Origin: Candidatus Woesearchaeota archaeon
Lineage (GTDB): Archaea > Nanobdellota > Nanobdellia > Woesearchaeales > JAFGLG01
Assembly: GCA_016928155.1 (NCBI GenBank)
Contig: JAFGLG010000006.1
Location: 38,374-102,373, forward strand
DNA: 64,000 nucleotides
Direction of reading: 5' to 3'
A program made the translations under genes and the position numbers. Positions 1 through 64,000 of this stretch are shown in pieces (within the stretch, counting starts at the first letter, position 1; each line of letters opens with the position of its first letter). The notes under the pieces were generated by a model. The model was not told where the DNA came from and did not search any database. It saw only the letters and a list, made by a program, of their open reading frames with translations.

Positions 1-1
1 C

Positions 2-1891
2 TGGCATCTTGACAGCCAAAAAGTCAGTGTCGGTTTCAGCATGTCTGAAGAGCTTGAAGTGGTCCCTCTTTCAGATTCATACAGGCTGGATTACATCAAT
101 GCAAAGCTCACCATGGTGCCGGAAGACAGCTTTCAGCAGAGTGTGAGCAATCTTGACACGAGGCCGAAGGCTGAGATCAGTGATGGTGCTCTTTTTTCCT
201 GGCATGATGTGCAGACAGACAGGGTCAGGTATGAACTGACAGCTGATATCGAGCTTTCTGAAGCCAGGCTTGAAGTCACTGATAAGGTAGATTTTCCTAT
301 CGGCAGTTTGCCGGATGATGTCAGGCCATTCCTTCAGCCTTCTGAGACGATTGATCTGAATTATGAGATGGCTCTGCTTGCTTCAAGGATCATCGAAGGC
401 GAGGATGACCTGTTTTTTGCAGTGGCCAAGATAGGCGGGTGGGTTGAGGCAAATGTTGGATATGACCTGAGCACCTTGGCTGCTGATGCATCCATGAAGT
501 CGAGCTGGGTGCTTGAGAACCGTTATGGTGTCTGCGATGAGATAACATCTTTGTTCATCTCCCTGCTTAGGTCTGTGGGGATCCCGGCCCGGTTCGTCTC
601 AGGCATCGCCTACACTAACTCACCCCAGTTTGATGCTGAATGGGGCCCGCATGGCTGGGCAGAGGTCTATTTCCCCGGAGTCGGATGGATACCTTATGAC
701 ATAACATATGACCAGTTCGGGTTTGTTGACCCGGCCCATATCATCCTGAAGCAATCACTGGATTCTGGTGAGCCTTCGTCCAAATATGAGTGGAGAGGCC
801 ATAATGTGGACATCATTCCTAAGGCAGTGGATTTCGATGTGAGGCTGAGGTCTCATGATGGCGACCAGCCTGACAGGATCAGCATCAATGTTTACCCGCA
901 TGAGGACGCTGTCGGTTTCGGCTCGTACCAGCTGATAGTTGCTGAAGTTGAGAATCTTGCTGATTATTACATAACAGAGACCCTGTATGTTTCTGGCGCT
1001 GAAATCCTCACTGCCCTCGATACGAAGATGAGAGTCAGCCTTGGGCCGGATGAGAGAAAGAGGATCTTCTTCATCCTGAAGACAGATGAGGATCTCAATA
1101 AGGGATATGAGTACACTGTTCCTGTGACTGTATACACCCAGTATGGTCTGGAATCCAGGTCATCTTTCGCCTTGAGGTATGACCGTCCTGTCTTTTCCTT
1201 GGAGGATATTGAGGATATAAGATCATCTCTGCAGGATACTGAGAGCAAGAATTACCGGAAAGAGGTCTCTTTGTATTGCACTGCAGAAAAGAGACTGCTC
1301 GTTAATGTATCATCTGATATAGGTTGCATGATCAAGAACACGGGCAATCAGATCCTTGAGGATGTGGATGCCTGCTATCAGGACCAGTGTGAGGTCTTTG
1401 ATCTGAGCATCAGTCAGGAGAGGCCGTTGGTCTTCAGCGTCCGGTTTGACAGGCCTGGTGAGAACGCGATGCTGGTCAGCATCAGGGATGATTATTTTTC
1501 AAAGGCTTTCACGCAGAAGGTGAAGGTCTTTGACAGGGTGGGCTTTGATGTGGGGATAACAGCGCCTGACTCTGTTGCATATGGTGGCCTGTTTGATGTG
1601 GATGTTGTCATAAGGAAGACCTCGGTTTCAGTGCCGAAGTACCTTTCTGTTACACTTGAAGCAGGCAGGTACGGCAAGACAGTTGATATCGAAGAGCTCC
1701 AGGATCCGGTGAGGTATGTATATAGGATTGGCTCAAAGCATCTCGCAGAGGGGGAGAACGAGATAAGGCTGAGGATCGCCTATCAGGATGGTGATGAGTG
1801 GGCTGAGTTCATTGAAAAGGATTATATATCACTCGATGATCTTACATTTTTTCAGAGATTTATGATAAGGATAAGGAATATTTTTGACTAA
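2..1891 (+). CDS. Transglutaminase-like protein, 5' end outside window
   Basis: The reading frame is open from base 2, upstream of the first in-frame ATG at 41, so the N-terminus (probably a signal or anchor) lies outside the window. Counting from that ATG, a transglutaminase-like core carries the papain-like triad: Cys165 in GVCDE, His204 in HGWAEV and Asp220 in YDITYD. After it come about 350 residues of beta-rich sequence resembling CARDB/Ig-like modules of archaeal surface proteins. The family includes peptidases and amide-bond-forming enzymes, so the reaction cannot be fixed. A cell-surface location is inferred from the beta modules. The stop lies 1 nt before the ATG of the next gene, suggesting co-transcription. 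Confidence 0.8.
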   Translation, partial: WHLDSQKVSVGFSMSEELEVVPLSDSYRLDYINAKLTMVPEDSFQQSVSNLDTRPKAEISDGALFSWHDVQTDRVRYELTADIELSEARLEVTDKVDFPIGSLPDDVRPFLQPSETIDLNYEMALLASRIIEGEDDLFFAVAKIGGWVEANVGYDLSTLAADASMKSSWVLENRYGVCDEITSLFISLLRSVGIPARFVSGIAYTNSPQFDAEWGPHGWAEVYFPGVGWIPYDITYDQFGFVDPAHIILKQSLDSGEPSSKYEWRGHNVDIIPKAVDFDVRLRSHDGDQPDRISINVYPHEDAVGFGSYQLIVAEVENLADYYITETLYVSGAEILTALDTKMRVSLGPDERKRIFFILKTDEDLNKGYEYTVPVTVYTQYGLESRSSFALRYDRPVFSLEDIEDIRSSLQDTESKNYRKEVSLYCTAEKRLLVNVSSDIGCMIKNTGNQILEDVDACYQDQCEVFDLSISQERPLVFSVRFDRPGENAMLVSIRDDYFSKAFTQKVKVFDRVGFDVGITAPDSVAYGGLFDVDVVIRKTSVSVPKYLSVTLEAGRYGKTVDIEELQDPVRYVYRIGSKHLAEGENEIRLRIAYQDGDEWAEFIEKDYISLDDLTFFQRFMIRIRNIFD

Positions 1892-1892
1892 T

Positions 1893-2990
1893 ATGGCAGG
1901 CCGTGAACAGAAGATAAAGGATCTTGAAGATGAGCTCTCCAAGATGAAGTACAATAAGAGGACTCAGCATCATTATGGCCTTGTCAGGGCCAAGATTGCC
2001 AAGCTCAAGGAGGAGCAGGATACCAAGAAGCGTGGCAAGGGAAAGACTTTTGGCTATGATGTTAAGCGCACCGGCGACGGCACTGTTGTCCTGGTAGGAT
2101 TCCCCAGTGTCGGAAAATCAACTCTGCTGAATGCCTTGACAAATCAGGAGTCAAAGATTGGGGCTTATGAATTCACGACTCTGGATGTTGTGCCTGGTCT
2201 CCTGGAATATCGGGGTGCCAAGATCCAGATTCTTGATCTCCCGGGGATAATAAGGGGTGCTGCTGCAGGCAAAGGCAGGGGCAAGGAGATACTTGCCGTT
2301 GTCCGGGCAAGCAATCTGATAATTTTCCTCCTTGATGTCCATCAGACGAATCATTACAGGGTGCTGTATGATGAGATCTTCAATTTTGGGATAAGGGTGA
2401 ACCAGAAGCCACCTCAGGTGAAGATAACCAAGACGAGCAGGGGCGGTCTTAGGATAGGCTCCACTGTGAAGCTGACCAAGATAACGAATGAGAACATCCA
2501 GGGCATCCTCAAGGAATTCAAGATAATGAATGCTGATGTGCTTATCAGGGAGGATGTTGACATTGATCGTTTCATTGATGCTGTCGAGGCTAACAAGGCT
2601 TATATCTATTCACTGATTGTCGTCAACAAGATTGATGAGGCCACAAGGCAGCAGGTTGATGGATTGAGGAGGTCTTATCCTGACGCTGTGTTCGTTTCAG
2701 GCAAGGAGAAGATAAACATCGACGAGCTGAAGGATAGGATTTTCGAGAGGATGGAGCTCATAAGGGTCTATATGAAGGAGCCCGGCAAGGAAGCTGACAC
2801 TAAGGTCCCGCTCATAATGTGGAGAGGGTGCACTATAGAGGATGTCTGCAACAAGCTCCATAGGGAGTTTGTCAGTAAGTTCAAGTTTGCGAGGGTTTGG
2901 GGCAGGTCAGTGAAGTTTGACGCCCAGAAGATAATGAAGAAGTCTCATCAGTTGGAAGATGAAGACATCCTGGAGCTTCATCTTAATTGA
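1893..2990 (+). CDS. DRG/Rbg-family GTP-binding protein with TGS domain
   Basis: This 365-residue protein is a developmentally regulated GTP-binding (DRG) type GTPase of the Obg superfamily. A basic coiled N-terminus precedes the G domain with the P-loop GFPSVGKST, G3 DLPGI and G4 NKID. An inserted segment interrupts the G domain, as in the family, and the last about 75 residues form a TGS domain. DRG proteins bind ribosomes and relieve stalling in eukaryotes; a ribosome-linked role here is inferred. A TTG at 1884 would overlap the upstream stop; the ATG at 1893 directly after that stop is the better start. It is convergent with the small gene that follows. Confidence 0.93.
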   Translation: MAGREQKIKDLEDELSKMKYNKRTQHHYGLVRAKIAKLKEEQDTKKRGKGKTFGYDVKRTGDGTVVLVGFPSVGKSTLLNALTNQESKIGAYEFTTLDVVPGLLEYRGAKIQILDLPGIIRGAAAGKGRGKEILAVVRASNLIIFLLDVHQTNHYRVLYDEIFNFGIRVNQKPPQVKITKTSRGGLRIGSTVKLTKITNENIQGILKEFKIMNADVLIREDVDIDRFIDAVEANKAYIYSLIVVNKIDEATRQQVDGLRRSYPDAVFVSGKEKINIDELKDRIFERMELIRVYMKEPGKEADTKVPLIMWRGCTIEDVCNKLHREFVSKFKFARVWGRSVKFDAQKIMKKSHQLEDEDILELHLN

Positions 2991-2999
2991 ATATTTTTC

Positions 3000-3146
3000 C
3001 TAGAAATCCATCAGGCCTTTCTGTCCTTTCAGCACAAGGTCTTTTGCTTCGTGGTATGTGATGCTTGACTTCAGCATGAGTTGCCTGATCTTTGTGTCAA
3101 TGTTTTTTTCTTCGTTCTGTTGGACAACCCACTGGTTAGCTTTCAT
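3000..3146 (-). CDS. Small conserved-looking protein of unknown function (48 aa)
   Basis: A 48-codon frame starts at the ATG at 3146, preceded by AAGAGG 8 nt upstream on the same strand. The frame stays open further upstream, but this start has the ribosome-binding site. The product is mixed-charge and helical looking, with a Trp and an ITYHEAKDLVLKG segment, and no recognised domain. It lies tail to tail with the DRG GTPase, 9 nt apart. I do not recognise a family. It could be spurious, but the ribosome-binding site and amino-acid composition favour a real gene. Confidence 0.5.
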   Translation of the reverse strand: MKANQWVVQQNEEKNIDTKIRQLMLKSSITYHEAKDLVLKGQKGLMDF

Positions 3147-3367
3147 CGCATCAGCCTCTTTTAGATGTAGTAAGTAACCCGCCGGAAACCTCCTACACAC
3201 AACTTAACAGCTTAGCGAAGTTTGTTATATAAATTTTATCATTCCTGATTTTTTGTTTCGCAGGAAATTTTTTGTGGGATCCAATGAAAAGCTTTATTAA
3301 CTTAGCAAGGATATGCGATTCAGGAGTGATTATTATCATATTGAAAATAAAGTGAGAATGGTCTGGC
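3147..3367. promoter_or_regulatory. Divergent promoter region
   Basis: About 220 bases lie between the small minus-strand gene and the PIN-ATPase gene. The stretch is AT-rich, with TATA-like runs near 3222-3240 and 3286-3300. No tRNA-like or repeated structure was seen. Confidence 0.4.
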
Positions 3368-5200
3368 ATGTCAAAAAAAGAGATCTTTGAGAAGGTTGTT
3401 CCTGATACTTCAGTGATAATAGAAGGGATTCTGTCGAGGAAGATTGAAAATGGTGAGATTGAGGTTAAGGAGATTCTTGTTCATGAGGCTGTGCTGGCTG
3501 AGCTTGAGAATCAGGCAAACCAGTCTAAGGAGACAGGCTTCCTTGGCATAAATGAGCTGAAGAGGATCAGGGAGCTTCAGCCTAGGTTCAATTACAGGAT
3601 CACATTTTCTGGTCAGAAGCCGAGATCATCTGAGATCAGGTATGCGAAGCTTGGTGAGATTGATTCCTTGATAAGGGATCTTGCTTACGATGAGGATGCT
3701 GTTCTTTTCACTGCAGATAAGGTTCAGGCCAAGGTTGCAGAGGCTAAAGGCATGAAAGTCAGGTTTCTCCAGATTTTCACAAAGAGGACTAGGATCAAGC
3801 TCGAATCATATTTCGATGAGACGACGATGTCTGTCCATCTGAGGGAGAACACTTTTCCTTATGCGAAGAAAGGCAGGCCTGGATCCTGGGATTTTGTCCC
3901 TCTGTCAGGATCATCCTTGAAGAGGGAGCAGATTCAGGAGATTGCTTCTGAGATCATCGAAGAGGCCAGCATAAGGGATGATGGATTTATTGAGATAGAG
4001 CGCCGCGGCTCGACTATTGTCCAGCTCGGTGTTTATCGTATTGTGATCACAAGGCCTGCTTTCTCTGATGGCTGGGAGATCACTGCTGTGCGGCCTGTGA
4101 AGAAGCTCAGCCTTGATGAATATCGCCTTTCAGAGAAGCTTATGCAGAGGATAGGACAGCAGGCTGAAGGGATCTTGATTGCTGGCTCTCCTGGAGCTGG
4201 GAAGACAACTTTTGTGCAGGCATTGGCGGAATTTTATGCATCGCAGAACAAGACTGTGAAGACTGTTGAGGCCCCGAGGGATCTCCAGCTTCCTGAGACA
4301 ATCACGCAGTATGCTATCTCGCATGGCTCGCCTGAAGAAATCCATGATATACTTTTGTTGGTCAGGCCGGATTATACTGTTTTTGATGAGATGCGCAACA
4401 CTTCTGACTTCAAGCTCTTTGCTGACATGAGGCTCAGCGGCGTCGGCATGATCGGTGTCCTTCATGCCACAAATCCTATTGATGCTATCCAGCGTTTTGT
4501 CGGCAGGATTGAATTGGGTGTTATTCCCCAGGTCATTGATACTGTCATTTTCATAAAGGATGGGGAGCCGAAGAAGGTCTTCAATCTGGCCATGGTTGTC
4601 AAGGTGCCGAGCGGCATGACTGAGCAGGATCTGGCCAGGCCTGTTGTGGTCGTCAATGATTTTGAATCCAACAGGCTTGAATATGAGCTTTATTCTTATG
4701 GCGAGGAGACTGTTGTCATACCTGTTAAGGGCGGCGGCCAGAAATCCACTGTGAAGAGGATGGCTGAGAAGAGCATAACACAGTATTTCAAGAATATCTC
4801 CGGGGCATGCGAGGTTGATGTGACGAGCGAGAACAGCTGCACTGTCAGGGTCCCTGAGAAGGATATCCCGAAGATTATCGGAAGGCAGGGCAAGAACATT
4901 GAGCAGATTGAGAAGGATCTGGGCCTTTCTATCAATGTTGAAGCCCTTTCGGGCAGGGCACAGCAAGGCTCAAGTGAGGGTGTTGCATTTGATCCTCAGG
5001 TCTCAAAGAATTCTGTGCTTTTCTATGTTGATGAAAGGTTCATTGGGAAGAATGTGGAGATCTATCTGGATGATGATTATCTTCTCACTGCAAATGTCGG
5101 CAAAAAAGCCCGCATAAAGATCCATGCCAAGAACAAGATCGGCAAGATGCTCGAAGAGGCTATCCATAAGAATGGCAATATCAGGTTGATATTGGTTTGA
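3368..5200 (+). CDS. PIN domain - PilT-like ATPase - KH domain protein
   Basis: A 610-residue protein of the archaeal PINc/VapC-ATPase group (COG1855). Residues about 8-140 are a PIN nuclease-like domain starting VVPDTSVIIEG, with conserved acidic residues. Residues about 230-450 are a type II/IV secretion-like ATPase with Walker A GSPGAGKTT near 275 and Walker B DEMR. Residues about 495-555 are a KH domain with the GxxG loop GRQG. The combination implies ATP-dependent RNA binding or cleavage, but the cellular role is not established. It has its own upstream region and is followed by serS. A 278-codon minus-strand frame inside it is a shadow. Confidence 0.92.
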   Translation: MSKKEIFEKVVPDTSVIIEGILSRKIENGEIEVKEILVHEAVLAELENQANQSKETGFLGINELKRIRELQPRFNYRITFSGQKPRSSEIRYAKLGEIDSLIRDLAYDEDAVLFTADKVQAKVAEAKGMKVRFLQIFTKRTRIKLESYFDETTMSVHLRENTFPYAKKGRPGSWDFVPLSGSSLKREQIQEIASEIIEEASIRDDGFIEIERRGSTIVQLGVYRIVITRPAFSDGWEITAVRPVKKLSLDEYRLSEKLMQRIGQQAEGILIAGSPGAGKTTFVQALAEFYASQNKTVKTVEAPRDLQLPETITQYAISHGSPEEIHDILLLVRPDYTVFDEMRNTSDFKLFADMRLSGVGMIGVLHATNPIDAIQRFVGRIELGVIPQVIDTVIFIKDGEPKKVFNLAMVVKVPSGMTEQDLARPVVVVNDFESNRLEYELYSYGEETVVIPVKGGGQKSTVKRMAEKSITQYFKNISGACEVDVTSENSCTVRVPEKDIPKIIGRQGKNIEQIEKDLGLSINVEALSGRAQQGSSEGVAFDPQVSKNSVLFYVDERFIGKNVEIYLDDDYLLTANVGKKARIKIHAKNKIGKMLEEAIHKNGNIRLILV

Positions 5201-5285
5201 TATGAGTTGTATATATGAAAATAATTTGATTCTCGCCAGAATCTTACATAAACCTTTTTAAATTCTCCACAAATAAGCATCTCTC

Positions 5286-6563
5286 ATGATTGACATCAAG
5301 ATTCTGAGGGAGAATCCGGAGCTGATCAGGAAGAATTTTGAGAAGCGAAGGATAATGGAAAGATTCAAGGAAGTCGAAGTTCTGAGGGAAAAGGATGAGA
5401 CCTGGAGGCAGGCGAAGTTCGATCTCCAGAAGCTCAAGCATTCTAAGAATACCATCTCTCAGGAGATCAATCAGCTGAAGAAAGCTAAGAAGCCTATAGA
5501 CTCAAAGCTCAAGGAGCTGAAGGAGCTTCCGAAGAAGATTGAGAGAGAGGAACAGAAAGTTGATAAGCTCAAGGAGGAAATCGGTCTTGGCTTGATGAAC
5601 ATCCCGAATTTCCTGCACGATTCTGTTCCGGCAGGTGAAGGCGAGGAAGGCAACAAGCAGGAGAAGCTTTTCGGTAAGAAGCCTAAATTTGATTTCAAGC
5701 CAAAGTCTCATGTTGACATCATTGATCAGCTTGATCTGGCAGATACAGGGCGCGCTGCCAAGATCTCTGGCTCCAGGTTCTGGTTCCTGAAAGGCGATCT
5801 TGCGATGCTTGATCTTGCATTGCAGAAATATGCCATTGATTTCATGACAAAGAGAGGCTATGTCTTTGTCTATCCTCCTTTTATGATGAACAGGAAAGCC
5901 TATGAAGGGGTCATCTCATTCGATGATTTCGGTGAGATGATGTACAAGGTTGACGGCGAGGATCTGTATCTGATTGCGACCTCAGAACATCCTCTCACAG
6001 CGCAGTTCATGGATGAGGTGCTCGATGAATCGGCCATTCCTCTGAAGTTTGTCGGTCTCTCGACAAATTTCAGGAGAGAGGCTGGCTCGCATGGCAAGGA
6101 CACAAAGGGTATTTTCAGGGGTCATCAGTTCAATAAGGTGGAGCAGATCATCATCTGCAAGCCGGAGCAGTCCTGGAAATTCCACGAGGAGCTGATCAGG
6201 AATGCAGAGGAGTTCTTCCAGAGCCTTGGCCTGCATTTCCGGAAAGTCAATATCTGTACAGGTGACATAGGATCCATTGCTGCCAAGAAATATGATCTTG
6301 AGGTGTGGATGCCTGTCCAGGATGCATATCGTGAAGTGGTCTCTTGCTCAAACTGCACTGATTATCAGGCAAGGAGGCTTAACATCAGGTACCGCACAAA
6401 GGATGGCAGCCGGCTCGTCCACACGCTTAATGCTACATGTGTCGCCACATCAAGGGCTCTCGTCGCCATACTGGAGAATTTCCAGAACAAGGACGGCTCC
6501 ATCGCTGTTCCTGAAGTTCTTGTCCCTTATGTCGGCAAGAGAATCATAAAAAAGCCGAAGTGA
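5286..6563 (+). CDS. serS: Seryl-tRNA synthetase (bacterial/common type)
   Basis: This 425-residue enzyme charges tRNA-Ser with serine. Residues about 1-110 form the long coiled-coil arm that grips the tRNA-Ser variable arm. The class II core follows, with motif 2 TNFRREAG and motif 3 around LVHTLNATCVATSRAL. It is the common SerRS, not the methanogen type. A TATA-like TTTTTAAAT at 5255-5263 lies about 25-30 nt before the ATG, consistent with a leaderless or very short-leader transcript. The two small membrane protein genes downstream follow closely. Confidence 0.96.
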   Translation: MIDIKILRENPELIRKNFEKRRIMERFKEVEVLREKDETWRQAKFDLQKLKHSKNTISQEINQLKKAKKPIDSKLKELKELPKKIEREEQKVDKLKEEIGLGLMNIPNFLHDSVPAGEGEEGNKQEKLFGKKPKFDFKPKSHVDIIDQLDLADTGRAAKISGSRFWFLKGDLAMLDLALQKYAIDFMTKRGYVFVYPPFMMNRKAYEGVISFDDFGEMMYKVDGEDLYLIATSEHPLTAQFMDEVLDESAIPLKFVGLSTNFRREAGSHGKDTKGIFRGHQFNKVEQIIICKPEQSWKFHEELIRNAEEFFQSLGLHFRKVNICTGDIGSIAAKKYDLEVWMPVQDAYREVVSCSNCTDYQARRLNIRYRTKDGSRLVHTLNATCVATSRALVAILENFQNKDGSIAVPEVLVPYVGKRIIKKPK

Positions 6564-6583
6564 ATGCAGAAAGAGGTAATATT

Positions 6584-6862
6584 ATGGATAAATACCAGGT
6601 TTCAGGCCCTATCTTGATAATCATCGGATTGGTTATCTGTGTCGCTTCTGCTTTTCTCGGCCTTAAGTTCATACTTTTTTTCATCATAGGTTTCTTCATC
6701 TTTCTGAACGGTGTCAGGAAGATCATCATGCGCCAGAAGAAGGTCCACAGGAAGCAGGTCATGCATCAGTATCATCAAGTTCAGATAAAGTACTGCATCA
6801 GGTGCGGCTTCCAGATGAGGAAATCAGATTTTTATTGCCCGAACTGCGGGATCAAGAACTAA
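6584..6862 (+). CDS. Small membrane protein with C-terminal zinc ribbon
   Basis: A 92-residue protein with two hydrophobic segments (about residues 8-25 and 28-45), a basic linker and a C-terminal zinc ribbon of the CxxC...CxxC type (CIRCG and CPNCG). The frame extends upstream to a GTG at 6560 overlapping the serS stop, but AAGAGGT sits 6-7 nt before the ATG at 6584 and decides the start. The function is unknown; such proteins may sense metal or bind a partner at the membrane. It is followed after 1 nt by another membrane protein gene. Confidence 0.8.
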   Translation: MDKYQVSGPILIIIGLVICVASAFLGLKFILFFIIGFFIFLNGVRKIIMRQKKVHRKQVMHQYHQVQIKYCIRCGFQMRKSDFYCPNCGIKN

Positions 6863-6863
6863 A

Positions 6864-7343
6864 ATGGAGCCGAATAAGAAGAAGGGATCTGTCAACATAT
6901 CGGTCAGGCCCGCAAGGAAAGGATTTTTCTTGTCTTTCCTTATGATAGTTCTCTATCTTGTTGTTGTCATCTTCATCGAGCTGAGGCTCAGGGCAAGCGG
7001 CATTGACCAGAAGACCCTGACCTTCCTGACCCTTATCCTGCTGTTCCTCTCATTTGCCACTTTTGTCTATATCCATATCAGGATTTATTCAAAGAAGCTT
7101 AATATCTCAGAATCAAGCCTTGTAATGGATGAGGGCATCCTGAACAAGCATCATTTGACGATAAGATATCCTAATATAACTGAGATCGGGGTCACGCAGA
7201 ATTTTTTTGCGAGGATGCTGAATTATGGGAACCTTTATATCAGGACCAGCGGCGCCAGCCAGAAGGAGTTCAGGATTGACAAGATAAGTCACCCCATCCA
7301 TGTGAAGAATATAATCGAGAAGTTTTCAGGCATGAATAGGTAA
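6864..7343 (+). CDS. Membrane protein with bacterial PH-like domain (DUF304 type)
   Basis: A 159-residue protein with two N-terminal transmembrane segments (about residues 20-40 and 50-72) followed by a PH-like beta-rich domain. That domain resembles YdbT/DUF304, with the characteristic pattern of a basic hairpin followed by RYPNITEIGV and YGNLYIRTSG. It starts 1 nt after the previous stop, so the two are probably translated together. PH-like domains of this group sit on the cytoplasmic side of the membrane; no reaction is known. Confidence 0.8.
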   Translation: MEPNKKKGSVNISVRPARKGFFLSFLMIVLYLVVVIFIELRLRASGIDQKTLTFLTLILLFLSFATFVYIHIRIYSKKLNISESSLVMDEGILNKHHLTIRYPNITEIGVTQNFFARMLNYGNLYIRTSGASQKEFRIDKISHPIHVKNIIEKFSGMNR

Positions 7344-7347
7344 GTTG

Positions 7348-7495
7348 TTGTGCCATTTGCGCCAATTCGTGAGGCTTTATCAGGAAATAACCCTGCTCGT
7401 CGCGGGGGCTTGTCCCTTACAGGGACGCAGAGCCTGCAATTACAGTATCTGAAGCCGAACCTGACGCAGTGAGATTTCGAAGAAACGTGGCACAA
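7348..7495. ncRNA. Candidate structured RNA element, family unknown
   Basis: A 148-nt segment directly after the PH-domain gene is closed by a perfect 8-bp terminal stem, TTGTGCCA (7348-7355) with TGGCACAA (7488-7495). Inside are nested pairs TGCG/CGCA (7358-7361 with 7465-7468) and TCAGG/CCTGA (7380-7384 with 7460-7464). They enclose two hairpins: CCCTGC/GCGGGG (7391-7396 with 7402-7407, one wobble) and GTCCCT/AGGGAC (7412-7417 with 7421-7426). It is GC-rich compared with flanking intergenic DNA. The strand is not certain; the plus strand is most natural. It lies before the cdc6 TATA box, so it is not part of the cdc6 leader. Confidence 0.5.
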
Positions 7496-7545
7496 AACAG
7501 AGGAGTAAACTTATTATATAATTGATTTTATGTTGGTGGGATAAG

Positions 7546-8616
7546 ATGTCGATGTTCAAGGATATGTTAGGCTCTGACGAATCTCTTTTCAGGGATAGTG
7601 TTGCGCTTGATTATGATTATATCCCGAAGATTGTGCCTTTCAGGAAAGGGGAGCAGGAGCATATAGCCGCGTGTATAAAGCCGCTTTTTAGCAATCGTTC
7701 TGGCCGTAATGTCGTGGTCTTTGGGCCTCCTGGTGTCGGCAAGACAGTCGCTGTGAAGCATCTTCTGAAGGAGCTTGAGGAGGAGACTGAAGATATAATC
7801 CCGATGTACATAAATTGCTGGCAGAAGAACACCTCTTTCAAGATCGTGATGGAGATGTGCCATCTGCTTGATTACCGCTTCACCCATAACAAGAAGACTG
7901 AAGAGCTCTTCAGGATCGTGAAGGATGCTCTCAACAAGAAGTCTGTGGTTTTTGTGTTCGATGAGATTGACAAGACAGAGGATCAGGACTTCCTGTATTA
8001 TCTTCTGGAAGAGATTTACAGGAAGACCATCGTTCTTATAACAAATTATAAGGAGTGGCATGTCGATCTTGATGAGCGCATAAAATCCAGGCTCACTGCT
8101 GAGATGAAGGAGTTCAGGCCGTACAACGAGCATGAGACAACTGAAATCATGAGGCACAGGCTCCAGTATGCTTTCGCTCCCGGGGTCTGGGATGATGATG
8201 CATTTCTCATTGCTGCAAAGAAGGCTTATGAGATGAATGATATCAGGACAGGGCTTTACATACTGAAGGAGGCAGGCAATGCTGCTGAGGATGTTGCCTC
8301 GAAAAAGATTGTTAGGGCTCATGTCGAGAAAGCCATCAGGAAGCTTGATGAGTTCTCCATAAAGAAGAAATCAGAGCTTAAAGATGAGTCCCAGTTCATG
8401 CTTGATATCATCAAGGAAAATTCTGGCCAGAAGATAGGCGACCTCTATCGTCTCTACCTGGACAAGGGCGGCGAGGAATCCTACAAGTCATTCCAGAGGA
8501 AGATAAAAAAGCTTGAAGAAGGGAAATTCATTGTTATCCAGAAGATGACAGGGGGGACAACAGGCACGACATCGATAATCACTTATCAGACAACAAAAAA
8601 ATTGACTGATTTCTGA
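7546..8616 (+). CDS. Orc1/Cdc6 replication initiator AAA+ ATPase
   Basis: A 356-residue initiator protein with Walker A GPPGVGKT, Walker B VFDEID and a sensor 1-like ITNYKEW segment. A lid with arginines comes next, then a C-terminal winged-helix DNA-binding region (about the last 90 residues). Orc1/Cdc6 binds the origin and loads MCM. The start at 7546 is chosen over the upstream TTG because GGTGGG lies 5 nt before it and a TATA element (TTATATAA, 7513-7520) lies about 26-33 nt upstream. Archaeal origins often lie next to this gene, but I saw no clear set of origin recognition boxes in the flanks. Confidence 0.9.
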   Translation: MSMFKDMLGSDESLFRDSVALDYDYIPKIVPFRKGEQEHIAACIKPLFSNRSGRNVVVFGPPGVGKTVAVKHLLKELEEETEDIIPMYINCWQKNTSFKIVMEMCHLLDYRFTHNKKTEELFRIVKDALNKKSVVFVFDEIDKTEDQDFLYYLLEEIYRKTIVLITNYKEWHVDLDERIKSRLTAEMKEFRPYNEHETTEIMRHRLQYAFAPGVWDDDAFLIAAKKAYEMNDIRTGLYILKEAGNAAEDVASKKIVRAHVEKAIRKLDEFSIKKKSELKDESQFMLDIIKENSGQKIGDLYRLYLDKGGEESYKSFQRKIKKLEEGKFIVIQKMTGGTTGTTSIITYQTTKKLTDF

Positions 8617-8710
8617 TATTTTGTTGATTTTCATTGTTTCTTACTTGGGATTATCCGCCTTGCATGTCTGCATTGCGGGAAAATTCAGGAGTCAGAAAAG
8701 ATAATATCCG

Positions 8711-8727
8711 GATTTGCATAGCAAATC
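8711..8727. repeat. 17-bp perfect palindrome with 3-nt centre
   Basis: GATTTGC and GCAAATC flank a 3-nt centre. It lies between the cdc6 stop and the end of the acylphosphatase gene. It could be a bidirectional transcription end or a protein site; no T-run follows. Confidence 0.35.
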
Positions 8728-8840
8728 TTGCCAGGACCTCTTGAATTTTTTGTCAGAATATGCTGGATTGGCAGAGGATAGGAAGAAGTGCAGATTCATT
8801 ATTATTCTCATCTTTTGAAGGATTCAGATCAGGATTAGCT

Positions 8841-9110
8841 TCAATGACGTATCCCGAAATCCTTGAACTCTCCTTTTGTCTCGACAATGGAATGCTCTTC
8901 ATCGACGACCTGGCTGAATATTGGCCCTTTCTTGCAGGCCCGGACTAATTCCTGGAGCTTGTCATCATAGCCTTCTGCCACAATTTCTACAGCACCGGTC
9001 ACATTCTGCACATAGCCTTTGAGACCGAGTGATATGGCCTGTTTCTGCACAAAGTGTCTGAATCCTACTCCCTGCACTTCTCCATATATGACCATGTTCA
9101 ATCTTTTCAT
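8841..9110 (-). CDS. acyP: Acylphosphatase
   Basis: An 89-residue acylphosphatase, the usual family length. It hydrolyses acyl phosphates such as acetyl phosphate or 1,3-bisphosphoglycerate. The signature near the N-terminus, YGEVQGVGFRHF, contains the phosphate-binding loop with its Arg, and the catalytic Asn lies in GYVQNVTGAVEI. The frame is open 18 codons further upstream, but the ATG at 9110 follows a TATATA element (about 9133-9140) by roughly 25 nt and gives the family N-terminus. It is divergent from the small-protein operon. Confidence 0.93.
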   Translation of the reverse strand: MKRLNMVIYGEVQGVGFRHFVQKQAISLGLKGYVQNVTGAVEIVAEGYDDKLQELVRACKKGPIFSQVVDEEHSIVETKGEFKDFGIRH

Positions 9111-9183
9111 ATACCCACAATTATTTTCATAGGTATATAAGCTTTTCCTGCATCCACTGGTCACAAGACAGGCCTGCGTGAGG

Positions 9184-9191
9184 TATATAAA
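9184..9191 (+). promoter_or_regulatory. TATA box of small-protein operon
   Basis: TATATAAA lies 24-31 nt upstream of the ATG at 9215. It resembles the divergent acylphosphatase TATA element (AGGTATATAA) about 50 bp away. Spacing predicts transcription starting at or next to 9215. Confidence 0.5.
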
Positions 9192-9214
9192 AGATTTTCA
9201 TCAGAGAATAAGGA

Positions 9215-9286
9215 ATGGCTGACGCAACTTTGCCCTGCTCCCCGGGACAATGGGGAGGGGCAGTTTTGCCCCATGCCGGGAGGTGA
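9215..9286 (+). CDS. Possible 23-aa leader peptide
   Basis: The short frame from ATG 9215 to TGA 9284-9286 encodes a 23-residue peptide rich in Gly, Pro and Ala. It would be leaderless if the TATA box at 9184 is used, and AAGGA also precedes it. Its stop lies inside the GGGAGGTGA Shine-Dalgarno of the next small gene, an arrangement suited to translational coupling or attenuation. The DNA under it forms a long imperfect hairpin (9219-9271), so it may instead simply be a structured leader. Confidence 0.35.
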   Translation: MADATLPCSPGQWGGAVLPHAGR

Positions 9287-9291
9287 TTCAA

Positions 9292-9399
9292 TTGACAAAT
9301 CCGAATGACATATCTTTGCCCACGATACAGGACTTGTTTTTTCAGCAGATGAAGAGCTTGAGTGTCTCAAAACATAGGCTTGAGGTATATGAGATTTGA
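9292..9399 (+). CDS. Small protein of 35 aa, function unknown
   Basis: A 35-codon frame begins at TTG 9292, 5 nt after a near-perfect Shine-Dalgarno GGGAGGTGA. The product (N-terminus MTNPNDISLPTIQ) is mixed-charge, without a membrane segment, and ends in LEVYEI. No family is recognised. The start codon is weak but the ribosome-binding site is among the strongest in the window. It lies between the possible leader peptide and a second small gene, and shares a TATA box and terminator with them. Confidence 0.5.
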   Translation: MTNPNDISLPTIQDLFFQQMKSLSVSKHRLEVYEI

Positions 9400-9464
9400 T
9401 TATGCATGGGAATTTGATTATGCATGGAATGATGATATTTAGCGGGATAAAAGGAGGTGCTACA

Positions 9465-9596
9465 ATGGAAGAGTTTGTTTCAGATATGGAAGAGGACAAT
9501 GATATTTATACAGTGGATGGATTTCTTGATTTCATAGAAGAGGATCATTTCACCCCGGAAGAGGAAGGTTTCATGCTGGGCTATATCTGCTCATGA
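9465..9596 (+). CDS. Small acidic protein of 43 aa, function unknown
   Basis: The 43-residue product is strongly acidic (MEEFVSDMEEDND at the N-terminus) and ends MLGYICS. GGAGGTG lies 7 nt before the ATG at 9465, which decides the start; the frame is open another 23 codons upstream. It resembles small acidic partner or antitoxin-like proteins only in composition, and no family is recognised. The stop is followed at once by a hairpin with a T-run. Confidence 0.6.
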   Translation: MEEFVSDMEEDNDIYTVDGFLDFIEEDHFTPEEEGFMLGYICS

Positions 9597-9610
9597 CCCC
9601 CACGCCCGCC

Positions 9611-9643
9611 GCCCCTGGTTTGGGGGCTTTTTTCTTTTTATTT
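9611..9643 (+). terminator. Intrinsic-type terminator of small-protein operon
   Basis: GCCCC (9611-9615) pairs with GGGGC (9623-9627) and is followed by a run in which 14 of 16 bases are T. Archaeal termination mainly needs the T-run; the hairpin makes this one look unusually bacterial. Confidence 0.6.
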
Positions 9644-9686
9644 GGCTTACCAAAACTTTATAAAAATGCCTTCTTTCTGGGACATC

Positions 9687-10256
9687 ATGATACTTACTAA
9701 AGAGGAAGTTAAATTACAGGAGCACTTGCTGATTAAGAAGGTCTGTGAAGGCGCCCTGTTTATTTATCCGACAGATACCATTTACGGCATAGGCTGCAAT
9801 GCGTGTGATGATAAGGCTGTCAGGAAATTGAGGGACATCAAGAAGCGGCCGGACATGCTCTTCTCAGTCATAGCACCTTCAAAGGATTGGATAAGGAATA
9901 ATTGTGTCATGACGGGGGAGGCCATGGCTTGGTTGGATAAGCTGCCTGGACCTTACACCCTTGTCCTCAAGCTGAAGGATAGTTCCTGCATCGCCCCATC
10001 TGTTAATCAGGGAAGCGGCACTCTGGGTGTGAGGATACCGGATCATTGGATAAAGGGTTTTGTGGAGAATCTGGATTTTCCTGTTGTCACGACAAGCGCC
10101 AATGTCTCTGGCAAGGTTTATATGACAAAGATTGATGACCTTGATGAGGATATAAGGAAATTCTGCAGCTTCATAATATATGAAGGCCAGAAGAAAGGTT
10201 CTCCTTCTGATATAATTGATCTGAGCAAGGGTTCTGTAGAGGTGAAGAGAAGATGA
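9687..10256 (+). CDS. Sua5/YrdC-type threonylcarbamoyl-AMP synthase
   Basis: A 189-residue Sua5/YciO/YrdC protein. It makes threonylcarbamoyl-AMP from threonine, bicarbonate and ATP for t6A37 of ANN-decoding tRNAs. It keeps the signatures IYPTDTIYGIGC, the RDIKKRP loop, the AP-S nucleotide loop and TTSANVSG. There is no C-terminal Sua5 domain, so it is the short YrdC form. A TATA box (TTTATAAA, 9658-9665) lies about 25 nt before ATG 9687, giving a leaderless transcript. The upstream in-frame ATGs fall at or before the promoter. Its end overlaps the next gene by 4 nt. Confidence 0.9.
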   Translation: MILTKEEVKLQEHLLIKKVCEGALFIYPTDTIYGIGCNACDDKAVRKLRDIKKRPDMLFSVIAPSKDWIRNNCVMTGEAMAWLDKLPGPYTLVLKLKDSSCIAPSVNQGSGTLGVRIPDHWIKGFVENLDFPVVTTSANVSGKVYMTKIDDLDEDIRKFCSFIIYEGQKKGSPSDIIDLSKGSVEVKRR

Positions 10257-10855
10257 GGATCCTTGCTGCTGGGGATATCCATGGGGATAAGGGTATTGTG
10301 AAGAGGCTTGCTGACAAGGCTGAGAAGGAGAATGTCGATCTTGTTGTGCTCTGCGGTGATCTGACCCTGGAGGAGCAGTCCACTGAAGGCATCATCGGCC
10401 CTTTCCTCAAGAAGAATAAGAAGGTTGTTCTCATTCCTGGCAACCATGAGACTGTCGCCACTGCTGATTTCCTTGCTGAGCTTTATGGGGTCACTAATCT
10501 CCATGGATATTCTATCGAGCACGGCGATGTCGGCCTGTTCGGCTGCGGGGGGGCCAATATCGGCGTCTTCCAGCTTCCTGAAGATGAGATATATAAGCTC
10601 CTCAAGAAAGGATATGATAGGATCAAGGACATGAAGAAGAAGATAATGGTGACGCATATCCATCCGAAGTCAAGTGTCATGGAGCGTTTCTCCAAGATGG
10701 TTCCTGCGAGCGAAGGTGTCAGGAAAGCGATTGACAAGTTCCACCCGGATATCCTTCTGTGCTCCCATGTCCATGAGGCAGAAGGTCTGGAAGAGAAGAT
10801 TGGTAAGACCAAGGTCATCAATGTCGGCACAAAAGGAAGGATCATAGAGATATAG
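10253..10855 (+). CDS. Calcineurin-like metallophosphoesterase
   Basis: A 200-residue phosphoesterase with the dimetal motifs in order: GDIHGD, GDL, GNHE, THIHP and SHVHE. The substrate is unknown; relatives include archaeal Icc-like and YfcE-like phosphodiesterases. Its ATG overlaps the sua5-like stop (ATGA), so the two are translated together. It is convergent with the archease gene, 25 nt away. Confidence 0.9.
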   Translation: MRILAAGDIHGDKGIVKRLADKAEKENVDLVVLCGDLTLEEQSTEGIIGPFLKKNKKVVLIPGNHETVATADFLAELYGVTNLHGYSIEHGDVGLFGCGGANIGVFQLPEDEIYKLLKKGYDRIKDMKKKIMVTHIHPKSSVMERFSKMVPASEGVRKAIDKFHPDILLCSHVHEAEGLEEKIGKTKVINVGTKGRIIEI

Positions 10856-10880
10856 GCCGTGCGTGGCTTCGCTTATTCTG

Positions 10881-11300
10881 CTATATATCCGCTATCACGA
10901 AGCATTTCCATCCTGAATCTGTTTTCTCGACTTTGAACATATGGAGCGTTATCGCTTTCACATCGACTTTCGGGTTGTGTTTCTGGAAATCTATCTTTTC
11001 ACCGGTTAGTTTTCCTTTCAGGGTATAGCCGTCTTTTATTTTTATGTCGAATTTCGAGAATACCAGCTGCTCTGCATCCTTGTAGTATACGAGCTCGCTG
11101 AGGAAATCGAAGAGCAGCTTTTCTATGTCTTCATTTTCAAGCTTTATCTCTCTGGTCTCGGACCCTTGGATCCTGCTTACATCCACTTGCACTTCTTCGA
11201 CTGCCTGTGCTGCGCTTGAGAACATCTGCTCCAGTGTCTTTCCGTATGCCTCAAAAGCCACATCCGCTCTTGTTATCCCTTCGATATATTTGTACGCCAT
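10881..11300 (-). CDS. Archease, RtcB activator
   Basis: A 139-residue archease. It promotes guanylylation and multiple turnover of the RNA ligase RtcB. It has the family pattern: an N-terminal strand with a metal-binding Asp (TRADVAFEAYG), LEQMFSSAAQAV, EDIEKLLFDFLSELVY, EKIDFQKH and a C-terminal FVIADI with the second Asp. The usual HTAD box reads TRAD here, with the Asp kept. It is the last gene of the run archease-like, rtcB, archease, 22 nt after rtcB. Confidence 0.92.
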   Translation of the reverse strand: MAYKYIEGITRADVAFEAYGKTLEQMFSSAAQAVEEVQVDVSRIQGSETREIKLENEDIEKLLFDFLSELVYYKDAEQLVFSKFDIKIKDGYTLKGKLTGEKIDFQKHNPKVDVKAITLHMFKVEKTDSGWKCFVIADI

Positions 11301-11322
11301 TTTTGTTCCATGATTGTCTGGA

Positions 11323-12771
11323 TTATCCTTTGATGTTGCCTAATGGCTTGAATGATGCTATCTTCTTAGAAATCCCTGCATTGTGGACTGAATTTATTAC
11401 TTCTGACACATCCTTGTATGCCAGTCCTGCCTCCTCTGCCAGTCCTGGCAGCGACACAGCCTTGACATATATCCCGTGTGCTTCCATATCTCTCTTGAGC
11501 TCGTCGCCTCTCACTTTGCTCTTCGCTTCTGCCCTGCTCATCACCCTGCCTGAGCCATGGCATGTGCTGCCGAATGTCATCTCGGATTCGTCTGTCCCGA
11601 CAAGCAGATAGCTCATTGTTTCCATGCTCCCTCCGATTATGACTGGCTGTCCTGTCTCTTGGTGCAATGGCGATAGCTCCTTGCGCCCTGGTCCGAAGCT
11701 CCTTGTGGCCCCTTTCCTGTGGACGAGCAATTTTTTTCCTGAATGCTCCTCGACTTTTGCGATATTGTGCGCGACATCATACACCAGTTCCATGCCGAGC
11801 TCCTCAGCACTGCTTCCGAATATCTTTGAGAATCCTTCCCTGATCCCGTGCATCAGCACTTGCCTGTTCGCAAATGCCATGTTGGCTGAAGCGCACATCG
11901 CCTTGAAATAGTCTTGCCCTTCCTTGGAATTGAATGGCGCGCTTGCCAGCTCCTTGTCGATTACTTTTATGCCGTACTTGGGCATTATGTCGAGGCATTT
12001 TCTCAGGTAGTCTGTTCCGACCTGATGACCGAGACCTCGTGAGCCGCAGTGCACCATTATGACTATCTGGTCCTCGAAGATGCCGAATTTCTTGGCGATC
12101 TTGTCTTCGAATATTGCACCTTTTGGGACATGCTGTATCTCGAGGTAATGGTTCCCTGATCCGAGTGTGCCGACTTGGTCTATGCCTCTGGATTTCGCTT
12201 TTTCGCTGACCTTCGAGTCATCTGCTGACTCTATGCAACCACGGTCTTCCATCATCTCCAGGTCCTTTTCCCATCCCTGGCCCTGCTGGATAACCCATTT
12301 TGCGCCTTCATTGAGCAGGTTGTTCAGGTCATTCTTGCTCAGTCTTGATGCTCCCTTTGCTCCGACTCCTGGCCTTGCGCTTCCATAGAGCCTGTCTATT
12401 ATCTCCTTGATTTTTGGTTTGACATCATTGAATGTGAGGTTTGTCCTTATCAGCCTGACTCCGCAGTTGATATCGAATCCCACTCCGCCGGGGCTTATGA
12501 TGCCTTCTTCCAGGTCAAATGCCGCGACACCGCCTATCGGGAATCCGTATCCTGAATGGCCGTCGCTCATGCAGTATGCGTAGTCCTGGATTCCGGGAAG
12601 CGTTGCTACATTTGTCAGCTGGCCGAATACATGCGCATCCATCTCATTGACGAGTTTTTGGCTTGCCACGATCCTTGCAGGGACTCTCATCCCTGGTTTG
12701 TATCCTTTTCCTATTTCCCATACAAAATCATTTATCTTGCTTAATTCCGGTCTTTTTGGCTCTTCTCTCAT
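11323..12771 (-). CDS. rtcB: tRNA-splicing ligase RtcB
   Basis: A 482-residue GTP- and Mn-dependent RNA ligase joining 2',3'-cyclic phosphate and 5'-OH ends left by the tRNA-splicing endonuclease. Seen motifs: GVGFDINCGVRL with the metal Cys, MVHCGSRGLGHQVG, VAHNIAKVEEH, RKGATRSFGPG and HGSGRVMSRAEA with the His that is guanylylated. No intein is present. It lies 1 nt after the archease-like gene and 22 nt before archease. Intron-containing tRNA-Thr and tRNA-Arg genes in the same window provide likely substrates. Confidence 0.97.
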   Translation of the reverse strand: MREEPKRPELSKINDFVWEIGKGYKPGMRVPARIVASQKLVNEMDAHVFGQLTNVATLPGIQDYAYCMSDGHSGYGFPIGGVAAFDLEEGIISPGGVGFDINCGVRLIRTNLTFNDVKPKIKEIIDRLYGSARPGVGAKGASRLSKNDLNNLLNEGAKWVIQQGQGWEKDLEMMEDRGCIESADDSKVSEKAKSRGIDQVGTLGSGNHYLEIQHVPKGAIFEDKIAKKFGIFEDQIVIMVHCGSRGLGHQVGTDYLRKCLDIMPKYGIKVIDKELASAPFNSKEGQDYFKAMCASANMAFANRQVLMHGIREGFSKIFGSSAEELGMELVYDVAHNIAKVEEHSGKKLLVHRKGATRSFGPGRKELSPLHQETGQPVIIGGSMETMSYLLVGTDESEMTFGSTCHGSGRVMSRAEAKSKVRGDELKRDMEAHGIYVKAVSLPGLAEEAGLAYKDVSEVINSVHNAGISKKIASFKPLGNIKG

Positions 12772-12772
12772 T

Positions 12773-13174
12773 TTAGTCGTAATGAAATTTCATCTCATAT
12801 GTCCCTTTGTCCTGCGTCAGCTCGAATCCATAATAGGTGACTATGCCGAGCTCTTTCACCATCTCTGTCTGGTCGAGCGCTTGCGTCGTGAATTTTGCCA
12901 GTATCCTTGATTCTGATAGCTTGTCTATGCTGATGTCAAGTATCTTTTTCTTTTTTGATAGGTCTATTGTCTTCTGCAGTATGGATATCGCCAGGTCCTC
13001 GAAGTCTTCTGCCTCTGCTTCTATCTCATCTTCTGTTGTCTTTTTGCCTGGATCAGGGGCATGGCTTGCATATATGACTCTTATTATCTCTTTGATTGCA
13101 TTTGTGAGTAAGTTCTCTCTTGTCTTTGCCCTCACTGTTATCCTTTTTTCGAGTTGTTCGTTCAGGAATGTCAT
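12773..13174 (-). CDS. Divergent archease-like protein
   Basis: A 133-residue protein whose layout matches archease: an N-terminal strand KRITVRAKTRENLL, a helix, an acidic strand IEAEAEDFEDLAISILQKT, a central strand and a C-terminal strand ending FHYD. The N-terminal HTAD-type metal Asp is missing, while an Asp remains at the C-terminus. The assignment rests on pattern and on its place 1 nt before rtcB. It may be a structural partner of archease or act differently on RtcB. AGGTGAT precedes the ATG by 4 nt, and a TATTTAAAT element near 13200 provides a promoter. Confidence 0.6.
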   Translation of the reverse strand: MTFLNEQLEKRITVRAKTRENLLTNAIKEIIRVIYASHAPDPGKKTTEDEIEAEAEDFEDLAISILQKTIDLSKKKKILDISIDKLSESRILAKFTTQALDQTEMVKELGIVTYYGFELTQDKGTYEMKFHYD

Positions 13175-13249
13175 TTTATCACCTTGAGCTTTGGTTTTAT
13201 TTAAATATATGCTGATTTTTTATCGGCATTTTGCGGCATTTTTTGTGTT

Positions 13250-13792
13250 TCAATATTTTTTTAGCAGTGTCGGGATTGCTGCTCCGATTGATGCCGGGAA
13301 TGATATTGTGATTACTGCCTTGAATACTGTGGCATGTTCCTGGAAGGAATGGTTTACCCCGAATATGTAGATCATCATGAATGAGACTATCAGTGATATC
13401 GCATATAATGTGAAGAATCTTTTTGCCCAGAACTGCCCGAATCTCCTCTCTTGTTTGTTCGGCACCCGCTGGTAGCTTATGAAGTATATCTCCAGTGTTA
13501 GAACGATCAATGTCAGTGATATTATCCATATCACATTAAGTGCTGTCATCAGATTGACTGTCCTCACAAGAGCTCCCTTGAAGGCGAATCCTGATGCTAT
13601 GACCAAGGAACCGAAGACTGCATAGATAATGTCTTTGCTTGAGAACAGGTCTGGTTTCTTTTCGATAAGCTTCTCCTCAAGGAGCTTTATGTCCTTGAGT
13701 ATCTCATCCATCTCTCTTTTCTCCTTGAACTCCTCGATGATTTTCTTCTCTTCACCTGAGAGTTTCTTTGCTGTTTTCTTTGCCTTTGCCAT
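13250..13792 (-). CDS. DUF2391-type integral membrane protein
   Basis: About 180 residues: a basic, charged N-terminal stretch, a coiled segment (EEKKIIEEFKEKREMDEILK), then four or five transmembrane segments. The order and the EIYFISYQRVPN motif fit the DUF2391 membrane family, of unknown function. The frame is open to a TTG at 13834 overlapping the previous gene; the ATG at 13792 is preferred, but neither has a good ribosome-binding site. It ends a minus-strand run that begins with two pilin-like genes. Confidence 0.7.
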   Translation of the reverse strand: MAKAKKTAKKLSGEEKKIIEEFKEKREMDEILKDIKLLEEKLIEKKPDLFSSKDIIYAVFGSLVIASGFAFKGALVRTVNLMTALNVIWIISLTLIVLTLEIYFISYQRVPNKQERRFGQFWAKRFFTLYAISLIVSFMMIYIFGVNHSFQEHATVFKAVITISFPASIGAAIPTLLKKY

Positions 13793-13823
13793 TTTATTGG
13801 GGGGTGAGGGTGTATTGTCTTTT

Positions 13824-14057
13824 TCAATAGGCAATTATCTTTAGCTCTTCGTTTTGCTCTGTCCCTTTCTCTTCTGTCTTCTCTGCAGGTGGTGCGTCGC
13901 CGAACATGTTGAAGGCTCCGGATGGGGCATCCTGGACTTCTGATAGCACAGCTTCGGATGGCACAGGTACAGGCCTATCCCCGATTATTTCCTGTAAGAA
14001 CCTTATCAGTTTCCTTATCTGTTCCGGTGATTCATTGGTGTCTATAGTAATCTTCAT
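13824..14057 (-). CDS. Small protein of 77 aa, unknown function
   Basis: A 77-residue protein with an N-terminal alpha/beta segment (MKITIDTNESPEQIRKLIRF) and a Pro/Ala/Glu-rich, probably disordered C-terminus. No domain is recognised. Its start overlaps the end of the upstream pilin-like gene by 26 nt, and its end touches the DUF2391 gene, so it belongs to the same operon. The coding overlap and regular spacing support a real gene. Confidence 0.6.
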   Translation of the reverse strand: MKITIDTNESPEQIRKLIRFLQEIIGDRPVPVPSEAVLSEVQDAPSGAFNMFGDAPPAEKTEEKGTEQNEELKIIAY

Positions 14058-14445
14058 AGTGCGCTCTCTCCCAGTATATTATCCTTATGGTCTTGGGTTC
14101 ATATGATGTATAATTGCCTGCTATTAAATAGCTTTCTACTGCGACGCTTTCTTCAGGCAGTGAGCTGAGGTCTATGTCCTTGTCTCCTATGATTATCTCA
14201 TAGTCGTAGAGCTTGTCGAACTTGTTGTAGTATCTGATGAGCGTCGCGTTTATGCAGGTCTTGTTCTCTGCAAGGACGCAGTTCCTGAATCCAGGATCTT
14301 TGGGCATGTCTTCGAAGATGTGCATGTCTGTCTTTGATGGTTCTGTCTCATGGAAGAAGGGTATGATGTAGAGCAGGAATACCAGGGCAAGAAGGATTGC
14401 TGCGACTGCTTCGATTATCTTGAAGAATCCTTTTCTGCTGCTCAT
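14032..14445 (-). CDS. Pilin-like single-span membrane protein (137 aa)
   Basis: A type IV pilin-like N-terminus: SSRKG, then FFKIIEAVAAILLALVF. This is a basic charge, a Gly processing site, a Glu near position +6 and a hydrophobic stem. The roughly 105-residue extracellular part follows. The Glu is one residue off the usual +5, so processing by a prepilin peptidase is uncertain. GGTGATGACC before the ATG at 14445 favours that start over 14460. It directly follows a larger pilin-like gene. Function as minor pilin or pseudopilin is inferred. Confidence 0.65.
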   Translation of the reverse strand: MSSRKGFFKIIEAVAAILLALVFLLYIIPFFHETEPSKTDMHIFEDMPKDPGFRNCVLAENKTCINATLIRYYNKFDKLYDYEIIIGDKDIDLSSLPEESVAVESYLIAGNYTSYEPKTIRIIYWERAHYEDYYRHQ

Positions 14446-14453
14446 CAAGGTCA

Positions 14454-15698
14454 TCACCATGTCATTATCAGGATGTAATAATCCTTTTTCTCTCCGTCTA
14501 TTTCATCTGGGAGTGTTTTTGCCAGGACCCTCTTTGAGTTGACCTGCGCCATCTGGTACGGCTCCTGTCCTGTGCTGAACACTGTGGCCCCTGTACTGGA
14601 TAATACCTGTATGTCGAATTCCTTGTTCCTCTGGTATGCCCATCTTGATTTCATTTCTTCATAGCTCTCATTCATGCTGCCTAGCTTGTTGGGGTCAAGG
14701 AGTGTGTATCTCTCTTCATGGCCTATCCATGCATGATGGTGTTCGAAGCCTGATGGGACATGTTCATCGTCTTCAAATACAGCTATCTTGTATTCTGTGT
14801 CATTGAGGTTGAAGTCTATGTAGATGTCTGTCTCTTCCCCTCCGCAGACAGTGTAATCAACTTCTTTTGTGAATTTTATGGAGAGCGCTCCTCCACCGTG
14901 GAGATTTAGGTAATCATCTGTCTTCATGATGCACTCTGTCTCGTTGAAGCTCCCGAATTCTGAATTGTCGAAATAATAGTTGGGATAACTCTTGGCTTTG
15001 ATCTTTATCCTCATCATTTTGCTTTCATGAGGGCTTTTTGCTTTTATTATTCCATATATCCCATCATTCTCTGCTGTCATGATATTGGAATGGTCGAATA
15101 TGCTGGTTGTCATCTTATATTTTGAATGTATGCTGCTCGAGGCGAACCCTGTACTCTCAGGGATGATGTCTGCATTGTTTATCTGTATCCTGAAATCAGT
15201 TATTACCGGATTCCCGTTGTAGGAATAGAGTCTGAGGTTTGAATTTAGATAGTTTATTATTGATTTCCCGGTTCTTGTCTCATTCTCTTCTGCGTGGAAT
15301 TGCAGCAGTCTTTCTTGGCCTTGCACTGTGATCGGCCTGTCTGATAATGTGAGTTTTCTTGTCTTGTATCCCTGCGGCAGGTTGTCTATGAATATCAGTT
15401 TCCCTTCATCAGTCACGAATTGGATGTTCTCGAGAAGCGCTTCTCCTGTCTGGAACGGATAGTCGATGAGTATTGCGGCGTGCTGCTGCACTTCTTCGCT
15501 GCTTATGAGGATTGGATATTCCCTCACTTGTGTGAATGTCTCTGCTTTTAGGTTTTCCAGCACAAGCCCTGTGTAGTCTGTCACTTCCCGTGTTGTGAAC
15601 AGTGAAGGTCTTGCGTAGATGAAGAACAGCGTCAGGAATAGCAGGAATATGCTCAGGCTGATCACCCAGTCTATCTGTGTCACTCCTCTTTTTTTCAT
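14454..15698 (-). CDS. Large pilin-like surface protein (414 aa)
   Basis: The N-terminus, MKKRG then VTQIDWVISLSIFLLFL, looks like an archaeal class III prepilin signal with a Gly cleavage site and an acidic residue (Asp) at +5. About 380 beta-rich extracellular residues follow. The frame opens further into the tRNA-Val gene at 15717, so the ATG at 15698 is the start. No known fold was recognised. With the next gene it makes a pilin-like pair; no pilus ATPase or platform gene is nearby. A surface filament or adhesion role is inferred only from the signal. Confidence 0.65.
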   Translation of the reverse strand: MKKRGVTQIDWVISLSIFLLFLTLFFIYARPSLFTTREVTDYTGLVLENLKAETFTQVREYPILISSEEVQQHAAILIDYPFQTGEALLENIQFVTDEGKLIFIDNLPQGYKTRKLTLSDRPITVQGQERLLQFHAEENETRTGKSIINYLNSNLRLYSYNGNPVITDFRIQINNADIIPESTGFASSSIHSKYKMTTSIFDHSNIMTAENDGIYGIIKAKSPHESKMMRIKIKAKSYPNYYFDNSEFGSFNETECIMKTDDYLNLHGGGALSIKFTKEVDYTVCGGEETDIYIDFNLNDTEYKIAVFEDDEHVPSGFEHHHAWIGHEERYTLLDPNKLGSMNESYEEMKSRWAYQRNKEFDIQVLSSTGATVFSTGQEPYQMAQVNSKRVLAKTLPDEIDGEKKDYYILIMTW

Positions 15699-15716
15699 TT
15701 TGGGTTTTGGTACTGA

Positions 15717-15789
15717 TGGGCCCACTGGGAATCGAACCCAGGATCTTCGCCTTGTGAAGGCGACGTCATAGCCACTAGACCATGGGCCC
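15717..15789 (-). tRNA. tRNA-Val (CAC)
   Basis: A 73-nt intron-free tRNA. The acceptor GGGCCCA pairs with TGGGCCC (15718-15724). The anticodon stem is TCGCC/GGCGA with loop TTCACAA (anticodon CAC at 15754-15756). The T arm is CTGGG-TTCGATT-CCCAG and the discriminator is A. CCA is not encoded. It lies between the radical SAM gene and the pilin-like operon on the same strand. Confidence 0.97.
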
Positions 15790-15810
15790 AGTTTATTCTT
15801 TGATTATTCT

Positions 15811-17007
15811 TCAATATTTGACTAATTCCACTATAAAAGCATCTTCTGTGGGATATTCCTTTATAAGTGCTGGTATCAGACCCAGTTTTTTAATTTTACC
15901 TAATTCTTCCTTGTTTTCCCCTAGTTCTTTTATAAATAAAGGGCTTGTCAGTATCCTTGCCCTCTTTTGGTCAAGCTCTATCATCCCGTTAGGGATCTCA
16001 TATCTCTTTTTGATATGCACCATTGCTTTTCTTAGCTTTGGCAGGTCTATCGCGTGGAACCTTGATTTTATGCTGCCGGGATAGAAAGCGCCCCTGTAGA
16101 GTATCCCGTCTTCAAGCATCACATCGAATCTCCTTTTCGCATTCTTTGCTCTTCTTTTTATTCTCTCTGTCATCTGCACCTTGTCTTTCAGCTTTGCTGT
16201 GCAGTAATGCACATCCAGCTTTGTGTTCTCGGCGCAGTATTTCAGTACCTTCTTGGCGCTCTCTTCTGATCCCTTCACCGCATATGAGACTTTGTTCTTC
16301 GTCAGGAGCCCTCTTTTGAGGAATTCCCCGATGTTGTCTTCGGATATCTCGAATTCATTGAGGTTGAGGAATTTCACTTTGTTTCTGATGTACTTGACCA
16401 TCTCGATGATCTTCTCCTCTTGCCCGGGTATCACAGGTATCTCGATCCCGGTATCCCAGTCATATTTGTTCACTAGGTCAAGCCTGTTCCAGAATACCTT
16501 ATCATATAGGTCAAGGTGCAGCCTTATCTCATCAAGCCTTGCTTTATGGAGCTTATCCAGTCTCTCCGTTGTCACAGACACTGGTGATGTATAGAGATGC
16601 ACATGGAACTCCTTGCCGAATCTCCTTTTCATTGCCCTTATGAGTCTTGCTGTGCGATCGATCCTGGCAAGCGGATCCCCTCCTGTCATCCCCATGCCTT
16701 TTGAGTTGCATAGCTCTGCTTCCTTGATCACGCTGTTTATCATCTTTTTTTCGTCTTCATTCCCGGCTTCCCATTCATTTGCATATGTCACATCCTTGAA
16801 TCTCTTCTTTTCTGAGACAGGGCAGTAATAGCAGTTGCGGGGGCAGACCCCTGTGACAAACATCACTAGTTTCTCACCGCGGACGCATTGCCGGCATCCT
16901 TTAGGCAGTTTGCCGACAAGTCTGGAATGGTATTTTGTCTTCCTTATCTTTCTTGTCTTTCTTTTTTTCATTGTTTTTCTTGTTTTTATCTTTGTTATTT
17001 TTCTCAT
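15811..17007 (-). CDS. Radical SAM protein (COG2108-like)
   Basis: A 398-residue protein with a very basic N-terminus rich in Lys, Arg and Thr, an extra CRQC pair and the radical SAM cluster motif CPRNCYYC. A GMGMTGGDPL SAM-binding segment follows. It matches the archaeal COG2108 group related to pyruvate formate-lyase activating enzymes; the substrate is unknown. The basic tail suggests nucleic acid or ribosome contact (inference). Its start overlaps the tatD stop by 4 nt. Confidence 0.88.
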   Translation of the reverse strand: MRKITKIKTRKTMKKRKTRKIRKTKYHSRLVGKLPKGCRQCVRGEKLVMFVTGVCPRNCYYCPVSEKKRFKDVTYANEWEAGNEDEKKMINSVIKEAELCNSKGMGMTGGDPLARIDRTARLIRAMKRRFGKEFHVHLYTSPVSVTTERLDKLHKARLDEIRLHLDLYDKVFWNRLDLVNKYDWDTGIEIPVIPGQEEKIIEMVKYIRNKVKFLNLNEFEISEDNIGEFLKRGLLTKNKVSYAVKGSEESAKKVLKYCAENTKLDVHYCTAKLKDKVQMTERIKRRAKNAKRRFDVMLEDGILYRGAFYPGSIKSRFHAIDLPKLRKAMVHIKKRYEIPNGMIELDQKRARILTSPLFIKELGENKEELGKIKKLGLIPALIKEYPTEDAFIVELVKY

Positions 17008-17756
17008 CCGAAGAACCTCTGGTATGTCATGAACAGCTCATTCATCATGTCTTCTTGTGTAGACCCTTTCAGCTCTGCTATCTTCTTTGCTCCATCGACC
17101 GCAAATGCCGGTTCATTGAGCTTGTTCTTTTCAGGACCGAGATAAGGTGCATCTGTCTCTGTCATGAGATGGCTTGCAGGTATTGTCTTTGCCAGGTCTT
17201 GGAAGTGCTTGTCACGCACAATAGAAGGAGGTATCGAGAAATGGTATCCTGCATCGAATATTTTCTTTGCCAGCTTCAGGCTTCCGCCATAGCAGTGGAA
17301 GTCTGCTTTCTTGATCCTTGAGCTCTGCAGCATCTCAAATGCATCTTTCTCTGCTTTTCTGGTGTGTATGATCAATGGTTTCTTAATCTTTTCAGACAAT
17401 TCAATTATCCTGCTGAACAGCTGCTTCTGCTTCTCCACAAAACTTGTGTCCCAGTGATAGTCCAGGCCGACCTCTCCTATTGCGATTATTCTGTCTTTCT
17501 GTTTCCTGATGAATCCGATGTCATCATCGATCTGGGCATCTGTCATGTCCTTGCATTCTAGTGGATAGAATCCCAGCGCTGCCTTGACAATCTCGTATTT
17601 CCCGCAGATGGCAAGTGTCTCCTGATTGCTCGCATAGTTTGTCCCATTATTGATTATGGCCTTTACTCCTGCTTTCCTGGCCCGCTCTATGACTGACTCT
17701 ATTTTGCCTTCGAATTTTGCATCATCCAGATGGCAATGCACATCCACATACATCAT
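17004..17756 (-). CDS. TatD-family metal-dependent hydrolase
   Basis: A 250-residue TatD-type TIM-barrel hydrolase with metal ligands DVHCHLDD, the IGEVGLDYHW strand, IHTR and TETDAPYLGP near the C-terminus. Members are 3'-5' exonucleases on DNA and RNA, or D-aminoacyl hydrolases. It is translationally coupled to the radical SAM gene and lies 72 nt downstream of the DsbA-like gene. Confidence 0.92.
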   Translation of the reverse strand: MMYVDVHCHLDDAKFEGKIESVIERARKAGVKAIINNGTNYASNQETLAICGKYEIVKAALGFYPLECKDMTDAQIDDDIGFIRKQKDRIIAIGEVGLDYHWDTSFVEKQKQLFSRIIELSEKIKKPLIIHTRKAEKDAFEMLQSSRIKKADFHCYGGSLKLAKKIFDAGYHFSIPPSIVRDKHFQDLAKTIPASHLMTETDAPYLGPEKNKLNEPAFAVDGAKKIAELKGSTQEDMMNELFMTYQRFFG

Positions 17757-17828
17757 ATCACCAAGGCATTCAGAATGAGCTTTTATTTATAAATATGAAG
17801 AAAAAAAGAAAAAATTAGCTGATTACAG

Positions 17829-18608
17829 CTACTTCGCAGCTGCCAGAGCCTCGTTGATTGCTGCCTCGAATGCAGTATAAGGCTGCGCTCCTGAAAGCAG
17901 CTTGCCGTTGATGATGAATCCTGGTGTTCCTCTGATTCCTGCTGCCTGTCCGTCCTGCATGTCCTTTGCTGTCTCAGCTGCCATCTTGCCAGAGTCCAGG
18001 CATGAATTGAAATCATCAGTGTCAAGCCCTATGTCTGCTGCATACTGCTTGAATGAATCCACGCCGCCAGTGACTCCTGACTCGAATAGCTTGTCATGCA
18101 TCTCCCAGTACATGTCCTGTTCTCCTGCGCACTCTGCAGCCTCTGCTGCCTTCTGTGCGTTCTGGTGGAACGAGAGCGGGAAATCCCTGAACACATATTT
18201 GACTTTGCCTGTCTTGACATAGTTGTCCATTATCTGGCCATATGTGTCTCTATAATACCTCCCGCAGAAAGGGCATTCGAATTCTGAGAATTCCACAATG
18301 GTTACTGGAGAATCCTTGTCTCCCTTGACTGTATCATCATCTACCAGTTTCTTCATGTCGATTGTTGGCTGGGTAGGGTTTGTTGGCTGGGTCGGCTGTG
18401 TAGGTTTTGCATCTGCATCATCATCCACAGCTGCAGTCCCTAGATCCATCTTTCCGGGCAGTCCATTCACCTGGAATATCAGGATGACCATCAGGAGGAT
18501 TTGTACTCCTCCTATCCAGAATATTGCTTTGTCTGTATGTGTATGGTTTTTTTCATTTGAGGTATGCTTGTGTTCAGCATGTTCCTTTTTCTCATTTTTC
18601 TCTTCCAT
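17829..18608 (-). CDS. DsbA-like thiol oxidoreductase, membrane anchored
   Basis: A 259-residue protein: a His/Glu/Lys-rich cytoplasmic N-terminus, one transmembrane segment (about residues 28-46), a PTQPTQP-type repeat linker and a thioredoxin-fold domain with active site CPFC (FECPFCGRYY). The cis-Pro loop is GIRGTPGFIINGK. It probably oxidises or isomerises disulfides of exported proteins, as in the bacterial DsbA/BdbD group. GGAGGTTGT lies about 7 nt before the ATG. It is divergent from the membrane winged-helix gene. Confidence 0.93.
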   Translation of the reverse strand: MEEKNEKKEHAEHKHTSNEKNHTHTDKAIFWIGGVQILLMVILIFQVNGLPGKMDLGTAAVDDDADAKPTQPTQPTNPTQPTIDMKKLVDDDTVKGDKDSPVTIVEFSEFECPFCGRYYRDTYGQIMDNYVKTGKVKYVFRDFPLSFHQNAQKAAEAAECAGEQDMYWEMHDKLFESGVTGGVDSFKQYAADIGLDTDDFNSCLDSGKMAAETAKDMQDGQAAGIRGTPGFIINGKLLSGAQPYTAFEAAINEALAAAK

Positions 18609-18766
18609 CTATACAACCTCCTAGATTATTTGATATCTCAATGCCTCCATTTATGATATTGGATTGGAGAACTATGTTTCATTATCTGAAACAATATATA
18701 AATGGTTCCGAAATGAAGACAAAACATTAATTAATAGGTTCTGACACCTATGCTTGTTGTTTCAAA

Positions 18767-19273
18767 ATGCGTAACATAACACTTAAAGCCTATAAGAACC
18801 TTGGATTTGGCATCCTGACAGCTTCTCTTATCATAGCAATAGCCCTTACCATGCTTACTTACATATATCGTGATATGACCAGCGCAAATAAGGTTATTAC
18901 ATCATTATTGGACAACCATCTGACCATTCTTATCATAATGATCATCATCAGCATTGCATTCGGTTTCTTCTGGGCCCAGATATCTTATGCTGAGATCTCC
19001 AAGACCAAGAAGCAGACCAAGACCATGATGGATATCATCTCAATCTTCCTCAGCGAGGACGAGAAGGTTATCTTGGGTCATCTCGTGGAGAACAAAGGCA
19101 GATCGAGCCAGGCTGAGATCTCGAGGCTTCCTGGCATGACAAGGGTGAAGGCATATAGGCTTCTTCAGCGCATGCACGAGAAGAATCTCATTGATATTGA
19201 GACCCATGGCAAATTAAGGAATATAATCCTGCATCAGAATATTCTTTATATGCTGTCTGAACAGCAGGTTTAG
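18767..19273 (+). CDS. Membrane-anchored winged-helix regulator
   Basis: A 168-residue protein with two N-terminal transmembrane segments (about residues 15-35 and 50-70). A winged-helix DNA-binding domain follows, with ILGHLVENKGRSSQAEISRLPGM as its core, similar to the COG2512 membrane regulators. Such proteins may pass a membrane signal to DNA. It is divergent from the DsbA-like gene across 158 bp, so regulation of that gene is possible but unproven. Confidence 0.8.
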   Translation: MRNITLKAYKNLGFGILTASLIIAIALTMLTYIYRDMTSANKVITSLLDNHLTILIIMIIISIAFGFFWAQISYAEISKTKKQTKTMMDIISIFLSEDEKVILGHLVENKGRSSQAEISRLPGMTRVKAYRLLQRMHEKNLIDIETHGKLRNIILHQNILYMLSEQQV

Positions 19274-19365
19274 ACATTCTTATAGCATAATCCCACAGAC
19301 AATATGTACTCCATTCTCATAAAATTTATAAAACTGGGCTTTTTGGACTGATTCAGGTGATATTT

Positions 19366-19794
19366 ATGGCAATTGTTGGTATGAGTTTCATAAAGATTGT
19401 TGCTGAGAAAAAAAACCCTATAAAAGGCAAGGTGGGTATAAGCAATAATGTTGGGATTAAGAAGGTAGAAAAGGCTGATTTAGCCTTGGGAACAGCAAAA
19501 CAGGAAGGATTGCGCTTTGAATATGAATTCAAGTCAAAATATGACCCAGAAATTGGGGAGATACTTATTATTGGTGATGTCCTTTTGCTGGAATCACCTG
19601 AGACAGTGAAACAGGTCATGGATTCATGGAAGAAAGACAAGAAAGTGCCTGGTGCCATGATGAAGTCTCTTCTTAACAATATCCTGACAAAGTGCAATAT
19701 CCAGGCTCTTATCTTGAGCAGGGATCTGAATCTTCCTCCGCCCATACCTATGCCTAAGGTGGATGTCAAGGAGAATCCGAAACCTTCGAAATAA
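19366..19794 (+). CDS. Conserved archaeal protein of unknown function (142 aa)
   Basis: The product begins MAIVGMSFIKIVAEKKNPI and contains NNVGIKKVEKADL, a YDPEIGEI strand and a C-terminal NIQALILSRDLNLPPPIPMP. The pattern resembles a family I recall in DPANN and euryarchaeal genomes without known function. The ATG at 19366 has GGTGA 6 nt upstream; the frame is open 3 codons earlier. A similar-length minus-strand frame covers the same bases and is a shadow. It lies 62 nt before the VAT gene. Confidence 0.75.
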   Translation: MAIVGMSFIKIVAEKKNPIKGKVGISNNVGIKKVEKADLALGTAKQEGLRFEYEFKSKYDPEIGEILIIGDVLLLESPETVKQVMDSWKKDKKVPGAMMKSLLNNILTKCNIQALILSRDLNLPPPIPMPKVDVKENPKPSK

Positions 19795-19856
19795 TTCTTT
19801 TTCTTTCCAAAAGCTTTATTTATTCATCAGGTATTGAATTTTAAAAAGGTGGTAAC

Positions 19857-22130
19857 ATGAAGGAATTTGAGCTTAAGGTCGCAGAGGCCATTCAGGATGA
19901 TGTCAATAAGGGCATTGTCAGGATTGATTCTAATCTTATGAGGCAGATGGGTGTAAGGCCGGGAGACATCTTGAAGATCGCTGGCGAACGTGATGCTGTT
20001 GCGATTGTTGACCGTGCTTATCCGGGGGACATCGGACTCAACATCATAAGGATGGACGGCATAATAAGGAGGAATGCCAAGACTGCTATTGGTGAGACTG
20101 TGAAGGTCGAGAAAGCTGCAGTGAAGGAAGCCAAGAGGATAACGATCGCTCCCGCTAAAGAGGGTGTCATGATAAAGGCTCCGCCGAACATATTCAAGCA
20201 GGGTCTTCTGGGCAGGGCTGTTTCGAAAGGTGATATCGTTTCTTTAGGAGGCACAAGATCAAGGAAATCCACCATGTCATCCTCTCCATTCTTTGAGGAT
20301 ATCTTCAACATGCTTGATGAGAACATGCTTGGCTTTGGTTTCGGTGACCTGAAATTCATTATTGTCGACACTAATCCCAAGGAGGCTGTCATAATCACAG
20401 AGCTCACAGAGGTCATCTTCAATCCCGAGCCTGCTGAGATTTCTGAGCAGGAAGCTGTCCCTGAAGTGACTTATGAGGATATCGGCGGATTGAATGATGA
20501 GATCACGAAGATAAGGGAGATGGTCGAGCTTCCATTGAAGCATCCTGAGATATTTGAGCGCCTCGGCATTGAGCCGCCTAAAGGTGTCTTGCTTCATGGC
20601 CCGCCGGGAACTGGAAAGACTCTCCTGGCAAAAGCGGTTGCTAACGAGACCTCGTCGCATTTCCTTACTATAAACGGGCCTGAGATAATGTCTAAATATT
20701 ACGGCCAGTCTGAAGAGAATCTCAGGAAGAAGTTCGAGGAGGCAGAGAAGAATGCCCCTGCTATCATCTTCATCGACGAGATTGACGCTATTGCTATCAA
20801 GAGGGAGGAATCAAAAGGTGAGGTTGAGAGGCGTGTTGTAGCTCAGCTTCTTTCCTTGATGGATGGTCTGCAGTCAAGAGGTCGCGTTGTTGTCATCGCC
20901 GCTTCGAACATCCCCCATGCATTGGATCCTGCCCTGCGAAGGCCGGGAAGGTTTGACAGGGAGATCGAGATCGGTGTCCCTGGCAAGGAAGGCAGGCTCA
21001 ATATCCTGAAGATCCATACCAGGAACATGCCGCTGGCAAACACTGTCAATCTGAAGAAGATTGCTGATATAACCCATGGTTTTGTCGGCGCTGACCTGTC
21101 ATCGCTTGCAAAAGAGGCTGCAATGATTGTTCTTAGGAAGGTTCTTCCTGACCTGAAGCTTCATGAGGATGAAACGATCCCGAAGGATGTCCTGGAGAAG
21201 CTTAGGATTAATCAGAAAGATTTCCTTGAGGCACTCAAGATTGTAAGGCCGAGCGCCATGAGAGAGGTCCTTGTTGAAGTGCCGAACATCAAGTGGACTG
21301 ATGTCGGCGGGCTTGAGGACGCTAAGCAGGAGCTTATTGAGGCTGTTGAGTGGCCTCTGAAATATCCTGATGCATTCAAGAGGCTTGGTGTGAATCCGCC
21401 GAAAGGTGTCCTCATGTATGGCGCTCCGGGCACTGGAAAGACCATGCTGGCCAAGGCTGTGGCTAATGAGTCTGAATCCAATTTCATTCTTGTGAAAGGG
21501 CCTGAGCTATTGAGCAAGTGGGTCGGCGAGTCAGAGAAGGCTGTCAGGAAGATCTTTGAGAAGGCGCGCCAGACTGCTCCTACGATCATTTTCTTTGATG
21601 AGATGGATGCTCTTGCCCCAAGGCGCGGCATATCCACTGATTCTCATGTCAGTGACAAGGTCGTGAACCAGCTTCTCACTGAGATGGATGGCTTGGAGGA
21701 CATGCATGATGTTGTCATGATCGCTGCAACAAACAGGCCGGATATCATTGACAGCTCTCTGCTGAGGCCCGGAAGGTTCGATCGCCTGATCCTGGTTGAC
21801 GTGCCTGATGAGGCATCAAGGCTGAAGATCCTTGAGGTCCATACAAAGGGGATGCCTGTCGAAGACATTGATCTGCCTGAGATTTCCAAGAGCACAAAAG
21901 GCTATGTGGGAGCTGATCTCGAGTCAGTCTGCAGGGAAGCGGCTATTCTTGCTCTCAGGGAGAATATGAAAGCCAAGAAGATCCTGAAGAAGCATTTCAG
22001 CGCTGCCCTGAAAAAAGTGAAGCCTTCTGTGACTGTTGATGTTGAGAAAGGTTACAAGGAATTGGGCGATACGCTCAAGGCTGAACGGGGCAAGGGGATA
22101 AATGAGGACAGGCCGTCTTATATGGGCTAG
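19857..22130 (+). CDS. VAT/Cdc48 AAA+ unfoldase
   Basis: A 757-residue double-AAA ATPase of the Cdc48/p97/VAT family, which unfolds proteins for degradation or remodelling. Residues about 1-190 are the N domain (double-psi barrel plus second half). D1 has Walker A GPPGTGKT and Walker B FIDEIDA; D2 has GAPGTGKT and FFDEMDA with arginine fingers in [10 protein letters not shown]-terminal helical region ends PSYMG with no HbYX proteasome motif. GGTGGT precedes the ATG by 5 nt. NIF3, gatD and gatE follow with short gaps. Confidence 0.96.
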
Positions 22131-22146
22131 TTGAGGGATAAGAAAA

Positions 22147-22902
22147 ATGGCTGAACTGAAGAAGCTGGTGGATTACCTGGATTCTCTTTATCAGCCGAAG
22201 GCATTTGATGATCTTCTCATGAATGGCCTGTTGATTGAAGGCAGGAATTCTGTGAAGAAGATTGCTGTGGTTGTCGACGCTTCGATGGAAGCTTTTGAAT
22301 TGGCCAGGAAGAGAGGGTGTCAGCTGGTGATAGCCCATCATGGTTTTATCACAAAGGACAAGCCCATCAGGGGTATCTGGAAGAAGCGCCTTAAGTATCT
22401 GATTGATAATAATATGTCTCTTTATGTGATACATTTCCCTTTGGATTATCATCAGGAGATGAATCATAATGGAGAACTGGCAAGGATGTTCAAGGCCAAA
22501 CCCATCTCTCCTCTTTTCAAGGATGGCAACAGGGAGTTTGGTGTTGTGGCTGAATTTGATGAGCACAAGAAGAGGGAGGATTTCATGGTTGAAGTTGAGC
22601 AGAAGCTCGACACCCCGTGTCATCTTCTTGCTTTTGGGAAGAAGAGTGTGAAGAGGGTGGGGATATCCTGCGGTTCAGCACCGAGGGATCTTACTGATAT
22701 CGAGCATCATGACCTTGATCTCTTGTTCACAGGGGAGCCGAAGCATTCTAATCATCATGACGCCCTTGAGATGAAGCTTAATGTGCTTTATGCAGGCCAT
22801 TATGCTACTGAAAAGCCAGGGATGTGGCTTCTCCAGAAGCATATTGAGAAAAGGTTCAAGGATATCAAGACATTTTTCCTTGACATACCGACAAGTGTGT
22901 GA
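22147..22902 (+). CDS. NIF3-like dinuclear metal protein (DUF34)
   Basis: A 251-residue NIF3/DUF34 protein with metal ligands in AHHGF, the IHFPLDYHQEMNHNG segment, FTGEPKHSNHHDA and AGHYATE. The family binds two metal ions and has been linked to GTP cyclohydrolase-like activity or metal insertion, but its function is uncertain. It lies 16 nt after the VAT gene and 3 nt before gatD. Confidence 0.9.
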   Translation: MAELKKLVDYLDSLYQPKAFDDLLMNGLLIEGRNSVKKIAVVVDASMEAFELARKRGCQLVIAHHGFITKDKPIRGIWKKRLKYLIDNNMSLYVIHFPLDYHQEMNHNGELARMFKAKPISPLFKDGNREFGVVAEFDEHKKREDFMVEVEQKLDTPCHLLAFGKKSVKRVGISCGSAPRDLTDIEHHDLDLLFTGEPKHSNHHDALEMKLNVLYAGHYATEKPGMWLLQKHIEKRFKDIKTFFLDIPTSV

Positions 22903-22905
22903 TTT

Positions 22906-24189
22906 ATGGCAGATACTGGAGATTATGTGAAGGTTGTTCTTCCAGATGAAGAGCTTCATGGCATCCTTATGCCTAGGCCTAAGCTTCTTGATGAGGGTTT
23001 CATCGTTCTCAAGTTGGATACTGGTTATAATATTGGTATGGATAAGAAGAAGATAAAGAGCATCGAGACTGTCAAGGCATATGCGCCAAAACAGGCCAAG
23101 AAAGGTGTTCTTAAGCATGATCCAAAGCTCCCGAACATTTCTCTGATATCATTTGGTGGCACCATATCAAGCAGGATAGATTACAGGACTGGTGGTGTTT
23201 TTGCAGATTATTCTGCTGAGGATTTCGTCTCCATGTGCCCGGAGCTGAAGGATATCGCTAATCTCAAGGCCATCAAGTCTGCTCAGGTGATGAGCGAGGA
23301 CTTCTGTCATGAGGACTGGCAGAGCATGGCAAAGGTTGCAGCGAAAGAGCTGAACTCAGGGGCTGAAGGGGTCATCCTGACGCAGGGCACTGATACCCTG
23401 CATTTCTCTGCTGCTGCGCTCTCTTTCATGCTGAGGGGATTGAACAAGCCTGTCATATTCACTGCATCCCAGAGGAGCATTGATCGTGGCTCAAGTGATG
23501 CTTTCATGAATCTTGTCTGTTCTGCACATGCTGCTTCTAAGTTGAAGGCAGGTGCGGTCATGACTTGCATGCATGGAACGACTTCTGATGATTACTGCAC
23601 TCTTGTTAGGGGCACAAAGGTCAGGAAGATGCACACTTCAAGGCGTGATGCTTTCAGGCCGATTAATGATCTCCCGATGGCAAAGGTTTTCCCGGATGGG
23701 AGGATAGAGACTGCTGTGGAATTCCCTCCTGCACAAAAGGGGGATGTGGTGGCTGACACGAAGTTTGAGGGGAAGACAGCGCTTGTACAGATCCATCCTG
23801 GCATGGACCCGGGTGTCATTGATTATTATATTGACAGGAAATTCAGGGGGATTGTCCTTGCAGCGACTGCTCTTGGCCATGTCCCGACAAATTCAAAAAA
23901 GAATGTGCTTGATCAGCTTGAGAGGGCGAAGCAGGAGAAGATTCCGATCATAATCGCATCCCAGACATTGTATGGTCGTGTCCACCCTTATGTTTACACT
24001 AATCTGAGGAAGCTTTCTGTTGAGAAGGATTGCATATTTGTTGAGGATATGCTGCCCGAGACTGCCTTTGTCAAGCTTGGCTGGGTGCTTGGCCACACCA
24101 AGGACATCAAAGATGTGAGGAAACAGATGCTCACGAACATGGCAGGGGAGATCACTGAAAGGACCTTGCCTGAATCATATCTCTGTTGA
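22906..24189 (+). CDS. gatD: Glu-tRNA(Gln) amidotransferase subunit D
   Basis: A 427-residue GatD, the asparaginase-like subunit that supplies ammonia in the archaeal GatDE complex. An N-terminal about 75-residue domain precedes the asparaginase core with GGTIS, TQGTDTLHF and FTASQRSIDRGSSDA. The catalytic threonines and the DT pair are visible. The gatE ATG begins 2 nt after its stop. The pair implies that Gln-tRNA is made by transamidation, as expected for archaea. Confidence 0.96.
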   Translation: MADTGDYVKVVLPDEELHGILMPRPKLLDEGFIVLKLDTGYNIGMDKKKIKSIETVKAYAPKQAKKGVLKHDPKLPNISLISFGGTISSRIDYRTGGVFADYSAEDFVSMCPELKDIANLKAIKSAQVMSEDFCHEDWQSMAKVAAKELNSGAEGVILTQGTDTLHFSAAALSFMLRGLNKPVIFTASQRSIDRGSSDAFMNLVCSAHAASKLKAGAVMTCMHGTTSDDYCTLVRGTKVRKMHTSRRDAFRPINDLPMAKVFPDGRIETAVEFPPAQKGDVVADTKFEGKTALVQIHPGMDPGVIDYYIDRKFRGIVLAATALGHVPTNSKKNVLDQLERAKQEKIPIIIASQTLYGRVHPYVYTNLRKLSVEKDCIFVEDMLPETAFVKLGWVLGHTKDIKDVRKQMLTNMAGEITERTLPESYLC

Positions 24190-24191
24190 AA

Positions 24192-26003
24192 ATGATATTA
24201 GATTATGGAAAGATCGGTCTGAAGTGTGGTATTGAGATTCACCAGCAGCTGGATACTGGTAAGCTTTTCTGCAGATGCCCTTCAATGATCCTTGATGATG
24301 GTCCGGATTTCACTTTCACAAGGCGTCTCAGGGCTGTGATTGGTGAGACTGGGGAGGTTGATGCAGCTGCTGCTCATGAGCAGATGCGCCAGAAGCTGTA
24401 TGAATATCATTTCCATGGCAGGAATTGCTGTCTTGTCGATATGGATGAGGAGCCTCCGCATGATATGGATAAGGGTGCTTTGGATATTGTCCTCACAGTT
24501 TCTAAGATGCTTGATGCAGAGGTCGTGGACGAGATCCAGGTGATGAGGAAGACTGTTGTTGATGGTTCTAATACATCCGGATTTCAGAGGACTGCTCTTG
24601 TTGCCAGGAATGGCGCTTATGACACTTCATTGGGTAGGATTAGGGTGCCGACAATAATGGTTGAGGAGGATTCCTGCAAGATTATCGAGGAGAGCCAGGA
24701 GAAGAAGGTCTATGATCTTTCCAGGCTTGGCATCCCATTGATTGAGATTGGCACTGAGCCGGATATAAAGACACCAGAGCATGCGAAGGAGGCTGCTGAA
24801 TATCTTGGTATGTTGCTGAGGAGCACCAAGAGGGTCAAGAGGGGTCTTGGCACCATAAGGCAGGATTTGAATGTTTCAGTAAAGGGTGGTGAGAGGATTG
24901 AGATCAAGGGTGCTCAGGATCTGAGGATGATCCCCACTCTTGTAGAATACGAAGCAAAGCGTCAGCTTGCATTGCTTGAGATAAAGGATGCTCTGAAGAA
25001 GGATTTCAAGCTTGAGAAAGTGGATCTTACGAAGATCTTGTCAGCTTGTGATTCGAAGATCATCACTTCAGCTCTGAAGGCTAAAGGTGTTGTCATAGGT
25101 TTTAAGCTTCCTGGATTCAGAGGGCTTATAGGCAAGGAGCTTGTCCCGAACAAGAGGCTTGGCACTGAATTCAGCGATTATGCCAAGGTCAAGGCTGGTG
25201 TCAGCGGTCTTTTTCATTCTGATGAGCTTCCGAAATATGGCATCACTGGAGATGATGTCAGGAATATATCCTCAAAGCTTTCCTGCAAGGAAGGGGATGC
25301 CTTCATATTGGTTGCTGATTCAAAGGAGAAGGCTCGTAAGGCAATTGATGCTATTTTCGAACGTGTAATGATGTGTTTTGATGGTGTTCCGAAAGAGGTG
25401 AGAAGGGCCAATCCTGACGGTACCTCTACTTTCATGAGGCCTATACCCAGCGCTGCGAGGATGTATCCTGAGACTGATGTGCTTCCTGTCAGGCCAGACA
25501 CGGGAATGATCAGGATTCCTGCATTGTTGACAGATGTTGCTAAGGATCTTGAGAAGATTCTTGGGAAGGATCTTTCTGTGCAGATATCCAAGTCAGATAG
25601 GATTGATCTGTTCAATGGATTGAGAGATAGGTTCAGGAATCTTAAGCCGTTGTTCATTGCTGAAACCATACTGAACACCCCGAAGGAGATCAAGAAAAGA
25701 TATGATGTTGAATTTTTATTTGATGAAGATGTCCTGACAAAGGTCTTGGATGCAGCAGACAAAGGAACCATTTCAAAGGATGCTGTTATTGGGGCTCTGG
25801 CTGATTATTCCAGGACTGGGAAGCTTTCTCTGTCAGGATATCAGCTTCTTTCAGATGAGGACATTGGGTCAGAGATTGATAGTATAATCAAGAAGCACAA
25901 AGGCCTTCCGTTTAATGCTCTTGTGGGCAAAGTCATGAATGAGCTCAGGGGCAAGGCAGATGGCAAGAAAATTATGGATATCCTTAAGAAAAAAGTCAAT
26001 TGA
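24192..26003 (+). CDS. gatE: Glu-tRNA(Gln) amidotransferase subunit E
   Basis: A 603-residue GatE, the tRNA-binding, kinase and transamidase subunit. It begins with KCGIEIHQQLDTGKLFCRCP (GatB-like fold). A GAD insertion of the AspRS type (about residues 280-400) comes next, then helical and YqeY-like C-terminal domains. The TTG at 24186 overlaps the gatD stop; the ATG at 24192 is preferred. It is convergent with the glycosidase-like gene and overlaps its 3' end by 8 nt. Confidence 0.96.
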   Translation: MILDYGKIGLKCGIEIHQQLDTGKLFCRCPSMILDDGPDFTFTRRLRAVIGETGEVDAAAAHEQMRQKLYEYHFHGRNCCLVDMDEEPPHDMDKGALDIVLTVSKMLDAEVVDEIQVMRKTVVDGSNTSGFQRTALVARNGAYDTSLGRIRVPTIMVEEDSCKIIEESQEKKVYDLSRLGIPLIEIGTEPDIKTPEHAKEAAEYLGMLLRSTKRVKRGLGTIRQDLNVSVKGGERIEIKGAQDLRMIPTLVEYEAKRQLALLEIKDALKKDFKLEKVDLTKILSACDSKIITSALKAKGVVIGFKLPGFRGLIGKELVPNKRLGTEFSDYAKVKAGVSGLFHSDELPKYGITGDDVRNISSKLSCKEGDAFILVADSKEKARKAIDAIFERVMMCFDGVPKEVRRANPDGTSTFMRPIPSAARMYPETDVLPVRPDTGMIRIPALLTDVAKDLEKILGKDLSVQISKSDRIDLFNGLRDRFRNLKPLFIAETILNTPKEIKKRYDVEFLFDEDVLTKVLDAADKGTISKDAVIGALADYSRTGKLSLSGYQLLSDEDIGSEIDSIIKKHKGLPFNALVGKVMNELRGKADGKKIMDILKKKVN

Positions 26004-27090
26004 GTCTCATTCTGTTCGCCATGCCCAGATACATTGATGCCCATAGCATGTTGTGGTCGCAATAGTAAAGCAGGGTTCGGAATGGCTTTCCGTTTGGCCA
26101 GTATACTTCCAGGAAATTCTTGTGCTTCTCGATGTTTTCCTTGTATCTTGACAAGTACTCTTTTGCCAGTTTCTTATCCACCTTAGACACGACTGATATA
26201 TAACACAGTCCGAGATGCGTCCAGAGCGTATCAGCCTCATAATCCGGGAGCAGCATGCTCATTGGCCATCTTATTTCCCCCTTGAGCGGCTTGTGTGTAT
26301 ATTTTAGGGGGAATGGATCATCAAGATGGTTCTCTTGTATTGCTTTGATTGATTTCTTCATCATCGCTGCCGAATCAAAGAGCCCTGTCCAGTATGGGAA
26401 CGTGTTTGCGTCCCCTGCGACATGATTTGTATTTGTGGTATCCAAAAAATAGTCTCCGTTCCAGAATTTTTCTTTTACTGTCTTCGTTATATTATGATTC
26501 TTGAAAGGATTGTCCAGTCTTGTCCTCTTTAATTCTTCATTGAGCAATGCAAGCATGCAGTTGTCATAGCAGCTGCTCCTTCTCCTGGAGTTGTCTTTTA
26601 TCGACGAGAAATTGATATTCTTTGTGAGGAGCCCTGTCTTCTCATCGAATGCGAATTCGTGGTAGAAATATGTCTGGGCCTGCAGGAAATCATGGTATCT
26701 CTCAGACAGTTCTTTTGATTTTGACTTCCTCAGGCACATCAGTAGAAACGGCAGGGACTCTGCTGAGTATGAGAACACGCTGACTGGCCTTCCTCTTGGG
26801 TTTATTGTTGTTGTCAGCTTGTGGTGCTCTGAGAATCTTGACAATGCATAGGAGAGTGTCTGCTTGACTTCATTTTTATGTCCGAGCTCAAGCAGGTGTG
26901 GCATGCAGAATGTGAAGTCCCTCACATAGAACTCATTGAAATGCCCGCTGCTGGTCAGGAAATATTTTCCATTCCAGCATCTCTTGATTATGGATTTGCA
27001 TATCTCTTTATGGTCTCCGGCATGCTTCTCGAATCCCATTATCTTCCTTGCTTGGCTTTTGAGGAATATTCTGCTGCCTTCAGAGATCAT
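25996..27090 (-). CDS. Six-hairpin glycosidase-like protein
   Basis: A 364-residue helical protein with paired helices and aromatic/acidic motifs (EFYVRDFTFCMP, CYDNCMLAL, GEIRWPMSML, YYCDHNMLWAS). The pattern resembles the alpha/alpha toroid of GH15-like or glucanotransferase-like enzymes; the substrate is unknown. The frame is open upstream to 27192, but that part runs through the tRNA-Arg gene, so the ATG at 27090, 15 nt after the mature tRNA end, is the likely start. No ribosome-binding site is seen there. The gene could be expressed with the tRNA precursor. Confidence 0.6.
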   Translation of the reverse strand: MISEGSRIFLKSQARKIMGFEKHAGDHKEICKSIIKRCWNGKYFLTSSGHFNEFYVRDFTFCMPHLLELGHKNEVKQTLSYALSRFSEHHKLTTTINPRGRPVSVFSYSAESLPFLLMCLRKSKSKELSERYHDFLQAQTYFYHEFAFDEKTGLLTKNINFSSIKDNSRRRSSCYDNCMLALLNEELKRTRLDNPFKNHNITKTVKEKFWNGDYFLDTTNTNHVAGDANTFPYWTGLFDSAAMMKKSIKAIQENHLDDPFPLKYTHKPLKGEIRWPMSMLLPDYEADTLWTHLGLCYISVVSKVDKKLAKEYLSRYKENIEKHKNFLEVYWPNGKPFRTLLYYCDHNMLWASMYLGMANRMRLN

Positions 27091-27119
27091 GTCAAAGGTT
27101 TTCAACGCGCCTGGAGGGA

Positions 27120-27162
27120 CTTTCGATGCCCTGGCGTTAAGCTTGTCACGCCAGTGGCGATG
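27120..27162 (-). other. tRNA-Arg intron 3 (T loop, 59/60), 43 nt
   Basis: The T stem GAGGG/CCCTC stacks on the central helix TTCG/CGAA with bulges AAC and AGT. The intron stem begins with AT/AT and GCC/GGC. This is a complete bulge-helix-bulge. Confidence 0.75.
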
Positions 27163-27184
27163 TTCGAACCCTCGATCTACAGCT

Positions 27185-27253
27185 TTCCACATGCCGCTTC
27201 AGCTAACTCTCTTCATACCCCGAAGGATACTTCAAAGGTTTTCGTCATCAGCT
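27185..27253 (-). other. tRNA-Arg intron 2 (anticodon loop, 37/38), 69 nt
   Basis: It is placed by the need to join CTCCTA to A-GCTGT. The central helix is only TCC/GGA, so the boundaries may shift by one base. It contains one copy of a 12-nt repeat that recurs in the 3' trailer. Confidence 0.65.
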
Positions 27254-27272
27254 TAGGAGGCTGTCACCCTAT

Positions 27273-27290
27273 TTGCCCTTTCTGGGAAAT
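27273..27290 (-). other. tRNA-Arg intron 1 (D loop), 18 nt
   Basis: It lies after the two conserved D-loop Gs. The central helix GCCT/GGGC (one wobble) is flanked by bulges GGA and AAA, with a 3-bp TTT/AAA intron hairpin. Confidence 0.75.
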
Positions 27291-27360
27291 CCAGGCTAGG
27301 CTACAGGCGCATTTATAAAGCAGCGAATACTAATCTTTTAATAGTTTTCGACTTTTATAT

Positions 27361-27447
27361 ATATAATAGAGGCTATTAGTTCTCAATAATGAATTTTCTC
27401 TATTATATTCGAAAGGCATAACAATTATAATAAAATTATGTCTTTCG
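27361..27447 (+). promoter_or_regulatory. truD promoter with two inverted repeats
   Basis: ATATAATAGAG (27361-27371) and CTCTATTATAT (27398-27408) form a perfect 11-bp inverted repeat with a 26-nt spacer. CGAAAGGCATAA (27410-27421) and TTATGTCTTTCG (27436-27447) form a second one matching at 11 of 12 positions. It spans the likely TATA element (AATTATAATAAAATT) and ends 7 nt before the ATG. They could be operator sites. Confidence 0.45.
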
Positions 27448-27454
27448 TTATAAT

Positions 27455-28414
27455 ATGTTCAGGATTAAGCAGATTCCAGAGGATTTTAAGGTTTTTGAGA
27501 TTGCGGATCATATTCCATCAGAAGGCCCTTTCTTGATCTATAAGATGAAGAAAACTGGGTGGAACACGCTTGATGCTGTTTCTCTCATTGCTAAGAGCCT
27601 GAAGATCCCGCTGAAGAGCATAGGGTTTGCTGGAAATAAGGATAAGCATGCTGTGACCGAGCAATATGTCTCTATTAAGTCCCAGAAATCAAGAGTTGAT
27701 GCTTTGTATCTTAAAGATATCGAGCTTGATTATGTTTGTACTTCAAAGGATCCCATCAGTCTTGGGGATTTGGACGGGAATCGTTTTGAGATTATTGTGA
27801 GAAACATAGACAAGAGGCCTGAAAAGATTGTATCCATCGTTAACTATTTTGATGAGCAGCGTTTTTCTGATAAGAATGTTGAGATTGGCAGGCGCCTGGT
27901 CAAGAGGGATTTTTCAGGAGCAGCAGGGCTCCTCGGTGTTTCAGGCAATAATCCTGTTAATCTTCTCAGGTCCTTGACCAAGAAGAAAATTATCTTTTTC
28001 ATTCATGCATACCAGTCTTATTTATGGAATAAGATTGTGGCTTTGTACCTCCAAAAAAGAAATGATGATCTGGTATCTATTCCTTATTCTCTGGGTGATT
28101 TTGTTTTCCCGGATGATTTCATCGATATCAGGATTGACATACCTGGCTTTGGATCCGAGTACTCATCAGATATGCACCTTGTGGAGGATGTTCTTTCTGG
28201 AGAAGGCATCACTTTGAGGGATTTTGTCTTGAGGGAATTTCCAGAGCTTTCTGCAGAAGGGGTGCCAAGAAATATCTGCGTTAAGGTTAAGGATATGGAG
28301 ATAGGTGAACTTGAACCTGATGAATTGAATGTAGGAAAGAAAAAGTGCTCGATAACCTTCTCGCTTCCCAAAGGCAGCTATGCGACCCTTGTCATCAAGA
28401 GGCTTTTTATTTGA
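27455..28414 (+). CDS. truD: tRNA pseudouridine synthase TruD
   Basis: A 319-residue TruD-family enzyme, which makes pseudouridine 13 in tRNA. The catalytic Asp lies in GFAGNKDKHAVTEQYVSI; NYFDEQRFS and the HAYQSYLWN motif are also present. It is shorter than many archaeal TruD proteins, with a reduced TRUD insertion domain. It is convergent with glmS, overlapping by 8 nt. Two inverted repeats lie in its promoter. Confidence 0.93.
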   Translation: MFRIKQIPEDFKVFEIADHIPSEGPFLIYKMKKTGWNTLDAVSLIAKSLKIPLKSIGFAGNKDKHAVTEQYVSIKSQKSRVDALYLKDIELDYVCTSKDPISLGDLDGNRFEIIVRNIDKRPEKIVSIVNYFDEQRFSDKNVEIGRRLVKRDFSGAAGLLGVSGNNPVNLLRSLTKKKIIFFIHAYQSYLWNKIVALYLQKRNDDLVSIPYSLGDFVFPDDFIDIRIDIPGFGSEYSSDMHLVEDVLSGEGITLRDFVLREFPELSAEGVPRNICVKVKDMEIGELEPDELNVGKKKCSITFSLPKGSYATLVIKRLFI

Positions 28415-30164
28415 CTGTGACGCTCTTCGCCAGGTTTCTAGGCTTGTCTGGATCGCATCCCCTCAGAAGTGCAAGATGATATGCCAGCAGCTGCATCGGG
28501 ACTATATTGACGAGCACATGGGCCTCTTTTATGTCTGGCACTTTTATATGATAATCAAATATCTCATTGTTCTCAGGCCCCACACCTATTATTGATGCGC
28601 CTCGTGCCTTGACTTCGCCGGCATTGCTCAGTATCTCCATCTTTGTCTCATTCTCAGGGACAAAGACAATGCACGGCGTCCCTTTCTCGATGAGTGCTAT
28701 TGTTCCATGCTTCAGCTCTCCGCCTGGGAATCCTTCTGCATGTATGTAGCTTATCTCTTTTATCTTGAGTGCTGCCTCCAGTGCTGTCGGATAGCTCAGC
28801 CCTCTCCCGAGTGTGAATATGCTTCTCTTGTCTTTGATTTCCTTTGCAATTTTCTGTATCTTTTCTGTTCCATCTGATTTCAGGAATTCTTTTATTGCAT
28901 CTGATGCCTCTCTGATCCTCTGCTTGCCGATCTCCAGGTCCCCGTTTATTGCATGGGCTAGCAGGATCATGACAGCTACCTGTGATGTGTATGCTTTTGT
29001 GCTTGCCACTCCTATCTCTGGTCCTGCATTCAGATATACTATATCATCTCCCATCCTGGCAAGCGTTGAACCCAGGACATTCACTATCGGCAGGATTTTG
29101 ACTTTCTTCTTCTTTCCTGATCGCACTGCATCCAGGAGATCTGCTGTCTCTCCGCTCTGCGAGACCGGCACCATGAGTGTCTTGTCTGTCAGGAAATCTT
29201 CATAGTACTTGAACTCCGATGCTATTGTGTGATTGACATGTTTATGGCTTATCTCTGAGAACAGGTAGCTTCCTGACAGGCATGAATGGTATGCTGTTCC
29301 GCATGCCACAAGGAATATGCCGAATCCTTTGTTTATCATTTCAGCTGCTTTTTTTATCTCTCCATTGCCTGCTTTCATTGTCCTGAGAAGTGATTCTGGC
29401 TGTTCATGTATCTCCTTGAGCATGAAATGAGGGAACTTTCCTTTCATCGCCTTCTCTATGCTCCATGTGAGTTCAGAGATCTCTTTTTCTTTCTCTGCTC
29501 CTGTCTCTACATTCAATATCTTGTATCCGCCATTCAGGACTGCCATCTCTCCTTCTTCAAGAAAGACCACCTTTCTCGTGTGCTGCATGAATGCCGGCGC
29601 ATCTGATGCGATGAAATTCTCCCCGTCTCCGACTCCCAGTATGAGCGGGCTCCCTTTTCTGGCGCCTATCATGATGCCGTCTTTTTTGTTGATGGCGGCT
29701 ATTGCATAATTGCCTTGCAGCTCCAGCAATGTGCTCCGTACAGCTTCTGTGAATCCGCTCTTTTTCATGTGCTCGGTTATCAGGAATGGTATTACTTCTG
29801 TGTCTGTCTCTGTGATGAGCTTGTAGCCCTTGTCTTTTAGCTCTTTTCTGAGTTCCTGATAGTTCTCGATTATCCCATTATGCACAACTGCGACGGATTT
29901 GTCTGAATTTGTGTGGGGATGCGCGTTTGTCTCATTTACCCTTCCGTGTGTCGCCCATCTTGTGTGCCCCATTGCTATATTGGACTCGGGAAGCTCTTGT
30001 GTGAACTTGCTTATCTGCCCCACTTTTTTTATTATGTCTATCTTGTCTTTATCTTTGAAAGCGACCCCCCAGGAATCATACCCCCTGTATTCGAGCATCT
30101 TGAGGCCTTCGACAACTATTTTGCTTGCATTCTTCTTCCCGATATACCCTATTATGCCGCACAT
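28407..30164 (-). CDS. glmS: Glucosamine-6-phosphate synthase (isomerizing)
   Basis: A 585-residue GlmS, which converts fructose-6-phosphate and glutamine to glucosamine-6-phosphate. Cys2 of MCGIIGYIG is the glutaminase nucleophile, after Met removal. Two SIS isomerase domains follow (VACGTAYHSCLSGSYL; LGRGLSYPTALEAALK). The C-terminus DKPRNLAKSVTV closes the active site. It starts 1 nt after glmU and ends a seven-gene minus-strand run that also holds glmM. Confidence 0.97.
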   Translation of the reverse strand: MCGIIGYIGKKNASKIVVEGLKMLEYRGYDSWGVAFKDKDKIDIIKKVGQISKFTQELPESNIAMGHTRWATHGRVNETNAHPHTNSDKSVAVVHNGIIENYQELRKELKDKGYKLITETDTEVIPFLITEHMKKSGFTEAVRSTLLELQGNYAIAAINKKDGIMIGARKGSPLILGVGDGENFIASDAPAFMQHTRKVVFLEEGEMAVLNGGYKILNVETGAEKEKEISELTWSIEKAMKGKFPHFMLKEIHEQPESLLRTMKAGNGEIKKAAEMINKGFGIFLVACGTAYHSCLSGSYLFSEISHKHVNHTIASEFKYYEDFLTDKTLMVPVSQSGETADLLDAVRSGKKKKVKILPIVNVLGSTLARMGDDIVYLNAGPEIGVASTKAYTSQVAVMILLAHAINGDLEIGKQRIREASDAIKEFLKSDGTEKIQKIAKEIKDKRSIFTLGRGLSYPTALEAALKIKEISYIHAEGFPGGELKHGTIALIEKGTPCIVFVPENETKMEILSNAGEVKARGASIIGVGPENNEIFDYHIKVPDIKEAHVLVNIVPMQLLAYHLALLRGCDPDKPRNLAKSVTVK

Positions 30165-30165
30165 C

Positions 30166-31359
30166 TCATCTCACCATATCCTTATCGACAACCTGAAGAG
30201 GCATTGTATCGACGCCCGGCCATATCTTCCTTCCGGGGTATATCGTCGTCTTCACGCCGGTGTGCACATTCTCTCCGATTATTGCACCGAGCTTCCTTCT
30301 TCCTGTGTCTATCTTCTTGCCATGGAGCATGGTCACTATGTTCTTGTTGTCATGCCTCAGGTTTGCGGTTATGGTCCCTGCCCCGAAGTTTGTATTCTCG
30401 CCGATGATGGAATCTCCGACATAGGATAGGTGACCGACACTCACATTTTCGTATAAGATTGAATTCTTTATCTCGACTGCATTCCCGACTTTGCATCTGT
30501 CGCCAAGGGAGGTGTGTGGCCTTATGTAGCAGTTCGGCCCTATCTTGCAGTCCTGGCCTATCACGACAGGCCCCTCGATATAGGAACCGCTCTTGATTAT
30601 GGTGCCTTTGCCTATCACGACATTCCCTTTTATCGTCGCGCCTTTTTCCACTTCTCCCCGGATTATGCTTCTCTTGAATCTCTTGAGTGTGCCTTCATTT
30701 GCATCGAGGAGGCTCCATGAGTATGGCAGCGGGAACCAGAAATCTGTTGACTTCTCATATCTCACTTCTTCTTTCTTGGCCATGTCAGCCACAGCCCATG
30801 GTAGGTAATATTCTCCTCCGGGGCCTTTCTTGATCTTCTTCAGATAGCCGAATACCTCCTTGCTGAGGACATATGCGCCTATATTCGCCAGCCCCTTCGC
30901 TTTTTTCGTGGGCTTCTCTGTCATGCAGTGGACTCTTTTTCCTTTTACCTTCCAGACACCATAGGATCTGACATCGTCAATTTCCTTCACGAGCAGGCAA
31001 TTCCTGTGTTTTGTGCATTTCTCGATGTCTTTTCCGCTGTAGAGATCATCTCCCATTATGACGATGAACCTGTCTTTGATAAGCTTCTCTGTCAGCAGCA
31101 CAGCATGTCCTGTGCCGAGCTGCTTCTGCTGCTCCACATATCTTACTTTCTTCCCTTTGAATTCCTTGCCCACATGGTTCTTGATCATCTCCGCCTTGAA
31201 TCCGACCACAAGTATGAATTCATCCACCAGTTTATGCAGCTCATTCATGTTCCTTTCCAGTATGCATATGTTTGCCACTTTGAGAAGGGGCTTTGGCTTG
31301 TTCACAGTCAATGGATATGTTCTAGTTGATTTCCCGGCGCATAATATCACAGCCTTCAT
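30166..31359 (-). CDS. Bifunctional sugar-1-phosphate nucleotidylyltransferase/acetyltransferase
   Basis: A 397-residue GlmU-like enzyme. Residues about 1-230 form the nucleotidylyltransferase with LCAGKSTRTYPLT and KPKPLLKVANICI. The rest is a left-handed beta-helix of hexapeptide repeats (GKGTIIKSG, IGQDCKIGPN, IGENTNFGAG). It probably acetylates GlcN-1-P and forms UDP-GlcNAc, though archaeal relatives also handle glucose-1-P with dTTP. GGAGGT precedes the ATG by 6 nt. Its neighbours GlmS and GlmM support the UDP-GlcNAc role. Confidence 0.9.
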   Translation of the reverse strand: MKAVILCAGKSTRTYPLTVNKPKPLLKVANICILERNMNELHKLVDEFILVVGFKAEMIKNHVGKEFKGKKVRYVEQQKQLGTGHAVLLTEKLIKDRFIVIMGDDLYSGKDIEKCTKHRNCLLVKEIDDVRSYGVWKVKGKRVHCMTEKPTKKAKGLANIGAYVLSKEVFGYLKKIKKGPGGEYYLPWAVADMAKKEEVRYEKSTDFWFPLPYSWSLLDANEGTLKRFKRSIIRGEVEKGATIKGNVVIGKGTIIKSGSYIEGPVVIGQDCKIGPNCYIRPHTSLGDRCKVGNAVEIKNSILYENVSVGHLSYVGDSIIGENTNFGAGTITANLRHDNKNIVTMLHGKKIDTGRRKLGAIIGENVHTGVKTTIYPGRKIWPGVDTMPLQVVDKDMVR

Positions 31360-31411
31360 TTTTTACCTCCTGGGAAAAAGTTAAGATCGGAAATTTCTTT
31401 TCGTTGCTTCA

Positions 31412-32182
31412 TCATAGTTCCCTCCTTTTTTCCCCGATATATTCATATTCTCCTTTTTCTAATCTTCTGAATGGCGCTTCCTTTGTGAGCTCTTCATATG
31501 AATGTGCCGCTAGCCCGCATGTCCTTGGTATGATGAAGAATGCCTTTGCCATTCTCCAGTCGAATCCCATCTCTGTGATTATTGCAGCAACTGCTCCGTC
31601 TACATTCAGGCATAGCTTTCTTCCTTTCTGTTCTTCTATCTGTTTTTCCATCTCCAGTGCAAGTTCGCATGCAGGACCGAAGAATCCGATCTTCCTGGCC
31701 ACCTCAAAAAGCTTTGTTGTTCTCGGGTCAGTGGTATAGAGTTTGTGCCCGAATCCTGATAGCCTTTTCTTCTGGTCAAGTATGTTCCTGACGATTTCTG
31801 CCGCTATCTTCTTTGGGTTCTCATTGACAGTCCTTGGGGCATTCTCTTGCATGATGCGGGCTGCCTCTTCTATTGCTCCGCCATGATGCTCTCCCAATGT
31901 CAATATGCCTCCTGCAATAGCGACATTTATGGAATTGCCTCCGCTTGCTATTATCCTTGCTGCTTGTGCTGATGGTGGCGCAATCCCATGCTCTATTGAT
32001 GTTACCAGTATGGCATCCGTCATCTTCCTCTGCTTCTCGCTCGGCAGCTCTCCTTTCAGCAATAGGAATATGGCTTCTGTGAATGTCAGTTTATCTATCA
32101 TGTCGATCAATGGATATCCTCTGATTATCGCCCCTTCTTGGGTCGAGTCTGCTATGCTTGTCTTCCATTTCTTGTCAGCCAT
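31412..32182 (-). CDS. Citryl-CoA lyase (citrate synthase fold)
   Basis: A 256-residue protein matching the C-terminal lyase part of ATP-citrate lyase and the separate citryl-CoA lyase. It would cleave citryl-CoA to acetyl-CoA and oxaloacetate. Catalytic residues visible: His in GEHHGGA, His in GFGHKLYTTDPR and Asp in LNVDGAVAA. It is shorter than citrate synthase. The ATG at 32182, with GGTGAT 6 nt before it, is preferred over the GTG at 32191. Its start overlaps the end of the alpha-subunit gene upstream. Confidence 0.88.
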   Translation of the reverse strand: MADKKWKTSIADSTQEGAIIRGYPLIDMIDKLTFTEAIFLLLKGELPSEKQRKMTDAILVTSIEHGIAPPSAQAARIIASGGNSINVAIAGGILTLGEHHGGAIEEAARIMQENAPRTVNENPKKIAAEIVRNILDQKKRLSGFGHKLYTTDPRTTKLFEVARKIGFFGPACELALEMEKQIEEQKGRKLCLNVDGAVAAIITEMGFDWRMAKAFFIIPRTCGLAAHSYEELTKEAPFRRLEKGEYEYIGEKRREL

Positions 32183-33074
32183 GATTATCACCTAGTATCA
32201 TCTTTATTTCATCCAGAATATGATGATGGACTTCCGCAACCTTGACTCCTGCTTTTCTCAAAGCTTCTACTTTTGCCTGGCGGGTGCCTTTTGTTCCTTC
32301 AACTATGGCTCCTGCATGCCCAAGTGTCATGTTGGGGAGATTTGATGCGAAATTGCCTGACACAAATGCTGCTATCGGCTTCGTTATCTCTCCTCTTGAT
32401 ACTGATTCTGCCACGAGCTCTTCATACGTGCCCCCGATTTCTCCGAAGATCACAGTGCACTTGGTGTCCTTGTCTCTCTCGAACATCTTGAGCATGTCGA
32501 CGAAGTCTGATCCTATGAGCCGATCCCCGCCTATTCCTATTACTGTGGATTGTCCGATGCCCTCCTGTGTCAGGAGATTTGCTGTCTCTGAGCTCATTCC
32601 GCCGCTCTTTGATATTATCCCGACTGGTCCATTCATGTAGCTGCTGTTGTCCGCTCCGCCGATTGGTCCCATCTTGCATTTGCCAGGGCTTATTATGCCG
32701 ACTGATGATGGTCCGACAATCACAGCCCCGCTTTTTCTTGCTGCTTCCAGGAAATAGGCTGTGTCATGCACAGGTATATTCTCTGTGATGATATTGATGA
32801 GCTTGATTCCGTTGTTTATGGCATCCATGACAGCCTCTTTTGCCTGCATCGGAGGCACAAATATCACTGTTGCATCGACGTCATGGTTATGCAGCGCCTC
32901 ATTCACTGATCCATACACAGGGACTCCATCTACATTCTGGCCTGTCTTGCCTGGAGTCACTCCGCACACTACCTTCACTTTGTAGTCGAGCATCTCTTTG
33001 CAGGCTTGTCTTCCTTGCTTGCCTGTTATGGCCTGGATCATCACTCTTGTTTCATCATCGATCATTATGCTCAT
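32175..33074 (-). CDS. Citryl-CoA synthetase small subunit (SucD-like)
   Basis: A 299-residue CoA-binding, phosphohistidine-type subunit. It has an N-terminal Rossmann CoA domain (ITGKQGRQACKEM) and the phosphorylated His loop GHAGAIVEG. On its own it could be succinyl-CoA synthetase alpha. The ATP-citrate-lyase features of its partner and the lyase gene next door point to citryl-CoA synthesis. It overlaps the large-subunit gene by 4 nt (ATGA). Confidence 0.82.
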   Translation of the reverse strand: MSIMIDDETRVMIQAITGKQGRQACKEMLDYKVKVVCGVTPGKTGQNVDGVPVYGSVNEALHNHDVDATVIFVPPMQAKEAVMDAINNGIKLINIITENIPVHDTAYFLEAARKSGAVIVGPSSVGIISPGKCKMGPIGGADNSSYMNGPVGIISKSGGMSSETANLLTQEGIGQSTVIGIGGDRLIGSDFVDMLKMFERDKDTKCTVIFGEIGGTYEELVAESVSRGEITKPIAAFVSGNFASNLPNMTLGHAGAIVEGTKGTRQAKVEALRKAGVKVAEVHHHILDEIKMILGDNHG

Positions 33075-34252
33075 TTTAGTTTCTCCTTGTATTTCCTTGA
33101 TAGGTCTGCCATTATTTCAGCGGCTTTTGAGATCGGGGTGTCATATCCGAAGAGGTGGATGTCATAGCCTTCTTCTTTTGCTGCCTCTTCTAGCATCTCG
33201 AATGCTTCTCTCTTGCATGGACCGTCTCTTCTTATGACAATAGGATAGTTTGGCTTGATCCTCTGTATTGCCTGGAGAAATCCCTTGAGTGTTATGTCGA
33301 TTCTTGTGAAGTTCGCCTTCCCGCCGACCACAAAGCATCCTGTAAGCCCCGGCTTGTCTAGTGTCACTTCAGTCAGCTTCCTCACTTTCTCTCCGCTCGG
33401 GTTTCCGCTGTATTCTGTATAGTTTGCTGGTCTTGCCCCATAGCTGTAGAGTGCATCGACTGCTGTGATGCTCGCCCCCCCGCCAGAAGCCAGCACTGCG
33501 ATGTCACCATCCAGCTCTATGAAGGTCTTTCCGGCAACCCCGCTGTAGTCCTCTTCATCTATCTTCTTTGCTCTCTTCTCTCTTTCTGTCAGCTCTCTGA
33601 AGCCTGTTCTTTTGGGGAATGGGAAATCATGCCTGCCCAATGCTTCATCATCAAGCACTCCTTTCATGTCAGCTGCATATATCTCTCCTTCTGCGGTCAC
33701 GATGAGAGGATTGATCTCGGCAAGGAGCATATCGTTCCCCATGAACACGTCATATAGTTTGATTATGAATTCTGAGAGGTCTTCTTGTATGTTGAGTTGG
33801 CTTGTGATTGTTCCTATGTTTTGGCGATTCACACCCACTGTGGCATCGATGCGGATTATCTTTGCATCATTGTGCTCTACATCGACCCCTCCCTTGTCTG
33901 AGAATATCAATATCGGAGCCCTTATATCGGTGCTGAATGTGAAGCAGGCATAATATTCCTTTATGGCATCCAGTTTCTCGACTGCAAGTATGGCCTGTAT
34001 CTTCTCCCCGAGGATTTGGGCTCCCAGCATCTCACTGGCATATTTCATTGCTTCCTCTTTGTCTGAGGCTGTCTTTATTGCGCCGGCTTTCCCTCTCCCA
34101 CCAGATAATGTTTGCGCTTTGACAACAACAGGATAGTTGAATTCATCCAGTGTTTCATCTGCCTCTTTTATATTATGTATTATCCTGCCGAAAGGCACTT
34201 TGATCCCGGATTTGAAAAGGATAGTCCTTCCTTCATGCTCCATTATTTTCAT
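33071..34252 (-). CDS. Citryl-CoA synthetase large subunit (ATP-citrate lyase N-terminal type)
   Basis: A 393-residue protein with an N-terminal ATP-grasp domain (NYPVVVKAQTLSGGRGKAG, LAEINPLIV) and a C-terminal CoA-ligase domain. In that domain SGGGASITAVDAL and NYTEYSGNPSGEKV match the ATP-citrate lyase pattern. The succinyl-CoA synthetase beta subunit would show NGAGLAM and ANFLDVGGGA there. IRRDGPCKREAFEML and HLFGYDTPIS are also lyase-like. It starts the three-gene citryl-CoA set, 49 nt after the inositol-monophosphatase-like gene. Confidence 0.85.
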   Translation of the reverse strand: MKIMEHEGRTILFKSGIKVPFGRIIHNIKEADETLDEFNYPVVVKAQTLSGGRGKAGAIKTASDKEEAMKYASEMLGAQILGEKIQAILAVEKLDAIKEYYACFTFSTDIRAPILIFSDKGGVDVEHNDAKIIRIDATVGVNRQNIGTITSQLNIQEDLSEFIIKLYDVFMGNDMLLAEINPLIVTAEGEIYAADMKGVLDDEALGRHDFPFPKRTGFRELTEREKRAKKIDEEDYSGVAGKTFIELDGDIAVLASGGGASITAVDALYSYGARPANYTEYSGNPSGEKVRKLTEVTLDKPGLTGCFVVGGKANFTRIDITLKGFLQAIQRIKPNYPIVIRRDGPCKREAFEMLEEAAKEEGYDIHLFGYDTPISKAAEIMADLSRKYKEKLK

Positions 34253-34301
34253 CTTTGCACCGCAAGGATGAAAGCAGGAAAATGATTGATTTCCCTTGTC
34301 T

Positions 34302-35099
34302 TCATCTTTTCTCTCCTGTCCTCGCTTTGAATCCTTTTAGCATCTCAAGCAGTTTTTCATGGAACCTGTTGTTTGATGCTATGAAGTTCCATGAGTCCCC
34401 GTCAAAGTCTGTACCGTCGAACTTTGTCACTTTGCCCCCTGCCTCTTCGACAATGACTTTCCCTGCTCCTGTGTCATATGGTGTTATGGAGGCCTTGACT
34501 GATATGTCAAATCTGCCGCATGCCACATATGCCAGCCCGAAGGCGCATGATCCTGTCATCCTGACTTCAGGGCAGTGTTTCCTGAAGAGCTTCATTAGGT
34601 CTATGATGGTTTCATCTCCCTGGTGGATGAAGGATGCTGGTGATGCATACACTGCTTCATTTATGCTCTTGTCTGATACATTGATTCTCATGTCATTGAG
34701 CCATGCCCCTTTTCCTTTTTCTGCATAGAAAAGCTCATCTGTGAATGGCAGGTATATGACGCCGGCAATGAACTTTTTATTCCTGGCCAGCGCGACCGAG
34801 ACCCCGAAGAATGGTATATTGTGGAGATAATTATGCGTCCCGTCCAGTGGGTCTATGTACCAGCAGTATTCAGAGTCATTTTCTGACCTTCCTGCCTCTT
34901 CTGAGAAGAATGAGTGTTCAGGATATATTTTCTTGATTGTCTCCAGGATTATCTTCTCTGCAGCGAGGTCTGCCTCGCTTACAAAAGAGTTGTCCTTCTT
35001 CTTTTCTGAGTGCACTCCGGTTCCGAACTTTTCCATAAGTATGATGCCTGCTTTCAGTGCCGCTGCTTTTGCAGTCTCGAGGAATTCTGGCATCGTCAT
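34302..35099 (-). CDS. Inositol monophosphatase-family phosphatase
   Basis: A 265-residue Mg-dependent phosphatase with the metal sites FFSEEAG and DPLDGTHNY. The C-terminal metal motif reads PYDTGAGKVIVEEAGG in place of WDxAAG. Archaeal members use inositol-1-P, fructose-1,6-bisphosphate or PAP, and the sequence alone does not decide. Its start overlaps the glmM stop by 4 nt, so it may serve hexose phosphate metabolism. Confidence 0.92.
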   Translation of the reverse strand: MTMPEFLETAKAAALKAGIILMEKFGTGVHSEKKKDNSFVSEADLAAEKIILETIKKIYPEHSFFSEEAGRSENDSEYCWYIDPLDGTHNYLHNIPFFGVSVALARNKKFIAGVIYLPFTDELFYAEKGKGAWLNDMRINVSDKSINEAVYASPASFIHQGDETIIDLMKLFRKHCPEVRMTGSCAFGLAYVACGRFDISVKASITPYDTGAGKVIVEEAGGKVTKFDGTDFDGDSWNFIASNNRFHEKLLEMLKGFKARTGEKR

Positions 35100-36436
35100 T
35101 CACCTATCTCTTCCTTCACTTTCTTGGCTATGGAATCTGATATTCTCTTCACTTCTGATGGATCCTCTGCTTCCACCATTACCCTTAGCTTGTTCTCTGT
35201 CCCTGAATATCTGAGGAACACTCTCCCGGTCCCGCCGAGACTCTCCTGTGCTTTCTTGGCCTCTTTGTTTGCATCCAGTCTTTCTATTGGTTTCCTCTCT
35301 TTCACCTTTACATTGACTATCACCTGTGGGAGATGTCTCATGACCGAAGCGAGTTCTGATAGTCTCTTGCCTGTCCTTTTCATGATGTCCAGTATGTAGA
35401 GTGATGCGATTATGCCGTCTCCGGTTGTTGCATGATCAAGAAGGATTATGTGCCCGCTCTGCTCTCCCCCTATCCTGTGCTTGCCCCTACGCATCTCTTC
35501 TACGACATACCTGTCTCCGCAGTTTGTCCTGATGACATCGACCCCGATTTTCTTCATTGCTATGTCCAGTCCCATATTGCTGTACTGGGTCGCCACAAGT
35601 GCCCATTTCATCTTGCCTTGCCTCTGCCAATAGTCTGCTATTATGGCCATTATCTTGTCCCCATCAACGGTGTTGCCCTTCTCATCAGACATGATTATCC
35701 TGTCTCCGTCTCCGTCGAGAGCAAGCCCTATGTCTGCCTTCTCTTCGACAACTTTTTTCTGGATGACTTCAGGATGCATTGCCCCGACTTTCTGGTTTAT
35801 GTTCAGCCCGTCTGGCTTGTTCCCCATTGGGATGACCTCTGCCCCGAGCTCAGAGAGTATCAGCGGAGCCACTTTGTATGCTGCTCCGTTTGCGCAGTCC
35901 AGGATTATCTTGATGCCATCCAGTGAGTTGTTCTTTATGCTGGCCTTCGCGAACTCGATATATCTCCCTTGCGCGTCATCTATCCTGGAGGCCTTCCCTA
36001 TCCTGTCTCCGACGACAGATTCGTCTGTGACATCCTTCTCGATCATCATCTCTATTTTCTTTTCCTCATTGTCCGGAAGCTTGAATCCGTCTTTGCCGAA
36101 TATCTTCACCCCATTGTCGTCAGCTGGATTATGTGAGGCGCTTATCACTATGCCGGCATCTGCTGCAAAGCTCTTCGTGAGATGTGCGATCGCAGGTGTC
36201 GGCATTGGCCCGACAAGAAGTACATCTGCTCCCATGGAGCACATGCCTGACACAAGCGCATACTCTATCATGTAGCCTGATAGTCTTGTGTCTTTGCCGA
36301 TGAGTATTCGTGTCTTCTTCCCTTTGTTGGAGAAATGTTTTGCGATTGCCTTGCCGAGCTTTATCATCAGGTCTGGTGTCATAGGGTGTTGGTTTGCCTT
36401 GCCTCTTATCCCGTCTGTTCCGAATAGCTTCATCAT
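35096..36436 (-). CDS. glmM: Phosphoglucosamine mutase
   Basis: A 446-residue alpha-D-phosphohexomutase starting KLFGTDGIRG as bacterial GlmM does. It has the phosphoserine loop ISASHNP, the metal loop DGDGDR and the sugar loop GGEQSGHII. It converts GlcN-6-P to GlcN-1-P, and together with GlmU-like and GlmS proteins in the same run completes UDP-GlcNAc synthesis. It is the first gene of the run. The promoter lies in the AT-rich stretch shared with the divergent regulator. Confidence 0.93.
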   Translation of the reverse strand: MMKLFGTDGIRGKANQHPMTPDLMIKLGKAIAKHFSNKGKKTRILIGKDTRLSGYMIEYALVSGMCSMGADVLLVGPMPTPAIAHLTKSFAADAGIVISASHNPADDNGVKIFGKDGFKLPDNEEKKIEMMIEKDVTDESVVGDRIGKASRIDDAQGRYIEFAKASIKNNSLDGIKIILDCANGAAYKVAPLILSELGAEVIPMGNKPDGLNINQKVGAMHPEVIQKKVVEEKADIGLALDGDGDRIIMSDEKGNTVDGDKIMAIIADYWQRQGKMKWALVATQYSNMGLDIAMKKIGVDVIRTNCGDRYVVEEMRRGKHRIGGEQSGHIILLDHATTGDGIIASLYILDIMKRTGKRLSELASVMRHLPQVIVNVKVKERKPIERLDANKEAKKAQESLGGTGRVFLRYSGTENKLRVMVEAEDPSEVKRISDSIAKKVKEEIGE

Positions 36437-36769
36437 GTGCCCTCCATGCTGGGATGAATCATAAAAATCAGATTCTTTGATCTGTCACCCAAAAAAAGAA
36501 AAAAAGAGGTTAATGGGTGTTTCATATTTTGCCGCTCTCGTTTATATATTCTATTAAGAATGTATTGATAATATTATATTTTATTAGCTCTTTTATATCT
36601 TTAAAAAGCTTTATAAGCAGTAATAATGCTCTAAAAGTATTAATAAGACTTTTTTAAGTTTTATAGTGAAAATAGAGCAATTTTTATTATTAAAAAACAT
36701 TATTATTTATAGAATATTATAATAATATTATAAAAAGATTTATAATATTGTTCCTGTTCCTTTTTTGTC
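36437..36769. promoter_or_regulatory. AT-rich divergent promoter region with palindromes
   Basis: This 333-base stretch separates glmM and the wHTH-S-layer-like regulator, and from about 36530 is almost only A and T. AATATTATA occurs at 36713-36721 and 36724-36732, and as its complement TATAATATT at 36741-36749. The last two form a 9-bp inverted repeat with an 8-nt spacer over the likely TATA box of the regulator. These are candidate operator sites. No gene is seen. Confidence 0.5.
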
Positions 36770-37726
36770 ATGAAAGATAGGTCGATGCTTGTCAGGATCA
36801 CAAAAGACGGGATGCTCCATTCAGATTGTGAGATCTTGGAGAATCCCGAATCCATCAAGCTTCTTTCGAATTCTATCAGGCTGAGGATCTTGAAGCTTCT
36901 TGCAGAGACCCCGATGTACCCTGCTGAGCTTGCGCAGAAGCTCAGGATGCATGAGCAGAAGGTCTATTATCATATGAAGCAGATGCTTAATGCTGATCTT
37001 ATTGAGATTGTTGAGAAGAAGGAGATTAGGGGGACGATAGCGAAGAAATTCTTCCCGAAAAGCATGAACTTTGCTGTCTCACTTGGTGGGGAATGGAGCA
37101 GGTTTAAGGGAATGAGGGCCTCTGTTGATAAGAAGCTTGAGGCTTTTCTTGAGCCTTTCATCAGGGATGGTGATTTCAATGCTAAGTTTGTTGTCGGCTG
37201 TCCTGACCCGCATGGTCCTTACAAGGCTGCTGCAAGGGACGGCCATTATGCTGTTGATCTGGCCTTGTTCATGGGCCAGTTCTGCCGTTTCCCCAAGTAT
37301 TTTGCTGTAAAGCTCGATGTCGACGTTAAATCTGAGAGGCAAGAGAAGGATAATCTGATAATTGTCGGAGGCCCCGGCCCCAATCTTGTTTCGCATGAGA
37401 TAAATAATTTCCTGCCTATAAAGTTTGACATCAGGGCGTCGAAGAAGGGATATACTTGTGCTGGCTTGATCTCAGAGGCAGGTGAGCTGATCAGTGAGGA
37501 CACAGCGGGGATAATCGCAAGGATCCCTAATCCGTATTCTCCCAGGCACAGTATCCTGTTCATCGCTGGCTACAGGTATGTGGGTGTGAAGAGTGCTGTG
37601 ATCGGATTCACGAGATTCCATAAGGAGATATTGAGGGGTTTCTCTGGCCAGGACAGCTTTGCTGTTATTGTCAGGGGATTTGACCTTGATGGCGACGGCA
37701 AGATAGATTCTGTAGAATTGGTGTGA
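36770..37726 (+). CDS. ArsR-like winged-helix protein fused to an S-layer-like domain
   Basis: A 318-residue protein. Residues about 25-100 form an ArsR-type winged helix (LSNSIRLRILKLLAETPMY, then QKVYYHMKQML). The rest resembles the domain found in archaeal S-layer proteins, with CPDPHGPYKAAARDG, a VGGPGPN turn and the terminal FDLDGDGKIDSVELV. There is no signal peptide or transmembrane segment, so it should be cytosolic. That makes the domain more likely a ligand-binding or oligomer module than a true S-layer. It is probably leaderless and self-regulated through palindromes upstream. Confidence 0.75.
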   Translation: MKDRSMLVRITKDGMLHSDCEILENPESIKLLSNSIRLRILKLLAETPMYPAELAQKLRMHEQKVYYHMKQMLNADLIEIVEKKEIRGTIAKKFFPKSMNFAVSLGGEWSRFKGMRASVDKKLEAFLEPFIRDGDFNAKFVVGCPDPHGPYKAAARDGHYAVDLALFMGQFCRFPKYFAVKLDVDVKSERQEKDNLIIVGGPGPNLVSHEINNFLPIKFDIRASKKGYTCAGLISEAGELISEDTAGIIARIPNPYSPRHSILFIAGYRYVGVKSAVIGFTRFHKEILRGFSGQDSFAVIVRGFDLDGDGKIDSVELV

Positions 37727-37751
37727 ATTGTTTGTTGGGGTTTCAGCAGGT

Positions 37752-38381
37752 TCATCTGAGCTGTGGCATTATCTCATCGAATGCTTCTTGGATTGATTTC
37801 TTTCCGTCCACCTCTATCATCTTGATTCCTTTATTCTTGTAATGCAATATGATAGGTTCTGTATCATTCCTGTATATCTTCAGCCTCTCCCTTATCGCTT
37901 TTTCCTTGTCATCTTCTCTCTGGATGAGATTCCCGCCGCACCTGTCGCAGATTCCTTCTTTTTTCGGCTTCAGGTTTGTTGTGTGGAATATTGCTCCGCA
38001 TTTTGAACAGGTCCTTCTCCCGCCAATCCTCTGGACTGCGAAATCATCGTCCAAAGTCAGCACAATCATGTGGCTCACTTTGGTTATCTTGTCCAGCTCC
38101 TCTGCTTGGAGCTTGTTCCGGGGATACCCGTCAAGTATCCATCCCTTTTTGCAGTCTTCTTTCTCGATTCTCTCTTTGAGCATGCCGACTACAATGGAAT
38201 CTGGCACCAGCTCACCTCTGTTCATGTACTCTTTTGCCTTGGCCCCGAGATCTGTCCCATTTGACAGCGCCTCACGGAACAGGTCTCCTGTAGATATGTG
38301 GGGCACTTCAAGCTTCTTGCTTATCCTGCTGGCTTGTGTCCCTTTTCCTGCGCCTTGCGGCCCCATTATCAGGATCTTCAT
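37752..38381 (-). CDS. adk: Adenylate kinase with zinc LID
   Basis: A 209-residue adenylate kinase of the bacterial/eukaryotic type: GPQGAGKGT P-loop, ISTGDLFREA, DGYPRNK and a LID with CSKCG...CDRCG for zinc. It interconverts ATP+AMP and 2 ADP. GGGTGA lies before the ATG. It starts 7 nt after the unknown gene upstream, with which it is probably co-transcribed. Confidence 0.96.
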   Translation of the reverse strand: MKILIMGPQGAGKGTQASRISKKLEVPHISTGDLFREALSNGTDLGAKAKEYMNRGELVPDSIVVGMLKERIEKEDCKKGWILDGYPRNKLQAEELDKITKVSHMIVLTLDDDFAVQRIGGRRTCSKCGAIFHTTNLKPKKEGICDRCGGNLIQREDDKEKAIRERLKIYRNDTEPIILHYKNKGIKMIEVDGKKSIQEAFDEIMPQLR

Positions 38382-38388
38382 TGGATTT

Positions 38389-38829
38389 TCACCCGAAATA
38401 TTCCACTTCTTTCTCGACTCTCAGCTCTTTTTTCCATGCATCCTGCAGCTTGTCGACGATCTGCAGCATCTCTCTCTTGAGGTCATTCCATTCTATTGTT
38501 GTTTTCTTTATATATTTTATCTCTTTCTCCTCTGAGGAGTCTATTTCCAGCTTGAGGCCTTCTCTGTGCATTATCTTTAGTTTTCGCATTGTATTGAACA
38601 CCTGTATTTTCTCTTTGTCTGAGAAGAATCTGATTTCATTGAAGCTTGTCACTTTGTTGTCTGGCTGGATTATCTCTGTCACTATCTCAAGGAATTGGTT
38701 TATCTTCTCTAGTATCCTTCCTCTTATGTCCCGCAGGACGAAGTTGGTGACCTCTATCTTGGATATTTCGAATTCATGATCAAGAAATGCATGGTCCAAA
38801 CCATACTTCTGTATTTGTTTCGCGTCCAC
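38389..38829 (-). CDS. Conserved-looking helical protein, unknown function (146 aa)
   Basis: A largely helical, highly charged 146-residue protein (FEISKIEVTNFVLRDIRGRI; WNDLKREMLQIVDKLQDAW). No domain is recognised. It starts at GTG 38829, preceded by AGAGGTGGT, one of the better ribosome-binding sites in the area, and lies 7 nt before adk. The long charged helices suggest a coiled-coil partner protein, but this is only composition. Confidence 0.65.
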   Translation of the reverse strand: MDAKQIQKYGLDHAFLDHEFEISKIEVTNFVLRDIRGRILEKINQFLEIVTEIIQPDNKVTSFNEIRFFSDKEKIQVFNTMRKLKIMHREGLKLEIDSSEEKEIKYIKKTTIEWNDLKREMLQIVDKLQDAWKKELRVEKEVEYFG

Positions 38830-38927
38830 TTTACCACCTCTTTGCTTTGATCCGCCGAATCAGGTTTATATTCTTTTTCTTACCTGTATGAGTGAATCAC
38901 TGCTTTAATCATTGATGAGAGAGAATA

Positions 38928-39028
38928 AGCCCCCGGGGGTATTTGCAACCCCGACCTTCTGATTGCTTCCCAGCAATCATTGATTGGCTGATACAAGTCA
39001 GACGCAATAGCTACTATGCTACGGGGGC
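38928..39028 (-). tRNA. tRNA-Thr (UGU) with 28-nt intron
   Basis: The 101-nt gene gives a 73-nt tRNA. The acceptor GCCCCCG pairs with CGGGGGC, the anticodon stem TCTGA with TCAGA, and the anticodon TGT is at 38993-38995. Discriminator U73 is known for some archaeal tRNA-Thr. The T loop reads TGCAAAT between GGGGT and ACCCC, so position 55 is G where T is nearly universal. The intron lies at the canonical 37/38 position. Confidence 0.88.
38964..38991 (-). other. tRNA-Thr intron, 28 nt
   Basis: A CTT/AAG helix between exon and intron end, plus an internal CAGC/GCTG stem, make a relaxed bulge-helix-bulge. The boundary could shift by one base. Confidence 0.75.
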
Positions 39029-39105
39029 ATAAATGTAGCTGTTTCTGTGAGAAAATTTCCTATTTAAATATCTTTTTATAAAGCCTTTATAAAGACTGAT
39101 ACATA

Positions 39106-39687
39106 TTAATGCCCGTGCTGGGGCCAGAATGCCTCTGTCTCCTCAAGGAAGCCTTTCATGTCAAGATATTGCTTTATCCTCCTATGGAGCTCGTAGGTCT
39201 TCCTGTACAGCTTGAGCTTGTAGCCTTCAAGCTCTTTCTTCAGCAGCCTCTTCTTCACGAAATTGTGCAGGTTGAATGCTTTCAGTATCTTGTTCTTCTC
39301 CCAGTCGCCCTCCGGGTCCATGACGACCCTTGCTGTCAGTTTTATCTCTACCTCGCCTTGCTGGGTCTTGAGCTTCACCCCTTCGTGCATTATCTCTATG
39401 TCTTTCATGAAGAGCACATGATAGTCGACATCCAGCTCAAGCCTGAAGAACTTTGTCTCATCCTTGAATGTCCTCCACCAGATCCACATCTCTTTGTGGC
39501 CCCCTTTTTCTCTGCGCTCAAGCATCAGTTTTTCCATGTATTTCTCAGAACTTGGCTGGTCATAATCCTCTCTTACAAAATCTTCATATAAGAGCCAGAA
39601 TCTTATCATCTGGTAGAGCCCTTTCATGTGGAAGACATCCCTGTACTTCAGGGCGATATCATTCACCACCATGACTTGTTCTGCCAT
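39106..39687 (-). CDS. Conserved-looking protein, unknown function (193 aa)
   Basis: A 193-residue protein rich in aromatic and basic residues. It begins MAEQVMVVNDIALKYRDVF, with a central beta segment (LELDVDYHVLFMKDIEIMHEG; VEIKLTARVVMDPEG) and a helical basic C-terminus ending WPQHGH. No membrane segment or known domain is seen. AGAGG precedes the ATG. It stands alone between tRNA-Thr and the divergent Ygr210-type GTPase. I recall similar unassigned proteins in DPANN genomes but cannot name a family. Confidence 0.65.
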   Translation of the reverse strand: MAEQVMVVNDIALKYRDVFHMKGLYQMIRFWLLYEDFVREDYDQPSSEKYMEKLMLERREKGGHKEMWIWWRTFKDETKFFRLELDVDYHVLFMKDIEIMHEGVKLKTQQGEVEIKLTARVVMDPEGDWEKNKILKAFNLHNFVKKRLLKKELEGYKLKLYRKTYELHRRIKQYLDMKGFLEETEAFWPQHGH

Positions 39688-39814
39688 TTTTGCCTCTTTT
39701 TTCCTCTCTTTTTAAATATTCAGCTTAGAATTTATAAAATTTGTGTAGATTTGGGCAGTTTTCACATGTATAGCTCATAATATTTTTAAAGCACCCTTTT
39801 TACCAGGATATAAA

Positions 39815-41008
39815 ATGATGATTGGCATTGTTGGTAAGGCTAATGTCGGCAAGAGCACTTTCTTCAAGGCCCTCACTCTGGCTGATGTCGAGATAGCGAA
39901 TTATCCTTTTGCTACGATCAAACCGAATCATGGGGTGGGTTTTGTGCGGACCCCTTGTGCAGACAAATTTTTTGGCAGGCAGTGCAATCCGAGGGAGGGC
40001 TATTGCATAGATCATATCCGCTTTGTGCCTGTTGATGTCATTGATGTTGCTGGTCTTGTTCCGGGTGCTCATGAGGGCAAAGGTATGGGCAATCAGTTCC
40101 TTGATGATCTGAGGCAGGCTGATGCCCTGATCCACGTTATTGATGCTTCTGGATCAACAAATGAGAAAGGTGAGTCAATACAGCCCCTTCAGTATGACCC
40201 TGCTGAAGATGTGAAGTTCCTGGAAGTTGAGCTTGATATGTGGTATCTCGGCATCCTGAACAAGGGTTGGGAGAAGTTCGCCAGGACCATCCAGCAGGAG
40301 CATGGCCATGTGCAGAAGGCGCTTGCGAAGCAGCTTTCTGGACTGGGTGTTGATGAGGAGATGATTAAGTCGTCTGTCAGGCTGCTGGATCTTGATCCTG
40401 AGAAGCCTGCTCTGTGGAGTGCTGATCAGCTGAAGTCATTGGCTGTCCGTCTGAGGAAACTGACCAAGCCGATGATTATTGCCTGCAATAAAATCGACAT
40501 CCGGGGGGCATATGATAATTATGAGAGGCTCAGGAAGGGATTCCCTGACTTCATATTTGTTCCTTGCAGTGCTGAATCAGAACTTGCTCTTAAGGAGGCC
40601 AGAAAGCGCAATATGATTGATTATTTGCCGGGCTCTGGCAGTTACATGGTTAAGGGCGGCCTGAATGAGGCGCAGATGAAGGCTCTTGATTTCATCAAGG
40701 TCAATGTTCTTGACAGGTATCATACCACCGGTGTGCAGGATGCACTGGACAAGGCGGTTTTTGGGCTGCTGAAATACCTCCCCATTTTCCCGGGCGGCCT
40801 GAACAAGCTTGAGGATCAGTATGGGAATACCCTGCCTGACTGCTTCCTGATGCCGGATAAATCGACAGCCCTTGACTTCGCTTATCGTCTGCATTCTGAT
40901 TTCGGGGATAATTTCATCAGGGCCATTGATGTCAAGACAAAGAGGGCTGTGGGCAGGGATCATGTCCTGAAGAGCGGTGATGTGATAGAGATCATAAGCG
41001 GGAAATAG
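39815..41008 (+). CDS. YchF/Ygr210-type OBG GTPase with TGS domain
   Basis: A 397-residue archaeal YchF-group P-loop protein: GKANVGKSTFFKALT, IDVAGLVPGAHEGKG, and ACNKID as the G4 motif. A helical insertion and a C-terminal TGS-like domain (LDFAYRLHSDFG to DVIEIISGK) complete it. The family binds ribosomes and may prefer ATP or GTP; with NKID here, GTP is likely in the Ygr210 branch. A TATTTTTAAAG element about 30 nt upstream suggests a leaderless transcript. Its end overlaps the macro-domain gene on the other strand by 17 nt. Confidence 0.93.
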   Translation: MMIGIVGKANVGKSTFFKALTLADVEIANYPFATIKPNHGVGFVRTPCADKFFGRQCNPREGYCIDHIRFVPVDVIDVAGLVPGAHEGKGMGNQFLDDLRQADALIHVIDASGSTNEKGESIQPLQYDPAEDVKFLEVELDMWYLGILNKGWEKFARTIQQEHGHVQKALAKQLSGLGVDEEMIKSSVRLLDLDPEKPALWSADQLKSLAVRLRKLTKPMIIACNKIDIRGAYDNYERLRKGFPDFIFVPCSAESELALKEARKRNMIDYLPGSGSYMVKGGLNEAQMKALDFIKVNVLDRYHTTGVQDALDKAVFGLLKYLPIFPGGLNKLEDQYGNTLPDCFLMPDKSTALDFAYRLHSDFGDNFIRAIDVKTKRAVGRDHVLKSGDVIEIISGK

Positions 41009-41642
41009 CGCGTTTGTTTATTGAATCGAGATATGCTGCAGTCCTGGGATTGTCGAAACAGATGATGACCTTTATCTTTTCATTCCCGAACTTCTTGAGT
41101 CCTGAGAGTGTTGCCTTGAGTGATCTGCTCGGTGTCACGCCATATTTCTTTCTTGCATCCATCACAGGTATTGCTATGCTCTTGGCTTTTTCAGACAGCG
41201 CTATCTTGATTGCCTCGGTGGCCGCCTTCCTTATCGTGGCTTCTGATGCCCTCTTCCTTTTTCCTGTTGCCGGGTCATATGTCAGTGCTATCGCATGTAT
41301 CAGCTTGCGCCTGTCATGTTTCGACCATCCTTTATCGAGGATTGCCGTCCCTCTCCGGAACGGGCCGCCGTTCTTGAGGAGGAGTCTCATTGAGGACATC
41401 TGGGCGTATCTCGGCTCCCAATTGTGCTTGTCATACATCATGGTGTAGTAATGCCTTATCTCTTTTGGGAGCTTTCTGAGCAGAAGGTTGTATGCCGCTT
41501 TTTCTGGCGTTTTGAGTTTCTCTGATTTCTCCCTGATTTTCCCGGCACCGCTTGTTCCGAGGAGCATCAGCCCGTTGGCGGAATTCACGATAGCATCGGC
41601 TTTTTTGTTGATGGCATATCCTTTCTGGTGGAGAATTCTCAT
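40992..41642 (-). CDS. Macro domain protein
   Basis: A 216-residue protein with a macro domain signature at the N-terminus (ADAIVNSANGLMLLGTSGAG) and later AIALTYDPATG, AIPVMDARKKYG and VIICFDNPRTA. Macro domains bind or remove ADP-ribose. It is larger than a minimal macro domain because of an insertion around residues 50-100. It is the last gene of an Era-like GTPase, DUF2073, Zn-ribbon, macro run and overlaps the Zn-ribbon gene by 4 nt. Confidence 0.85.
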   Translation of the reverse strand: MRILHQKGYAINKKADAIVNSANGLMLLGTSGAGKIREKSEKLKTPEKAAYNLLLRKLPKEIRHYYTMMYDKHNWEPRYAQMSSMRLLLKNGGPFRRGTAILDKGWSKHDRRKLIHAIALTYDPATGKRKRASEATIRKAATEAIKIALSEKAKSIAIPVMDARKKYGVTPSRSLKATLSGLKKFGNEKIKVIICFDNPRTAAYLDSINKRAISRL

Positions 41643-42013
41643 TTTTTTGCGTGCTTGAAGGTCGTGGGAAGGTCTATCATGTATTTGCCGTCTTCCAGCT
41701 TGTAGACGAGAGGGTCTTTCTTGAATAGGTGCACGAGGTCTATCTCGAACTTGCCCGGCTTCAGCACCCTGATAGATTCGAAATCGAGAACAACAGGGTC
41801 ATCCCTGTTCCTGTGCTCGCCTATGATGTTAAGGACATCTTTCTCGATCTCTTTCTTCTCCTCTTTGGTGAGCTTCTCGGTTATCTCTTCTGCCTGCTGT
41901 AGCTTTTCCTTTCGTATGTAGAAGAACAGTTTTGAGCCGCATGGGCATCCTTTTAGGATCTCGTTGGATCCGTCGTCATAAAATGTGTTGCATCTCACGC
42001 ATTGATGCGGCAT
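41639..42013 (-). CDS. Zn-ribbon protein (DUF2072-like)
   Basis: A 124-residue protein with an N-terminal zinc ribbon (HQCVRCNTFYDDGS and CPCGSK), a charged helix, and a beta C-terminus (VLKPGKFEIDLVHLF). It fits the archaeal family that sits with DUF2073 and an Era-like GTPase in many euryarchaea. Its biochemical role is unknown, though the recurring cluster suggests action with the GTPase, perhaps on RNA or ribosomes. Confidence 0.8.
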   Translation of the reverse strand: MPHQCVRCNTFYDDGSNEILKGCPCGSKLFFYIRKEKLQQAEEITEKLTKEEKKEIEKDVLNIIGEHRNRDDPVVLDFESIRVLKPGKFEIDLVHLFKKDPLVYKLEDGKYMIDLPTTFKHAKK

Positions 42014-42056
42014 TTTGGACTCCGCACGCAGAAAATTTCTTTGATTTTCCTGTGCC

Positions 42057-42446
42057 TTATCTCTTTTTCCTTCTCCTCTTCGGCTCTTGCGCGAGGAGTT
42101 GTATCTTGTGTGGGTCTTTGGTTATCTCTTTCACTACGCTTGCCGGCCCTATGATTGTGAATCCCTGCCTGTTCCCGAGGAGGGCTCCTGCCAGTATCGC
42201 CCTCATCTTCCCGACCGGGTCATTTTCTTTCGCCTCTGGATTTATGACTGCCATCTCTATCCCCTTGAACTCGTCATCGATCTCTTCCATTGTCGTCTTT
42301 ATCATCTCTGCTTCCTCTTCCTTTTTGAGTCGGCCTTCTAGCAGCACTATCTTGTTCTCTTTGGCTATCTTCAGCAGTTTCCTTATTCTACCGAGCGAGC
42401 TCAGGGATTCTATCTCTGTATACGGCACGAATTGTATTGTCAGCAT
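42057..42446 (-). CDS. DUF2073 family protein
   Basis: A 129-residue protein starting MLTIQFVPYTEIESLSSLGR and ending in a basic tail (EPKRRRKKR). It contains KIVLLEGRLKKEEEAEM and RQGFTIIGPASVVKEI. These match the archaeal DUF2073 family, found beside Era-like GTPases. It starts 1 nt after the GTPase stop. The basic tail suggests RNA contact. The function has not been established to my knowledge. Confidence 0.82.
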   Translation of the reverse strand: MLTIQFVPYTEIESLSSLGRIRKLLKIAKENKIVLLEGRLKKEEEAEMIKTTMEEIDDEFKGIEMAVINPEAKENDPVGKMRAILAGALLGNRQGFTIIGPASVVKEITKDPHKIQLLAQEPKRRRKKR

Positions 42447-43079
42447 TTATCCCACCAGTGCAAATAATCCTTCATAAAAATTGTCTATGTTCTTGCCGAA
42501 TTTGGCGCTTATCCCGATGACATCATATTGTGGGAACGTGGCCTGGAGCTTCTTGAGGTTGGCTCTCCTGAGATCGATCTTGTTCCCTACGATGAGTACA
42601 GGTATCTTCCTGGCCTCGAGATTTCCGATGATTGTTATGTTCACTTGAGAATAAGGGTCCTTTGTGGCGTCTAGCACCACTATCACTGCATCCATGTCAT
42701 CGAGCCATTTTATTGCATCGATGACTCCTTTTGTTGCCTCTTTCGCTCTCTTCTTTGCATCCTTCTCTTTCATTCCTTTTTTGACGAAGTCTTCATAATC
42801 GATCTTTGTCGCGATCCCGGGCGTGTCAACAAGGTTGAATGAGAGCTCCTTCCCTTTGGATTTTATGTTTATCTGTTCTTTTATCTGGACTTCTCTTGTC
42901 TCGTGGGCCATGGCGCTTGTCTTGCCCATCTCCTCGCCGAGCCAGTCCTTGCATATCCTGTTGGCAAGTGTTGTCTTCCCCCCGTTCGGAGGACCGTATA
43001 GTCCGAGTTTTACATGCTTCTTCTCTTTGAAGATGTTCTTGAAGACTTTGTTCAGGAATTTCTTGAAAAGTTCAATCAT
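42447..43079 (-). CDS. Era-like small GTPase
   Basis: A 210-residue GTPase: P-loop GPPNGGKTT (Asn and Gly where Era has different residues), G3 VDTPG, G4 GNKIDL and a SAK-type G5 (GISAKFG). It lacks the KH domain of bacterial Era. An N-terminal amphipathic basic stretch (FKKFLNKVFKNIFKEKK) could bind membrane or RNA. It heads a four-gene run with DUF2073, Zn-ribbon and macro proteins. Confidence 0.9.
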   Translation of the reverse strand: MIELFKKFLNKVFKNIFKEKKHVKLGLYGPPNGGKTTLANRICKDWLGEEMGKTSAMAHETREVQIKEQINIKSKGKELSFNLVDTPGIATKIDYEDFVKKGMKEKDAKKRAKEATKGVIDAIKWLDDMDAVIVVLDATKDPYSQVNITIIGNLEARKIPVLIVGNKIDLRRANLKKLQATFPQYDVIGISAKFGKNIDNFYEGLFALVG

Positions 43080-43117
43080 CTGACCACCATATATTATTAA
43101 TGTGTCATGGATATGCT

Positions 43118-43177
43118 GATTTATATATTGAGTTATATATCGATTTATGTATTGGGTTATATGTTGATTGATATAAT
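43118..43177. repeat. AT-rich tandem repeat, 12-nt period
   Basis: Two 24-nt copies (43118-43141 and 43142-43165) and a partial third. Each half starts GAT/GAG/GGG followed by TTATAT-like sequence, for example GATTTATATATT and GAGTTATATATC. Confidence 0.6.
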
Positions 43178-43306
43178 ATTATCATATTTTTGTTATCATC
43201 TTTTGCAGGAATTGGTTTATATATGTTTCCCTTTTAAGCCTGACAGAATACAGGACATCATAAGAATCATATGGCGTCATAAGAATTGAGGTCATAAGGA
43301 TAATAG

Positions 43307-43375
43307 GCGCTCAGTAGTTACTTCCGTTCATCATCTCCCTTGCGGGATCTGTTGGTGTTCACTACATCATCGCGC
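43307..43375 (-). ncRNA. Candidate box C/D sRNA
   Basis: A 69-nt segment with a GCGC/GCGC terminal stem. In minus-strand order it shows C box ATGATGT (43364-43370, 6 of 7 to RUGAUGA), a D'-like CAGA, a CCC-GCAA-GGG hairpin, C' box ATGATGA (43328-43334) and D box CTGA (43311-43314). The order and spacing are those of archaeal 2'-O-methylation guides. The guide before D is about ACGGAAGTAACTA; its target was not identified. Confidence 0.55.
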
Positions 43376-43444
43376 AATATCAATAGCGCTTGATTATTTA
43401 TAAATTATGGCACTTGGTCATGGCACTGGGTACGTCACTTGGAT

Positions 43445-44179
43445 TTATTCCTCAGAGTCACCTTCACAGTCTCCTTCATGATTTTCTTCATGGTCTGCTT
43501 CATCCGGGGGGTCAGCCCCACCATTCTCTGGCTCGTCTCCCTCGGATTCATCTGATTTTTTGTCTTCTGAGGATTTTTTGTCTCTTTCTGCATTCTTTGC
43601 ATTTTCTTTGTCGATTCTTGGTGCATGGTAATTCATCCTGTACAATGCTATCATCATGAGTGTCTTGTAATCCAGTTTTTCTTGTCCTGTTGTGCTCTCA
43701 TATCTTGATTTGTAATAGTTGTAAAGGTTCCTTTCCACCCCTGCTTCTGTTCTTTCTCTTGCTTCTGCATGCATGTATTCATGGTCCAGTAAGTATCTTG
43801 TTGAGATGGATCTCTTTATCGTGAATGGCGCCACGCTTCTTGGTTGCTCATAGTATTTTGAGAGCAGGATGACTGCTTCCTCGAGGTTTGCGCTGCCATT
43901 TTCTTCTGTATCTTTTGTATAATCAGTGGCTGCCAGGACTTCTTTCCCATAGTCAAGCACTCCTTGCCCGATAATCTTTACAGGCTTTCCCCGTCGGATG
44001 TATCTCAGTACAAAATCTGAGATGTCTTTGGAGTGTCTTCTCAGGTAGCTGGTGATTATGGCGCTTGCCCCTTTTGCTCTGGCATAGAACTCATTGAAAT
44101 GCCTTCTCGGCAGGTTTGTCTCTATTGAATTGTCGTACAGTACAAGGTATCCGCCTAGTGTTGCTTCTAATGCTGACAT
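43445..44179 (-). CDS. Unknown protein with HExxH motif and acidic tail
   Basis: A 244-residue protein with no recognised domain. Residues 133-137 read HEYMH, a zincin-type HExxH, followed by several Glu that could give a third zinc ligand (139, 141, 145). The preceding residues are LLD, so the hydrophobic pattern usual before zincin motifs is partly broken. The last about 55 residues are extremely acidic (Glu/Asp/Gly-rich) and probably disordered. GGCGGAT lies before the ATG. It follows the PAN gene by 43 nt on the same strand, so a role with proteolysis is possible. Confidence 0.6.
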   Translation of the reverse strand: MSALEATLGGYLVLYDNSIETNLPRRHFNEFYARAKGASAIITSYLRRHSKDISDFVLRYIRRGKPVKIIGQGVLDYGKEVLAATDYTKDTEENGSANLEEAVILLSKYYEQPRSVAPFTIKRSISTRYLLDHEYMHAEARERTEAGVERNLYNYYKSRYESTTGQEKLDYKTLMMIALYRMNYHAPRIDKENAKNAERDKKSSEDKKSDESEGDEPENGGADPPDEADHEENHEGDCEGDSEE

Positions 44180-44222
44180 TTTATCCGCCTACCCCTTTTA
44201 GAATTATCTGGCCTGGTTGAAT

Positions 44223-45362
44223 CTAACCGAAGATTCCTTTGTAGTCGTTTTCTTCTTCTTTCTGCCTGACTTTCTCGACTGCACTCAGGAAGTCCTTCTC
44301 TGTGACCTTAGACCTGTCTTCCCTGATTGCAAAATATCCTGCTTCTGTGCATGATGCGTTTATCTCTGCTCCTGAGAAATCATGCATCTTCGATATTATC
44401 TTGTCGATATCTATTTTACAGATGGACATGTTCTTTGTGTGTATCTTGAATATCTCTTTCCTTCCTTCATCGTTCGGTATCCCTATCTCGATGAGCCTGT
44501 CAAGCCTTCCTGGCCTGATCACTGCCGGATCGAGTATGTCCTTCCTGTTTGTGCATCCGATTATCTTGACATTTCCCAACGGCTTGAACCCGTCTATCTC
44601 AGCCAGCAGCTGCATGAATGTCCTCTGGACCTCCCTCTCGCCGGATGTCCCTACTTCTATCCTCTTGGCAGCGAGGGCATCTATCTCGTCTATGAATACT
44701 ATTGAAGGGGCTTTCTCGCGGGCCAGCTGGAACACTTCTTTGACAAGCTTTGCTCCCTCACCTATGAATTTCTGGACAAGCTCGCTGCCCACGATCTCGA
44801 TGAATGTCGAATCTGTTGCTGTCGCGACTGCCTTTGCCAGAAGGGTCTTGCCTGTTCCTGGCGGGCCATGCAGGAGTATCCCCTTTGGGGGCTTTATCCC
44901 TATCTTTTCGAATAGCTCCGGTTTCTTCAGCGGAAGCTCCACAACTTCCCTTATCTCTTCTGCCTCTCTGCTGAGGCCGCCGATTTCACCCCATTGGACT
45001 TTGGGCTTCTCGATGATTATGAATTTCTCCACATTGAATTTCTTCATCTTCTCTGCTTTCCTGATTATTGTGAGGTTCTTCTGCTCGACCAGCACTGTGT
45101 CTCCAGGTTTTATCTTGCCTGCATCTCCAGACAGCGCAACGAAGAACTCATTTCCGTTCTGGAGCATGAGGAATGCGTGGCCTTTGCTTATCTGCCTTAC
45201 CTGCGCCACGAGGAGCGGAGGTTCCCTGTATTTTTTTACCTCTTCCTTCAGGCTGTTTATCGTGTCCCTGAGGAGCTTGTTCTCCTCTTCGAGCTGGCTG
45301 ATGTTGGTTGTATAGCTGTACATCACATCTTCCAGCTCCTTGTTTTGGTCTTTTATAACCAT
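44223..45362 (-). CDS. Proteasome-activating nucleotidase-like AAA+ ATPase
   Basis: A 379-residue PAN/Rpt-type ATPase: an N-terminal coiled coil (residues about 5-45), an OB domain (about 50-115), then AAA with Walker A GPPGTGKT, Walker B FIDEIDA, pore loop region and arginine fingers in RPGRLDR. It would unfold substrates for the 20S proteasome. The C-terminus ends DYKGIFG and lacks the HbYX motif normally used to open the 20S gate. A TTTATAAAT element 22-30 nt upstream suggests a leaderless mRNA. Confidence 0.92.
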   Translation of the reverse strand: MVIKDQNKELEDVMYSYTTNISQLEEENKLLRDTINSLKEEVKKYREPPLLVAQVRQISKGHAFLMLQNGNEFFVALSGDAGKIKPGDTVLVEQKNLTIIRKAEKMKKFNVEKFIIIEKPKVQWGEIGGLSREAEEIREVVELPLKKPELFEKIGIKPPKGILLHGPPGTGKTLLAKAVATATDSTFIEIVGSELVQKFIGEGAKLVKEVFQLAREKAPSIVFIDEIDALAAKRIEVGTSGEREVQRTFMQLLAEIDGFKPLGNVKIIGCTNRKDILDPAVIRPGRLDRLIEIGIPNDEGRKEIFKIHTKNMSICKIDIDKIISKMHDFSGAEINASCTEAGYFAIREDRSKVTEKDFLSAVEKVRQKEEENDYKGIFG

Positions 45363-45721
45363 AATGGATTGGGGTGGTCGGCTATTTATAAATATTTCCC
45401 AGTCAGCGGCTCTGTCCGGGTCATTGGTTTAAGGTCAGGATGATTTTCTGACTGGGATACAGGTACGTCGCCAGGGAAGCTCTCTGATCGATTATCTTTT
45501 ATTATTATCCTTTATCAGGAGCGGCCTGAGGGGATTCATGTTCAGCTTGAGTGAGGTATGAGGTGATTCTGTTTCTTGACAGGTATCATTTTGGATATCT
45601 GAAAATCAGGGGTTTTAGACATGCCGGCTGACTCTCATAATCTTTGATCGTGAGAATGGGAATGGAGCATTTCCGCTGTTGCAGCCCCGGGATTCCTGGC
45701 AGAGCCCATGTCAGCTGATTA
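45363..45721. other. Intergenic region with PAN promoter and inverted repeat
   Basis: 359 bases. Near the PAN start is TATTTATAAAT (45383-45393, read on the minus strand). A perfect 10-bp inverted repeat, TCCCAGTCAG (45397-45406) and CTGACTGGGA (45448-45457), with a 41-nt spacer lies behind it. The remainder up to the aminopeptidase stop has only short, poor frames. Confidence 0.5.
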
Positions 45722-46774
45722 TCATATTGGGAAGCAGAGAAGTTCTTTTGGTGCCTTTGTGAGGATCTTTGCCCTGCTGTGGACAAGGATGTCATCTTCT
45801 ATCCTTATGCCGTATCTCTTTGTATAGATGCCTGGTTCGATTGTGAATGCCTGGCCATTCTCGATGATTTCCAGTGATTTCTCATTGAGGTAGGGCCTTT
45901 CATGCACTTCTACGCCTATACCATGGCCGAGCCCGTGGAGAAAATGCTTTGCGAGACTGCCTAGGCTTTCTCTTGCTGCTGCATCGACTTGTCTTGCCAT
46001 GATCCCAGGCCTGACTGCTGATATTGCCTCCTCTTGGGCATGCAGGACCTTGTCATAGATCTCTTTCTCTTTCTTGCTTGGCTTGCCGAAGTATATTGTC
46101 CTTGTTATGTCTGATGTGTATCCTTTGTTCCACAGGCCGAAGTCTATGTAACAGAATCCTTTCCTGATCCTCTGTGTTGTTGGTGTATGGTGGGGCTTCC
46201 CTCCATTCTTCCTGTTTGCTACAATCGGCGGGAACGACGGCTGATACCCTCTTGAGCTCATGTGATAGAGGATTCTGCCTGCGAGCTCTGATTCTGTCCT
46301 GATCTTCTTTTTTGACATTTCAGAATACACCTCTGTGAGTATCCTGTCAGTCTCCTTGCAGGCATTCGTGATGTTCTCCATCTCATGTTGGGTCTTTTTT
46401 TTTCTGAGCTCTATTATGGATTTGGAGACATCAGATATCTTTGCTCCTGTCTCTTTCCTTATTCTGGCAGTGTAGTATTCAGGTATCTTTTTCCTGTTGA
46501 CTCCGAGGTTTTTTGTCTTGATACCTTTGAACAGCTCATGGAATTCCTTTGTGAGCGGTTTTGCATTGATGGATGTCTTTGCCCCGGCAAGTTCCATCGG
46601 GGGTAGGTACAGTGTATCCCTTTTTGATTTTGGTATTATGAGTGTTGCGTGCTCGCAGCTGGATCCTGTGAAATATTTTATGCTTGGGTCTGAAGTGGTG
46701 AATGATATGTTGAACAGCGCAGCTGCATCGATCCCCCTGCTATTCAGGTTTCTCTTGAATTCTTTCAGTTTCAT
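45722..46774 (-). CDS. Xaa-Pro aminopeptidase-like M24 peptidase
   Basis: A 350-residue creatinase-like N-domain plus pita-bread peptidase. Metal ligands are visible: Asp in YIDFGLW, Asp in SDITRT, His in HGLGHGIG, Glu in TIEPGIY and Glu in RIEDDIL. It should remove N-terminal residues before Pro from peptides. It overlaps the tldE-like gene by 4 nt and ends a run of three peptidase-related genes downstream of tyrS. Confidence 0.93.
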   Translation of the reverse strand: MKLKEFKRNLNSRGIDAAALFNISFTTSDPSIKYFTGSSCEHATLIIPKSKRDTLYLPPMELAGAKTSINAKPLTKEFHELFKGIKTKNLGVNRKKIPEYYTARIRKETGAKISDVSKSIIELRKKKTQHEMENITNACKETDRILTEVYSEMSKKKIRTESELAGRILYHMSSRGYQPSFPPIVANRKNGGKPHHTPTTQRIRKGFCYIDFGLWNKGYTSDITRTIYFGKPSKKEKEIYDKVLHAQEEAISAVRPGIMARQVDAAARESLGSLAKHFLHGLGHGIGVEVHERPYLNEKSLEIIENGQAFTIEPGIYTKRYGIRIEDDILVHSRAKILTKAPKELLCFPI

Positions 46775-48033
46775 ATGGTCTGGTTCACCTTTTTGCAGGC
46801 AAGCGCGCCTGTGTATATCCCATAGTTATTCGAGACTTTCCGCCCCACAGACACGATGTTTCTGAGGACTTCGTCCATCTTGCCTGACAGCATCACGTCT
46901 TTGACAGGTATCCGCTCGCCTTTTTTCAGGTAGTATCCATGCTCCATTTTTGTTGAGAATGCCGTTGTCGCAGGATTGGCTGTGTGGCTCCCTATCAGTG
47001 TCTCGACAATCAGTGCATCATCGATCTCACTGTATGGGCCTGTGAGTATGAGGTTGGAGTGGTCGATGCCCTGCTCTGTCCTGTTCCCTGTGCTCCTCTG
47101 CCCGAGCCTTTTTGCGGTGTTGAAGTCATATAGCGGGGATTTGAATATCCCGTTGCTGATTATGACAGTCTTCTGCGATGGTGTCCCCTCATAGTCGAAT
47201 CTGCTCGAATTCTGCCCCCATTCAAGTGTCCCGTCATCGACAAGCGACAGTTTCGGGTGCGCGATTGATTTTCCTGTTTTGCCTTTGTAGACTGATTTGT
47301 TCTTTTCTATGTTCTTTGCAGAGAAGTTCGGCACCAGCGCATTATGTATCAGGTCAGCTGCTGTCTTTGGCTTGAATAGCACATATCTCGCTTTTCGTTC
47401 CATCTTTCTTGGGTAGAGGAAATCATATGTCTTCCTTTTAAGGTCATCTATGAAGGGTATGATGTCGAAAAGCTTCACTTCTGTCATTGAGTTCCAATAG
47501 CTTGATACATTCGCTCCGCTCCTGGCTATTGTGTTTGCCCAAAGCCCGAACTCTGTCCTTTTCTGTTCTCCTTCTATGCCGTTTGAATTGAATATCTGGC
47601 TCTCTTCATGCTTGGCCTCGATTGCGACATGCGAGGCTATTATTCCTGACTTGACGCATTCATCTATTATGACGTCGGCCATGCTTGACATCTCTGCTTT
47701 TGTCAGCTCAGCCACTTTCTTGTCATGGCATCTTATGTTGCTGTATCTGGACCTGTTCGGGATTCCGTGGAAATAGTCTAGCCTGTCATTTGCCTTGCAT
47801 ATCTTGATGGCCTGGCGGAGTGTGTCTTTTGTGAGCCTGTTTGAATATGCGTAGCCCATGGCCTGGTTTTTCCACACCCTTATCTGGTATTTGCCCTTCT
47901 CTGTCTCTTCGAAGCTCTGGTAGCTGTTGTTGTTTATTGTGAGGGACTTATGTGTGACAGAGCCGATGTTTATCTGCACATGGTCTGCTTCTTTTTCCGC
48001 TTCTCTTATTATTCTTTTTATTTTCGAGTTCAT
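46771..48033 (-). CDS. TldE/PmbA-type subunit
   Basis: A 420-residue PmbA/TldE-like protein, with no HExxxH motif, paired with TldD downstream of tyrS. In bacteria TldD-TldE is a heterodimeric protease whose TldE half lacks zinc ligands; it processes microcins and degrades unfolded peptides. Features include GHTANPATTAFS and the glycine-rich C-terminal half of the family. It overlaps tldD by 4 nt and the M24 gene by 4 nt. Confidence 0.88.
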   Translation of the reverse strand: MNSKIKRIIREAEKEADHVQINIGSVTHKSLTINNNSYQSFEETEKGKYQIRVWKNQAMGYAYSNRLTKDTLRQAIKICKANDRLDYFHGIPNRSRYSNIRCHDKKVAELTKAEMSSMADVIIDECVKSGIIASHVAIEAKHEESQIFNSNGIEGEQKRTEFGLWANTIARSGANVSSYWNSMTEVKLFDIIPFIDDLKRKTYDFLYPRKMERKARYVLFKPKTAADLIHNALVPNFSAKNIEKNKSVYKGKTGKSIAHPKLSLVDDGTLEWGQNSSRFDYEGTPSQKTVIISNGIFKSPLYDFNTAKRLGQRSTGNRTEQGIDHSNLILTGPYSEIDDALIVETLIGSHTANPATTAFSTKMEHGYYLKKGERIPVKDVMLSGKMDEVLRNIVSVGRKVSNNYGIYTGALACKKVNQTI

Positions 48034-49385
48034 TTTCCGCCGACTAGAGCATCTTCTATGAGTATGCTGGGACAGTGCCCGATGACAGGCACCATCTGCC
48101 CTGATTTTCCGCAGTGCCCCGGGAATCCGGCCTGGTACCTGTCTGATATCGCAGTTATGTTGCCTAGGAGTTCCAGTGTATTCCCCGCTAATGAGATGTT
48201 CTTTAGGAGTGTCTTTATTTCGCCCCTCTCGATGAGGTAGCCCTCCTGTGCTGAGAACTGGAAGCTGCCCACTGCAGTGTCGACCTGCCCCCCGCTGCTC
48301 CCCTTGAGGTAGTATCCGTTCTTCATCTCCTTGAACATCTCTTCTGTTTTCCAGTCATGCTTCTTTATGTATGTGTTGCTCATCCTGACAAGAGGTATCT
48401 GTGATATGCCCCCTGCCCTGCCGTTCCCTGTTAGCTTCTGCCTGAGCGCCGCTGCTGTCTCCCTTGAGTTCAGGAATGTCTGGAGCCTCCCTTTGTTTAT
48501 CAACGTCGTCTTGCTGGCCTTGATCCCCTCATCGTCATAGAAGTAGCTTCCCCACATCTTTGGTATTGTGCCGTCGTCTATCACAGTGACATGGTCTGGG
48601 GCTATCCTTGTGCCTAATCTCCCGTCGAGGCATGATGCCTTCTGTATTATGTGGTCTGCTTCTGCTGCATGGCCCAGGGCTTCATGGATGAATACATCCG
48701 TCAGGACTCCGTCGCACACGACCTTTGTCCTGCCTCCTTTCGGGACTTTTGCATCAAGCAGCGCTATTGCTTTCTCCTTTGCCTTCTCTGTCGCTGCATG
48801 GAATTCTTTTGTCACCTCATAGCCTGCCTGCGCCCCCACCCTTCTGCTGTACTGCTCTATCTTCAGGCCTCTTTTTGCTGTGACTGATGCGCCGCCGTAG
48901 CAGTAGTTGAGCCTTTGCCTTATCTCTGATCCCTCCGAGTTCGTGAATCTTGTCTCTTTTGTGATGTCAAGATAGTTTGTGGATGCATTTGTTATCCTCT
49001 TGTCAGAAAGTGCTGATTTGGCCATCTCGAGCAGAAGTTTTTTCTTCTCTTCGAAGCCTATGCCGTGGAAATCTGTCTTCATCGGCACTGCCTTGCTTGC
49101 CTTGGTCCTTTTCTGGGAAGCTATCTCTCTCCTGACCTTTGTTTTCTTGTCTATTATCTTTGCTATCGACAGGGCCTGTTTCATTATGCTCTTCAGGTTT
49201 CCTTCTTCAGAATATGCGAATCCCCATCCGTTCTTGTACAGGACTCTGACTGATGCTCCTTCATGGACCCCGTGGCTCATGTCCTTTACTTCCTTGTTCC
49301 ATAGGGCTACAGAATTGCTCTGGATCCTTCCTTGCCTGATTTCCCAGTATCTTACTCCTCTTTCGTCTAATGGTGTGGTTGGCAT
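48030..49385 (-). CDS. tldD: TldD metalloprotease subunit
   Basis: A 451-residue TldD with the zinc motif HEALGHAAEAD (HExxxH type) near residue 220 and a C-terminal Cys-containing segment (GHCGKSGQMVPV) typical for the family. It forms the active half of the TldD-TldE complex. It is 21 nt after tyrS and overlaps the tldE-like gene by 4 nt. The start is the ATG at 49385. Confidence 0.92.
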   Translation of the reverse strand: MPTTPLDERGVRYWEIRQGRIQSNSVALWNKEVKDMSHGVHEGASVRVLYKNGWGFAYSEEGNLKSIMKQALSIAKIIDKKTKVRREIASQKRTKASKAVPMKTDFHGIGFEEKKKLLLEMAKSALSDKRITNASTNYLDITKETRFTNSEGSEIRQRLNYCYGGASVTAKRGLKIEQYSRRVGAQAGYEVTKEFHAATEKAKEKAIALLDAKVPKGGRTKVVCDGVLTDVFIHEALGHAAEADHIIQKASCLDGRLGTRIAPDHVTVIDDGTIPKMWGSYFYDDEGIKASKTTLINKGRLQTFLNSRETAAALRQKLTGNGRAGGISQIPLVRMSNTYIKKHDWKTEEMFKEMKNGYYLKGSSGGQVDTAVGSFQFSAQEGYLIERGEIKTLLKNISLAGNTLELLGNITAISDRYQAGFPGHCGKSGQMVPVIGHCPSILIEDALVGGK

Positions 49386-49406
49386 TTGGTTCAGCTGGAT
49401 ATTTTT

Positions 49407-50483
49407 TTACCTTGTGACCCTGAAGCTCTCTATCTCCTCTTTCAGCTTCACCGCTTTCTTGTTCTTTGTGAAGTGTGATTCTATCGGTTTCACGAGTTCG
49501 TACACCCTGTCTGCGACTGCTGTCTTGAGATCCATTGGGTGGAGCTCTCCGTCGGAGTAGGATTTGGCTAGCTCATCATATGACACGAAAGAGAGGTCGC
49601 CGCCGTACTTCTCGGGCCTTTTTATGTCTAGAGTCTTGAATTTCTCGAAGATTACGTATCTTGCATACTCCATTATGGGGTTGTTCTCTGTGATCTTCTC
49701 CGGGCAGTATGCCTTGTTCATCTTCCTCTTGATATCATCATATGAGTCTGTCATGAATATTGCTGTGTCCGGCTTTGATTTGCTCATCTTGAGCTCTATC
49801 GCCCTTTCTGTGGCATCTGCATTTTTTGATGCTGGCTGCCCGAGCCCCATGAGCATGTGATGTGAGACAATGACCGGCTTCCAGTAGCCGAGCTGCGGCC
49901 CGATCTCGCGGGCTAGCATGTTGACCTTCCTCTGGTCGAGCCCGAGCTGGCATATGTCGACGTCAAGATGGAATATGTCTGCACACTGCATGCAGGGGTA
50001 GAATATCTGCGATGCCTGCAGGGCTTCGCTTTCGCTCCTTCCCATTATCTGCGAGCATCTAAGTATCCTCTTGACTGTGGATGCGCGTGCGATGTTCATG
50101 ACTTTCTTCCAGTAGTTGTCATCGTTCATGAAGTCGCTGGCCCAGACGAACTCGACATTGTCCAGATCCATGCCGCATGCACGCCATATCTCGATGAGAT
50201 ACTCACCGACTTTCTTTATCTTCTCGAGGTCGCCGCCCATCTTGTTGTTGGCCCAGCCGTGCCAGTCTGCCACTAAGAACTTGAATTTGCATCCGGCTTT
50301 GATCATCTTGTTCGTGTTGATGGAGCGCAGGATCCCCTGCGCTATGTGCATCCTCCCTGATGGCTCGAATCCGTCATAGGCTATGGGTTGCTTCTTCTCT
50401 TCAAGGACTTTCCTCAGGTCCTCTTCTGTTATGATCTCTTCCCCCACTTGGCGGATTAGTTCAAGCCTTTCCTCAGTATTCAT
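49407..50483 (-). CDS. tyrS: Tyrosyl-tRNA synthetase (archaeal type)
   Basis: A 358-residue class I synthetase charging tRNA-Tyr. The HIGH-like motif is in GRMHIAQG, the KMSKS motif is KMSKSKPD, and the core has YDGFEPSG and QLGLDQRKVN. The short C-terminus without an S4 domain is archaeal. AGGTGAG lies before the ATG. It heads the tyrS-tldD-tldE-pepP-like run. Confidence 0.95.
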   Translation of the reverse strand: MNTEERLELIRQVGEEIITEEDLRKVLEEKKQPIAYDGFEPSGRMHIAQGILRSINTNKMIKAGCKFKFLVADWHGWANNKMGGDLEKIKKVGEYLIEIWRACGMDLDNVEFVWASDFMNDDNYWKKVMNIARASTVKRILRCSQIMGRSESEALQASQIFYPCMQCADIFHLDVDICQLGLDQRKVNMLAREIGPQLGYWKPVIVSHHMLMGLGQPASKNADATERAIELKMSKSKPDTAIFMTDSYDDIKRKMNKAYCPEKITENNPIMEYARYVIFEKFKTLDIKRPEKYGGDLSFVSYDELAKSYSDGELHPMDLKTAVADRVYELVKPIESHFTKNKKAVKLKEEIESFRVTR

Positions 50484-50776
50484 TTTCTCACCTGTGTAGG
50501 CAATGGTTCATGCCGGAGATTGATATATAAAAATACCATGTATGGATATGTCAGGTATGTTGATTGGATTATTCTTTATATTTGTTTGGGAACAAAAATA
50601 TTTTTTCTCTAAAAGGTCTGAAAAGCCTAAAAATTGCTTTTAGGCCTGATTTCAAGTCTTAAATCAAAACAAAACATTTAAATAGGACTGTTTTATTTAT
50701 TGGGACAGCTTTGCACCGTTTTAGAACACGGAAAATTCGGTTTTATTTGTCTTAGGGAGAAAAACGAGGGGTTCAT
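50484..50776. promoter_or_regulatory. Divergent promoter region with hairpin
   Basis: Between tyrS and the PRC-barrel gene. GCCTAAAA (50625-50632) and TTTTAGGC (50638-50645) form an 8-bp hairpin with a 5-nt loop. ATTTAAAT (50676-50683) is a TATA candidate giving an about 70-nt leader for the PRC-barrel gene. No further gene is seen. Confidence 0.45.
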
Positions 50777-51040
50777 ATGGCAGAAGACGATAAGCATTTT
50801 TCAAGGGAGCTCATAGGTAAGACAGTTGTTAGCAAGACAGGTAAGAGGTTTGGCGAGGTCGGTGATATTGTCTTTGAGACCCGTTCCGGTGAGCTTATCC
50901 ATATGGTTCTTGTGAATCCGACGTCCTATACTGAGAAGCTTGAGCTTGAGAAGGATAAGAACGGCAATCTTCTGGTGCCTTTCAGTGCAGTCATAGCGAT
51001 TGGGGATTTCATGGTCATAGCTGAGGAAGACATCATTTGA
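50777..51040 (+). CDS. PRC-barrel domain protein
   Basis: An 87-residue single PRC-barrel protein (LIGKTVVSKTGKRFGEVGDI, then LVPFSAVIAIGDFMVI). Archaeal PRC-barrel proteins are small beta-barrel adaptors, some linked to cell division (CdpB type) and others to RNA or photosynthetic complexes. GAGGGG before the ATG is a good ribosome-binding site. The role here is open. Confidence 0.9.
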   Translation: MAEDDKHFSRELIGKTVVSKTGKRFGEVGDIVFETRSGELIHMVLVNPTSYTEKLELEKDKNGNLLVPFSAVIAIGDFMVIAEEDII

Positions 51041-51102
51041 TTTCTGCATAAACTTTATATAATCAATATATTTGGATTTATCTTGTTTTGGAGGGTGGTT
51101 TT

Positions 51103-52077
51103 TTGGGTGAAGATGCTCAGATTTGGACAGAGAAGTATAGGCCGATGGATTTTTCTGATATAAAGGGTCAGGATGATACTGTCCAGAAGGTTGAGGCATT
51201 TGTGAAAGGCAGGAACATGCCACATCTGCTGTTCACTGGCCCTGCTGGCGTCGGCAAGACTTCCATTTCTTTGGTCATCGCGAGACAGCTTTTCGGGGAT
51301 GGCTGGCGTGCCAATTTCCTTGAGCTGAATGCCTCAGATGAGCGCGGCATCGATGTAATCAGGAACAAGGTGAAGGATTTTGCCAGGACAAGGGCCATAG
51401 GTGATGTGCCTTTCAAGCTGATTTATCTTGATGAGTGCGATGCCTTGACCAAAGAGGCTCAGCAGGCTCTAAGGAGGACCATGGAGAATTATACCCAGAC
51501 GACAAGGTTCATCCTTTCAGCCAATTACAGCTCGAGGATCATCGATCCTATCCAGTCAAGATGTGCTGTATTCAGGTTCAGGCCTCTGTCCAGGAAGGAC
51601 ATTGATGCCATTATCGTCAAGATTTCTGAGAAGGAGGGTCTTAAGCTCTCTCAGGATGCGAAGGATGCGCTTTATGAAATTTCAGGCGGTGATTGCAGGA
51701 AAGTCGAGAATATCCTGCAGAGCTGTGCTGTCATCTCTGATGATATCGGCACTGATCTCATTTATTCCATGGCTTCTGCTGCAAGGCCGGAGGATCTGAA
51801 GCATGTGCTTGAGCTTGCCGTGGATTCGAGGTTTGTCGAGGCGCGTGATGCTCTCCTGAAGACCATGCTCGATTTCGGCCTATCAGGCCTTGATGTGATA
51901 AAGCAGATCCAGAAGGAGCTCCTTGGTCTTGATGCTGATCCGTCAGTGATCATGCAGCTCATGGTCCATTGCGGGGAGGCAGAGTTCAGGATGGTGGAGG
52001 GCTCTGATGAGTTTGTCCAGCTTGAGGCTTTTCTGGCAAAGGTGGTCCTGGCCGGCGAAGGGAAGAAAAAAAGGTAA
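51103..52077 (+). CDS. rfcS: Replication factor C small subunit
   Basis: A 324-residue clamp-loader ATPase: WTEKYRP box, Walker A GPAGVGKT, Walker B YLDECDAL, arginine finger region and sensor QSRCAVFRF, then the C-terminal collar. It loads PCNA with RfcL. The TTG at 51103 with GGAGGGTGG directly upstream is the best start; a TTG at 51088 lies before that ribosome-binding site. CTTTATATAATC near 51050 is the TATA candidate. No intein is present. Confidence 0.95.
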   Translation: MGEDAQIWTEKYRPMDFSDIKGQDDTVQKVEAFVKGRNMPHLLFTGPAGVGKTSISLVIARQLFGDGWRANFLELNASDERGIDVIRNKVKDFARTRAIGDVPFKLIYLDECDALTKEAQQALRRTMENYTQTTRFILSANYSSRIIDPIQSRCAVFRFRPLSRKDIDAIIVKISEKEGLKLSQDAKDALYEISGGDCRKVENILQSCAVISDDIGTDLIYSMASAARPEDLKHVLELAVDSRFVEARDALLKTMLDFGLSGLDVIKQIQKELLGLDADPSVIMQLMVHCGEAEFRMVEGSDEFVQLEAFLAKVVLAGEGKKKR

Positions 52078-52110
52078 TATTTAAATAAATTAATGGCATT
52101 GGTTGGGTTT

Positions 52111-52875
52111 ATGGAGCAGATTGAGCTGAAGGAAAAAGGGGTTGAGGACATTTCTTTTGAGGACAACCAGAAACAGATCATCTATAATCTGGCAAATGAG
52201 ACCAAGCTTCTTATCACGCGAAACAGCGATCTTGAGCGAGAGGTCAATGCTCTGAAAGATGCTTTGATCGAGAAGAAGCGGTTCATTGAGAACGAGGTGG
52301 TCAAGGCCAGGGAGATGATTGAGCTCCGTATCCGGGAGAGGATAGCGCATTATGATAAGGTCCTGAATGAGAGGGAGGGGAAGTACAGGAAGTCTCTCGC
52401 TGAGCTTGAGAACACCTATCTTGAGCGTGAGGCTGAGCTGAAGCTTGAGCTCGAGTCAGAGAGGGAAGCCCTTAAGGCCAGGGAGGAGCATCATCTCAGG
52501 AGGCTCAGGGAGATCCAGGATGAGCTGGAGGCTATCAGGGAGACAGACACAAGGATAACAGATGAGCTGAAGGCAGAGAATTCTGAGCTCAAGAACAGGC
52601 TGATTGAGCAGAAAAGGGTCATGTTTGAGAAGCAGCACCGTATACGGGAGGTCCTGCTGAAGATAAAGAATCACTTCAATGAGCTGTCTGAGCTGGGCAA
52701 TGTGTTCGATGACCTCAAGGTGCGATTTAATGACGATGAGATAGCATATCTGATCAGGATTGATCTTGAGAAAGGCATGGATTATAGGGAGATAATTGAT
52801 TATTATCAGATGTTTGGGTACGGTTCAGAGTATATCATGGGCATCATCAATAAGAATTCTGGATTTTTAGGATAG
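52111..52875 (+). CDS. Long coiled-coil protein, unknown function
   Basis: About 254 residues, of which roughly 35-190 form an almost unbroken heptad-type coiled coil rich in Glu, Lys, Arg and Leu. A short globular C-terminus follows (DEIAYLIRIDLEKGMDYREII to YIMGIINKNSGFLG). An ATG at 52093 is also possible, but a TTTAAATAAAT element (52079-52089) places the transcript start near 52109, favouring ATG 52111. The function is unknown, and similarity to SMC-like arms is only composition. It follows rfcS by 33 nt. Confidence 0.7.
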   Translation: MEQIELKEKGVEDISFEDNQKQIIYNLANETKLLITRNSDLEREVNALKDALIEKKRFIENEVVKAREMIELRIRERIAHYDKVLNEREGKYRKSLAELENTYLEREAELKLELESEREALKAREEHHLRRLREIQDELEAIRETDTRITDELKAENSELKNRLIEQKRVMFEKQHRIREVLLKIKNHFNELSELGNVFDDLKVRFNDDEIAYLIRIDLEKGMDYREIIDYYQMFGYGSEYIMGIINKNSGFLG

Positions 52876-52931
52876 GTTTTTGGTAAAGTAATATTATAAA
52901 AAAATATTTGGCAAGAATTCAAAAAACATTA

Positions 52932-53879
52932 TTACTCGAGAGGCTCGTGCTTCACCAGGAGTGTTGTTGTGATGTCCTGCAGATAATCGTATTCAAGCCT
53001 TATATTGACCGGCTTCTCATAGTCTGCTGGATTCGCGATTGCCTGTGTGCAGGCCACAATCCTCTCCCCGGGATTACCGAACACGGTTACATAGCCGTTG
53101 TTTGGCGCAGTGCCGTCTGTCAGACCTGAACACGACAGGCCTTCTATCCCTGTCGTGACTTCGACCCATACCTTGTTCTCTATTGTGTAATTCTGTGCGC
53201 AGTTCGAGTCTCTCTTGAATATGTCGCCTGTCCCTTTGTGCTTGACCTTGAACTGGAATGCGACTTTGTCGCTTGCTCTGGGTATTTCCTTGAACTCCTC
53301 GACTTTTACAGGGGCTGCTGAGCTGAATACCTGCTTGTCCTCGTTTATCATGCACACCCCTTCTTTTTTTGTATCGAGAAGATTCTCCCGGACACAGATG
53401 TCTGAGATTGCCTGTGTGGCGTATTCATAGCAGACTTCTGCTTTTATCGGATAGAGATGTGATGCTGTGAGCGGATCCACATGGTTAAGGTCGTCGAAGC
53501 TCACGAATGTTGTTGTGCCTTCGAGTATGTTCCCTTCTGCGTCTTTCTTTGTCCTTATGAGTTCATCTTCAGGATGCTTGATGAGATCAGCTGTATTCAC
53601 ATTGAACTCATTTGGGTCGATGCCTGTTATCTTTATTGTTGCATCTTCTGGGAGCACATTTGTCTCGCCCACATTCTTGATTCTCACCACAATGCCGAAT
53701 GGATAGCTCCCTCCGTCATATACCTCTGCTGGCGGCGAGTCTGGCTCGAACTGTATTGTGAGGCCTGTATCACCGCCGACAAATGGGTTTGTTTTTGATG
53801 TTGATGATTCCTGTTCTGTGCATCCTGTAAATACTAGGATTGAGCTTATCAAAAGGGCCATGATGATTTTGTTCTTCAT
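52932..53879 (-). CDS. Lipoprotein, paralogue A of three
   Basis: A 315-residue exported protein with a lipobox-like signal (LISSILVFTGCTEQ, Cys20). A beta-rich body starts GLTIQFEPDSPPAEVYDGG, contains a Cys-bearing motif KAEVCYEYATQAISDIC, and ends with an IRLEYDYLQD strand. The same landmarks occur in the two genes upstream, so the three are paralogues. The ends look like CARDB-type modules. It is the last gene of the five-gene envelope run, 11 nt after paralogue B. Confidence 0.75.
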   Translation of the reverse strand: MKNKIIMALLISSILVFTGCTEQESSTSKTNPFVGGDTGLTIQFEPDSPPAEVYDGGSYPFGIVVRIKNVGETNVLPEDATIKITGIDPNEFNVNTADLIKHPEDELIRTKKDAEGNILEGTTTFVSFDDLNHVDPLTASHLYPIKAEVCYEYATQAISDICVRENLLDTKKEGVCMINEDKQVFSSAAPVKVEEFKEIPRASDKVAFQFKVKHKGTGDIFKRDSNCAQNYTIENKVWVEVTTGIEGLSCSGLTDGTAPNNGYVTVFGNPGERIVACTQAIANPADYEKPVNIRLEYDYLQDITTTLLVKHEPLE

Positions 53880-53890
53880 TATTATCCCTC

Positions 53891-54838
53891 CTAGGATTGG
53901 ACGACTTCTACTTGTTGTTTTATTGAATCCATGTAGCCGTATTTCAGGGTTATCTGGAGCGGTGTGACATATGCCGGAGTCTCATCGCTCGGCTTTTGCG
54001 CGCTGCATACCACGAATCCCTGGTTGTTGTACATCTTGATTGGATTAGGGGGCGTGCAGCTTCCCCTGATCTCAGCGCCTGATAATATCACTGAATGCAC
54101 ATCTATCTTGTCCAGGTCTACATATTCTATGTCTGGGCATGCATCCCTGGCCATGTAGTCATATGCGTATCCTCTTCCTGAATTTGAGAAGGTTATCTTG
54201 AATTTGATGTCCTGGCTTGTGACATCCTCTTCGATTCTTGTGACAGCTATTGGGGCTCCCTGGCTTCCCATGCTTACATCTGTGACATCGCAGACCTCGT
54301 CTTCGACTCCTGATTTCCAGGGGTCGGGATCGATGCAGACGCTTGCTGCTGCGAATGTCTTGTATTCATAGCATGCTGTTGCCTGTATCGTTGGCCTGTA
54401 GAAATCGACATCTCTGGGTATATTGACCCTTGGGACAGAGAATGTCCTCGTTGCATAGCTTCCTTCGACATTGTATTGGTCTTTCCCGTAGAGTTCTGTC
54501 CCGTCGAGGATATAGTATGATGGCGAGAATGGCAGATAGACCGGGTCATAACCCCCGAGTATGATTGTTCCGATGAATGGCTCTCCTGATTCCTGGGAAG
54601 GGAATGCTCCCCTGTTCCTGAGCTCTACAGTGACATCTAGCTGGTCTCCATTGTAGACTCTGCTCGGCGGCTGTCCTTGCATGTATCGCAGCACCAGGCC
54701 CTCAGTTCCTTGATGCGCAGGCACTGAATCATGGGGCTCGCTTGGTCCGCTGCAGCCGGTCAATAGCAATGTTGATAATAGAAAAAGGATTGTGGATAAT
54801 AGTATGATGTCTCTTTTTTTGCCCATGTACCGGTTCAC
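53891..54838 (-). CDS. Lipoprotein, paralogue B of three
   Basis: A 315-residue lipoprotein with signal and lipobox LLSTLLLTGCSGP. It shares with its neighbours the entry segment GLVLRYMQGQPPSRVYNG, the central ATACYEYKTFAAASVC Cys pair and the terminal ITLKYGYMDS strand. It also contains a GRGYAYDYMARDACPD insertion with another Cys. The mature protein should sit on the outer face of the membrane. Gaps to both neighbours are short (11 and 121 nt). Confidence 0.75.
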   Translation of the reverse strand: MNRYMGKKRDIILLSTILFLLSTLLLTGCSGPSEPHDSVPAHQGTEGLVLRYMQGQPPSRVYNGDQLDVTVELRNRGAFPSQESGEPFIGTIILGGYDPVYLPFSPSYYILDGTELYGKDQYNVEGSYATRTFSVPRVNIPRDVDFYRPTIQATACYEYKTFAAASVCIDPDPWKSGVEDEVCDVTDVSMGSQGAPIAVTRIEEDVTSQDIKFKITFSNSGRGYAYDYMARDACPDIEYVDLDKIDVHSVILSGAEIRGSCTPPNPIKMYNNQGFVVCSAQKPSDETPAYVTPLQITLKYGYMDSIKQQVEVVQS

Positions 54839-54959
54839 CTTATTAGTCTTTATCTATCTTTATTTATTTTCTATATAAACTTTTTGGTTTTTTTAGCATC
54901 AGACAGTTTAAAAAGCCTGAATCACGCTTTTTTGGCACTAAAAAGCGATTATATCTTCT

Positions 54960-55883
54960 CTATATCTTCTCTATGGTCACTGTCTTGGATTTTGAGGTTG
55001 TATAGCCGTAATTGAGCTTTATATTGAGGTTTGTCATGTAGTTTCCCTGTGTTCTTTCGATGTTCGAGTATTCTGGATAGATGCATCTGATCCTGTCTTT
55101 CTTCTCTTTCAAGTCAATGTGGCCGGGATCGCACTGGAGGCTGACCGCCCCCAGTTTTGCTTCTATCTGTATCAGGTTCCAGTCGATGTCCATTATCGGA
55201 TCTGAGCCGCATGTCTTTTCCACGAGCGCCTGGTTCATCACAAGCCCGTCTCCTTTGTTCTCGACTGTTATGATGAACATTGGCCTTATGGTTCCATCGC
55301 TCTCTCTTGTTTTCTGCTCAATGTTTGTCACAGCGACTGGTCCTCCTTGCCCTGAACTGCTCTGGATATCGCTTGACGTGCATGGCTTCATGCCGATTTT
55401 CTGGCCGTATACATCAGTATCGACGCATATGTCATATGAGGCTGTTGTCGTGTAATTGTAGCAGATTGTTCCGATTATGATCGAGTTATGCTTTTCCAGG
55501 AGCGGATCCAGATCCCTGACTTCAGCTGTGAATTCATAGAACTCTTGCTGGTCATCAGGGTAATAGATTGTTTTCCCTGGTATCTGGAATTTCACTTTGT
55601 TCTGCCCGGATTCTAGGTCCATGTATCCCTTCTCGAGTGAGAGTACAAGTATCCCTGTTGCATTTGACGCGCCTTTGTTTGTCACTTTTGCTATTATGTC
55701 TATTGTGGAATTGACTAAGGAATTTGCCGGCGGTGCATTGGGATGGAACTCGAGCGAAAGCCCGTCGAAACCCTTTCTTACATCCACAACCTTTGAGCCC
55801 CCGCTGCCTCCTCCTGTACAGCCCCCGATGAGCAGGATCGCACAGATCATTCCGATGATTATCATTTCTTTTCTCATTCTCAT
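54960..55883 (-). CDS. Lipoprotein, paralogue C of three
   Basis: A 307-residue lipoprotein with lipobox ICAILLIGGCTGG. The body has GLSLEFHPNAPPAN, a clear CARDB-like stretch (IIAKVTNKGASNATGILVLSL), the Cys pair GTICYNYTTTASYDIC and the terminal NIKLNYGYTTS strand. Its start overlaps the stop of the 1041-residue transglycosylase-domain protein by 4 nt, tying the lipoproteins to that enzyme in one operon. Confidence 0.78.
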   Translation of the reverse strand: MRMRKEMIIIGMICAILLIGGCTGGGSGGSKVVDVRKGFDGLSLEFHPNAPPANSLVNSTIDIIAKVTNKGASNATGILVLSLEKGYMDLESGQNKVKFQIPGKTIYYPDDQQEFYEFTAEVRDLDPLLEKHNSIIIGTICYNYTTTASYDICVDTDVYGQKIGMKPCTSSDIQSSSGQGGPVAVTNIEQKTRESDGTIRPMFIITVENKGDGLVMNQALVEKTCGSDPIMDIDWNLIQIEAKLGAVSLQCDPGHIDLKEKKDRIRCIYPEYSNIERTQGNYMTNLNIKLNYGYTTSKSKTVTIEKI

Positions 55884-58800
55884 TTTGGTTCAGGCTCATA
55901 GGCTATGTTTATTGCTATCTTGTCATATCTGTTTGCATCAAATATTGTGGCTTTCAGCCGGGGTATTGCAGAGCAGGTTTGTACTGGGCTTTGCGCTGAT
56001 AGGAACATTGTGCACAATACCTTGTTGTCAGGGGTCAGCAGTGTGAATCTGTGTTGGTTGTTTGTGTCATCATAGAAACCATATAGATGATTCTCAAATA
56101 TTGTTTCTCTCTTCTCCTGATACATTGTCGGTGTTATCGCAATGCCATATCTGACAAATTCTTTGTTGATTGATGCGGCATTTGCTATTGTGAATGATGA
56201 GGTCACAGTTTCATTTGTGTATTTTGTGACTTGGGATTTTATGAATGGATTTGTTGTCGGCCAGGATTCTGTTGTATTTGTCATCAGTTGGTATGTCCTG
56301 TCTAGTGCAGTGATTGTGTAGTATGCTGCCTTGTTCTCCACGAAGTTTGTGAGTTTAGCCTTGATTTTTTTATCCTTGTCCAGCTCCTTTTCCTCCCCTT
56401 TCCTGAACTCGAGTGTTATGCTTGTGGTGTCGAAATCATCTTCAGTTGGTGTTACCACAATATTTTGTGAGCCCATGAACTCTTCGCAGTACATCGTGTA
56501 TCCTTGCACTCTCGGCACATGCTTTCTTATCTCCTCGATTTTCCTGTCAAGGTCAAAGCTTGGGTCGGTGTATGCCGGATCCCCTGTGCTCTTCAGCAGT
56601 TCTGGTGTGAGCTGCGAAGATACATCCTGCCATGTCACTGAATATGTTCCAAGTTTCTGGATTGCCTTGTCCACTGTGCCTTGCCCCCCATTGTATGATG
56701 CTATCGAGAATGTGTATTTCCATGGAGCCCCATATCTGCTGAAATGGTTCAGGAGATCTCTGTAGAACAATGTCCCGCCTTTTATTGAATCTTTTGGGTC
56801 ATTGCGGTCTATTCCATAATCTCTGGCAGTGCTGATTATGAACTGCATCAATCCTGTGCTTCCTGTACCTGAAACTGCATTGACATTCCCTCCTGATTCC
56901 TGTGCTATTGTGCCCACAATCAGGCAGTATGGGACATTGTATGTTGAAGTGTGCTCCAAGATGGTAGGGTGCCATGTCTCGATGATTTTTTCCACTATCT
57001 TCTTGTTGGCTTCAGAAGGGTATAGTATGTCTGACTGCTGGAAATCAAAATTTGTTCCTGAATAGCTACCCCTGCCCTGGTAGGTCTTGCATTCTGGGCT
57101 TGTCGGGTCTGCGCAGAACACCTCGACCGGGACGCTTTCTGAGAGTTCATATACATACTCTGCTGTCATCTTGAAGTATTTTGTCGTGATGGGCTGGTCC
57201 CCGAGCAGTCCTTCAGGATCCACAACACCTATCCTGCAGTTTATGTTCTTGTAACCATCATTCAATGTGCCGAGATTCTTCAGGCCTTCTTCGCTGAGTG
57301 AATATATTTTATAGCCTTCTTCTTGTGCATCTGATATGTTGAACTTGTGGTTCCAGTCGCAGTCTGTGAGGTTTGTCTCTTCAGGCACGTGGATCTCTAT
57401 CTTGGTGAATTTCTTTACTTGCCCTTCCCACCTGTTGTCCAGGGTTATTCCCAACCTGGGAGGCACTGTATCATTCTCACCGACTCCTATCGGCGGCTTT
57501 TTTGTCTCCATGCCGACATAGAGCGGCCCGTTTGTGTATACAGCGACCGGATTCGTGTCTATTATGTCATACTGCTGCAGTGGATCTACCCCTTCTCTCC
57601 TCAGGCTTCTTATCCTGTGGTCTGCCATGAAGTATGTACGCAGGTAGGACATCGTCTCGAAATTGAACAATGCATTGATGTATACATTGTTCGTGCCGAG
57701 GGGCAGCGTGCTTGAGTTGAATCCGCAGCTGATGTCGACTTCATCCAGTGTTGTCACCTTTATCGGCCTGGATGGCGACACAATCCCGTTGTTCAGGATT
57801 TTTGACTTGCTTGCATTGCAGCTGAGGTTCACTTGGATGTCATTCTCTATTGTCCTCGCATACATGAGCCCCCAGACTGTCACTGGTTCTTTGAAATCGA
57901 ACTTCGGGCTGCTTGGCTCAAGGTCTTTTATGTAGACACCGAGTGGTTCCTCTTGGTTCTCGTCTACTTTGCCCGTGTAGTAATCCCCGCCGGTAGCATA
58001 GTCTATCTGCCTTTGGTATAGGCTTGTCGTCTTGGTTGGCAGGGTTGTTACCCATGTTATGAAGTCTTGCACAGCTTCTTTGGCAGTCGGCCCGGTCAAA
58101 GTGGCCATTCTTTGAAGGCCCTCTTGGGAGACTGGGAGTTCTGTCCTCTGTGTGTAGGCATCTTTCATGATAGGGACGAGCAGGAACAGGAAGATTGCGA
58201 GAAATATTATGATATTAAGCCATTTGGCGAATTTTGATCCTGATATTTTTGCGCCGAATATTATCCAATATGGCCAATATGCCCCTATGAAGATGAAGCT
58301 TAATGCCGTCAGTATTGGTGTCCATGTGGGGTCATTTATGTTTTTCCATAGGATTGAATAAGCCGTGCTGAGGTGTGGCATCGCAGTGTGCATGACAAAT
58401 GCCTGTGCAGCGTAGCTTGTCGTGACTCTGGTGGCGAGCACTGATATTATGAAGACAGCCATGACAGATATTGCAACATCTGAATAGAGAGGTGGCAGGT
58501 TGAGGATCTTAATCAGTGAAGGCAGGATGATGAATGTTATATAACCGCCTAAGATGAGCATTATTGTCTTGAAGATCAGGACAAAATCGCCTTCTGCCAG
58601 GAAGAGCACCACAAAGAGGACCATGGTATGTACTATGAAAGCTTGATAGGTTGCTGCGAATGCAATAATATCTTTGCTGCCCCATAGAAGGTCCCACGGC
58701 CTCAGTCCCCAGATGCCCAGTTCAGTTATCCATGCTGCAAGGCCGAGCCAGATCATCCATGTGCCGATATCCGGCCTTTCCGTCACCTGCTTGCCTTTTG

Positions 58801-59005
58801 AAAAGAGTAATTTCCCCAGTGCCAGCCCGCCGATGCCGATGGTGGCCAGGACGCCTTTTTTTGGGGCGGTTTGAGGGGCGTATCTGTTCTCTCTCTTCTT
58901 CATGTATTCTGTATAATTCTCTTTTATTTTCTCGCCGATTTTGACAGCTGATTTCTTCAGTATGGCCTTCAATGCTGCCATTTTAGAAGATTCTCCTTCT
59001 GCCAT
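55880..59005 (-). CDS. Polytopic membrane protein with lytic transglycosylase (SLT) domain
   Basis: A 1041-residue protein. Residues about 50-285 hold six or seven transmembrane segments. Residues about 290-660 and 800-1041 are beta-rich extracellular regions with several Cys. Residues about 680-790 are an SLT-type domain: catalytic Glu703 in AQESGGN, STGLMQF, an about 50-residue helical stretch and SIASYNGGQGTV. Bacterial enzymes with this domain cleave peptidoglycan to 1,6-anhydromuropeptides. The substrate in an archaeon is unknown: its own glycan coat, pseudomurein-like material, or the wall of a neighbour cell. It is coupled to lipoprotein C by 4 nt. Confidence 0.85.
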   Translation of the reverse strand: MAEGESSKMAALKAILKKSAVKIGEKIKENYTEYMKKRENRYAPQTAPKKGVLATIGIGGLALGKLLFSKGKQVTERPDIGTWMIWLGLAAWITELGIWGLRPWDLLWGSKDIIAFAATYQAFIVHTMVLFVVLFLAEGDFVLIFKTIMLILGGYITFIILPSLIKILNLPPLYSDVAISVMAVFIISVLATRVTTSYAAQAFVMHTAMPHLSTAYSILWKNINDPTWTPILTALSFIFIGAYWPYWIIFGAKISGSKFAKWLNIIIFLAIFLFLLVPIMKDAYTQRTELPVSQEGLQRMATLTGPTAKEAVQDFITWVTTLPTKTTSLYQRQIDYATGGDYYTGKVDENQEEPLGVYIKDLEPSSPKFDFKEPVTVWGLMYARTIENDIQVNLSCNASKSKILNNGIVSPSRPIKVTTLDEVDISCGFNSSTLPLGTNNVYINALFNFETMSYLRTYFMADHRIRSLRREGVDPLQQYDIIDTNPVAVYTNGPLYVGMETKKPPIGVGENDTVPPRLGITLDNRWEGQVKKFTKIEIHVPEETNLTDCDWNHKFNISDAQEEGYKIYSLSEEGLKNLGTLNDGYKNINCRIGVVDPEGLLGDQPITTKYFKMTAEYVYELSESVPVEVFCADPTSPECKTYQGRGSYSGTNFDFQQSDILYPSEANKKIVEKIIETWHPTILEHTSTYNVPYCLIVGTIAQESGGNVNAVSGTGSTGLMQFIISTARDYGIDRNDPKDSIKGGTLFYRDLLNHFSRYGAPWKYTFSIASYNGGQGTVDKAIQKLGTYSVTWQDVSSQLTPELLKSTGDPAYTDPSFDLDRKIEEIRKHVPRVQGYTMYCEEFMGSQNIVVTPTEDDFDTTSITLEFRKGEEKELDKDKKIKAKLTNFVENKAAYYTITALDRTYQLMTNTTESWPTTNPFIKSQVTKYTNETVTSSFTIANAASINKEFVRYGIAITPTMYQEKRETIFENHLYGFYDDTNNQHRFTLLTPDNKVLCTMFLSAQSPVQTCSAIPRLKATIFDANRYDKIAINIAYEPEPK

Positions 59006-59035
59006 TTTATTCCTCTTTTTCAGAAAAAAATAAGA

Positions 59036-60223
59036 TTAATGCTCTTGAAGCCTTACTCTTAATTCTATTATCTCTAGCTTTGAGTTCTTTTTCGGTATTA
59101 TCTCGATCGCATTGTTGTCTTTCTTTATGAACTCGTCGATCAGTTTCCAGTATTTCCTGTCTCTCTGGTCTACATGCGTCTCATACCCATTGACCACGAT
59201 TGTGGCCTGCTTGTATTCTATGTCATCGACAAAGTCCATCGAGAGGTTTATGTCGAATTCGTTGTTGGCTACATCATTGTACTCGTCTGAGGTCAGGCTG
59301 AAGTAGTACACCGGGAATGATATGTCTTTCAGCTCTGTCTTGACCTGTATCCTGTCTATGACATAATTCCCTCTGGTGGTCCTGAATACTAGCTCATTCT
59401 CTCCGGTGGAGAGGAATCCTGGTGAGAACTCCAGAGGTATCAGGAGGCCGCAGTCAGGAACGCTTGAATAGAGATTGTGGTTGTTTATGTATATGTTAAG
59501 CTTGCCGACATCCCCGGCCTCGCATTCTGGGATGAACTTGAGCGTGGCCTTCTCGAGATTGTCTTTTTCAGTCGATGTCACGATGAATGTGTTCCTGCTT
59601 GTCTGCCTGCTTATGTCCTGGACATCTGCTGTGATCGACAGGTCCTTGATGATATACTCGTTTGTCTTCCAGAACTTCCATCCGACTGTCGATACTGAGA
59701 GCACTAGTTCGTTTGTCTCTGCCAGGTTTTTCTTGTCGAGCAGCACCGGAGCTGGTGATGTGGTCTCATCATCATATACTTTCTCGCCATTGAGATATAC
59801 GCTGAGTCTGCCTATGGCTTTCTCCCCTATTGTGAATCCCATCATCGTATTGTCTGTGTTGGGAAGGTCTTCGAATGTAAATGACACCCTTGCATCTTGC
59901 TTGTCGAACCACCCGTTTTTCACATAGATGTTGTTGACTTTCTTGATCAGGTTGGTCTCAGTGACTGCAAGCAGGGATAAGGATGCTATGTTGTGTATTA
60001 TCTCCTCTTCTCCGGATCCTTCGATTTTCCCGGGATTCTCCAGGAGGATTGTCCTCTCAGCAGTGTCATTACCCCCGTCATCACCGCCATAGCCTGTATA
60101 ATTTTCGCCGAGCAGTGCCTCTCTTTCAGATGGGGGGAGGAATAGTACATAAAGTAATATCAATGCAGCTAGAAGTGCGACAAATGTTGCAGCTGATGCT
60201 CCTGTCCCTTGTCCTTTTTTCAT
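59036..60223 (-). CDS. Membrane-anchored surface protein with three beta repeats
   Basis: A 395-residue protein with a short basic N-terminus (MKKGQGTGASA), one transmembrane segment (about 12-29) and an extracellular part. Three related beta segments start GRLSVYLNGEKVY, GKLNIYINNHNLY and QATIVVNGYETHV, with NELVLSV/NELVFRT/NAIEIIP strands after them. The layout suggests carbohydrate- or protein-binding sandwich domains. It is the first gene of the envelope run, 30 nt before the SLT-domain gene. Confidence 0.7.
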   Translation of the reverse strand: MKKGQGTGASAATFVALLAALILLYVLFLPPSEREALLGENYTGYGGDDGGNDTAERTILLENPGKIEGSGEEEIIHNIASLSLLAVTETNLIKKVNNIYVKNGWFDKQDARVSFTFEDLPNTDNTMMGFTIGEKAIGRLSVYLNGEKVYDDETTSPAPVLLDKKNLAETNELVLSVSTVGWKFWKTNEYIIKDLSITADVQDISRQTSRNTFIVTSTEKDNLEKATLKFIPECEAGDVGKLNIYINNHNLYSSVPDCGLLIPLEFSPGFLSTGENELVFRTTRGNYVIDRIQVKTELKDISFPVYYFSLTSDEYNDVANNEFDINLSMDFVDDIEYKQATIVVNGYETHVDQRDRKYWKLIDEFIKKDNNAIEIIPKKNSKLEIIELRVRLQEH

Positions 60224-60566
60224 CTACAGCCACCTTTTTTGCATAATTTATGTTAGTGTGCTTGCTTTGATTTGCTGATCTGCCCTTGGTTCGGGTATCT
60301 TACCAATATGGTCTTGGTATATAATATTTCAGTATTTGGTCTTTTTGGTCTTTTTAAAACAAATAACTTTATATATATATGTTTTTCTATTTTAGTAGCC
60401 GGATTTGTGATATTTTTGATTTAAAAGCCCTCTTCGCATATACTAATATGATTATATATGCTAATATAATTAAAATAGAAACAAAACAATGGTCTGGAAT
60501 TATGGGATTTTGTATTTATTGGATTTTGTATATATCCTGGCTTGTGCAGGTTGATAGGGGATTGGT
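60224..60566. promoter_or_regulatory. Divergent promoter region, AT-rich with short repeats
   Basis: 343 bases between the envelope operon and pelota. There are several TATA-like runs (CTTTATATATATATG near 60370). GGATTTTGTATTTATT and GGATTTTGTATATATC are tandem 16-nt near-copies at 60505-60536 just before pelota. No gene is supported. Confidence 0.45.
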
Positions 60567-61616
60567 ATGAGAATAATCTTTTCAGATTTCAGGAATGGCC
60601 TTGTGAAGCTGAAGGTTGAGGACTTGGATGATTTGTGGTATCTAAGCCAGATAATTGACCCAGGGGATGTCCTCTCTGGTCACAGCTACAGGAAGGTCCG
60701 CATCGAATCAGGAGAGCGCGGTCAGACTGTCAGGAAGAGCATTTTTGTGAAAATCAAGGCTGAGAAGATTGATTTCAGTGAACAGATGCTGAAGGTCAAT
60801 GGCACTGTGCTTGATGGCCCTGATGATGTGCCCCGGGGTTCTTATCATAGCCTGAATATTGAACTTGATACGGTTTTCAGCATTGAGAAAGAGAGATTCC
60901 CAGGATACCAGATTGAGAAGCTCAGGGAGGCTTCGGATTCTGCCAAGAGCGACCTGCTGATATGCATCTTTGACAGGGAGGAAGCGATCTTTGCTCTCCT
61001 CACCAGGAAGGGCTTCAGTGTGCTCAGTGAGCTCCATGGTGATGTCTCGAAAAAAGGTGAGCCTTCTGTGAAGGGTGAGAATTTTTATCAGAGGATAATT
61101 AAGACATTGTCTGATTATGATTTGAGATATCATACACCAAACATAATTGCCGCCAGTCCGTCATTCTGGAAGGATGAGCTGAACAGGGAGCTCAGGGATG
61201 ATGTGATAAAGAAGAAGATTGTGTTTGCCACCTGCTCGAGCGTGAAGGGAGAGGCCATCAATGAGATTCTCGGGAGAGAGGAGATAAAGGGTGTGTTGAA
61301 GAAGGACAGGGTTGCCAGGGAGACTTCATTGGTTGAAGAGCTGCTTAAGGAAATCTCGAAGGACAGTCTTGCTGTGTATGGGTTCAGGGAGACTTCCGAG
61401 ACTGTTGCCATGGGTGCTGTTTCGGTTCTGTTGGTCGCAGATTCTCTGATAAGGAAGACGAGGCAGGAGAACACTTTCAATGGCTTGGAAAGGGTCATGA
61501 AGCAGGCTGATTCGATGGGTGCTGATGTCCGCCTTATAGGTGCTGATTCAGAAGCAGGGAGGAAGCTTGAAGGTTTGGGGGGGATTGCCGCCATCTTAAG
61601 ATATAGGATAAGATGA
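60567..61616 (+). CDS. pelA: Pelota, ribosome rescue factor
   Basis: A 349-residue archaeal Pelota/Dom34, which with aEF1A or ABCE1 splits stalled ribosomes. The N-terminal Sm-like domain has DLWYLSQIIDPGD. The eRF1-like middle domain lacks GGQ, as expected for Pelota. The C-terminal domain has the alpha/beta pattern ending GLGGIAAILRYRIR. AGGGG lies before the ATG. Confidence 0.95.
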   Translation: MRIIFSDFRNGLVKLKVEDLDDLWYLSQIIDPGDVLSGHSYRKVRIESGERGQTVRKSIFVKIKAEKIDFSEQMLKVNGTVLDGPDDVPRGSYHSLNIELDTVFSIEKERFPGYQIEKLREASDSAKSDLLICIFDREEAIFALLTRKGFSVLSELHGDVSKKGEPSVKGENFYQRIIKTLSDYDLRYHTPNIIAASPSFWKDELNRELRDDVIKKKIVFATCSSVKGEAINEILGREEIKGVLKKDRVARETSLVEELLKEISKDSLAVYGFRETSETVAMGAVSVLLVADSLIRKTRQENTFNGLERVMKQADSMGADVRLIGADSEAGRKLEGLGGIAAILRYRIR

Positions 61617-61663
61617 TCTCTTTATGAGGTCTGTGCATTGCAGGCAGTGTTTTTGGCTATCCC

Positions 61664-63391
61664 TCATTCTTCTGACAGTGTCGATACATCCCCTATCTCC
61701 TGGCCGAGTTCTTTTGCTTTGAGCATCCTCCTCATTATCTTCCCTGATCTTGTCTTTGGCAGCTTTTCGACAACCTCTATCTCTCGGGGATAGGCGTGCC
61801 CTGCAAGGTGCTGCTTGACGAAATTCTTGATATCATCATATAGCTTCTTATCATAGCTGTATCCAGGGTTTAATACGACGAATGCCTTGATGATCTCCCC
61901 GCGGACCTCATCAGGCTTCCCTATCACTCCGGCCTCTGCTATCGCTGGATGCTCTAGCAGTGCGCTCTCGACTTCAAATGGCCCGACCCTCTCTCCGCTT
62001 GTCTTTATCACATCGTCTGCGCGCCCTATGAACCAGAAGTATCCGTCTTCGTCTTTCCTCGCCCTGTCGCCTGAGACATACCAGCCCTTCATGAAGTAGC
62101 TTTCATACTTCTCGGGTTTCTTGTATATCTCTTTCATCATTGAGGGCCATCCTGGCATGAATGCGAGATTGCCTTCTTTCCCTGGACCCAGTTCATCTCC
62201 TTGGTCGTCGATTATTGCTGCAGACAGTCCCGGGAAAGGTTTCCCCATGCTTCCGAGTCTTATGTCCATGCAGGGGTAGTTTGCCATCAGTATCCCTCCT
62301 GTCTCTGTCTGCCACCAGGTATCATGGAATGCAAGTCCGAATTCCTTGAGGCCCCATCTTATTGCCTCTGGATTGAGCGGCTCGCCGACAGATGCGAGAT
62401 GTCTCAGCGAGCCCAGGTCATACTTCTTACCTGTCTCGCTCTTTTTCTGCATCAGCATCCTTATTGCTGTCGGTGCTGTGTACCAGACATTCACTTTGTA
62501 TTTCTCGATGACCGAATACCATGCATCTAGGGAGAACTTCCCTGCATAGATCACCTGTGTTGCCTTGTTTGACCATGGCCCCAGTATCTCATAGGCTATC
62601 CCTGTCACCCATCCTGGGTCTGCTGTGCACCAGTAGATGTCGTCTTCATGCACATCCAGCACCCATTTTGCCGTGAGGTGGTCATGGGCTATCGCATGAT
62701 GCTTATGGATCACTCCCTTTGGTTTGCCTGTTGTGCCCGAGGTGTAGAGCATGAAGGCGCTGTCATCCTTGCCCATGTGTTCTGTCTCGAATTCTTCGCT
62801 GGCTGAGTCCATCTCGCTCCAGTAGCTTATGCCTCCTTCCGGATCCCCGCCGTCGATCAGCATCACATGCTTGAGGTTGGGCAGTTTATTCATTACCTTG
62901 TCAAGCCTTTCCTTTAGCTCTTTGTTGGTGACTATCGCGACAGCCTCGCTGTCGCCGAGCCTGTCGTAGAGAGCATCTGGTCCGAAGGCAGAGAAGAGTG
63001 TTCCTGCTATCGCGCCTGCCTTGAGTGCCCCCAGGAAGGATATGTATAGTTCTGGCACTCTTGGAAGGAAGAGGAATACTTTTTCTCCTCTTTTCACCCC
63101 GAGTTTCCTGATGGCATTCGCAAATTTGTTTGTGAGTTTTTTCATGTCTGAGAAGCTGTATTTTCTTTCCCAGCTCCCGTCGGTCCAGATGAGTGCTGTC
63201 TTGCCGCCGATTGAAGGGACATGCCTGTCTATGGCATTGTGCGCAGCATTCATCTTGCCGTCTTCAAAGAATTCAAGCTCTTTGTCAGCTATTGACCGGT
63301 CGAATGATGATCTTGCTGTATCATAGTCTTTCAGGTTGCATTTTTGGAGGCCTTTTATCCTCTCTGGCGAGTCTTTTTTCAGGATTTCCAC
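61664..63391 (-). CDS. acsA: AMP-forming acetyl-CoA synthetase-like ligase
   Basis: A 575-residue ANL-superfamily acyl-CoA synthetase. Seen: P-loop YTSGTTGKPKG, DTWWQTETGG (the Trp of acetate-specific enzymes), SGDRARKDEDGYFWFIGR and the C-terminal catalytic Lys in KTRSGKIMRR. It converts acetate, ATP and CoA to acetyl-CoA. It has the length of the AcsA type rather than the longer Acs. The start is GTG 63391, with GAGGTG 5 nt upstream. It is divergent from a TrmB-like regulator. Confidence 0.93.
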   Translation of the reverse strand: MEILKKDSPERIKGLQKCNLKDYDTARSSFDRSIADKELEFFEDGKMNAAHNAIDRHVPSIGGKTALIWTDGSWERKYSFSDMKKLTNKFANAIRKLGVKRGEKVFLFLPRVPELYISFLGALKAGAIAGTLFSAFGPDALYDRLGDSEAVAIVTNKELKERLDKVMNKLPNLKHVMLIDGGDPEGGISYWSEMDSASEEFETEHMGKDDSAFMLYTSGTTGKPKGVIHKHHAIAHDHLTAKWVLDVHEDDIYWCTADPGWVTGIAYEILGPWSNKATQVIYAGKFSLDAWYSVIEKYKVNVWYTAPTAIRMLMQKKSETGKKYDLGSLRHLASVGEPLNPEAIRWGLKEFGLAFHDTWWQTETGGILMANYPCMDIRLGSMGKPFPGLSAAIIDDQGDELGPGKEGNLAFMPGWPSMMKEIYKKPEKYESYFMKGWYVSGDRARKDEDGYFWFIGRADDVIKTSGERVGPFEVESALLEHPAIAEAGVIGKPDEVRGEIIKAFVVLNPGYSYDKKLYDDIKNFVKQHLAGHAYPREIEVVEKLPKTRSGKIMRRMLKAKELGQEIGDVSTLSEE

Positions 63392-63835
63392 TATAGCACC
63401 TCGGGGCTTTTTATACCCCCTATTCCGGGTTTACTTAAAAGTTTTGCCCATTTGTCTTCAGTGTCATTTGTCCCCATTATTTTTTGGTCATCATTTATTT
63501 TGAGAAAAAGGTCTTGTTTAAAAACTATTTTTAAAGAACAGCGTGGTCATATTTGGTTTGTCTGTGACTTTACTGTGGCTTATCAGATGAAAGAAGACAA
63601 TATGCTTATCAGATAATATCTGTATTCTATTTGTTTTTATCTGCATAATGCTTGTTTTTATCTGCATAATATTTGTTTTCTACTCCGGAGTCGTGAAGTG
63701 ATTTTCCCTGTTTTTTCCTCTTATCAGAAGATAAAATGTGTAATTTAGTTTGCGGGTGAAAAAACGTAATATATTAATAGTAGTGGCATGTAAGGATTAC
63801 TGGACTTTTGTCTTATAAAAAGGAGGGGGAGTGAA
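63392..63835. promoter_or_regulatory. acsA-TrmB intergenic region with repeated motifs
   Basis: 444 bases. CTTATCAGA occurs three times (near 63583, 63605 and 63722). A 21-nt unit, TGTTTTTATCTGCATAAT plus 3 nt, is repeated in tandem at 63632-63652 and 63653-63673. The repeats lie between two divergent genes, one a TrmB-type regulator, so they are good operator candidates. No gene is supported. Confidence 0.5.
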
Positions 63836-64000
63836 ATGATTGTCAAAGAAGAGTTTTTGAGCAGATTGAGAAGGTATTTTTCGCTGAATCTATATGAAGT
63901 TAAGATTTGGGCGGCGTTGTTGTCGAGGGGTGTGTCGACTGCTGGTGAGCTTTCTGATATCGCTAATGTTCCCAGGTCAAGGAGCTATGATGTTCTTGAA
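63836..64000 (+). CDS. TrmB-like transcriptional regulator, 3' end outside window
   Basis: Only the first 55 codons are present. The product starts MIVKEEFLSRLRRYF, with LNLYEVKIWAALLSRGVSTAGEL and IANVPRSRSYDVLE. This is the TrmB-family winged helix, in which the Ser/Arg-Tyr segment is the recognition helix. A very strong ribosome-binding site (AGGAGGGGGAG) precedes the ATG. TrmB proteins usually sense sugars; its divergent neighbour acsA suggests control of acetate use. Confidence 0.8.
   Translation, partial: MIVKEEFLSRLRRYFSLNLYEVKIWAALLSRGVSTAGELSDIANVPRSRSYDVLE

Follow-up and report, generated by a model that had tools for sequence, protein, structure and literature searches.

Precursor tRNAs with several introns have been described in archaea, in which up to three bulge-helix-bulge (BHB) introns are found in one tRNA, noncanonical sites are used and similar introns occur in different tRNAs (PMC4033280, PMC8450103). 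A sequence-only reading of the DNA studied here had held such tRNAs to be mainly known from Thermoproteales. They are indeed prominent there, with a mean of 0.84 introns per tRNA gene and a record of 71 introns in 46 genes (PMC8450103), but the tabulated cases extend to other Crenarchaeota, N. equitans, ARMAN, Korarchaeum and two euryarchaea (PMC4033280). Among the splicing endonucleases, alpha4 enzymes have strict BHB specificity and recognition by arginine and tryptophan, in place of two arginines, is found in the broad types (PMC4033280, PMC6379350). Box C/D RNAs have been observed in 37/38 introns of tRNA-Trp (sR50), where the intron guides modification of tRNA-Trp itself, and of N. equitans tRNA-Met, for which no target is stated (PMC7994747, PMC3491384). 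Helices 68-71 of 23S rRNA domain IV are a known C/D hotspot (PMC7994747), and the bacterial enzyme TlyA 2'-O-methylates 23S C1920 (PMC7317525).

In the window (the whole stretch of 64,000 nucleotides that was analysed), the sequence-only reading had proposed a tRNA-Arg(CCU) gene whose introns of 18, 69 and 43 nt leave a 75-nt tRNA. The gene is present as described and lies on the minus strand, which had not been given (Table 1). Our preferred reading, to which we assign a probability of roughly 0.8, is that this is a working tRNA-Arg(CCU) gene from which three introns are spliced and whose middle intron would serve as a C/D guide for the E. coli C1920 equivalent in helix 69 (H69) of 23S rRNA. 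The joined exons read GCGCCTGTAGCCTAGCCTGG, ATAGGGTGACAGCCTCCTA, AGCTGTAGATCGAGGGTTCGAA and TCCCTCCAGGCGC plus G73, in which every stem is present and the anticodon is CCU. A complete cloverleaf is restored once the three introns are taken out, which places them with the archaeal BHB tRNA introns.

Table 1. Positions in the window of the tRNA-Arg(CCU) gene and of the elements found in it
Feature	Position	Strand	Basis
tRNA-Arg(CCU) gene, 205 nt, mature tRNA 75 nt	27106..27310	-	BHB scan and structural finder
Exon 1: acceptor 5' strand, D stem, D loop up to G19	27291..27310	-	BHB scan, orthologue alignment
D-loop intron, 18 nt, 19/20, strict BHB	27273..27290	-	BHB scan; relatives with same site
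Exon 2: D stem 3', anticodon stem 5', anticodon CCU	27254..27272	-	orthologue alignment
Anticodon intron, 69 nt, 37/38, relaxed BHB, holds predicted box C/D sRNA	27185..27253	-	alignments, covariance model
C box CUGAUGA	27245..27251	-	sRNA alignment
Probable D' guide CTTTGAAGT; complements 23S ~54 nt 5' of D target	27229..27237	-	weak taken alone
C'-like box GUAUGA	27213..27218	-	read by eye off sRNA alignment
D guide GAAGAGAGTTAG, 10 Watson-Crick pairs to 23S H69	27203..27214	-	target search
D box CUGA	27199..27202	-	sRNA alignment
Exon 3: anticodon stem 3', variable loop, T stem 5', T loop to 59	27163..27184	-	orthologue alignment
T-loop intron, 43 nt, 59/60, strict BHB	27120..27162	-	BHB scan
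Exon 4: T stem 3', acceptor 3' strand, G73	27106..27119	-	orthologue alignment

The gene was reported neither by ARAGORN, with or without introns, nor by Rfam at the gathering threshold. A structural finder that permits introns in the D, anticodon and T arms returned exactly this three-intron solution with a score of 22.4, the sole match of 14 or more in the window, compared with best scores of 14.4 in 40 and 17.6 in 800 dinucleotide-shuffled windows. The tRNA and its three introns are secure as features of the sequence. Two other tRNA genes were noticed on the minus strand, an intronless tRNA-Val(CAC) at 15717-15789 and, at 38928-39028, a tRNA with an anticodon intron and an odd T loop that is possibly Thr(UGU). 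Two of the neighbouring genes between 24186 and 28414 are tRNA-related, one for a GatB/GatE-type amidotransferase and the other, truD, for a pseudouridine synthase. The longest reading of an open reading frame without a Pfam match (25996-27192) runs into the 3' end of tRNA-Arg(CCU).

When the 205 nt were scanned for strict BHBs, the full motif (3-4-3) was found at the borders of the D and T introns, with the cut behind the second bulge base in both, as the sequence-only reading had noticed. The D intron has an outer helix of 4 bp, a 4-bp central helix GCCU/GGGC, 3-nt bulges GG-A and AA-A and an inner helix UUU/AAA. In the T intron, the outer helix GAGGG/CCCUC is followed by the four central pairs UUCG/CGAA with 3-nt bulges AA-C and AG-U. 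The anticodon intron is relaxed, as had also been claimed: its 5-bp outer helix is the anticodon stem, three of the four central pairs form and a contiguous inner helix is absent. The sequence-only reading had supposed an endonuclease of broad, three-site specificity. Such breadth is not needed for the two noncanonical introns, since both are strict BHBs, and only the 37/38 intron is relaxed.

Comparison of a 341-nt stretch with 60 genomes of the same order shows that the exons are conserved and that the matches end at the intron borders. The orthologous tRNA-Arg genes were observed to have many different combinations of introns at 19/20, 37/38 and 59/60; these introns are mostly unrelated in sequence and length, and several orthologues are without one or all of them. 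The D intron is also absent from the paralogue tRNA-Arg(UCU) of the same genome (L027), where the junction is uninterrupted. At the T-loop site the T stem serves as the outer helix of the BHB and the invariant UUCR supplies the 5' strand of its central helix, so that the site is in principle present in every tRNA and any intron ending in YGAANN fits 59/60. We noticed that the identity of R57 changes with intron base -6. When BHBs were left out of the scoring of intron boundaries, among introns with C or T at -6 (a few have other bases) G57 was found with C in 11/13 cases and A57 with T in 11/11, giving G-C or A-U in 22/24 (Fisher p = 3e-5), a p-value that is indicative only because the candidates include some dubious calls and related genes.

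The source genome (1.48 Mb in 17 contigs, 99.7% complete) had been read as DPANN-like, and its endonuclease (EndA) relatives, which carry the names Woesearchaeota or Nanoarchaeota, agree with this and point to Woesearchaeota. Only 20 of its tRNAs were above the Rfam threshold because many other tRNA genes are interrupted. We resolved 31 tRNA genes, which together have 46 introns: 25 lie at 37/38, 15 at 59/60 and 6 in the D loop, the last count omitting one further call judged spurious. These genes are a subset that was drawn from stretches around weak tRNA matches and T-arm motifs and is biased towards interrupted genes. All three arms are interrupted in at least three tRNAs, Arg(CCU), Val(UAC) and Gln(CUG). 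An intact second tRNA-Arg(CCU), which the sequence-only reading had named as a finding that would speak against it, was not seen in searches of the source genome, nor was any other CCU tRNA. A D intron of 106 nt was also called in tRNA-Pro(CGG) but is an artefact of a repeat, the 5' part of this gene being duplicated ~106 nt upstream of the intact gene (L006). Class II tRNA-like genes, with a long variable arm, were also observed to have T-loop introns (L018 minus strand 1313-1426, L025, L028 and L030), and their anticodon is GAT in three and GAA in one.

The T introns of Arg(CCU) and Cys(GCA) (C17 ~32,290-32,740, L027) align at a score of 18 with a null maximum of 13, and the same values were found for the anticodon introns of Trp(CCA) and Cys(GCA); from such alignments, introns seem to have been copied between different tRNA genes. 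The anticodon introns of tRNA-Trp(CCA) (L017) and tRNA-Leu(CAA) (L215) contain GATGATG or CTGATG and are possible further box C/D RNAs. A search of mainly open-access literature found no dedicated study of Woesearchaeota tRNA introns; Kaneta 2018 is reportedly a survey of endonuclease and intron types.

The sequence-only reading had missed the box C/D guide RNA predicted in the middle intron. The anticodon intron is common to two relatives in the comparison with the 60 genomes, and in the aligned copies the C box (UGAUGA-like), the guide GAGAGTTAG and the D box CTGA are conserved while the remainder diverges. The closing kink-turn stem is GCC/GGC in the copies and GCU/AGC here, three pairs with one compensatory change. 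The pattern GAGAGTTAGCTGA was found in 22/287 genomes of the order as against 1 for the reversed control, many of these matches looking like coding sequence and six being non-intronic sRNAs with the same boxes. A covariance model gave matches in 47/287 genomes of the order and a single one in the source genome, the only copy of the sRNA found there; one match beyond the order (G562, L285) seems to be a false positive in coding sequence. No Rfam sRNA family matches the middle intron.

Among the loci examined, there are 15 genomes in which the sRNA lies within the tRNA-Arg(CCU) 37/38 intron, and in two genomes (G149 and G183) the full three-intron layout is repeated with the sRNA in the middle intron. 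It is near tRNA-Arg(CCU) in seven others, within ~35 nt in five (G150, G265, G008, G233 and G189, the neighbouring tRNA of G150 being CAA by the finder and Arg(CCU) by eye) and at 340 and 1306 nt in two; in the remaining genomes the two are apart. From these alignments and matches, the presence of a box C/D guide RNA in the middle intron is well supported.

The D guide forms 10 contiguous Watson-Crick pairs with the genome's own 23S rRNA within GGGAGUAACUAUAACUCUCUUAAGGU in helix 69. The D+5 rule selects a C in this sequence that is the equivalent of E. coli C1920, and the placement in helix 69 is based on the known positions of the H69 pseudouridine and of m5U1939 together with the LSU/1931 intron site. 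Shuffled guides reached 10 pairs in that slot in only 36/5000 trials. About 9% of shuffled introns have a 10-nt match somewhere in 23S, so that only the placement in the guide slot and the conservation count. At least 8 pairs to the H69 site are kept by 28/36 sRNA copies, a count that is not independent because this guide was part of the training of the model that collected them. In ten copies the D' slot is occupied by TTTCGCTA, which is complementary to the adjoining stretch of 23S. Other D-guide targets in source-genome stretches, including the tRNA loci, were either dependent on G-U pairs or in unrelated DNA, leaving H69 as the sole rRNA match with 10 contiguous pairs. The 23S H69 target and the guiding role of the sRNA are likely on this evidence.

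The genome's own 23S rRNA (L251) was observed to contain ~714 nt inserted at 2912-3625 between AAGGT and AGCGAAAT, at LSU/1931; by eye the insert has a LAGLIDADG-like reading frame, and Rfam gives a group I match below threshold. Group I introns are known at LSU/1931 in Woesearchaeota (PMC6125680). Many relatives have the D' guide TTTCGCTA, whose pairing spans the junction of this insert.

A single PF01974 gene of 174 aa was found in the source genome. The encoded alpha-type protein has N- and C-domains, and the catalytic residues Y110, H120 and K151 are invariant in 96 relatives, features which agree with an alpha4 enzyme. Neither the beta subunit of an (alpha-beta)2 enzyme nor the three-unit fusion of an epsilon2 enzyme was found. 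Sequence comparison revealed no loop of CSL (15-18 aa) or ASL (11 aa) size; the loop is ~1 residue longer than that of M. jannaschii and shorter than ASL. The C-terminal W171 is invariant in 96/96 relatives, and a role in recognition is suggested by its position only. The single alpha-type enzyme probably forms a homotetramer. The relaxed 37/38 introns argue against the view that such an alpha4-type enzyme would cleave strict BHBs only. Conversely, the relaxed 37/38 motif weighs against our preferred reading, as single-alpha enzymes reportedly require a strict BHB.

An enzyme of broad specificity, as supposed in the sequence-only reading, would be obtained if a second, diverged endonuclease subunit made an (alpha-beta)2 assembly, which we regard as unlikely. 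Two observations fit such an assembly: among solved structures the endonuclease best matches the alpha subunit of N. equitans, and its invariant C-terminal Trp is typical of broad enzymes. Against it, an acidic stretch is kept at the L10 position of the alpha subunit, nearly all of the 60 relatives have one endonuclease gene and no second PF01974 gene or beta subunit was found in the source genome even at E=10, the alpha search likewise giving one match, even though the source-genome alpha is matched by the N. equitans beta subunit at 3e-16.

The nature of the middle intron may be read differently. It could merely resemble a C/D sRNA, or be a relic of one, in an otherwise real set of introns, with its conservation due to shared descent or splicing constraint. 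We consider this rather unlikely: the guide is lost in some copies (L274, L282, L286 and L287) and chance matches to 23S are not rare, but the guide, both boxes and the closing stem persist amid divergence and the same sRNA stands outside any tRNA in other genomes. Stepwise removal of the intron is quite improbable. A nested strict BHB with a 7-bp inner helix lies within it (27231-27209, minus strand) and would be excised before the remainder, but this motif may be chance, given that ~1 strict BHB is expected per 205 nt by a rough estimate, and the D' slot would be lost with it, as would the 5' end of the D guide. That the gene is a pseudogene or a chance assembly of tRNA-like pieces is hardly credible; standard programs missed it, but its score is above all shuffles, its exons are conserved in orthologues and no other CCU gene was seen.

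Under the preferred reading of a working gene with a guide-bearing middle intron, we infer cleavage, ligation, RNP assembly, methylation and enzyme specificity as follows. The minus-strand precursor would fold into strict BHBs at 19/20 and 59/60 and a relaxed motif at 37/38, the splicing endonuclease (one alpha-type gene found, probably a homotetramer) would cut all three introns and RtcB ligase would join the exons to the 75-nt tRNA. The 37/38 intron, with its C box, D box, kink-turn stem and D guide, would bind L7Ae, Nop5 and fibrillarin, and the assembled sRNA would direct 2'-O-methylation of the 23S C1920 equivalent in helix 69. One transcript would in this way give both a tRNA and a ribosome-modifying RNA, and retention of the 37/38 intron would be explained because the sole copy of the sRNA found in the genome sits there. 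A more tentative proposal, which we hold as a possibility on the doubtful side, is that the tRNA-Arg(CCU) 37/38 intron has been conserved in Woesearchaeales as a locus with two products, the tRNA and the cell's only H69 C1920 guide, that a single-alpha endonuclease handles relaxed motifs, contrary to the rule for alpha4 enzymes, and that the guide has changed place repeatedly between intron, flank and a gene of its own.

The locus adds a large DPANN order to the archaea with many tRNA introns, an order in which standard annotation under-reports them. With what appears to be one alpha-type gene alongside relaxed and noncanonical introns, these genomes are also a natural test case for the rule that intron diversity is set by the type of endonuclease. 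The guide that the middle intron is predicted to carry may be the reason for its retention, and one sRNA can be followed here in graded states, intronic, adjacent and separate.

Compared with the multi-intron precursors described before, the present case is from Woesearchaeota, its sites are concentrated at 19/20, 37/38 and 59/60, only one alpha-type endonuclease gene is found and the middle intron appears to encode a guide RNA. Introns in the D, anticodon and T arms also occur in tRNA-Ile(UAU) of Cyanidioschyzon merolae, a eukaryote with a TSEN-type enzyme, in a study whose abstract makes no mention of C/D RNA (PMC9602550). A C/D RNA predicted to guide rRNA modification from tRNA-Arg(CCU) across an order had no prior description among the papers of our mainly open-access literature search. 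Unlike the tRNA-Trp and tRNA-Met introns, the sRNA here resides in tRNA-Arg(CCU), has a predicted 23S target and is common to families of one order. TlyA acts on the same 23S nucleotide as predicted here and differs in being a protein enzyme that is not RNA-guided (PMC7317525); RNA-guided chemistry in archaea and a protein enzyme in bacteria are thus predicted to converge on one 23S nucleotide, with no common descent implied.
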